Positions 1-35,271 of a DNA stretch of 35,271 nt are shown piece by piece (within the stretch, counting starts at the first letter, position 1; every line of letters begins with the position of its first letter). The notes beneath the pieces were generated by a model. That model searched no databases and was not told the DNA's origin. It saw only the letters and a program-made list of their open reading frames with translations. Made by a program: the position numbers and the translations under genes. Origin of the DNA: Burkholderiales bacterium (GTDB lineage: Bacteria; Pseudomonadota; Gammaproteobacteria; Burkholderiales; Burkholderiaceae_C); contig CP070653.1 in the NCBI GenBank assembly GCA_020354665.1, positions 1,688,823 to 1,724,093 on the forward strand, written 5' to 3'.

Positions 1-513
1 GCTGCGCAGCCACGGAAAGATCGCGATATCGGCAATGCTGTACTCGTTGCCGCCGATGTAGCGGCTTGCGCCGAGCCGCTGGTTCATCACCGCGTACAAA
101 CGCTTGGCCTCGTTGGTGTAGCGATTGACCGCGTAGGGGATCTTCTCGGGCGCATAGATGCGGAAATGATGCGTCTGGCCCAGCATCGGGCCCACACTGC
201 TCACCTGGAACATCAGCCACTGCAGCACTTCGTACTTGCCGCGCACGTCGGCCGGCAGGAACTGGCCGGTCTTCGCCGCGAGGTACAGCAGGATGGCGCC
301 CGATTCGAACAGGGAGATCGGCCGGCCGTCGGGCCCGTCAGGGTCGACGATTGCCGGGACCTTGTTGTTGGGGCTGATCGCCAGGAACTCGGATTTGAAC
401 TGGTCGCCCGCACCGATGTTGACCGGGTGAACGCGGTACGGCAGACCGCACTCTTCGAGCATGATGTGAACCTTGTGGCCATTCGAGGTGGCCCAGGAAT
501 ACACTTCGATCAT
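1..513 (-). CDS. Glutathione S-transferase, Nu class (YfcG/YghU-like), 3' end missing
   Basis: This is the first 171 codons of a glutathione transferase; the gene runs off the left edge, so only the thioredoxin-like N-terminal domain and the start of the all-helical domain are seen. The start is the ATG at 511-513, giving MIEVYSWATSNGHK. The T-x-N-G-H-K turn near residues 9-14 matches Nu-class enzymes such as E. coli YfcG (APTPNGHK), which use a Thr/Asn pair instead of Tyr or Ser to contact glutathione. The segments NNKVPAIVDPDG, SLFESGAILLYLA and GPMLGQTHHF are also typical of YfcG. Known members act as cytosolic disulfide-bond reductases and peroxidases; that role here is inferred. It is divergent from the unknown gene starting at 578. 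Confidence 0.9.
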   Translation of the reverse strand, partial: MIEVYSWATSNGHKVHIMLEECGLPYRVHPVNIGAGDQFKSEFLAISPNNKVPAIVDPDGPDGRPISLFESGAILLYLAAKTGQFLPADVRGKYEVLQWLMFQVSSVGPMLGQTHHFRIYAPEKIPYAVNRYTNEAKRLYAVMNQRLGASRYIGGNEYSIADIAIFPWLRS

Positions 514-577
514 TGCGGCGCGCTCCTGCCTGCAGCCATTGTCCTTTGCGCCCACTCTAGACGATTCCTCGGTGGCC

Positions 578-1270
578 ATGCTCGACAAGATCCGGCAATT
601 GATGAGTCAGGGCGCGCGGCGCGGTGCGGATTGGGATGGCGTGGCAGCCTGGGCCGAGGCCGCGTCGCTCGTCTTCAAGCGCGCGCGCGGCGGCGACGGG
701 TTCGCCGTCGAGGGGAGCCTCGGCGAAGATTACGTGCCGTGGCGGCTCGAATGGGGGCCGTCCAAACGGTTCTACTTCGACAGCAATGAGCTGCGCATCC
801 GGGCCGAACTCGGCCTGCCCGACGAGCTTCAGATGCTCGTGATGTCGCGCGCGCTGATGCGCCGGCTCGAGTCCGAGACGTTCCACACGCTGACCGACTC
901 GCTGAAGACCTACGCCGACGACTCTGCACCGGAGGAGATGCGCTGGATGGCGATGTTCCATCACCTCGAGCCGGCTGCCCTCGGGCCGCTGCGGACGCAT
1001 TTCGGGGCACTGGCGGCGGTGCCGTCAAGCGTCGCCGCATGGCTCAAAGGGCCGTTGGGCGAGCAACTGCTGCGCTACGTGGCCGGCGGCCCGATCGGGC
1101 CAAACGAACCGCTGGAGCTGATGGTCAATCGTGGCCGTCTCACGCTGCGCACGGCGCTGGCCGAGCCGGTGCCGGCCGTGCTCGATGCGTGGCTCGCGAT
1201 GTTCGCAGCCGGCGTGCAGGGCCTGCCGCAGGCGATCAAGGCGCTCTCGGCACCGTCACGCGGCGCGTGA
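578..1270 (+). CDS. Conserved-looking hypothetical protein, 230 aa
   Basis: I do not recognise a domain. The chosen start is the ATG at 578 (MLDKIRQLMSQG), because an upstream start in the same frame would run into the divergent glutathione transferase gene. The protein looks soluble: it has no signal peptide and no clear membrane span. It is rich in Leu, Ala, Arg and Trp. The N-terminal third contains the mixed-charge segment VEGSLGEDYVPWRLEWGPSK, and the remainder looks mainly helical, ending in LPQAIKALSAP. The reading frame has the strong third-position GC bias of its neighbours, so it is very likely a real gene. It stands alone: the 64 bp before it are shared with the divergent transferase, and it ends 22 bp before the convergent acyl-CoA dehydrogenase gene. 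No function is proposed. Confidence 0.8.
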   Translation: MLDKIRQLMSQGARRGADWDGVAAWAEAASLVFKRARGGDGFAVEGSLGEDYVPWRLEWGPSKRFYFDSNELRIRAELGLPDELQMLVMSRALMRRLESETFHTLTDSLKTYADDSAPEEMRWMAMFHHLEPAALGPLRTHFGALAAVPSSVAAWLKGPLGEQLLRYVAGGPIGPNEPLELMVNRGRLTLRTALAEPVPAVLDAWLAMFAAGVQGLPQAIKALSAPSRGA

Positions 1271-1292
1271 GGCTGCCCGCGGCGGGTCTTGC

Positions 1293-2510
1293 TCAGGCCG
1301 CGTGGCGGCCGAGCTCGATCTTCGCGATCGCGTTGCGGTGCACCTCGTCCGGGCCGTCGGCAAAGCGCAGCGTGCGCACGTGTGCGTAGTACTGCGCGAG
1401 CGGGAAGTCCTGGCAAAGGCCACCGCCGCCATGCGCCTGGATCGCCCAGTCGATCACCTGGCACGCCATCGTCGGGGCGATCACCTTGATCATCGCGATC
1501 TCGGCCTTGGCCGCCTTGTTGCCTACGGTGTCCATCATCCAGGCCGCTTTCAGCGTCAGCAGTCGCGCCTGGTCGATCAGGCATCGGGCCTCGGCGATGC
1601 GCTCCTGTGTCACCGTCTGCTGTGCGATCGGCCGGCCGAACGCGACGCGGTTCGACGCACGCCGGCACATCAACTCGAGTGAGCGTTCGGCCAGCCCGAT
1701 CGTGCGCATGCAGTGGTGGATGCGTCCCGGGCCGAGCCGCCCCTGCGCGATCTCGAAGCCGCGCCCTTCACCGAGCAGCAGGTCCGATGCGCTGACGCGG
1801 ACGTGATCAAAGTCGACCTCCATGTGGCCGTGCGGTGCATCGTCGAAACCGAATACCGACAGCGGCCGCAACACCTTCACCCCCGGTGTCCGTGCCGGCA
1901 CGAGGATCATCGACTGCTGCTGATGGCGCGGCGCCGAAGGGTCGGTCTTGCCCATGAAGATGTAGACGCTGCAACGCGGGTCGCCGGCGCCGCTGATCCA
2001 CCACTTGCGGCCGTTGACCCGGTACGCGTCGCCGCTGCGCTCGATGCGTGCCTCGATGTTCGTTGCGTCCGACGAGGCCACTGCGGGCTCGGTCATCGCG
2101 AAGGCGCTGCGGATCTCGCCGGCCAGCAGCGGCTCGAGCCATTGCTTCTTCTGCGCCGCAGTGCCGTAGCGCACGAGCACCTCCATGTTGCCGGTATCGG
2201 GCGCCGAGCAGTTGAAGACTTCGCTCGCCCACGGCACGCGGCCCATGATCTCGGCCAGCGGCGCGTACTCCTGGTTGGTCAGGCCTGCGCCGTACTCGCT
2301 GTCCGGCAGGAACAGGTTCCACAGCCCGGCCGCGCGCGCCTTGGGCTTGAGCTCCTCGATCAGCGCGAGCGGGGTCCAGCGTCTGCCGGCGCGCGTGTTG
2401 GCCTCGATCTCGTCCCAGTAGCGCTGCTCGTTCGGGTAGACATGGGCATTCATGAAGTCAGTCAGCAGCGCCTGCAGCTGTCGCGTACGCGCCGAGTAAG
2501 CGAAGTCCAT
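1293..2510 (-). CDS. Acyl-CoA dehydrogenase, ACAD10/11-like (405 aa)
   Basis: FAD-dependent acyl-CoA dehydrogenase of normal length. The start is the ATG at 2508-2510 ([13 protein letters not shown]), with an AGGAG ribosome site just upstream. Visible marks are the FAD/substrate segment [18 protein letters not shown], the [12 protein letters not shown] strand, the [11 protein letters not shown] signature and the C-terminal [13 protein letters not shown] followed by [10 protein letters not shown]. The DGPDEVH ending is that of the ACAD10/ACAD11 branch; most family members have an EGT motif there, with the catalytic glutamate. The gene lies 20 bp behind an APH-type kinase, the same two activities that are fused in human ACAD11 and paired as LvaA/LvaC in the Pseudomonas levulinate pathway. 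A role in 4-hydroxy- or related hydroxyacyl-CoA breakdown is therefore inferred; a plain short- or branched-chain dehydrogenase remains possible. Confidence 0.93.
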
Positions 2511-2530
2511 CGGGTTCTCCTGTTGCTGCG

Positions 2531-3631
2531 TCAGCCGCCCCGCCGTGCGGCCTCGGCGAATTGCCAGCCGAGTTCGGCCAGCGGTCGCGCGCCGGCCCCG
2601 GCGCGCCGCGCCTGTTCGCTCGACGCAGTGCCGTCGACGACGCGCCGCGCAATGCCCTGCAGGATGCCGGCCATGCGGAACAAGTTGTAGGCGAGGTAGA
2701 AGTTCCAGTCGGCCATCACCGCGTCGACGTCGTGGCGGCCGGTGCGTGCGCAGTAACGCCGCACGTAGTCGCGCTCGCTCGGAATGCCAAGCGCCTGCAG
2801 GTCGAGGCCGCCGATGCCGCGGAACGCGCCGGGCGGGATGTGCCATGACATGCAGTGATAGCTGAAATCGGCCAGCGGATGACCGAGCGTCGAGAGCTCC
2901 CAGTCGAGCACCGCCAGCACGTGCGTCTCGTGCGGGTGGAAGATCAGGTTGTCGAGGCGGAAATCGCCGTGCACCACGCTCACCTCGCGTTCGTCACGAG
3001 CGCCCGCCGGGATGTTCAGCGGCAGCCAGTCGATCAGGCGCTCCATGGCCTCGATCGGCGCGGGGCCCGCCGGCGAGGTCGAAGCCTGGTACTGCTTGGA
3101 CCAACGCGCAATCTGCCGCTCGAAGTAGTTGCCGGGGCGGCCGTAATCGGCCAGCCCGGCGGCCTGCACGTCAACTTGATGCAGGGCCGCGATGACGCGG
3201 TTCATTTCGTCGTACACGGCTGCGCGCCCGGCCGGTGCGAGCCCGGGTAGCGACTGGTCCCAAAACACCCGGCCGTCGACGAATTCCATCACGTAGAACG
3301 CGCGGCCGATCACCGATTCGTCCTCGCACAGCAGGTGCATCCGCGCTACCGGCACCGCGCTGCCAGTCAGCGCACGCATGACGCGGAACTCACGCTCGAC
3401 CGCATGCGCCGACGGCAGCAGCCGGGCAGCCGGTCCCGGCTTGGCCCGCATCACGTAGACCATAGCCGGCGTGATCAGCTTGAACGTCGGGTTCGACTGT
3501 CCGCCCCTGAACTGCTCGACACGCAGCGGGCCACTGAACCCTTCGAGGTGTTCCCTCAGGTACGCCTCGAGCGCGCCGACATCGAACTGGTGTGGCGCGG
3601 CGATCGGGCGGGTGCCGGTGTGACTGTCCAT
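2531..3631 (-). CDS. APH-family phosphotransferase (ACAD10/11 kinase-domain type)
   Basis: Kinase-fold protein of the aminoglycoside-phosphotransferase superfamily, 366 aa from the chosen ATG at 3629-3631. That start lies 9 bp after a GAGGA site; the ATG two codons upstream at 3635-3637 is an alternative but sits only 3 bp from it. Counting from the upstream Met, the nucleotide-binding loop is [10 protein letters not shown] (43-52), the catalytic HGDFRLDN is at 223-230 (D225 base, N230 metal ligand) and the metal-binding D-W-E follows at 245-247. No signal peptide is seen, so it should be cytosolic. It precedes the dehydrogenase gene by 20 bp. In the homologous fused (ACAD11) and split (LvaA) systems the kinase phosphorylates a hydroxyacyl-CoA so that phosphate can be eliminated. 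Antibiotic resistance is unlikely given this context. Confidence 0.9.
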
Positions 3632-3745
3632 CACCATCTGTCCTCAGCGTTCGCGCATTGTGCCCAATGCGGATTCGACCGCGGAACGGCATCGCGCTCG
3701 GCAGGGGACAGTCACGCAGCGCCGCCGCTGCGACTCGACGCCCGG

Positions 3746-4462
3746 TCAGACGATGTCAGCCCCTCGACTCTTCTCGACGTCGAGGTGGTGGGTCAGCGTG
3801 TTCCCGAGCGACGCGTCGACCAGTTCCTTCACTGCGACCGACGCCGCGAACGGTACAGCGGCCAGTCGCTCGCCCAGCCGCAACGCCTCGTCGAGCGCAC
3901 TGCCTTGCCGTGTGAGCGCGGCGGCCAGGCCGAACGCCTTCATCGTCTGCGCCTCGACCGTTGCGCCCAGCCACAACCATTGCAGGGCCAGCGCGCGCGG
4001 CAGCCGCTGGCCTAGATGCCAGCTCAAACCGGCCAGCGGCATGCGACCGCTCGCCGCGCCCGTAATGACGAAGCGTGCATCCTCGGCGGCGACCACGACG
4101 TCGCAGGCCAGTGCCAGGGCCAGTCCGGCGTCCGCAGCGACGCCCTCGACCGCTGCGACGACCGGCTTGGGAAACGCACGCAACCCATCGATCCATGCAT
4201 GCAACGCATCAATCGCCGCGGCGCCGGAATCGGCTGCCAGACCTGGCGCCGCGGTGCGGCTGGGCAGCGCTTCGCCGGCACTGAAGTTGCCGGCGTCGCC
4301 ATGGACGACGACCAGCGAGACCGCTTCGTCGGCTTCGGCGACCGCGAGCGCCTCGATGCCCGCCGCGCAGATCTGCGGCGTCAGGGCATTGCTGGTGGCC
4401 GCATCGCTGATCGTCAGCACCAGCGTCGAGGCACGTCGTGCAGAGCGCAGTTCGGAGGTCAT
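3746..4462 (-). CDS. Crotonase (enoyl-CoA hydratase/isomerase) superfamily protein lacking canonical catalytic Glu
   Basis: Crotonase-fold protein, 238 aa from the ATG at 4460-4462 (MTSELRSARR); an in-frame GTG at 4513 is a longer alternative. The oxyanion-hole segment GNFSAGEALP and the core KPVVAAVEGVAADAGLALAL-ACDVVVAAEDARF are clear. Aligned with rat enoyl-CoA hydratase, the glutamate of the G-G-G-C-E-L motif is replaced by Ala (about residue 115) and that of the P-E-I-L-I-G motif by Gly (about residue 135). A normal hydratase reaction is therefore doubtful, and isomerase, hydrolase or another crotonase chemistry is possible. It is upstream of, and in the same direction as, the kinase/dehydrogenase pair with a 108 bp gap, so it may belong to the same pathway but could be transcribed separately. 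Confidence 0.85.
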   Translation of the reverse strand: MTSELRSARRASTLVLTISDAATSNALTPQICAAGIEALAVAEADEAVSLVVVHGDAGNFSAGEALPSRTAAPGLAADSGAAAIDALHAWIDGLRAFPKPVVAAVEGVAADAGLALALACDVVVAAEDARFVITGAASGRMPLAGLSWHLGQRLPRALALQWLWLGATVEAQTMKAFGLAAALTRQGSALDEALRLGERLAAVPFAASVAVKELVDASLGNTLTHHLDVEKSRGADIV

Positions 4463-4614
4463 CGGTAAAGCGTTCGCATGCGTAGCCTCGGGCGCGCCGA
4501 TTTTGGCACGCACAACGCTGCGCGCTGCGGCCTGCGCATTTCGCCCGCTTGTGACGGGATTTCCGATGTGTAACTCATGTTAGAGTCGCCCGTCTTTCCA
4601 GTCCAAAAAGAGGC

Positions 4615-6591
4615 ATGCTGCGGCGCGCGAAGACCCTTCCCCTCGCGATCGGCGCGGGGCTCCTGGTGGCCTCGGCGGGTGTCCATGCTCTGGGGTTCGG
4701 GCAGTCCAGCACGGTAGCGACGCTCGGGCAGCGGTTGAACATCACCGTTGGCTTGCGGCAGGACGAATCCGAATTCGTCGACGTCGAATGCGTCTCGGCC
4801 GAGGTGCGCACGGGTGACAACCGTGTACAGCCGCAGAACGTGCGGGTGACGATCGAGGGCGCGCCCGGCGATGCGCGCCGCTTGATCCGCGTGAGCACGA
4901 CGACCGTCATCGACGAGCCGATCGTGACCATCAAGCTCGCGGTGGGCTGTCCTCCTTCGGTGTCGCGGGAATTCGTCGCGCTGGCGGATCCGCCGGTGGT
5001 GCAGTTGGCCGCACAGGCGCCCGAGCCGACTCCCCCCGCGGCGGCGGCGCCGGCCGCGCCCCCACAGCGCGCCGAGGCCGAGGGAGTGACGACGGCGCGC
5101 GCACCGGCGGTCGCGGCTCCGAAACCTGCGGCGCCGGCCACGCCCCGTCGGCGTGCGCCGCGCCCGAGCAGCGCAACGGTGCGGGCACCGTCGCTGCAAG
5201 TCGCGCGACCGGCCGGGGCGGCCGGGCCCGCAGTGGCCGCGCCGGTGCAGCGAGGACCTGCGCCGGAGGTCCGGGATCGGCTGCGTCTGGACGCGGCGCG
5301 GCTGCCGGCCCGGCCGACGCAGCCGGCATCGGCCCCGCCGCCGGGTGTCGTCGAAGCGGCGGCCGCCGACCAGGCGGCATCGGCGGCCGCGGTGGCGGCA
5401 GCAGCCGCATCGGCGGCAAGCGCTGCTGAGGCCGCGCGCGCAGCCGATGTCGAGCGGTTGCGGGCGCTCGAGGAAAGCCTGGCCAAGCTGCGTGAAGAGA
5501 TGCGCGGCAGTACCCAGGAACTCACCGCACTGCAGGCGCGCGTGCAGCGTGCCGAAGCCGAGCGCTACGCCAATCCGGTCGTCTACGCGTTGGCTGGCCT
5601 GAGCGCGGTGCTCGCGATGGCGCTCGGTGCCGCGCTGTTCAGGCGATCGCGCGAACGCGAGGCACGGTGGTGGGCCCACTCCCAGCCGGCGCGACTCGAC
5701 GAGGCGGGGCGGCCGTCGAGGATCCGCAATGACTCGCCGGCCGAGAGCGTGCCGTCGTCGGTGCTCGAGCCCGTATCGGGCGTGGAGGTCGACGAGATCA
5801 CGTCGCAAGCGCCGATGCCGACCGTGTCGCCGGCCACCCGACCGGCCGTGTCCGAGGCGCGCCGCGAGGTCACGGTCGAGGAACTGATCGACCTTGAACA
5901 GCAGGCGGAGTTCTTCATCGTACTGGGCCAGGACGAGTCGGCGATCGATCTGTTGATGAACCACCTGCGCAATACCGGTGGCATCAGCCCGCTGCCGTAT
6001 CTGAAGCTGCTCGAGATCTATCGGCGGCGTGGCGAGCGCAGCCCTTACGAACGCCTGCGTGAGCGTTTCAACCGGCGCTTCAACGCTTACGCGCCGGACT
6101 GGGAGGCCGACCCGGCCGCCGGTCGGTCGCTCGAGGACTACCCCGAAGTGATCGTGCGGCTGCAGGCGGCGTGGTCGCAACCGCAGCGGGCGATGGAAGA
6201 ACTCGAATCGATGCTGTTCCGCCGGGACGAAGGGGAGACGTTCGACGTTCCGGCCTACGGCGAAGTGCTGTTCCTGTACTCGCTCGCGCGTGACCTGCTC
6301 GATCATCCGGGCCGCGAAACGGTCCCTGGCAAGGACGTCGATCTGTTGTTGCCGCTGGGAGGCGGCGACGCGTCAAGCCCAGCGGCGGTGTCACCGATGG
6401 TGTCCACGATGTCGATGGAGCCCAGTCCGATGGTCGAGAAGCCGATTTCGCTCGACCTCGACGTGTCGATGCCCGCACCGCTCGACGCATTGGGCGAACC
6501 GCGACCCGCGCGCACCGATCGCGTCGCTGGAACAGGCGGTTCGGGCGTCCAGGCAGGCAAGCCCGTGCCTGGCGGCAAGAAGACCTCGTAA
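4615..6591 (+). CDS. fimV: FimV-family inner-membrane protein (658 aa)
   Basis: The start is the ATG at 4615, preceded by AAAGAGG. The N-terminus is a signal peptide (MLRRAKTLPLAIGAGLLVAS-AGVHA) followed by the FimV N-terminal domain (about residues 26-130), ending in the typical REFVALADPP. Next come an Ala/Pro-rich linker (about 130-240), an Ala-rich coiled coil (about 240-318), a single membrane span (about 322-342, VVYALAGLSAVLAMALGAALF) and a C-terminal FimV/TPR-like region from about residue 420 (VEELIDLEQQAEFFIVLGQD). Known FimV proteins organise the cell pole, type IV pili and twitching. I see no LysM peptidoglycan-binding domain between the N-terminal domain and the linker, so this may be a divergent paralogue. 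It stands alone between divergent crotonase and convergent aminotransferase genes. Confidence 0.85.
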   Translation: MLRRAKTLPLAIGAGLLVASAGVHALGFGQSSTVATLGQRLNITVGLRQDESEFVDVECVSAEVRTGDNRVQPQNVRVTIEGAPGDARRLIRVSTTTVIDEPIVTIKLAVGCPPSVSREFVALADPPVVQLAAQAPEPTPPAAAAPAAPPQRAEAEGVTTARAPAVAAPKPAAPATPRRRAPRPSSATVRAPSLQVARPAGAAGPAVAAPVQRGPAPEVRDRLRLDAARLPARPTQPASAPPPGVVEAAAADQAASAAAVAAAAASAASAAEAARAADVERLRALEESLAKLREEMRGSTQELTALQARVQRAEAERYANPVVYALAGLSAVLAMALGAALFRRSREREARWWAHSQPARLDEAGRPSRIRNDSPAESVPSSVLEPVSGVEVDEITSQAPMPTVSPATRPAVSEARREVTVEELIDLEQQAEFFIVLGQDESAIDLLMNHLRNTGGISPLPYLKLLEIYRRRGERSPYERLRERFNRRFNAYAPDWEADPAAGRSLEDYPEVIVRLQAAWSQPQRAMEELESMLFRRDEGETFDVPAYGEVLFLYSLARDLLDHPGRETVPGKDVDLLLPLGGGDASSPAAVSPMVSTMSMEPSPMVEKPISLDLDVSMPAPLDALGEPRPARTDRVAGTGGSGVQAGKPVPGGKKTS

Positions 6592-6611
6592 TTCTCGGCG
6601 CTCGCGCCGGG

Positions 6612-7772
6612 CTACAACCTGGCCAAACGCTCGATCGCGAGGTCGAGCGTTTCTTCCTTCTTGGCGAAGCAGAATCGCACGATGCGCTGGTCGAAGCCGT
6701 CGGCGTAGAACGCGCAGAGCGGGATGGCCGCGACGCCGACCTCGCGCGTGAGCCACTCGCACATCGCGGTCTCGTCGAGATCGGGCCGCACGCCGCGATA
6801 GTCGACGCACTGGAAGAAGCTGCCTTCGCTGGGCAGCAGCACGAAGCGCGAATGGGCCAAGCCGGCCCGGAACCGGTCGCGCTTGCGCTGATAGAACGCG
6901 GGCAGCGCGAGGTAATGCTCCGGGACTGCCAGATAGCTCGCCAGGCCGTGCTGTACCGGTGTATTGACCGTGAACACGTTGAACTGGTGCACCTTGCGCA
7001 GCTCGGCCGTCATGCTCGCCGGTGCAGCGACATAGCCGACCTTCCAGCCGGTCACGTGATACGTCTTGCCGAAGCTCGATACCACGAATGCGCGCGCGGC
7101 CAGCTCGGGATGACGCGAGGCGCTTTCGTGCCGCCGGCCGTCGAAGACCATGTGTTCGTAGACTTCGTCGCTGATCAGCAGGACGTCGGTCGGACGCAGC
7201 AGGGCGGCGAGCCGATGCATGTCCTCGGCGCTCCACACGGTGGCGCTCGGGTTGTGCGGTGAGTTCACGATGATCGCGCGCGTACGCGGCGACAGCGCCG
7301 CGGCGATGCGGTCGAAATTCGGCCGGAAGGTGCCGGGATCCAGCGGCACCCGGACGATGCGGCCGCCGGCCAGTTCGATGTTGGGGCCGTAGCTGTCGTA
7401 GCACGGCTCGAGCACGATCACCTCGTCGCCCGGATGCACCACCGCCAGGATCGCGGTCAGGATCGCCTGCGTGGCGCCGGCGGTGATCGTGATCTCGGTG
7501 TCCGGGTCGTAACGCTGCCGGTAAACGGCTTCGATCTTGGCGGCGACGGCCTGGCGCAGGGCGGGCACGCCGGCCATCGGCGGGTACTGGTTGAGGCCGC
7601 GCCGCATCGCGTCGCACACGGCGTCGATCAGCCGCGGATCGCAATCGAAGTCCGGGAATCCCTGGCCGAGGTTGACCGCGCCGCACTGCTGCGCGAGTGC
7701 CGACATCACGGTGAAGATCGTCGTGCCGACATTCGGCAGGCGGCTGTGCAGGGGCGGCGTGCGGTGCGGCAT
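6612..7772 (-). CDS. ybdL: Methionine aminotransferase, YbdL-like (386 aa)
   Basis: Fold-type I, class I/II PLP aminotransferase very similar to E. coli YbdL, which transaminates methionine and aromatic amino acids, preferring methionine. Shared segments include LPNVGTTIFTVMSALAQQ, NLGQGFPDFD, SPHNPSATVW and SSFGKTYHVTGWKVGY. The PLP lysine is K236, with N174, D202 and Y205 as further cofactor contacts. The start is the ATG at 7770-7772, which shares one base with the cysB stop (TGATG); a GTG one codon upstream is less likely. It is the last gene of the lptF-lptG-cbiX-cysB-ybdL run. Coupling to a CysB-type regulator fits a job in methionine or methylthio-oxobutyrate (methionine salvage) metabolism. 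The protein is cytosolic. Confidence 0.92.
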   Translation of the reverse strand: MPHRTPPLHSRLPNVGTTIFTVMSALAQQCGAVNLGQGFPDFDCDPRLIDAVCDAMRRGLNQYPPMAGVPALRQAVAAKIEAVYRQRYDPDTEITITAGATQAILTAILAVVHPGDEVIVLEPCYDSYGPNIELAGGRIVRVPLDPGTFRPNFDRIAAALSPRTRAIIVNSPHNPSATVWSAEDMHRLAALLRPTDVLLISDEVYEHMVFDGRRHESASRHPELAARAFVVSSFGKTYHVTGWKVGYVAAPASMTAELRKVHQFNVFTVNTPVQHGLASYLAVPEHYLALPAFYQRKRDRFRAGLAHSRFVLLPSEGSFFQCVDYRGVRPDLDETAMCEWLTREVGVAAIPLCAFYADGFDQRIVRFCFAKKEETLDLAIERLARL

Positions 7773-8719
7773 CACAAGGCGTAGTCCGGTCCGGCGTCGC
7801 CCGTCATCGCCCGGGCGATCAGTTGGCGATTGAGGCGATCGCTGAGCAGTTCGGCGAAAGCGTAGACGAAGCTGCGCAGCACCACGCCGCGCTTGAACGC
7901 GACGCGCGCGATGTTCTGGCCGAACAGGTGTCCCACCGGACGCCAGACGAGATCGCCGTCGCGCGGTTCGTCGCGCACCGCCATCTCGGCCACGAGGCCA
8001 ACGCCGAGGCCGCCGCGCACGTAGGTCTTGATGACGTCGGCGTCGATCGCCTCGAGCACGAACTCGGGCGCCATGTGCTGTGCCGCGAAGGCGCGGTCGA
8101 TGCGCGAGCGGCCGGTGAACGACGGGTGGTACGAAATCAGCGGTTCGCGCACCAGATCGTCAAGTGTCAGCCGTTCGGTGCGCGCCAATGGATGCGCTGA
8201 AGGCAGCACGGCCACGTGCTGCCATTCGTACCAGGGTACCGAAACGAGGTCCTCGAACTCCGCCAGCGTCTCGGTGGCCAAACCAATGTCGGCCACCTCC
8301 TCGAGCAGCATCTGCGCCACCTGCGCGGGACTGCCCTGGTGCAGCGAGACGGCGACGCGCGGGAACCGCTGACGCAGTGCCGCCACCGGGGCAGGGAGCA
8401 CGTAGCGCGCCTGGGTATGCGTGGTCGCGATCGACAGTCGCCCTGCGTCCTGCTTGGAGAACTCCTCGCCGATGCGCCTGAGGTTGCCGACCTCGCGCAG
8501 GATGATGTCGATCGACCGCAGTACCTCGCGACCCGGCTCGGTGATGCGGCGCAAGCGCTTGCCGTGGCGCTCGAAGATGTCGACGCCGAGTTCCTCCTCG
8601 AGCTCGAGGATTGCTTTGCTCACGCCGGGCTGCGACGTGAACAGCGCCTTGGCCGTCTCGGTCAGGTTCAGGTTGCGGCGCGCGGCTTCCTGCGCAAAGC
8701 GGAACTGGTGCAGGTTCAT
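7772..8719 (-). CDS. cysB: CysB-family LysR-type transcriptional regulator (315 aa)
   Basis: LysR-type regulator with a winged HTH in residues 1-60 (MNLHQFRFAQEAARRNLNLT, then TSQPGVSKAILELEEELG) and the CysB/Cbl-specific effector-binding segment TTHTQARYVLP at 99-109, which contacts sulfate or acetylserine-type ligands in known members. Its length matches CysB (about 324 aa). CysB activates sulfate-assimilation genes when sulfur is short; Cbl, a close relative for organosulfonate genes, cannot be excluded. The gene overlaps cbiX by four bases (ATGA) and the downstream aminotransferase by one base, so the three are probably translationally coupled. Cotranscription with cbiX, which makes sirohaem for sulfite reductase, supports the sulfur role. 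Confidence 0.93.
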   Translation of the reverse strand: MNLHQFRFAQEAARRNLNLTETAKALFTSQPGVSKAILELEEELGVDIFERHGKRLRRITEPGREVLRSIDIILREVGNLRRIGEEFSKQDAGRLSIATTHTQARYVLPAPVAALRQRFPRVAVSLHQGSPAQVAQMLLEEVADIGLATETLAEFEDLVSVPWYEWQHVAVLPSAHPLARTERLTLDDLVREPLISYHPSFTGRSRIDRAFAAQHMAPEFVLEAIDADVIKTYVRGGLGVGLVAEMAVRDEPRDGDLVWRPVGHLFGQNIARVAFKRGVVLRSFVYAFAELLSDRLNRQLIARAMTGDAGPDYAL

Positions 8720-9120
8720 CGCTGGGCTCCATCGGACGCAAGATCGTCGAGCGTTGACGCGGCCAGCCTGGCCATTGCGTCGATTACGACGTCGGTCTCG
8801 CCGGCGGCCGCATGCAGCGTCAGCCTGGCGCCCGGGCGACTCGCCTCGATCTCGCCGACCAGTTTCGGCAGGTCATTGCGCACGTGACCGCCCGTGCCGA
8901 GGAACAGCGGCAGCACATCGATCCGCATGCAGCCGCCGTCAATCATCGCGAGGGCCGCCTCGCGCAGGCTGGGCGTCATCAACTCCAGAAAGGCCAGCGT
9001 CACGGGTCGCCCCGGCTGCAATTCGCGCGTGCGACGTGCGACCGCCTCGAACGGCCGGGCCCAGCGCGGATCGCGCGCGCCGTGGGCAAACAGGATCAGT
9101 CCCCGGGTCGGTGGCGACAT
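8716..9120 (-). CDS. cbiX: Short CbiX/SirB-type sirohydrochlorin chelatase (134 aa)
   Basis: Small single-domain class II chelatase. The N-terminal metal-binding motif FAHGARDPRW carries H13, the FLELMTPS segment carries the conserved Glu near residue 46, and the second histidine is H79 in FLGTGGHVRNDLP. These are the marks of CbiX/SirB, which insert Fe or Co into sirohydrochlorin. At 134 aa it is the one-domain form. Beside a CysB-type regulator, iron insertion for sirohaem (sulfite reductase cofactor) is more likely than cobalt insertion for cobalamin; this is inferred. It begins 4 bp after lptG and ends with an ATGA overlap into cysB. Confidence 0.9.
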   Translation of the reverse strand: MSPPTRGLILFAHGARDPRWARPFEAVARRTRELQPGRPVTLAFLELMTPSLREAALAMIDGGCMRIDVLPLFLGTGGHVRNDLPKLVGEIEASRPGARLTLHAAAGETDVVIDAMARLAASTLDDLASDGAQR

Positions 9121-9124
9121 GGCG

Positions 9125-10231
9125 TCAACGGTAGCGCACGAGCCAGCTGAAGGCAGCCAGCGACAGCAACAAGTACAGCGCGCTCGGCGTGGCCGCGACG
9201 ATCCACGGCGTCCAGTTGCGCAGCAGCCCCAGGTGCCCGGCCACGTTGTTGAGCAGCACGAAACTGATCCCCAGCATGATGCCGCCGAACACCTTCAGGC
9301 TGATGCCCCCGCCGCGGCCATGCATGTAGGCAAATGGCAATGCCAGAGCGACCATCACGAGGCATGCGAACGGGTACAGCGCGCGCTTCCAGAACTGGAT
9401 TTCATAGCGCTGCGCCGCCTGCTCGTTGGACGCGAGGTGCGAGGTATAGCGCCACAGCTCGATCGTCGACATCGAGCTCAGCGGCAGCACGGCAGCAGCC
9501 ACGACCGCGGATGTCAGCGTGCTCGGCCAGTTGAGCGCCGCCAGCCGCTCGGTCTGCACCGCCTCGGCGACGCCGGAGTGGGACCAGCGCGTGCGCTCGA
9601 CACCGGTGAGGTGCCAGGTGCCGTCATCGCCGACCTTGGCGTGATCAGCGGCCAGGCGGGTGAGCAGGCGCCCGTCGGCGTCGAATTCGAAAATGCGCAG
9701 GCCACGCAGCAAGCCCTGGGCGGCTGTGCCCGCCACATTGATCGAGTAGCTGCGCTCGCCGTCGGCAGTCGTCCGGCGTTCCTTCAGCCAGGCACCCGAG
9801 CGTCCCAGTCGCAGGCCGCCGCGCGCGACTTGCTTGACCGCCACCGCCTTGCGCTCGCTCGCGGGTGTCACGTAGTCGCCGATGAAGAACGTCACCAGCG
9901 CGAACGCCACGCCGAGCACCGCCAGCAGCGACAGCGCACGCCAGGGGCCGAGTCCGGCGGTGCGCAGGATCGTGTATTCCGATGACTGCGCGAGCCGCGC
10001 CATCGAGAAGATCGTGCCGATCAGCACCGCGATCGGGAACAGTTCGTAGAAATGGCCGGGCTGCTCGAGCAGCGCATAGGTCAGCGCCACGCCGAGCGTG
10101 TACTGGCCTCGGCCGATGTTCTCGAGCTCGTCCACCAGGTCGATGAAGAAGAACAGCGAAAGGAACGCGATGGCGGCGAACAGAACCGCCGACACGATGT
10201 CGCGGTAGAGCAGGCGGCGTACCGTCTTCAT
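9125..10231 (-). CDS. lptG: LPS export ABC transporter permease LptG (368 aa)
   Basis: YjgP/YjgQ-family permease, the partner of LptF in the LptB2FG complex that pulls lipopolysaccharide from the inner membrane onto the periplasmic bridge. The start is the ATG at 10229-10231 (MKTVRRLLYRDIVSAVLF), overlapping the lptF stop in an ATGA. Three N-terminal membrane spans (about 12-32, 60-80, 95-120) are followed by a periplasmic beta-jellyroll region (about 125-255) and three C-terminal spans ending in ALYLLLSLAAFSWLVRYR. Length and layout are normal. Order lptF-lptG is the universal one. It is followed after 4 bp by cbiX. Confidence 0.95.
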   Translation of the reverse strand: MKTVRRLLYRDIVSAVLFAAIAFLSLFFFIDLVDELENIGRGQYTLGVALTYALLEQPGHFYELFPIAVLIGTIFSMARLAQSSEYTILRTAGLGPWRALSLLAVLGVAFALVTFFIGDYVTPASERKAVAVKQVARGGLRLGRSGAWLKERRTTADGERSYSINVAGTAAQGLLRGLRIFEFDADGRLLTRLAADHAKVGDDGTWHLTGVERTRWSHSGVAEAVQTERLAALNWPSTLTSAVVAAAVLPLSSMSTIELWRYTSHLASNEQAAQRYEIQFWKRALYPFACLVMVALALPFAYMHGRGGGISLKVFGGIMLGISFVLLNNVAGHLGLLRNWTPWIVAATPSALYLLLSLAAFSWLVRYR

Positions 10232-11316
10232 GCGACCTGACGCCGTCGCAGCGAGAAGGTCGCGGCATGAGAGCGCCACCACAGCAGGGCAAGACCGATC
10301 AGGAACGCGCTGCCATGCACCAAAGCCAGTGCGGTACCCATGTCCAGTCGGCCCCCTGCGACCCACGCCTGCGACAGGTTGATCAGGTTCAAATACACGA
10401 CGAACGCAAGCAGCGCCAACACCAGGTTCCAGTTCGTCGCACGGCGCGGGTTGGTGGCCGACAGGCCGATCCCGAGCAGCAGCAGGTTCGCGCCGGCCAG
10501 CACCAAGCCCATCCGCCACACCAGCTCGGCGAGATTTTTCGGCGTCGGGACGAGCAGCAGATCGACGCTCGTGCGCGCGCTGGGCGGCAGGTCTTCGACG
10601 CCGTGCACCGCCTTCTCGCCGATCAGCACGCTGTAGTTCTCGAAGCGGGCCAGCGTCTTCTCGCCGGTTTCCACGTCCTGTTCGTTGCGCTGACCGCGCT
10701 CGAGCACGAGGAAGCGGTCCTCGCCTTGCGTCTCGACGCGCCCGCTGCGCGCCGAGGTCACCGACTCGCGCTTGCCGTCTTGCGTGAGGATGAACACGTT
10801 GCGGCCGGTGCGGCCATCGGCGCTGTCGCGTTCGATGAAGAACACGCGCGTACCATCGCTGCTGGCCTGGAACTGTCCCGGCGCGACGCGCGAGAGGTCC
10901 GAGCGTTGTGCGTAGCGTTCACGCAGCTCGACGCTGTTGCGATTGCCCCAGGGCCAGACGAACAATGCGAGCGTCGCGATGACGAGCAGCACCGGCCAGG
11001 CCATGCGCAGCACCGGACGGACGAAACGCACCAGACCGACGCCGCTGGCAAACCAGATCGTCATCTCGCTGTCGCGATACATGCGACCCAGCGTGGCAAC
11101 GACGGCGACGAACAGCGACAGATTGAGAATCGTCGGCAGATGGCCGAGCGCGATATAGCCCAGCAGCAGCACGACGTCCTGTGGTGCGACCACGCCGCCG
11201 GCCGCCAGTCCCAGCGTGCGGATCAGCATCATGGTCAGCACGATCGTCAGGATCACGACCAGCGTCGCGCCGAAGGTGCGCGCCAAGTCTCGGCGCAACG
11301 TCGAATCGAATAACAT
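10228..11316 (-). CDS. lptF: LPS export ABC transporter permease LptF (362 aa)
   Basis: First gene of the minus-strand operon and permease partner of LptG. It starts MLFDSTLRRDLARTFGATLV at the ATG 11314-11316. Predicted layout is membrane spans at about 15-35, 50-75 and 100-120, a periplasmic domain (about 125-260) and three C-terminal spans (about 268-350) with the conserved PTPKNLAELVWRMG coupling segment before them. The length is typical. The gene is divergent from pepA with only 27 bp between the two start codons, and I see no strong ribosome site in front of it. The ATPase gene lptB is not in this window, as usual. Confidence 0.95.
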   Translation of the reverse strand: MLFDSTLRRDLARTFGATLVVILTIVLTMMLIRTLGLAAGGVVAPQDVVLLLGYIALGHLPTILNLSLFVAVVATLGRMYRDSEMTIWFASGVGLVRFVRPVLRMAWPVLLVIATLALFVWPWGNRNSVELRERYAQRSDLSRVAPGQFQASSDGTRVFFIERDSADGRTGRNVFILTQDGKRESVTSARSGRVETQGEDRFLVLERGQRNEQDVETGEKTLARFENYSVLIGEKAVHGVEDLPPSARTSVDLLLVPTPKNLAELVWRMGLVLAGANLLLLGIGLSATNPRRATNWNLVLALLAFVVYLNLINLSQAWVAGGRLDMGTALALVHGSAFLIGLALLWWRSHAATFSLRRRQVA

Positions 11317-11343
11317 CGCCGGGTTTCAAAGACTGCGGTAATT

Positions 11344-12801
11344 ATGGACTTTCGACTCCTGCACGCTCCGCCCTCCGGGCTTTCCAACGTGGTCGCTGAT
11401 GCGCTGGTGGTTGTCTTGTGCGGCGAACATGCGGCAACGGCGCTGCCCAAGGCGCTCGCCGCGGCACTGGACGATGCGGTAAAGCACGGCGACTTGCAGC
11501 TGAAGGCCGGCAAGTCGCTCTACCTGCACCGGCCCGCTGACGTGAAGGCGTCGCGTGTGGTCTTCACGGTGGCCAAGGACGCAGGGGCCGCGGCAGTGCG
11601 CAGCGCAGCCGCTGCGGCGTTCGGGCAGGTCAGGGTGCTCGGCGCCAAGCACGCGGCCGTCGCGCTGGCCGGGGGCGCGTGGCGCGAGGCATCGGCCGAA
11701 GCGGTGGTGGCCGCCGCCGCCGACGCCGCCTACCTCTACCGCTACACCAAGCCGAGCGCGCCGGCGGCGCCTGCGCTGGCCAGGGTCAGTCTGGTGGCCG
11801 ACAAGGCGCACGTCGCGGCTGTGCAGCATGGCATCACGCTGGGGCGGGCGATTGCTTCGGGCGTTGCCGTCGCGCGCGAGTGCGCCAACCGTCCCGCCAA
11901 TCATGCAACGCCGAGTTTCCTCGCGTCGCAGGCGCGCCAGCTCGGACGCGATCTCGGACTGAAAGTCGACGTGCTCGACCGCCGGGCGGTCGAGAAGCTC
12001 GGCATGGGCGCGTTCCTGGCGGTGGCGCAGGGGTCGCACGAGCCGCTGCGCTTCATCGTCGTGCGCTACGAAGGGGCGCCGAAGTCGAAGCCGCCGGTCG
12101 TGCTGGTCGGCAAGGGCATCACCTTCGACACCGGGGGGATCTCGATCAAGCCGGCTGCCGAGATGGACGAGATGAAGTTCGACATGGGCGGCGCGGCCAG
12201 CGTGCTTGGCACGCTGCGCGCGATCGCACAACTGCAGGCCAAGGTCAACCTGGTCGGTCTGATTCCGGCCACCGAAAACATGCCCGGCGGCCGTGCCATC
12301 AAGCCGGGCGACGTCGTCAAGTCGATGTCGGGCCAGACGATCGAGGTCCTGAACACCGACGCCGAGGGGCGGCTGATCCTGTGCGATGCGCTGACCTACG
12401 CCGAGCGCTTCAGGCCGGCGGCGGTGGTCGACATCGCCACGCTCACCGGCGCCTGCGTGATCGCGCTGGGCCACCATCGCTCGGGGCTGTTCAGTCCGGA
12501 CGACGCATTGGCTGGCGAACTGCAAAAGGCGGGTGAGGCGGCGCTCGACCCGTGCTGGCGGATGCCGTTGGACGACGAATACGATGAGGCGCTGAAGAGC
12601 AACTTCGCCGACATGGCCAACGTCGGTGGTCGCCCCGGCGGGTCGATCACCGCGGCGATGTTCCTGAAGAAATTCACCGGCAAGTACCGGTGGGCGCACC
12701 TCGACATCGCCGGTACCGCCTGGAAGCGGGGCGCCGCCAAGGGGGCCACCGGGCGCCCGGTGCCGCTGCTCGTGCACTTCGTGCTGCAGCACGGCGCGTG
12801 A
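11344..12801 (+). CDS. pepA: Leucyl aminopeptidase PepA (M17 family, 485 aa)
   Basis: Two-metal M17 aminopeptidase that removes N-terminal residues from peptides in the cytosol; some family members also bind DNA. The N-terminal macro-like domain covers about residues 1-165 and the catalytic domain the rest. The metal and active-site residues are visible as K257 and D262 in GKGITFDTGG, D280 in FDMGGA, and D339, E341 and R343 in NTDAEGRL, the M17 signature. The ATG at 11344 (MDFRLLHAPP) is chosen; it lacks an obvious Shine-Dalgarno site. The gene is divergent from lptF and overlaps holC (GTGA), the same lptFG/pepA-holC arrangement known from many proteobacteria. Confidence 0.96.
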   Translation: MDFRLLHAPPSGLSNVVADALVVVLCGEHAATALPKALAAALDDAVKHGDLQLKAGKSLYLHRPADVKASRVVFTVAKDAGAAAVRSAAAAAFGQVRVLGAKHAAVALAGGAWREASAEAVVAAAADAAYLYRYTKPSAPAAPALARVSLVADKAHVAAVQHGITLGRAIASGVAVARECANRPANHATPSFLASQARQLGRDLGLKVDVLDRRAVEKLGMGAFLAVAQGSHEPLRFIVVRYEGAPKSKPPVVLVGKGITFDTGGISIKPAAEMDEMKFDMGGAASVLGTLRAIAQLQAKVNLVGLIPATENMPGGRAIKPGDVVKSMSGQTIEVLNTDAEGRLILCDALTYAERFRPAAVVDIATLTGACVIALGHHRSGLFSPDDALAGELQKAGEAALDPCWRMPLDDEYDEALKSNFADMANVGGRPGGSITAAMFLKKFTGKYRWAHLDIAGTAWKRGAAKGATGRPVPLLVHFVLQHGA

Positions 12802-13229
12802 GCGAAATCGAGTTCCACACCGGAGTGGCCGACAAGCTCGGCTTCGTCTGCCGGCTGCTGCGCAAGGCGGTCGCGCGCCAGGCGCGCCTGGTCGTGCACG
12901 GCGATGCGCCGGACCTGCAGCGCCTGGATCAGCTGCTGTGGACCTTCGATTCGCTCGGGTTCGTTCCGCACGCCGTCTGCCGCCCCGGCCTGGGCGACGG
13001 CGCCCTGCTGCGCCATACCCCGGTGTGGCTTTGCAGCGAGCCGGCGCAAGCACCCCACCACGACGTGTTGGTCAGCCTGGGGCCGGCGACGGCGCCCGGA
13101 TTCGAGGCCTTTGCGCGCGTCATCGAGGTGATCTCGACGTCGCCCGAAGACGTGCAGGCGGGGCGCTCGCGCTGGAAGTACTACGCCGCACGCGGGTATT
13201 CGATCCGCCACCACGAGGGCGGGCAATGA
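12798..13229 (+). CDS. holC: DNA polymerase III chi subunit HolC (143 aa)
   Basis: HolC links the clamp loader to single-strand binding protein through the psi subunit during replication. The protein begins VSEIEFHTGVADKLGFVCRL and has the HolC-typical FHTGV opening, the LLRKAVARQARLVVHGD helix-strand pair and the HTPVWLCSEP segment. The start is the GTG at 12798, which overlaps the pepA stop (GTGA), giving 143 aa, the normal length. The position behind pepA is conserved in proteobacteria, where valS commonly follows; here a binding-protein gene follows instead. Confidence 0.92.
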   Translation: MSEIEFHTGVADKLGFVCRLLRKAVARQARLVVHGDAPDLQRLDQLLWTFDSLGFVPHAVCRPGLGDGALLRHTPVWLCSEPAQAPHHDVLVSLGPATAPGFEAFARVIEVISTSPEDVQAGRSRWKYYAARGYSIRHHEGGQ

Positions 13230-13433
13230 CATCGGACGGGCGGCTGGCGGGTGCACCCTGTCATCGAGCGCCCGACACCTTGCGTTGTGGCCTCGCATGG
13301 TCGTGACGCGCGCGGGCGGTTCGACCCGAGGATTTCCCGGGCGTCTCGGGACCGCTTTTTCGGGTATCGTCACGCCCTGTTGTTCATCACATCAACCCGG
13401 GTCTTCCCAAACATCCCAAAAGGAGTGCAGGCA

Positions 13434-14564
13434 ATGCAAGTCAAGCTCAATGCCATCGTGGGCGCCGTGGCCGCTCTGGCCGCCGGTACCGTCTTCGCGC
13501 AAGAGGTGGTCGTGCGCATCGGCCACGTCGGCCCGGTTTCGGGTGCGCAGGCTCACTACGGCAAGGACAACGAGAACGGTGCGCGCATGGCGGTCGAGGA
13601 GATCAACGCCAAGGGCGTGACGATCGGCGGCAAGAAGGTCAAGCTCGAGCTTGTCGCCGAGGACGACGCGGCCGACCCGAAGCAGGGCACGGCCGCCGCG
13701 CAGAAGCTCTGCGATGCCAAGGTCAACGCCGTCGTCGGGCACCTGAACTCGGGCACGACGATTCCGGCGTCGAGGATCTACAACGACTGCGGCATCCCGC
13801 AGATCACCCCGTCGGCGACCAACCCGAAGTACACGCAGCAAGGCTACAAGTACGCGTTCCGCCTGCTCGCCAGCGACAACGCGCTCGGCGCTGGGCTGGC
13901 GCTGTATGCCGCCGACACGCTCAAGCTGAAGAAGATGGCGATCATCGACGACCGGACCGCGTACGGCCAGGGCGTGGCCGAGGTGTTCAAGAAGACGGCG
14001 GCGCAGAAGGGCATCCAGATCGTCGACGAGCAGTTCACGACTGACAAGGCCACCGATTTCATGGCGATCCTGACCGCCATCAAGGCGAAGGCGCCGGACG
14101 GCGTGTTCTTCGGCGGCATGGATCCGCAGGCCGGTCCGATGCTGCGCCAGCTCGAGCAGCTCGGGATGGGCAACGTCAAGTACTTCGGCGGCGACGGCAT
14201 CTGCACCGCGAAGCTGATCGAACTGTCGGGCGGCGCGAAGACGCTCAACAATGTCGTTTGCGCCGAGGGTGGCGCCTCGCTCGACAAGATGCCCGGCGGC
14301 AAGGCATGGAGGGCGCGCTACGACGCCAAGTATCCGGGCCAGTTCCAGATCTACGCGCCCTACACCTACGACGCGGTCCATGTATTCGTCGATGCGATGA
14401 CGCGCGCTGGCTCGACGGACCCGAAGGTTTTCTCGCCCAAGCTTGCCGAGGCCAACTATCAAGGGGTCACGACCAAGGTGCAGTTCGAGAAAGACGGCGA
14501 GCTGAAGAATCCGGCGATGACGCTGTACACCTACAAGGACGGCAAGAAGGTCGCGCTGAACTGA
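13434..14564 (+). CDS. Branched-chain amino acid ABC transporter substrate-binding protein (LivK-type, 376 aa)
   Basis: Periplasmic binding protein of type I fold (Peripla_BP_6, HAAT family). The start is the ATG at 13434 behind AAAGGAG. A Sec signal peptide ends at VFA (residues 20-22), leaving QEVVVRIGHVGPVSG as mature N-terminus. The segments HYGKDNENGARMAVEEINAK, VVGHLNSGTTIPAS and IDDRTAYGQGVAEVFKK are typical of Leu/Ile/Val-binding proteins. No permease or ATPase genes of such a system are next to it, so it must use a transporter encoded elsewhere; substrate is unproven. The 203 bp before it leave room for its own promoter, and a strong terminator follows at 14590. Confidence 0.93.
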   Translation: MQVKLNAIVGAVAALAAGTVFAQEVVVRIGHVGPVSGAQAHYGKDNENGARMAVEEINAKGVTIGGKKVKLELVAEDDAADPKQGTAAAQKLCDAKVNAVVGHLNSGTTIPASRIYNDCGIPQITPSATNPKYTQQGYKYAFRLLASDNALGAGLALYAADTLKLKKMAIIDDRTAYGQGVAEVFKKTAAQKGIQIVDEQFTTDKATDFMAILTAIKAKAPDGVFFGGMDPQAGPMLRQLEQLGMGNVKYFGGDGICTAKLIELSGGAKTLNNVVCAEGGASLDKMPGGKAWRARYDAKYPGQFQIYAPYTYDAVHVFVDAMTRAGSTDPKVFSPKLAEANYQGVTTKVQFEKDGELKNPAMTLYTYKDGKKVALN

Positions 14565-14589
14565 GAACGAGCGTTTCTGCGCTCTGAAG

Positions 14590-14614
14590 AGGCCGCCCGC
14601 TGGGCGGCCTTTTT
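14590..14614 (+). terminator. Rho-independent terminator behind the livK-type gene
   Basis: A perfect 9-bp GC-rich stem (AGGCCGCCC / GGGCGGCCT) with a 3-base loop (GCT) is followed directly by a run of T (TTTTT counting the last stem base), 26 bp after the stop codon of the binding-protein gene. It points in the plus direction only; there is no T-run on the other strand that would serve malQ. Confidence 0.9.
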
Positions 14615-14669
14615 CGTTCCCCGGGAGCGGCGCTTACAGGCGGCGGGCCGGCGTGGCGCCGCCGCCGGG

Positions 14670-16175
14670 CTACTTGAGCGGTGTGCCGTCGCGCCGGTAG
14701 AGCCGCGTCAGCTCGGCCAGGCGCTCGCCGTGCCACGACTTCAGGTCGTGCCATTCGAAGCGCCATTCCCAGCAACCGTCGCTCTGGCTCGGGAGGTTCA
14801 TGCGGGCCTCGCTGCCCAGCCCCAGCACGTCCTGCATCGGCACGATTGCGGTGTCGGCCACCGAGGCGAGCGCCGCGCGGATCAGCGTCCACGTGATGTC
14901 GTGGCCGTCGGTGGCGAGGTAGCGGCGGGCGTGGTCCTTCTCGTGATCGTTGGCGGTGGCCCACCAGCCGATCGCGGTGTCGTTGTCGTGCGTGCCGGGA
15001 TAGACGACGGTATCCGGTTCGTAGTTGTGTGGCAGGAACGGATTGGCGCAGTCGTCACCGAATGCGAACTGCAGCACCCGCATGCCGGGGAACGCGAGTT
15101 GCCGTCGCAACGCATGGACCTCAGCCGTCACTTCGCCGAGGTCCTCGGCGATGATCGGCAGGGGTCCGAGCGCGCCGGCGATCGCACGAAACAGCCCCTC
15201 GCCGGGGCCCGGTAGCCAGCGGCCGTGGATCGCGGTCGGCTCGTCGACAGGGACCTCCCAGTAGGCCGCGAAGCCGCGGAAGTGATCGATGCGCACGATG
15301 TCGACGAGATCGAACAAGTGCCGCACGCGATCGATCCACCATGCGTAGCCGTCGTCGGCATGGGTCGGCCAGCGATACAGCGGATTGCCCCAGCGCTGCC
15401 CCGTCGGGCTGAAGTAGTCGGGCGGCACGCCCGCGACGACGGTCGGCTGGCCCGACTCGTCGAGATGGAACAGTTCCTGGCGCGACCAGACGTCGGCACT
15501 GTGGTACGAGACGAAGATCGGGATGTCGCCAACGATGCGCACGCCGTGCGACCAGGCGTGCGCGCGCAACGCGTGCCATTGCCGGAAGAAGCACCACTGC
15601 GCAAACTTCCAGAACCCGATGCGCGCGGCGTGTGTGGTCCGCGCCAGCGCGAGGGCGGCCGGGTCGCGCTGCGCCAGCCCCGCAGGCCAGTCGCACCACT
15701 GCATGCCCGGATGGGCATCGGCGAGCGCCATGAATAGCGCGTAGTCGTCGAGCCAGCCCGCATGGCGATGACAGAAGTCGGCGAACTCGTTGCGTTCGGT
15801 CGAGGAGCCCTTGGCTGCGAAATGCCGGGCCGCCCGGTCGAGCCGCGACAGGCGCCACGGTATGACGGCGGGGTAGTTGATACGCTGTGCGCTGAAATCG
15901 GCATCGGGCGTCAGCTCCGCAGCGTCGAGCCAGCCGCGCTGCCGCAGCTCAGCCGGATCGACGAGCAGCACGTTGCCGGCGAATGCCGAACTGCTCGTAT
16001 AGGGCGAATTGCCAGCGCCGATGCCGCCAAGCGGCAGCACCTGCCAGAGCTGTTGCCGCGTCGCGGCCAACCAGTCGACGAACCGGCGCGCGTCAGCGCC
16101 GAGGTCGCCCGATCCGTAGGGACCCGGCAACGAGGTCGGGTGCAGCAGCAGACCACAGGCTCGGGGAAATCTCAC
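14670..16175 (-). CDS. malQ: 4-alpha-glucanotransferase MalQ (amylomaltase, 501 aa)
   Basis: GH77 amylomaltase, which transfers alpha-1,4-glucan chains between maltodextrins in the cytosol. The catalytic residues are the nucleophile D297 (RIDHFRG), the acid/base E344 (IIAEDLG) and D397 (GTHDNDT), almost the same numbering as in Thermus MalQ. Opening segment CGLLLHPTSLPGPYGSGDLG and the ANSPYTSSSAFAGN-like region (here GAGNSPYTSSSAFAGN) are typical. It lacks the extra N-terminal domain of E. coli MalQ and so is the short Thermus-like form. The start is a GTG at 16173-16175 behind a strong AGGAGGAA site that lies in the last codons of glgX, 6 bp away. Position in glgP-glgX-malQ places it in glycogen and maltodextrin recycling. 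Confidence 0.95.
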   Translation of the reverse strand: MRFPRACGLLLHPTSLPGPYGSGDLGADARRFVDWLAATRQQLWQVLPLGGIGAGNSPYTSSSAFAGNVLLVDPAELRQRGWLDAAELTPDADFSAQRINYPAVIPWRLSRLDRAARHFAAKGSSTERNEFADFCHRHAGWLDDYALFMALADAHPGMQWCDWPAGLAQRDPAALALARTTHAARIGFWKFAQWCFFRQWHALRAHAWSHGVRIVGDIPIFVSYHSADVWSRQELFHLDESGQPTVVAGVPPDYFSPTGQRWGNPLYRWPTHADDGYAWWIDRVRHLFDLVDIVRIDHFRGFAAYWEVPVDEPTAIHGRWLPGPGEGLFRAIAGALGPLPIIAEDLGEVTAEVHALRRQLAFPGMRVLQFAFGDDCANPFLPHNYEPDTVVYPGTHDNDTAIGWWATANDHEKDHARRYLATDGHDITWTLIRAALASVADTAIVPMQDVLGLGSEARMNLPSQSDGCWEWRFEWHDLKSWHGERLAELTRLYRRDGTPLK

Positions 16176-16181
16176 GGCGGC

Positions 16182-18089
16182 TTATTCCTCCTGGGTCATC
16201 AGCGTGAGGCTTCGCGATGGCGCAGTCCATAGCGCACCGCCAATGACCAATGGCCCATTGTCCTTGCTGACAAAGCCTTCTGCCGAATCGACCACCAGTC
16301 GCCAAGCTCCAGGAGGCAGGCGCAACGGCCGATCCGTCTCGTCGGCGTTGACGAGCAGCAGCAGCGGGCACGGCGCCCGGCCGGACCTGCCGATGCGCGC
16401 GCCGAATGCTCGCTGGCCTGGGTCACGCCACGCATCGGCATCGAGCGCAAGCCCCTGCACGTCGAACCATTGCAGATCCGCCATGCCGTCGCCGTCGGTG
16501 CGGCCGTCGTACCAATGCCCTTCGAGCGGCAGCCACGCAGCGCGCAGCGCAGTCAACCTCGACACGAACTGTGTCAGCGCCTGGTCGGCGTTGACCCAGT
16601 CGATCCAGCTCGTCTCGTTGTCCTGGCAATAGGGATTGTTGTTGCCACCCTGTGTGTGGCCGAGCTCGTCACCCGCGGCGAGCATCGGCGTGCCCTGTGC
16701 GAGCAGCAGCGTGGCCAGCAGCGCGCGCTTCAGCCGCTGCCGTGTTTGCACCACCTGTGGATCCGAGGTGGGTCCCTCGACACCGCAGTTCCAGCTCAGG
16801 TTGTGCCCGGGTCCATCGAGATTGTCCTCGCCGTTGGCGAGGTTGTGCCGTTGGTTGTAGCTCACCAGGTCGTTGAGCGTGAAGCCGTCGTGGGAGACGA
16901 CGTAGTTGACCGAACAGAAGGGCGCCCGACCGGTGGGCTGGAAAACGTCGGAGGAAGCACAAAGGCGCTGCGCGAACTCGCCGCGGCTGCTCGGTCCGCC
17001 GAGCCAGAACGCACGCGCGCCGTCGCGGAAGCGGTCGTTCCACTCGAGCCAGCCAGGCGGGAACTTTCCAAGCTGATAGCCGCCGGGGCCCAGGTCCCAC
17101 GGCTCGGCAATGAGCCGGATGCCGGCGAGCACCGGGTCCTGCGCGACCGCGTGGAAGAACGGGTGGTCGCGCTCGAAGCCCAGCGCGCCGCGCGCCAGCA
17201 CGGGCGCGAGGTCGAAGCGAAAACCGTCGACGTGCATCTCGGTGACCCAGTAGCGCAGGCAGTCGAGCACGAACTGCAGCACCCGCGGTTGTCGCAGGTC
17301 GAGCGTGTTGCCGCAACCGGTGTGGTTTTCGTAGAGGGACCGGTCGTTCGCATCGAGGCGGTACCAGCCGGCGTTGTCAAGTCCACGCCAGCTGATGGTG
17401 GGGCCGAGATGGTCGGTCTCGGCCGTGTGATTGAAGACGACGTCCAGAATCACTTCGATGCCCGCCGCGTGCACCGCGCGCACCATCTGGCGGAACTCGT
17501 CGCGCGGGTTGCCGCTCGCGGCATAGCGCCGCTCCGGCGCGAAGAAGCCCACGGTGTTGTAGCCCCAGTAGTTGGTCAGGCCGCGCGCGACCAGGCGCTG
17601 CTCGTCGATGTGCTCTTGCACCGGCAGCAGGCACACCGCGTTGATGCCGAGTCGTCGCAGGTGCTCGAGCGCCGCCTCGCTCGCCAGCCCGGCGAACGTG
17701 CCGCGCAGTCGCTGCGGCACTTGCGGATGCTGCGCGGTGAATCCCTTGACGTGCAGCTCGAGCAGTCTCAACTCGGATCGCGGTACGCGCGGCGGCACGT
17801 CGCTCGCCCAGTCGAACCGGTCGCTGACGACACGCGCCTTCAGCGTGTGGGCCGCGTTGTCGCGCAGGTCCGGTCGGTCCGGATGATCCGGGTCGAAGGC
17901 GAAGTTCTCGCCGCGCCATTCGAACCGTCCGACCAGCTCGCGTGCCCAGGGGTCGAGCAACAGTTTGTGCGGATTGAAGCGGTCGCCGGACGCGGGAAGC
18001 CATGGCCCGTGGGCGCGCAGCCCATAGGTCAGTCCGGGGCCGGCCTGAGGCAGGTAGCCGTGCCAGACATCGTCGGTCAGCGCCGGCAA
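16182..18089 (-). CDS. glgX: Glycogen debranching enzyme GlgX, main reading frame downstream of an in-frame amber codon
   Basis: GH13 isoamylase-type debranching enzyme that removes the short branches left by glycogen phosphorylase. This open part holds 635 codons from a TTG at 18089; I regard that TTG only as the first possible start after the interruption, since it has no good ribosome site. The catalytic residues are intact: nucleophile D293 (HVDGFRFDLA), acid/base E329 (LIAEPWDLG) and D401 (SHDGFTL), counted from the TTG. The region from 18090 to 18158 keeps the same frame and reads as GlgX (AHAQALDLCVFDERG). Upstream of it a TAG at 18159-18161 cuts off the first 43 codons (18162-18290). 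With read-through the protein would be about 702 aa, the normal GlgX length. The remaining N-terminal CBM48-like domain would be incomplete if translation restarts. Confidence 0.85.
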   Translation of the reverse strand: MPALTDDVWHGYLPQAGPGLTYGLRAHGPWLPASGDRFNPHKLLLDPWARELVGRFEWRGENFAFDPDHPDRPDLRDNAAHTLKARVVSDRFDWASDVPPRVPRSELRLLELHVKGFTAQHPQVPQRLRGTFAGLASEAALEHLRRLGINAVCLLPVQEHIDEQRLVARGLTNYWGYNTVGFFAPERRYAASGNPRDEFRQMVRAVHAAGIEVILDVVFNHTAETDHLGPTISWRGLDNAGWYRLDANDRSLYENHTGCGNTLDLRQPRVLQFVLDCLRYWVTEMHVDGFRFDLAPVLARGALGFERDHPFFHAVAQDPVLAGIRLIAEPWDLGPGGYQLGKFPPGWLEWNDRFRDGARAFWLGGPSSRGEFAQRLCASSDVFQPTGRAPFCSVNYVVSHDGFTLNDLVSYNQRHNLANGEDNLDGPGHNLSWNCGVEGPTSDPQVVQTRQRLKRALLATLLLAQGTPMLAAGDELGHTQGGNNNPYCQDNETSWIDWVNADQALTQFVSRLTALRAAWLPLEGHWYDGRTDGDGMADLQWFDVQGLALDADAWRDPGQRAFGARIGRSGRAPCPLLLLVNADETDRPLRLPPGAWRLVVDSAEGFVSKDNGPLVIGGALWTAPSRSLTLMTQEE

Positions 18090-18158
18090 CGCCAGCCGCT
18101 GCAGTTCGCGCTCGCCGCGCTCGTCGAAGACGCACAGGTCCAGCGCCTGCGCGTGGGC

Positions 18159-18286
18159 CTAACACACCGCGAAATTGACACCGTTGCCGTCCCACGTCGC
18201 GCCCAGCGGCCACGGCCGTCCGGGATCGAGGCGTCGCGGCGAAACCGGATGCAGGGCTGCCGCGGGGGCCGCGCGCCGTGTGACCG

Positions 18287-18290
<4 letters not shown>
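18159..18290 (-). pseudogene. glgX: 5' end of glgX cut off by an in-frame TAG (codon 44)
   Basis: The authentic glgX start is the ATG at 18288-18290, which overlaps the glgP stop codon (ATGA). The 43 codons read MTVTRRAAPAAALHPVSPRR and end WPLGATWDGNGVNFAVC, matching the E. coli GlgX N-terminus ([21 protein letters not shown]). Then a TAG (18159-18161) falls exactly where other GlgX proteins have Ser in the F-S-A-H-A motif, and the same frame continues with AHAQALDLCVFD. A single change of TCG to TAG explains it. Possibilities are a true nonsense mutation, a sequencing or assembly error, or amber suppression. The rest of the frame shows no further damage, so any mutation must be recent. Confidence 0.85.
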
Positions 18291-20716
<2,426 letters not shown>

Positions 20717-20909
20717 CGATGACTTCGTCGATCGGCGGTAGTCTGAAGGGCCCTGTCCGTACGCAGGCGCACGAGCATCGATCCCCGGGGGGCTCGAAGG
20801 TAGTAACTCTACGCTGCCGGCCGGGGGGCGGGCGTGAGATCATGCCGCAACGGGGTGCGACAAGAGGTCGCATCGGCATTGCAGCGAGGACGAAGGAGTG
20901 GCAGTCATC
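20717..20909. promoter_or_regulatory. Divergent glgP / glgC intergenic region
   Basis: This 193 bp space separates the start codons of the glycogen-breakdown and glycogen-synthesis operons and must hold the promoters of both. It includes a GGAG ribosome site (20894-20897) for glgC, 12 bp before the chosen ATG. I see no convincing -35/-10 pair or operator repeat by eye. The annotation rests only on the gene arrangement. Confidence 0.5.
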
Positions 20910-22181
20910 ATGGACCCGAAAGACCTTGCACAGAGTCTGGACCTGCCCAAGCGCGCCGCCGCGCTGGTGCTGGCCGGAGGGCGCGGCAGCCGATTGAAGA
21001 ACCTGACCGACCGCCGCGCGAAGCCGGCCGTGTACTTCGGCGGCAAGTTCCGCATCATCGACTTCACGTTGTCGAACTGCCTGAACTCGGGCATCCGCCG
21101 CATCGGCGTGATTACGCAGTACAAGAGCCACAGCCTGCTGCGCCACCTGCAGCGGGGCTGGGCGTTCCTGAAGGGCGAGATGAATGAATTCGTCGACCTG
21201 CTGCCCGCGCAGCAGCGCATCGACGAGGAGAGCTGGTACCGCGGCACCGCCGACGCGGTGTATCAGAACGTCGACATCGTGCAGGGCTACCGTGCCGACT
21301 ACATCGTGGTGCTGGCCGGCGACCATGTCTACAAGATGAACTACGCGCTGATGCTCGCCGACCATGTATTGCACGGCCGCGAGTGCACGGTGGGCTGCAT
21401 CGAGGTGCAGACGAGCGAGGCGACCGCTTTTGGCGTGATGGCGGTCGACGAGCAGCGCCTGATCACCGACTTTGTCGAAAAACCCCCGGTGCCGCCGACG
21501 ATGCCGGGCCGCCCGGACACGTCGCTCGCGAGCATGGGGATCTATGTCTTCAACGCGGACTACTTGTACGGCGCGCTCGAGCGCGACATCGCCGACCCGG
21601 CGTCGAATCACGACTTCGGCAAGGACATCATTCCGCGAGCAGTCAAGGAGCGGTGCGCGGTGGCGCATCCGTTCGGCATGAGCTGCGTCGGTACCAAGCC
21701 CGGACAGGAGGCCTATTGGCGCGACGTCGGCACGATCGACGCGTACTGGGACGCCAACATCGACCTCACGGCGACCGACCCACTGCTCAACCTCTATGAC
21801 CGCAACTGGCCGATCTGGACCTACCAGCCGCAACTGCCGCCGGCGAAGTTCGTGCACAACCTCGACGACCGGCGCGGGATGGCGATCGAATCGCTGGTCT
21901 CGGGCGGGTGCATCATCTCGGGGAAGGTCTGGCGTTCCCTGCTGTTCTCGAGCGCGCGGGTCCACTCGTACGCTCACGTGGACTGGTCGGTGCTGCTGCC
22001 GGGCGTCGAAGTGGGGCGGCATGCGCGGCTGAACCGCGTCGTCGTCGATCGTGGTTGCGTCATTCCGGACGGCATGGTGATCGGCCACGACGCCGAAGAG
22101 GACGCGCGACGCTTCTATCGCACCGAGGGAGGCATCACGCTGGTCACACGCGAGATGCTGCGCGGCCTCACCGGCGCATGA
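20910..22181 (+). CDS. glgC: Glucose-1-phosphate adenylyltransferase GlgC (423 aa)
   Basis: ADP-glucose pyrophosphorylase, the committed step of glycogen synthesis (glucose-1-phosphate + ATP to ADP-glucose + PPi). The nucleotide-binding segment [11 protein letters not shown] is at 19-29, [18 protein letters not shown] follows with K38 matching the fructose-1,6-bisphosphate-site K39 of the E. coli enzyme, and FVEKP carries the glucose-1-phosphate-binding lysine. A C-terminal left-handed beta-helix domain is seen ([20 protein letters not shown], then [13 protein letters not shown]). Length is normal. The ATG at 20910 is chosen because the N-terminus then aligns with other GlgC proteins; an in-frame GTG at 20898 abuts the ribosome site. 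It overlaps glgA by ATGA. Confidence 0.95.
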
Positions 22182-23644
22182 AAGTCCTCCACGTCGGCGC
22201 CGAGATTTTCCCGCTGATCAAGACCGGCGGGCTCGCTGACGTGCTGGGTGCGCTGCCGCAGGAGCTTCGCCACGCCGGCGCCGACGTGCGCTTGCTGCTG
22301 CCTGGCATGCCGGCGATTGCCGATGCGATGCTGCACGGCAAGCGCGTGTGCGATATCGGTGCCCTTTTCGGGGCGGCCCGCGTCCGGCTGATGCGCGGCC
22401 AGATGCCATACAGCCACGTGCCGGCGTACGTGATCGACGCGCCCTACCTGTACCGTCGCGACGGCGGGCCCTACCAGTCGAGCGATGGCCGTGAGTGGCC
22501 CGACAACCTGCAGCGCTTCGCGCTGCTCGGCTGGGTGGCCGCGCACCTCGCGTCGGGCGAACTTGACCCCGCCTGGCAGCCTGCGATCGTGCACGCACAC
22601 GACTGGCATGCCGGGATGGCGTGTCCCTACATGAGCCAGCACCCGGCGGTGCCGGCGGCGTCCGTCTTCACCGTGCACAACCTGGCGTATCAGGGGTTGT
22701 TCGCGCAAGCCGACTTTCCGTTGCTCGGTTTGCCACAGCGTTTCATGTCGGCCCAGGGGCTCGAGTTCCACGGGCAGCTCTCGTTCATGAAGGCCGGCCT
22801 CACATTCACGCAGCGCATCACGACGGTGAGTCCGACCTACGCACAGGAGATCGCGCGGGCCGAGTTCGGTTTCGGTCTCGACGGTGTGATCCGCGCGCGC
22901 GGCAGCGACGTGTTGGGCATCCTGAACGGCGTCGACCGCACGATCTGGGACCCGGCGCTCGATACCGCATTGGCTGCGCGCTACGACGCCGATGCGCTGC
23001 AGGGCAAGGCGCTGTGCAAGGCGGACCTGCAGCGCACCTTCGGCCTCGAGCCGAACCCCGATGCACCGCTGTTCGCCGCGGTCAGCCGGTTGGACCAGCA
23101 GAAGGGTCTGGACCTGATGCTCGCCGCGTTGCCGACCCTGCTCGAGCAGGGAGCGCAGTTCGTGCTACAGGGCACCGGCGATCCTGCGCTGCAGGCTGCG
23201 TTCCGGCAGGCGGCGGCGCAGCGACCGTCGCAGGTCTCGGTCTACATCGGCTACGAGGAGGCGCAGGCGCACCGCGTCGTTGCCGGAGCCGACGTGATCG
23301 TCGTGCCGTCGCGTTTCGAGCCCTGCGGCCTGACGCAGCTGTACGGCCTGCGCTACGGGACCTTGCCGCTGGTGCGCCGCACCGGCGGGCTCGCCGATAC
23401 GGTCGTCGACGCCAACGACCTCACGCTCGAGGACGGCACGGCGACGGGTTATGCCTTCGACGCGGCGAGTCACTACGCGCTCGAGCAGGCGATCCGACGT
23501 GCGATCGCGCACTATCGTCAGCCCGAGGTCTGGCGCAAATTGATGCGCCGGGCGATGGCGCAGAAGTTCTCCTGGGAGGCTTCCGCCGCCCGCTACATGG
23601 ATCTGTACCGCAGCCTGGCCCATGGTGCAAGTCCTCATGCGTAA
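22178..23644 (+). CDS. glgA: Glycogen synthase GlgA (488 aa)
   Basis: GT5 ADP-glucose-dependent glycogen synthase. The start is the ATG at 22178, overlapping the glgC stop (ATGA). The ADP-glucose-binding motif KTGGLADV has K15, exactly as in E. coli. The C-terminal Rossmann half has [13 protein letters not shown], the catalytic E381 and C383 in [17 protein letters not shown], and the [10 protein letters not shown] loop. The length is normal for the family. Coupling to glgC means precursor and polymer synthesis are expressed together. The branching enzyme needed for true glycogen is not encoded nearby. Confidence 0.96.
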
Positions 23645-23758
23645 CGGTTTGAGAGGCTCCATCGCGGGTCTGGTCGGTTCGCATGCGAAGGGGGGCGAGG
23701 GCGGCAGCGTGCGCCGATCAGCGTGCGGGTCGCCGCATCGTTGGCCGAGAGAAACAGC

Positions 23759-24286
23759 GTGACCCGTGCGACAGAGCCGAATGTGCCGCCGCCGTCCGAT
23801 CGACGAGCGGCCGGAGATGATTTCGAGTTCACGTCGGCCGTGGACGGCAGCCTGCGAACGACGGTGGAGTCGCTGTTCTTCTTCAATCCCGCGCAGCCGG
23901 CACTGATCGAGTCGATTCGAAAGAGCGTCGAGGAGTTCGGCGTGCCGCAGATCGTCGAGCGCGGCGACCGCATCTGCCTCGGAATTCCCGCGCGCGACGC
24001 GCAGTGCCTGTTCGCCTGCGATCGCGCGCAGCAGCCGCCCGGGCCTGTCGGCGTTGTGCTCTACCTGCGCACCACGCCGCACCTGCTGCGCATCCTGCAC
24101 CTGGCGGTCAGCCCGGCGTATGCGGACGATGGACCCCTCTTTGACCGTGGGCTGGCGCTGCGTCTGGTCGACGAGGTTCGTGCACTCGGGCGCCGGATCT
24201 CCGGAGTCAGGCGGATCCAGCTGCCGTACCGCGCCAGGGCATTTCTTTCAGTCGTCGAGCGTGGAGAAGCGCCGCGCGGTCGCTGA
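23759..24286 (+). CDS. Unrecognised protein with GNAT-like C-terminal pattern (175 aa)
   Basis: I do not recognise this protein with certainty. It starts at a GTG (23759; VTRATEPNVPPPSD) behind a weak GAGA site; an earlier GTG at 23723 is also in frame. After a polar, probably disordered N-terminus (about 30 aa) it has a compact domain: ESLFFFNPAQPALIESIRKS, then VGVVLYLRTTPHLLRILHLA-VSPAYA and LALRLVDEVRALGRRISGVR. The strand followed by VSPAY and a helix resembles the acetyl-CoA-binding part of GNAT acetyltransferases, but a clear Q/R-x-x-G-x-G/A motif is missing, so this is only a suggestion. It lies 114 bp after glgA on the same strand and is convergent with the DUF1615 gene. Confidence 0.6.
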   Translation: MTRATEPNVPPPSDRRAAGDDFEFTSAVDGSLRTTVESLFFFNPAQPALIESIRKSVEEFGVPQIVERGDRICLGIPARDAQCLFACDRAQQPPGPVGVVLYLRTTPHLLRILHLAVSPAYADDGPLFDRGLALRLVDEVRALGRRISGVRRIQLPYRARAFLSVVERGEAPRGR

Positions 24287-24423
24287 CTCGGCTACTGGCT
24301 CAGGCGAGGCATCCCCGGCGGCGGGCGATCGAGGCTGCCGTATCGATGACGCCGCCGTGCCGCCAGGTGCCGCCCCGCGGCAACGCACGCCGCACGCAAC
24401 ACAGCGCACGCCTTGGGGCGCAC

Positions 24424-25604
24424 TCAGAACACGCGGGTGGCGGCGTCCGGACTGCGCGCGAGGCAGCGCTGATGCCTTTCGTCGACGCGCCGGGCGAACC
24501 ACTCGGTCGTCAGCTTGCGTGTGATCTTCGGGCTCTTCAACTCGATCTTCGGCACGACGGCGCGCGGCAGGTGGCGACCTGACTGCTGCTCGGCCAGCGC
24601 GAACACCTTGGCTTGCAGCGGACTGCGATCGAAGTCTGCGCTGTCGCCGCGCTGCAACTCGCGTCGGATCGCGGCCACGCTCATGGCAAGGGCGGGCGCG
24701 AGTGAGAGCACCGCGGCCTCGGTTTCACCGGGTGGCGCATGGGGGTTGGACGCGTTGAGCAGCAGGTCGCCGTCGAGGTCCAGCGCCTTGCCCGATGCGA
24801 CGCTCACCGCCTGCTGGAACGCGGCATTTCGGCTCGCGTAGTGTCCGGCGTTGAAGTCGGCGAAGCGGTAGATCATCTGGCCGTAGGCGGCCGGATAGTC
24901 GAGCAGGTGCGCGATGCCGAAATACAGGCCGCCGCGCCGCGTGAACACCTCGTGGCGGATCGTGTCGTCGGTTTCGTACGGGTAGCCCCGCTCGCGGGCG
25001 AACTGTTCGGCGAACGCAATGCTGACCTGCATCGGCCCGCCGGTGCGCACCGGGTTGTAGTCGGCCAGCAGTCTCTGACCCAGCGGCACGATGCCGGTGA
25101 AGTCCTCGAAGATCAGGCTCAGCTCGCGCTCGGTGCGCACCGCGTCGAGCCGCTCGTCGTAGGTCTTGCCGGTAGGCGACTGCAGCTGCAACGCCATGCG
25201 CACTGCAAGCTGGGGGACGCCAGCACGCTCGGCGCGCCGGAAGATCTCGGCACGGGCCAGCGCGGGCAGGTTGGGCACGCTCGGGTCGGCGCGAAAGCTC
25301 GATTCCTGCTCGGTGATCGCGAGCACGGCACAGACGTTGGCCGGGGTGGCGTCGAGCCTGAGCGCGGTGAACGCCCGCTGGATGTCCTGCGCCCAGCCGG
25401 CGCGGTCGGCCACGCTTGAGGGCAACAGTGCGGTGATCTCGGTGCGGATCGCCTGGGGGCTGCCCGGCGCTTCGCGAAACGTTCCGTCGACCGCGCACCC
25501 GCTCACCACGACCGCCAGCGCCAGTGTCGCGGGCTGGCAGCGCCGGCGACGGGCGCGACGACCTGGCCGAGCTAAGGCAAAGAAGACAGTCCTGCAATCG
25601 CGCA

Positions 25605-25605
<1 letters not shown>
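24424..25605 (-). CDS. DUF1615 family lipoprotein (YaiW-like, 393 aa)
   Basis: Lipoprotein of the DUF1615 family, whose E. coli member YaiW is an outer-membrane lipoprotein that affects peptide uptake through SbmA. The N-terminus is unusually long and Arg-rich (about residues 11-22), followed by a hydrophobic stretch and the lipobox V-S-G-C with the lipidated Cys at about residue 37. The mature part contains PSSVADRAGWAQDIQRAFTA, ITEQESSFRADPSVPNLP, a lysozyme-like E-S-S-F pattern, and YRFADFNAGHYASRNAAFQ, typical of the family. The start is the ATG at 25603-25605, sharing a base with the upstream stop (TGATG); a GTG one codon earlier is less likely. It is the last gene of the sugar-transport operon. 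Whether it helps uptake or acts on the wall is unknown. Confidence 0.85.
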
Positions 25606-26702
<1,097 letters not shown>

Positions 26703-26718
26703 CGTCGGTCGCCGGATG

Positions 26719-27921
26719 CTATTTCGGTGCTGCCACGACAGCGCGTCGCGCAGTACCGCGCAGGCGCAACGCGACGGCGCTGATCGCGAAGCCGGCCACG
26801 ATCAACGAGGCGAGCGCGGTACGTAGCCCGAACAGCTCGGACAGTCCGCCGATCAGCGCCGGGCCGAACAGGAAACCGCTGTAACCGACCATCGTGATCA
26901 GCGAGCTGGCCTCGCCGCCGCGTCCGCCGGCGTGGTCGCCGGCAATCGAAAAGGCCTGCGGCGCAATCGCCGCGAGCGCCAGCCCGGCGACGAGCCACCC
27001 GCAGAGTGTCAACGCGACTGAATCGCTGGCCAAGGCCAGCGCGATGCCGAGCGCGCACAGTGCGCCCGCCGCGCGCAGCGTGGTGTAGGGGCCGGTGCGC
27101 GCGACGACGGCCGCCGACGCGAGCCGGCCGACGAACATCGCCGCATGGAACACCGCTGGCCCCGCGGCGGCAACGATCACCGCCGCGCCGAAATGCTCGC
27201 GCAGATAGAGCGCCGACCAGGTTTCGACTGCGCCTTCGCCGAAGAAGCACAGGCCCGTGATCGCGGCGAGCCACCACACCGTCGGGGAATGGAACGCCCG
27301 CCTGCCGCGGCCGCGATCCGGCAGGCCGGACTTCAGCAATTCGACGTCGGCGAACAGGTTGCGCTGCAGATGAACCGCCAGCGCGACGACGACGGCCACG
27401 CCGGCCGCCAGCGCGAACACGGCCCGAAACGCGACGCCCAGCTGCAGCAGCAGCCCCGCCGCGACCGCGCCGAGCACAGCACCGCCGCTGTAGCCCGCGT
27501 GCAGCACCGGCATGACGCGGCGGCCCTGCCGCTGCTCGAAGTGCATGCCAGCGGTGTTGATCGCGACATCGTAGGCGCCGGCCAGCGCAAAGAAAGCCAG
27601 CAGCATGCCGGTGAACGCCGCGCCGTTGCGCGCAACGCCGAGCAGCCCGAACCCCAGCGCGGCGAGCGTGCCGGCGGCCGCGATCAACGCGGCTGCACCG
27701 TAGCGGTCGACGAGTCGTCCACCGAAGAACAGCGCCGGGTAGGCACCGGCCGTGCCGATCGCGATCGCCCCGCCGAGTTGTCCGTCCGACAGGCCGAGCG
27801 CAAGCTTCTGTTCGACGACCAGCACCTGCCAGCTGCCGAACATCATGCCCAAGGCAACGAACGCGGCGATCACGAGAACAAGCTCCCGGCTCGCTCGCCC
27901 GTCGATCGGCTGCGGTGGCAT
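26719..27921 (-). CDS. MFS transporter (400 aa, about 12 membrane spans)
   Basis: Major-facilitator protein. It has about twelve hydrophobic segments, beginning ELVLVIAAFVALGMMFGSWQ, and the loop 2-3 motif GGRLVDRYG, a variant of the family G-x-L-x-D-R-x-G signature. FFALAGAYDVAINTAGMHFE resembles the FucP/YbjJ-type MFS proteins. No soluble domain is present. The gene is inserted between the second permease (3 bp gap) and the ATPase (16 bp gap) of an ABC sugar importer, so it is cotranscribed with it. It may export a product or import a related sugar by another mechanism; the substrate cannot be told from the sequence. Confidence 0.9.
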   Translation of the reverse strand: MPPQPIDGRASRELVLVIAAFVALGMMFGSWQVLVVEQKLALGLSDGQLGGAIAIGTAGAYPALFFGGRLVDRYGAAALIAAAGTLAALGFGLLGVARNGAAFTGMLLAFFALAGAYDVAINTAGMHFEQRQGRRVMPVLHAGYSGGAVLGAVAAGLLLQLGVAFRAVFALAAGVAVVVALAVHLQRNLFADVELLKSGLPDRGRGRRAFHSPTVWWLAAITGLCFFGEGAVETWSALYLREHFGAAVIVAAAGPAVFHAAMFVGRLASAAVVARTGPYTTLRAAGALCALGIALALASDSVALTLCGWLVAGLALAAIAPQAFSIAGDHAGGRGGEASSLITMVGYSGFLFGPALIGGLSELFGLRTALASLIVAGFAISAVALRLRGTARRAVVAAPK

Positions 27922-27924
27922 CGG

Positions 27925-28758
27925 TCAACCCTTGATCGCGCCGGCGGTCAGCCCGGCGATGATCCTGCGCTGGAACACCAGCACCAGCGCAATCAACGGC
28001 ACGGTGACGATCACGCTTGCGGCCATCAGTCGGCCCCACGGCAGCTCGCGGGCGCTGGCGCCGGTGATCAGCGCAATCGCCACCGGCACCGTGCGCTGCT
28101 CGTTGGTCAGCGTGAACGTGAGCGCAAACAGGAATTCGTTCCACGCTGCGATGAAGGCAAGCAGGCCGGTGGTGACCAGCGCAGGCCCGAGCAGCGGCAG
28201 GAACACGCGACGCACGATCACCCAGTCGCCGGCACCGTCGACGATTGCCGCTTCTTCGAGTTCCTTCGGAAGCTCGCGCATGAACGTGGTCAGCACCCAC
28301 ACGGTGAAGGGCAGCGTCAGAATCATGTTCGACAGCATCAGCGCCGGCAACGAGTTGTAGAGGCCGAGCCAGCGGACCAGCTCGAACATGCCGGAAAGCA
28401 CCGCCACCTGCGGGAACATCGACACCGACAGGATCGTCAGCAACAGCAGGCCGCGGCCGCGGAAACTCACACGCGCGAGCGCGTACGCGGCCGTCGTCGC
28501 GAGGAACAGCGACGCCAGCACGACCACGCTCGACACCACCACCGAGTTGGCGATGTTGCGCGCGAAGGGCTGCTCGGCGAAGGTCGCGGCGTAGTTGTCC
28601 AGGCCGACCGCCGACGGCACGATCGACGTTGAGAAGATCGCACTGCCGGAGCGCAGCGACGTGATGACGGCGTAGTAGAACGGGAACACCGAGTACATCA
28701 CGATCACGCCGACGAGGAGGTACAAGCCGGCCCGCCGTAACAGCTGGTAGGCCTTCAT
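27925..28758 (-). CDS. Sugar ABC transporter permease, MalG type (277 aa)
   Basis: Second permease of a CUT1 sugar importer. The start is the ATG at 28756-28758 (MKAYQLLRRAGLYLLVGVIV), overlapping the stop of the first permease (ATGA). Six membrane spans are expected, and the EAA loop that docks on the ATPase is clear: ELEEAAIVDGAGDWVIVRRV-FLPLLGP. Length agrees with ThuG/MalG-type proteins. Membership in the operon binding protein - permease - permease - MFS - ATPase is clear from the spacing. Confidence 0.95.
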   Translation of the reverse strand: MKAYQLLRRAGLYLLVGVIVMYSVFPFYYAVITSLRSGSAIFSTSIVPSAVGLDNYAATFAEQPFARNIANSVVVSSVVVLASLFLATTAAYALARVSFRGRGLLLLTILSVSMFPQVAVLSGMFELVRWLGLYNSLPALMLSNMILTLPFTVWVLTTFMRELPKELEEAAIVDGAGDWVIVRRVFLPLLGPALVTTGLLAFIAAWNEFLFALTFTLTNEQRTVPVAIALITGASARELPWGRLMAASVIVTVPLIALVLVFQRRIIAGLTAGAIKG

Positions 28759-29693
28759 CTCACCGGCCTCGAGGTCAGGTCGACGCGGCCGGCCGTCAAC
28801 ACGACGATCGTGAGCAGCGCAATCACGAGGAACAGCAGCGTCGAGGCCGCCGAGCCGATGCCGACCTCCTGGAAGTCGACCAGCTGCTGGCGCGCATAGA
28901 CCGACATCGACATCGTCGTGCGCGAGTTCGAGGTGATCACGTAGATCAGATCGAACACGCGCAGCGCGTCGAGCCCGCGGAAGACCACGGCCACGATCAG
29001 TGCAGGGCGCAGCAGCGGCAGCGTGATCTTCAAAAAGACGCGCAGCGGGCCGACGCCATCGATGCGCGCCGCCTCGTAGCAGTCGCGCGGGATCATCTGC
29101 AGGCCGGCCAGCAGCAGCAGTGCCATGAACGGCGTGGTCTTCCAGACGTCGACCGCGACCACCGCCCACATCGCGGTGGCAGGGTCGGCGGTCCAGGCGA
29201 CCGGTGCGTCGACGAGTCCGACCGCAAGCAGCATCGCGTTGATCACGCCAAACTGGTCGTTGAGCATCCAGCTCCACATCTTGGCCGAGACGATGGTCGG
29301 AATGGCCCACGGAATCAGCACGGCGGCGCGCACGAGTCCGCGACCGCTGAACGGCGTATGCAGCACCAGCGCGACGATCATGCCGAACACCGTCTCGAGC
29401 GCGACCGAGACGAAGGTGAACCACAGCGTGTTGGTGACGGCGTTCCACCAGTGAGGGTCGGCCAGCAGACCGAACCATTCGTTATCGTAGCGAGCCAGGT
29501 AGTTGTCCAGGCCGATAAACCGCCATTGGCCGAGCGCCGACAGGTTCGCGTCGGTGAACCCGAACCAGATCGTGCGCAGCAGCGGCCAGGCAGCCACCAC
29601 GGCGAGCACGAGCAGCATTGGCGAAAGGAACAGCCACGCGGTGCGAACGCGCTCGCGCTTCAGTCTCGAGCCGCGCGCGTCGATGGCTACCAT
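28755..29693 (-). CDS. Sugar ABC transporter permease, MalF type (312 aa)
   Basis: First permease of the importer. The start is the ATG at 29691-29693 (MVAIDARGSRLKRERVRTAW), which overlaps the end of the binding-protein gene by 7 bases. The first membrane span is LFLSPMLLVLAVVAAWPLL, five more follow, and the EAA loop reads DCYEAARIDGVGPLRVFLKI. Segments such as WAIPTIVSAKMWSWMLND are typical of ThuF/MalF-like proteins without the large periplasmic loop of E. coli MalF. It overlaps the next permease by ATGA. Confidence 0.94.
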   Translation of the reverse strand: MVAIDARGSRLKRERVRTAWLFLSPMLLVLAVVAAWPLLRTIWFGFTDANLSALGQWRFIGLDNYLARYDNEWFGLLADPHWWNAVTNTLWFTFVSVALETVFGMIVALVLHTPFSGRGLVRAAVLIPWAIPTIVSAKMWSWMLNDQFGVINAMLLAVGLVDAPVAWTADPATAMWAVVAVDVWKTTPFMALLLLAGLQMIPRDCYEAARIDGVGPLRVFLKITLPLLRPALIVAVVFRGLDALRVFDLIYVITSNSRTTMSMSVYARQQLVDFQEVGIGSAASTLLFLVIALLTIVVLTAGRVDLTSRPVR

Positions 29694-30979
29694 CCGGCGC
29701 GCTTGATCCGCTTCAGATTGCGCTCGAGCCGGGCCAGCGCATCGGGGGCGCTCGCCCGTTGGCTCAGCACCGCGTGGGTGGTCTCCCAGAACTCGGTCGA
29801 GACCTTGTTGTAGTTCGTGCCCGTCACCTGCGAGGGACGTGCGACCGCGCTGGTGAACGTCTCGTACAGGCTGCCGAAGAACGGCACGGCCTTGAGCACC
29901 TCCGGGTCCTTGTACAGCGCGGCGATCGTCGGGTTGTACGAGGCGGTGATCGCGCGTCGCTTCTGCTCGTTGCGCGAGGTCAGGAACATCACCAGGTCGG
30001 CGGCCTGGGCCTGATTTTTCGAGTACTTGCTGACGGCGAGCTGCCAGCCACCCAGCGTGCCGGTGTGCTTGCCGCCCGTGCCACCGCGGGGCAGGGCGGC
30101 GACGCCGATCCGGCCCTTGACCGGGCTGTCGTCGCTGTGGCCAAGCGCCCAGGCGTACGGCCAGTTGCGCATGAATACGGCGTTGCCCGACTGAAACACG
30201 CCACGCGCTTCCTCCTCGCCGTAATTGAGCACGCCGTCGGGCGAGATCGTGCCGACCCAGCCGGCTGCAAGCGTCAGCGCCGCGGCTGCCTTGGCATTGT
30301 TGACGGTGATGTCGCCGCGGCCGTTGACGATCGCGCCGCCACCGAACGAATCGATCCACTCGAGCGCGTTGCAGGTCAGCCCCTCGTAGGCCTTGCCCTG
30401 CCAGACGAAACCCCACATCTTTTCGTTGCCCGCCTGCCGCTCGGCGTCCATCACCTTCTTCGCGATGCTCGTCAGTTCCTGCCAGGTGGCCGGCGGTTTC
30501 AGCCCGTACTTCTCGAGCAGATCCTTGCGGTAGTAGAGCAGGCCGGCGTCGGTGAACCAGGGTATCGCGACCAGCTTGCCGCCGATCGTGTTGTTGGCGA
30601 CGATGGCCGGGAAATGCGCGGTCTCGGCGCCCTTCGCGTAGCGCTTCAGGTCGATGAAATGCGAGCCGAGGATGCCCGGCCAGATCACATCGATCTGGAA
30701 CACGTCGATGTCGTCGGCGCCTGCGGCAAGCAGCTGCTGATACAGCGCGAGGCGATCCGACGTCGAGTTCGGCGTCGAGACGATCCTGACCTTCACGCCG
30801 GTCTGCTTCGACCACTGTTCGGCGCCTTCCTTGCAGACCTGCAATTCCTGCCCGACCGCGCCGCACGAAATCGCGATCTCGACGGCCACCGCGCTGGCCA
30901 GCGGAGCGAGCATCATCGCGGCGCCCGCAAAGACGCACTGAAGCGCAGACCACAGGCGCGCCGGTTGGCAATGCGGCAT
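29687..30979 (-). CDS. Sugar ABC transporter substrate-binding protein (MalE/ThuE-like, 430 aa)
   Basis: Family 1 extracellular solute-binding protein, first gene of the sugar operon. The start is the ATG at 30977-30979 behind a strong GAGGAG site. A signal peptide with a hydrophobic core (FAGAAMMLAPLASA) ends near residue 30-33. The mature part has FQIDVIWPGILGSHFIDLKR, PWFTDAGLLYYRKDLLEKYG and WGFVWQGKAYEGLTCNALEW, all close to the trehalose/maltose-binding ThuE and related alpha-glucoside binders. The nearby alpha-glucan genes fit such a substrate, but it is not proven. The gene is divergent from the nitrile hydratase operon across about 270 bp. Confidence 0.93.
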   Translation of the reverse strand: MPHCQPARLWSALQCVFAGAAMMLAPLASAVAVEIAISCGAVGQELQVCKEGAEQWSKQTGVKVRIVSTPNSTSDRLALYQQLLAAGADDIDVFQIDVIWPGILGSHFIDLKRYAKGAETAHFPAIVANNTIGGKLVAIPWFTDAGLLYYRKDLLEKYGLKPPATWQELTSIAKKVMDAERQAGNEKMWGFVWQGKAYEGLTCNALEWIDSFGGGAIVNGRGDITVNNAKAAAALTLAAGWVGTISPDGVLNYGEEEARGVFQSGNAVFMRNWPYAWALGHSDDSPVKGRIGVAALPRGGTGGKHTGTLGGWQLAVSKYSKNQAQAADLVMFLTSRNEQKRRAITASYNPTIAALYKDPEVLKAVPFFGSLYETFTSAVARPSQVTGTNYNKVSTEFWETTHAVLSQRASAPDALARLERNLKRIKRAGW

Positions 30980-31250
30980 CGGTGTCTCCTCGGGTATCGG
31001 TTGCCAGTCACCGCGGCCGGTCGAACGGCCGCAGCAGATGCGAGGGTAACCGCGCGCTGCGATTCGTTCCAGCGTCGTTGCGAAAGCGTGCGCCCGCCGT
31101 GCTCTTCGACCGGCCAGGAACCGCTGTGGTCGTGCGGCTATCATCGTCAGCGGGTGGACCGGCGTGACCGCTGCGCCGAGCACCGGGCCGGGGCCTCGTT
31201 GTGGCCGCGGCGAACGTGCGAGGTCCCCAACGCTCGATGGGTTGCAGCAG
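30980..31250. promoter_or_regulatory. Divergent region between the sugar-import and nitrile hydratase operons
   Basis: The longest gene-free stretch (271 bp) separates two divergent operons and should carry both promoters. On the minus side the GAGGAG ribosome site of the binding-protein gene is visible. On the plus side a TATCAT hexamer (31139-31144) resembles a -10 box, but no matching -35 box lies at the right distance. No operator repeat is evident. The call rests on gene arrangement. Confidence 0.45.
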
Positions 31251-31871
31251 ATGTCGGAACACGATCACGAAGACCACAGCGAACTCGGCGCGATGGACGT
31301 GCGCGTGCGTGCGTTGCAAAGCGTGCTCGCCGAGAAGGGCTACATCGACCCCGCCGCGCTCGACGTCCTGATCGACACCTACCAGACCAAGGTCGGGCCG
31401 CGCAATGGCGCGCGGGTCATTGCGCGCGCGTGGACGGACCCCGCCTTCCGCGAGTGGCTGCTGCGGGATGCGACGGCGGCAATCGAATCGCTGGGCTATA
31501 GCGGCCGGCAGGGCGAGCACATGGTCGCGCTCGAGAACACGCCGAGCTGCCACAACATGGTGGTGTGCACGTTGTGCAGCTGCTACCCGTGGCCGGTGCT
31601 CGGACTGCCGCCGACTTGGTACAAGAGCGCGCCGTACCGCTCGCGCGCGGTGCGCGATCCGCGCGGCGTCCTCGCGGATTTCGGGGTCACGCTGCCGGAG
31701 GACACCGAGATTCGCGTCTGGGACTCGACCTCCGAGGTGCGCTACCTCGTCGTGCCGATGCGACCACCGGGCACCGACGGGCTCGACGAGGACGCGCTCG
31801 CTGCGCTGGTGACGCGCGATTCGATGATCGGCACCGGCCTGCCGCTCGAGCCGCCGGCGCGCGCCAGATGA
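31251..31871 (+). CDS. nthA: Nitrile hydratase alpha subunit, cobalt type (206 aa)
   Basis: Catalytic metal-binding subunit of nitrile hydratase, which hydrates nitriles to amides. The metal-binding claw VCTLCSC has C106, C109, S110 and C111; Thr after the first Cys is the cobalt-type signature (iron enzymes have Ser). Cys 109 and 111 would be oxidised to sulfinic and sulfenic acids in the mature enzyme. The following [15 protein letters not shown] and [20 protein letters not shown] are typical. Tyr-Pro-Trp-Pro and the beta-partner gene downstream argue against the related thiocyanate hydrolase. The start is the ATG at 31251 ([13 protein letters not shown]). The length is normal. Three-gene order alpha-beta-activator is a known one for cobalt enzymes. 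Confidence 0.95.
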
Positions 31872-31938
31872 GCCACGTGCCTCGCCGTTCCATGCGAACC
31901 ACCGCGCGACGGGAGCTTCAGTGCGTCGGAGGTCACCG

Positions 31939-32601
31939 GTGAGTTATGCGACGCACGCGGACCTTGGCGGCCGGCTCGGCTTCGGCCGCGTCGTCCCCGA
32001 GCCCGAGGGCGAGCTGTTCCATGCGTCGTGGGAGCCGGGGGTCCTCGCGCTCGTGTTGGCGATGGGCGCGACCGGCGCGTGGAACATCGACATGAGCCGC
32101 GCCGCGCGCGAGACGCTGCCCGACTACGACCGGCTGACGTATTACGAGATCTGGTTCGCCGCGTTGGTCAAGCTGCTCGCCGAGCGCCACCTGGTCGAGG
32201 CGGACGAGGCCGCGTCCGGTCGCGCGCTGCATGCAGCGCCGCCGCTCGATCGCCGGCTGGCCGCCGCTGACGTGGCCAGGGTGCTGGCCAAGGGCTCGCC
32301 GACTCTGCGCCCGGTGGCCCAGCGGGCGCGATACAAGGTCGGCGACCGCGTGCGCATGTATGCAGATGTGGTGCCGCACCACACGCGGCTGCCGGGCTAC
32401 GTGCGTGGCAAGCGGGGCGTGGTCGAGCGCGTGCACGGCGTGCACGTCTTCGCCGACGCCCATGCGCTGGGCCTCGGCGAGCAGCCGCATTGGCTCTATG
32501 GCGTGGTCTTCGACGGCCGCGACCTGTGGCCCGGCGACGCATCGGCCACCCGGCTCAAGGTCGGCGTCGATGCCTGGGAACCGTACCTGGAGCCGGCATG
32601 A
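31939..32601 (+). CDS. nthB: Nitrile hydratase beta subunit (220 aa)
   Basis: Partner subunit that covers the metal site. The start is a GTG at 31939 (VSYATHADLGGRLGFGRVV), 6 bp behind a good GGAGG site at 31929-31932; a longer GTG at 31921 has no such site. The N-terminal helical part (LGGRLGFGRVVPEPEGELFH, then WNIDMSRAARETLPDYDRLT) and the C-terminal SH3-like barrel (RYKVGDRVRM, LPGYVRGKRGVVERVHGVHV) match the family; the Arg in GYVRGKRG is in the region that contacts the oxidised cysteines. There is a 67 bp gap after alpha, and an ATGA overlap with the activator gene. Confidence 0.93.
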   Translation: MSYATHADLGGRLGFGRVVPEPEGELFHASWEPGVLALVLAMGATGAWNIDMSRAARETLPDYDRLTYYEIWFAALVKLLAERHLVEADEAASGRALHAAPPLDRRLAAADVARVLAKGSPTLRPVAQRARYKVGDRVRMYADVVPHHTRLPGYVRGKRGVVERVHGVHVFADAHALGLGEQPHWLYGVVFDGRDLWPGDASATRLKVGVDAWEPYLEPA

Positions 32602-32957
32602 CAACCGACGGGCCGGCGATCGATCCGCGCAGCGGCGACGCACCGACGTTTCGCGAGCCGTGGGAGGCGCAGGCGTTCGCGATCGTCGTCAAGCTCCATG
32701 AGCGCGGCCTCTTCACGTGGCGCGAATGGGCCGACGCGCTGGCCACGCAGATCGCGCGCGCGCAAGCCGAGGGCGACGCCGACCGCGGCGACACGTATTA
32801 CCACCACTGGCTCGCGGCGCTCGAATCGATCGTCGCGGCCAAGGGTGCGAGCTCGGCCCACGAATTGGCGCGCTACGCACAGGCGTGGGAGCACGCTGCC
32901 GAGCGCACGCCGCACGGCGAGCCGATCGAGCTGCAGCCGCACGACTTCGGGCGCTGA
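32598..32957 (+). CDS. Nitrile hydratase accessory (activator) protein (119 aa)
   Basis: Small protein of the nitrile hydratase activator family (p14K-like for cobalt enzymes). It resembles the N-terminal part of the beta subunit: FREPWEAQAFAIVVKLHERG, FTWREWADALATQI and TYYHHWLAALESIVAAKG. In known cobalt systems this protein carries an alpha subunit and delivers cobalt through subunit swapping. The start ATG at 32598 overlaps the beta stop codon (ATGA), which ensures coupled synthesis. The gene ends 23 bp before the convergent DUF1641 gene. No cobalt transporter or amidase gene follows. Confidence 0.9.
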   Translation: MTTDGPAIDPRSGDAPTFREPWEAQAFAIVVKLHERGLFTWREWADALATQIARAQAEGDADRGDTYYHHWLAALESIVAAKGASSAHELARYAQAWEHAAERTPHGEPIELQPHDFGR

Positions 32958-32980
32958 GGGCAGCGCCCGCGTCGTGCCGC

Positions 32981-33778
32981 TTACTTCTTGCCTGCGCCCC
33001 AGTCCTTGCGCATCTGCTTGCCGATGGAAAGCAGGAAGCGCAGCGTGTCCTGCGTTTCGGGGTCGCGCATCATGTGCCAGAGCCCGCCCAGACCACCGCT
33101 CGTCGGCGGCGCCTCGCGGCTCGCCGCCGCCGCCGCGTCGATCGACTGCAGCACATCCTGAACCGTTGTCAGCCGGTCGACGAGTTGGGGCAGCAGCGTG
33201 GCGATGCGCTCGAGGGCGCCGCTTTCCTGCATCCCTTCGAGCATGCTGACCACGTGCTCCGCGCCGCCGCGACTGAACCGGTCGAGCAGCGACAGGCCGT
33301 TGCCGGCGGTTTCGGCCAGGCGACCGACCATTTCGTCGGTCAGCGCGTCCTCGGCCGACGCGTAGACCCGGGCCAGCCGCGAGATCCGGTTCAGGTCGCC
33401 GTTGTTGACCAGCTCGGCGATGGCCGGGATCGCGCGTTCGAGCCCTGCGCGATTGACCTGGTCGAGCAGCGACAGGCCCTGGCCGATGGTGTCGGTCATG
33501 CGGCCGACCATTTCGTCGGTCAGCGCGTCCTCGGCCGAGGCGTAGACGCGGGCCAGCCGTGCGACCCGGTTCAAGTCGCCGTTGTTGACCATTTCGGCGA
33601 TCGCCGGGATTGCACGTGCCAAGCCGGCCCGGTTGACCTGGTCCATCAGGTCGATCGCTTCACCAGCCGTCGTCGCGAGCCGCGACACCATCTCGTCGGT
33701 GAGCGCAGCCCGCGCGGCCGCGACCACCTGCTGGACCTCGGCCTCGATCATCCTGCGTTCGTCCGTGGGTGCGTCCAT
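32981..33778 (-). CDS. DUF1641 domain protein with 60-residue tandem repeat (265 aa)
   Basis: Soluble, mainly helical protein. The ATG at 33776-33778 follows GGAGG. After a 25-residue start comes a 60-residue unit beginning LTDEM at residues 26, 86 and 146; the first two units are almost identical (for example DQVNRAGLARAIPAIAEMVN versus DQVNRAGLERAIPAIAELVN) and the third matches only its first 20 residues before diverging into a typical DUF1641 ending (LWHMMRDPETQDTLRFLLSI). DUF1641 proteins are often found with sulfide:quinone oxidoreductase or formate dehydrogenase genes, function unknown. Here it follows the flavoprotein gene by 16 bp. The repeat suggests recent internal duplication, possibly giving extra docking surface. 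Confidence 0.9.
   Translation of the reverse strand: MDAPTDERRMIEAEVQQVVAAARAALTDEMVSRLATTAGEAIDLMDQVNRAGLARAIPAIAEMVNNGDLNRVARLARVYASAEDALTDEMVGRMTDTIGQGLSLLDQVNRAGLERAIPAIAELVNNGDLNRISRLARVYASAEDALTDEMVGRLAETAGNGLSLLDRFSRGGAEHVVSMLEGMQESGALERIATLLPQLVDRLTTVQDVLQSIDAAAAASREAPPTSGGLGGLWHMMRDPETQDTLRFLLSIGKQMRKDWGAGKK
33344..33703 (-). repeat. 180-bp in-frame tandem duplication inside the DUF1641 gene
   Basis: Two 180-bp units (33524-33703 and 33344-33523) are in direct tandem and preserve the reading frame. DNA similarity is high: for instance 33509-33559 and 33329-33379 differ at only about two of 51 bases. A third, partial copy continues to about 33281 and then diverges. Confidence 0.9.
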
Positions 33779-33794
33779 AGCCGCCTCCTTCCGG

Positions 33795-34928
33795 TCAGAG
33801 CAGTCCGCGTGCCGAGATCCAGTACAGCTTGTTGTATGCCGTCTTGAACCAGTGCACGGCCTTGGTCGGCGGCTTGGGATCGGGCGGGTTCAGGTAGTCG
33901 AAGCTGGCGTAGGTCGCGCGGTCCTTGCCGGCCTCGATGAAGCAGAACACCTTGCCGTCGTAGTCGCGCACCGGCGAGCCGAGCTTGACCATCGCGGCGA
34001 TGTTTTCGCCAAGCGCCTCGGCCTCGAAGTGCGCGGTCGACCCCGCCTTGCTGATCGGCAGGTTGGTCGTGTCGCCGAGCACGAACACGTTCTTGCGCCC
34101 CTCCATGTTGAGCTGGTGGCGGTGTGTCGGGATCCAGCCGCCCGCGCCGAGCTTGTTCTTCTCGATCACCTCCATGCCACGGTGCATGGGGATCGTGATC
34201 AGCAGGTCGTACGGCGTCTCGCCGCCTTCCTCGCTGCGCACGACCTTGGCCTTGCCGTCGATCTCCTTCATGTTGAACAGCGTCTCGTAGCTGATGCCCA
34301 GGCGCTCGAACTCCGGGGTTGCCCACTTCGCGACGTTCTCGAGCGTGTGCACGCGGCCGATCGGGTAGGTGTAGTGCAGCTGCACCTTGTCGCGCATGCC
34401 GCGGTCGGCGAAGTAGTCGTGCAGCATGAAGATGATCTCGAGCGGCGCCATCGGGCACTTGTGCGGCACGCCCATCGCGATGACGACGCGCCCGCCCTGG
34501 AACGCCTGCAGCGCGCGAAACATCTTCACCGCCGACTCCTCGGTGTAGAACATGTGCGCGTTCTCGGCGAGTCCGGGGGTCAATTCGGGCGCCGGGCGCG
34601 AGCCGGTCGCGATCGCCATGACGTCGTAGTCGAAGGTCTTGCCGCTCTTGGTCTTGACGCGGTTGTTGTCGAGCATGAATTCCTCGACCGGATCGACGAA
34701 GAACGAGATGCCCGGCTCGAGCAGCGAGGCCTGATCCTTGTACAGCTCGTCGGGCGTCGCGCGCCCGATCGCCAGGTACAGCAGTCCCGGCTGGTACATG
34801 TGCTTGTCGGACGCGGACAGCATCGTCATCTTGACCTTGCCGGACCGCAGCTCGGAGGACAGGCGGCGCGCGAGGTTGTTTGCGAGGATCGTTCCGCCCA
34901 TGCCGCCACCGACGATCAGAATCTTCAT
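33795..34928 (-). CDS. sqr: Sulfide:quinone oxidoreductase-like FAD flavoprotein (377 aa)
   Basis: Two-dinucleotide-binding-domain flavoprotein. FAD binding is shown by the N-terminal MKILIVGGGMGGTILANNL and the second motif NVFVLGDTTNLP (280-291). The protein has only two cysteines, C158 (GVPHKCPMAP) and C329 (KVFCFIEAG), matching the redox pair of sulfide:quinone oxidoreductases, which oxidise sulfide to sulfur or polysulfide and pass electrons to quinone. The C-terminal aromatic helix AVHWFKTAYNKLYWISARGL could anchor it to the membrane. The start ATG at 34926-34928 has a GGAG site upstream. It lies between a TusA-family gene and DUF1641, a sulfur context. A general NADH dehydrogenase-like flavoprotein is less likely. 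Confidence 0.9.
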   Translation of the reverse strand: MKILIVGGGMGGTILANNLARRLSSELRSGKVKMTMLSASDKHMYQPGLLYLAIGRATPDELYKDQASLLEPGISFFVDPVEEFMLDNNRVKTKSGKTFDYDVMAIATGSRPAPELTPGLAENAHMFYTEESAVKMFRALQAFQGGRVVIAMGVPHKCPMAPLEIIFMLHDYFADRGMRDKVQLHYTYPIGRVHTLENVAKWATPEFERLGISYETLFNMKEIDGKAKVVRSEEGGETPYDLLITIPMHRGMEVIEKNKLGAGGWIPTHRHQLNMEGRKNVFVLGDTTNLPISKAGSTAHFEAEALGENIAAMVKLGSPVRDYDGKVFCFIEAGKDRATYASFDYLNPPDPKPPTKAVHWFKTAYNKLYWISARGLL

Positions 34929-34969
34929 GTCTCAGCTCCTTTCGTGTTTATGCATGGACCCCTGACTCG

Positions 34970-35200
34970 TCACTTCTTCTTCTTGACCGTGATGTGCCAC
35001 ACCCCGGCTTCTTCACGCGTGCCGATGAGTTCGTGTCCGACCTTGTTGACCCATTCGGGAACATCATGAGCCGAACCCTTGTCGGACGAAAGCAGTTCCA
35101 ATTCGTCGCCGACCTCGGCCAGCTTGATCCAGCTGATCAACTCCATCAACGGCCCGGGACAGAAGCTGCCTCGGGCATCGATCACTTTCTTTTCCGGCAT
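34970..35200 (-). CDS. TusA-family sulfurtransferase-like protein (76 aa)
   Basis: Small TusA/SirA fold protein. The conserved CPGPL motif starts at C14, the sulfur-carrying cysteine of the family (usual form C-P-x-P-L). The protein runs MPEKKVIDARGSFCPGPLME and ends WHITVKKKK, with the expected helix and strands and the family length of about 75 aa. Known members carry persulfide sulfur for tRNA thiolation, or sulfane sulfur in sulfur oxidation. Being upstream of the sulfide:quinone oxidoreductase gene by 41 bp, a role as acceptor of sulfane sulfur is more likely than tRNA thiolation. The start ATG at 35198-35200 follows an AGGAG site. Confidence 0.9.
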   Translation of the reverse strand: MPEKKVIDARGSFCPGPLMELISWIKLAEVGDELELLSSDKGSAHDVPEWVNKVGHELIGTREEAGVWHITVKKKK

Positions 35201-35271
35201 TGCATGCTCCTGCTAGGGTCTATTGACATATGAATCACGCCCGCGCCGGGGTGGCCAAGGGTTCAGGGGTC

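Follow-up and report, generated by a model that had tools for sequence, protein, structure and literature searches.

The window analysed here, a stretch of 35,271 nucleotides from contig CP070653.1 of a Burkholderiales bacterium, carries three genes of interest on its minus strand (Table 1). Read along this strand, a crotonase gene is followed by a kinase gene, with an acyl-CoA dehydrogenase gene downstream of the kinase. The kinase and dehydrogenase genes were found to be real and to be spaced by exactly 20 bases, as the earlier note on this DNA had claimed, a gap which leaves no room for a small partner gene. The nearest neighbours of the pair are the crotonase gene, a FimV-like gene, an unnamed conserved gene and a GST-like frame. 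Neither a Crp/Fnr regulator nor a 3-hydroxyacyl-CoA dehydrogenase gene lies beside the crotonase gene in the window. A promoter and terminator scan of positions 3400–4800 yielded no site of either kind, a result of little weight.

Table 1 Genes and gaps at the locus, with positions in the window
Feature	Position	Strand	Remarks
Acyl-CoA dehydrogenase, ACAD10/11-LvaC subgroup	1293..2510	−	405 aa, ATG at 2510; Pfam and phmmer
Spacer from kinase stop codon to dehydrogenase start codon	2511..2530	−	20 bases; AGGAG-like ribosome-binding stretch (by eye)
APH-fold kinase, predicted 4-hydroxyacyl-CoA kinase	2531..3637	−	368 aa; Pfam APH 2.2e-50
Gap between crotonase and kinase	3638..3745	−	108 bases; sequence read directly
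Degenerate crotonase	3746..4462	−	238 aa from ATG 4462; Pfam ECH_1 5.2e-31

The dehydrogenase features the N, M and C domains of Pfam Acyl-CoA_dh. In phmmer comparisons it matched ACAD11 (8v3u) with an E-value of 8.2e-148, 4hr3 with 1.9e-145 and 2wbi with 1.2e-142. The best ordinary acyl-CoA dehydrogenase reached only 2.4e-41, so ACAD11 is the nearer relative. R258, R263, H266-C267-M268-R269 and D385 of the protein align with R626, R631, HCMR 634–637 and D753 of ACAD11, and these residues are invariant in a 12-row alignment, the rows of which are 52–75% identical to the window protein. The DGPDEVH stretch pointed out previously is indeed present, its first D (D385) being aligned with the catalytic D753. 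Judged from its sequence, the dehydrogenase is predicted to be a phosphate-eliminating enzyme acting on 4-phosphoacyl-CoA.

For the kinase, E-values of 5.6e-165 and 1.6e-86 were obtained against 3dxp and ACAD11 (8v3v), respectively (phmmer). The former, deposited as 'putative acyl-CoA dehydrogenase', is a solved relative of the kinase with 67% identity; identity to the ACAD11 kinase domain is 43% over 361 columns. R174 aligns with the substrate Arg R176 of ACAD11, and D225 and N230 with the catalytic residues D220 and N225. Over both halves, 10 of 11 ACAD11 residues could be placed, and all 10 of those are present in the window pair. PMC12440821 names R86 as a substrate Arg of ACAD11. With the residue numbering that suits the remaining 10, this position corresponds to a Phe in the reference; the Arg adjacent to the Glu of helix C is conserved. 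Membership of the Pfam APH superfamily and a score of 23.9 bits with the NCBIfam model APH_3p could also be read as those of an antibiotic (aminoglycoside) phosphotransferase next to the dehydrogenase by chance. However, the cut-off of that model, 205 bits, is far above the score, the ACAD11 kinase domain matches the window kinase with 294 bits and the dehydrogenase neighbour is conserved across loci, and we give this explanation practically no chance.

A kinase tree was calculated from 57 of 116 rows. In this tree, the window kinase falls into a set of 49 rows together with the ACAD11 kinase domain and apart from 8 DUF6285-linked kinases, with a support of 100/100 that covers the separation of the two sets and not the place of ACAD11 inside the larger one. 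The program warned that long branches join where the DUF6285-linked kinases split off and that the letter make-up of ACAD11 is unusual, and flagged L269, L235, L232 and L231 as long rows. The kinase is therefore not placed outside the ACAD11 clade, an outcome that the earlier note had named as speaking against its proposal, in a set of rows that does not include LvaA or LvaC.

Based on homology, active-site residues, gene order and phylogeny, all computed here, we conclude with high confidence that the pair is a bacterial two-gene form of ACAD10/11 acting on 4-hydroxyacyl-CoA. The earlier note was right in matching the pair with both halves of ACAD10/11 and, as far as the kind of enzyme goes, with LvaA/LvaC. 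Jointly, the two genes very probably do the job of the single-chain human ACAD10/ACAD11, which is the removal of the hydroxyl group of a fatty acid before it is burnt. By analogy with ACAD10/11, the most likely reaction would be 4-hydroxyacyl-CoA + ATP to 4-phosphoacyl-CoA and on to 2-enoyl-CoA. The kinase would phosphorylate the 4-hydroxyl at the expense of ATP, and the neighbouring flavoprotein would eliminate the phosphate, with its FAD cycling internally, to release a 2-enoyl-CoA for ordinary beta-oxidation. Hydration and oxidation of this product would presumably proceed via other enzymes of the genome, and we infer the chemistry in this organism and the chain length for the pair. PMC12440821 reports the conversion of 4-hydroxyvaleryl-CoA to 2-pentenoyl-CoA by ACAD10/11 without added electron acceptor. 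According to PMC11342911, Burkholderia orthologues, swapped one at a time, substitute either half of ACAD10 on 4-hydroxyhexanoyl-CoA in vitro. The window would provide one more case in which the names 'phosphotransferase' and 'acyl-CoA dehydrogenase' are assignable to a definite job, namely feeding 4-hydroxy fatty acids into beta-oxidation.

Compared to mammalian ACAD10 and ACAD11, both domains of which recur in the window pair, with all placed active-site residues in the case of ACAD11, the window features two genes instead of one chain. The HAD domain of ACAD10 has no counterpart here, as a Pfam scan of all three proteins gave no match to it. Closer in layout are the separate LvaA/LvaC orthologues of Burkholderia (kinase Q63VL0) described in PMC11342911, which are likewise split into kinase and dehydrogenase and also belong to the Burkholderiales. 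We take the proteins of Burkholderia guangdongensis, with 67% (kinase) and 73% (dehydrogenase) identity to those of the window, to stand for the assayed Burkholderia proteins of that study. In B. guangdongensis, a histidine phosphatase gene lies between the crotonase and kinase genes, whereas the window has none and its crotonase is worn.

The lva operon of Pseudomonas putida (LvaA, LvaB, LvaC) also combines a kinase with a phosphoacyl-CoA-eliminating dehydrogenase. Since these two enzyme types are the same as those of the window (PMC12440821 and PMC11342911), the pair could be part of a dedicated levulinate pathway, which we consider very unlikely. LvaA shows only 29% identity to the ACAD10/11 kinase domains according to PMC11342911, which makes it the more remote kinase, compared to 43% (ACAD11) for the window kinase. 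The nearest neighbours of the pair include neither an LvaB-like gene nor one for an LvaE-type acyl-CoA ligase or an LvaD-type reductase, so that any particular substrate of the pair is tentative; positions 10520–35271 lie outside the annotation. DUF6285, which we presume to be LvaB and used as a stand-in for it, had no match in the whole genome at an E-value of 0.001. In 229 genomes of the class, DUF6285 was found in eight places, all of them beside or inside the frame of a kinase of another subfamily.

The earlier note had seen the absence of LvaB and the presence of a crotonase as signs of a possibly different route, a suggestion that is not supported. A different route need not follow from the lack of LvaB, because PMC6692424 describes an lva cluster without lvaB in P. 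citronellolis LA18T. In addition, the Burkholderia orthologues each substitute the matching half of ACAD10 (PMC11342911). Of the 80 named loci (the best 80 of 588), 28 have a crotonase orthologue near the pair, not in exchange for LvaB. A role of the crotonase as replacement of LvaB was rejected, as 25 of the 28 loci with crotonase and kinase genes (best 80 of 588) also carry a Crp/Fnr regulator or histidine phosphatase gene.

The kinase-dehydrogenase pair is common in Burkholderiales. Among the named loci (best 80 of 588), the kinase gene lies directly upstream of the dehydrogenase gene in 55 of 80. Counting against our reading, the two genes are separated in some relatives: 21 of the 80 dehydrogenase loci (best 80 of 588) hold no orthologous kinase within the stretch, an absence that is not proof because some of these loci are short contigs. 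In 11 of 37 stretches from relatives (L105, L103 and L104 left out), the regulator precedes a kinase gene, but the 600 bases following this kinase gene contain no dehydrogenase gene. Of the 57 kinase-bearing loci (best 80 of 588), 41 carry either a Crp/Fnr regulator gene (30) or a gene for a histidine phosphatase (11) immediately before the kinase gene. Each of these frequent associations offers a lead on the control of the step in Burkholderiales.

A crotonase gene accompanied by a 3-hydroxyacyl-CoA dehydrogenase gene was observed near the pair in 22 of 80 named loci (best 80 of 588) and in 14 of the 37 related stretches. The order crotonase-kinase-dehydrogenase without regulator or phosphatase, as in the window, also occurs in L149, L187 and L193 (3 of the best 80 of 588). 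The module itself is known and widespread, and the only unusual feature is the badly worn neighbour gene. The window would mainly illustrate the pruning of such a cluster. In part of the relatives, crotonase and 3-hydroxyacyl-CoA dehydrogenase genes belong to the locus as well, and most kinase-bearing loci include a regulator or phosphatase; the present genome has neither 3-hydroxyacyl-CoA dehydrogenase nor regulator at the locus and retains a worn crotonase. Relocation within the genome was considered for both genes and rejected. The best own match to the Crp/Fnr regulator of G024 is just 29% identical, and that to the 3-hydroxyacyl-CoA dehydrogenase of G017 is 40% identical, compared to 49–80% among cluster members. 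A few stretches hold further 3-hydroxyacyl-CoA dehydrogenase matches of 30–34%.

The crotonase had been described as altered in its active-site motifs, which was confirmed: the ECH_1 match is clear (Table 1), and conserved motif residues are changed compared to the orthologues. In the [ST]PDGG motif, the window protein has Leu in place of the Asp that 47 of 47 orthologue rows retain; these rows represent 46 different sequences, L153 and L069 being identical in DNA. Position 111 is Asp instead of the Gly found in 46 of 46 rows, and 16 of 57 near-invariant columns are changed (L105, the window's own copy, was left out of the alignment). The best PDB match, the enoyl-CoA hydratase 4jfc (1.5e-47), retains the PDGGG motif that the window crotonase lost. 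In addition, the C-terminus is about 20 residues short, a feature missing from the earlier note: the tail comprises 6 residues, compared to 25–33 in 46 of 47 orthologue rows and 12 in the exception. A frameshift hiding the tail was rejected, since comparison of the L149, L086 and L068 tails with the three coding-strand frames of positions 3560–3860 revealed no remainder; for each of the nine scores, between 39 and 200 of 200 shuffles scored at least as high.

With 211.7 bits in the NCBIfam model oxepin_alt (cut-off 300) and 200.2 bits in the PRK07511-type model (cut-off 274), the window crotonase scores below both thresholds, whereas the L068 orthologue reaches 377.3 and 371.9 bits, respectively. 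Its end branch of 2.66 is the longest in the tree (median 0.27; partial L149 left out); the joining of the window with L086 is unsure because both are long branches that meet, and the branch length alone was used. Taken together, the crotonase probably represents a remnant that is relaxed or decaying.

The 46% identity to the best orthologue over 238 columns, the still open frame and the ECH_1 fold could belong to an active third enzyme that hydrates 2-enoyl-CoA, making the three genes a working mini-pathway. The orthologues accompanied by 3-hydroxyacyl-CoA dehydrogenase and the three loci of like layout are in line with this, but the substituted motif Asp and position 111, the changed near-invariant columns, the short tail and the scores under the cut-offs make it unlikely. 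That the crotonase now serves as a partner without catalytic activity, for example a scaffold or an allosteric subunit of the kinase, is quite unlikely. In favour of this reading, the open frame and the 46% identity, despite an end branch of 2.66, argue against free drift over the entire period, and the third-position GC of 0.80 is just slightly under that of the kinase (0.86) and dehydrogenase (0.89). More specifically, such a partner might replace the lost Crp/Fnr gene or an LvaB-type subunit, tuning the kinase or passing on phosphoacyl-CoA, which we regard as highly improbable. Also at odds with a partner role, G032 lacks the pair but has, at a similar place, a crotonase that retains the motif Asp.

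The crotonase and kinase genes are separated by 108 bases and the kinase and dehydrogenase genes by 20 bases. The earlier note had described a split kinase and dehydrogenase beside an altered crotonase. This was confirmed both for the 20-base gap and for the crotonase, which differs from 47 orthologue rows (46 different sequences) at 16 of 57 near-invariant columns. Beyond the FimV-like gene follow an aminotransferase and then a LysR-type regulator. Positions 10520-35271 were covered by a listing of open frames.

Genes of the module and its direct neighbours (window positions)
Feature	Position	Strand	Remark
Crotonase	4462-3746	minus	first in reading order
Kinase (APH family)	3637-2531	minus	second in reading order
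Acyl-CoA dehydrogenase	2510-1293	minus	third in reading order
FimV-like gene	4615-6591	opposite to crotonase	upstream of crotonase; weak FimV_N match (21.5 bits, below the cut-off of 27)
Conserved gene without Pfam match	473-1270	plus	adjoins the module (7 of 40 stretches, counting that of the window)

The assignment of the pair to the ACAD10/11 and LvaA/LvaC type proved right in kind. The kinase is an APH-family phosphotransferase matching PDB 3dxp (5.6e-165) and the kinase domain of ACAD11 (1.6e-86), while the dehydrogenase matches ACAD11 at 8.2e-148, compared to 2.4e-41 for the best ordinary acyl-CoA dehydrogenase. Eleven ACAD11 residues, given for substrate binding and catalysis in PMC12440821, were mapped via the PDB chain with a single numbering that fits ten of them. 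The window is identical to ACAD11 at all ten residues placed; under the same numbering the eleventh, R86, lands on a reference Phe and is not placeable. The Arg next to the helix-C Glu of the kinase is conserved, and the motifs R....R.HHCMR and DGPD are invariant in an alignment of the dehydrogenase with 11 others (12 rows, 52-75% identical to that of the window). Judged by its sequence, PDB 3dxp is a kinase, 67% identical to that of the window, although the solved structure bears the label 'putative acyl-CoA dehydrogenase'; this name may have been transferred from ACAD10/11 or from the adjacent gene.

According to PMC12440821 and PMC11342911, ACAD10 and ACAD11 act in two steps: they transfer phosphate onto the 4-hydroxyl of 4-hydroxyacyl-CoA and then remove it by elimination, which yields 2-enoyl-CoA and does not leave the FAD reduced. 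PMC11342911 also reports the same activity when each half of ACAD10 was exchanged in turn for the separate Burkholderia orthologue. We infer that the proteins assayed there are orthologues of the pair from Burkholderia guangdongensis (L174). Since the kinase and dehydrogenase of the latter are 67% and 73% identical to those of the window, the same chemistry is the safe and most likely reading of the sequences: the window kinase would phosphorylate 4-hydroxyacyl-CoA at the 4-hydroxyl, and the dehydrogenase would eliminate the phosphate to give 2-enoyl-CoA without leaving its FAD reduced.

In the kinase tree (57 kinases), the window kinase falls in the starred set of seven rows with Rubrivivax and Azohydromonas metagenome assemblies (96/90), within the Burkholderiales set, as expected from vertical descent. 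The host therefore probably belongs to the Sphaerotilaceae or close to them. The closest named dehydrogenase among the matches listed is 81% identical and comes from a Rubrivivax assembly. The kinase is present in 41 of 60 genomes (1e-30) and the dehydrogenase in 42 of 60 (1e-60), own genome included in both counts.

DUF6285, which we take as a stand-in for LvaB, has no match in the own genome and was found at eight places in 5 of 229 genomes of the class. A kinase frame adjoins or encloses it at all eight: at two it shares one open frame with the kinase (L228 and L229; 475 and 477 aa; DUF6285 from 1501 onward), and at the remaining six a kinase frame lies near. The DUF6285-linked kinases form a group apart from the window kinase (100/100, with a long-branch warning at the split). 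DUF6285 resembles a small partner protein belonging to a distinct kinase subfamily, and the subfamily of the window kinase thus seems not to use it.

According to PMC6692424, LvaB of P. putida has a mass of 12 kDa and binds LvaA. From the missing LvaB and the altered crotonase the earlier note had suggested that the route may differ from the known one. Such an alternative route is not needed: the absence of LvaB is already known from another organism, because the P. citronellolis cluster (PMC6692424) is without lvaB and carries a histidine phosphatase gene. The window is a further case of the known module, with pruned and worn surroundings.

Among the best 80 of the 588 named loci fetched with the dehydrogenase, the kinase lies directly upstream of the dehydrogenase in 55; for 21 loci, the stretch covered contains no kinase orthologue. 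Directly upstream of the kinase in these 55 pairs (best 80 of 588), we found a Crp/Fnr regulator (30), a histidine phosphatase (11), a crotonase (3), a 3-hydroxyacyl-CoA dehydrogenase (1) or none of the searched genes (10). Of 37 related stretches, 27 carry the regulator ahead of the kinase and one carries the phosphatase there. Crotonase, kinase and dehydrogenase occur together in 28 of the best 80 of 588 named loci and in 15 of the 37 related stretches; with a 3-hydroxyacyl-CoA dehydrogenase in addition, the numbers are 22 and 14, respectively. At its fullest, the cluster reads 3-hydroxyacyl-CoA dehydrogenase, crotonase, regulator or phosphatase, kinase and dehydrogenase, and so combines the module with two of the beta-oxidation steps that follow. 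The Rubrivivax assembly L148 shares the flanking genes (LysR-type regulator, aminotransferase, unnamed conserved gene, GST) that surround the module here. In L148 the Crp/Fnr regulator precedes the kinase, whereas in the window the crotonase does. The line of the window may have lost the regulator from the full arrangement, or its history may have been a different one. Elsewhere in the own genome, neither the Crp/Fnr regulator (best 29%) nor the 3-hydroxyacyl-CoA dehydrogenase of the cluster (best 40%) has a close match.

In Comamonadaceae and Rubrivivax-like relatives, the Crp/Fnr-type regulator, which features a cyclic-nucleotide-binding domain, shows close linkage to the kinase (28 of 40 stretches, e.g. 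L068:5633-6352). The histidine phosphatase gene upstream of the kinase is found in Burkholderia and some other clusters (12 of 121 stretches searched, e.g. L170:6109-6807 and L202:6120-6836). The HAD domain of ACAD10 restrains its kinase according to PMC11342911. Based on these phosphatase genes, this domain and the histidine phosphatase of P. citronellolis (PMC6692424), kinase-phosphatase pairing may recur via different folds.

The window crotonase falls below NCBIfam cut-offs that are cleared by one of its orthologues. Its changes include the Asp of the [ST]PDGG motif, kept in 47 of 47 orthologue rows, and an Asp at position 111, where 46 of 46 orthologues have Gly; we take both positions to be catalytic. 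Past the final shared stretch its tail has 6 residues, compared to 25-33 in 46 of the 47 others and 12 in one. The end branch is 2.66 (median 0.27), compared to 0.19 for the kinase in its own tree. Simple decay of the gene is spoken against by the open frame, 46% identity to the best orthologue and a third-position GC of 0.80 (neighbours 0.86 and 0.89, FimV-like gene 0.82). The plainest reading is that the crotonase has probably been under relaxed constraint since its partner gene was lost. For the crotonase of G032, too, the branch is long (1.27), and a count of the same type gives 10 departures. This crotonase lies in a window-like neighbourhood (L086, G032:C15:749000-758500) without kinase and dehydrogenase, an arrangement opposite to the loss observed in other relatives.
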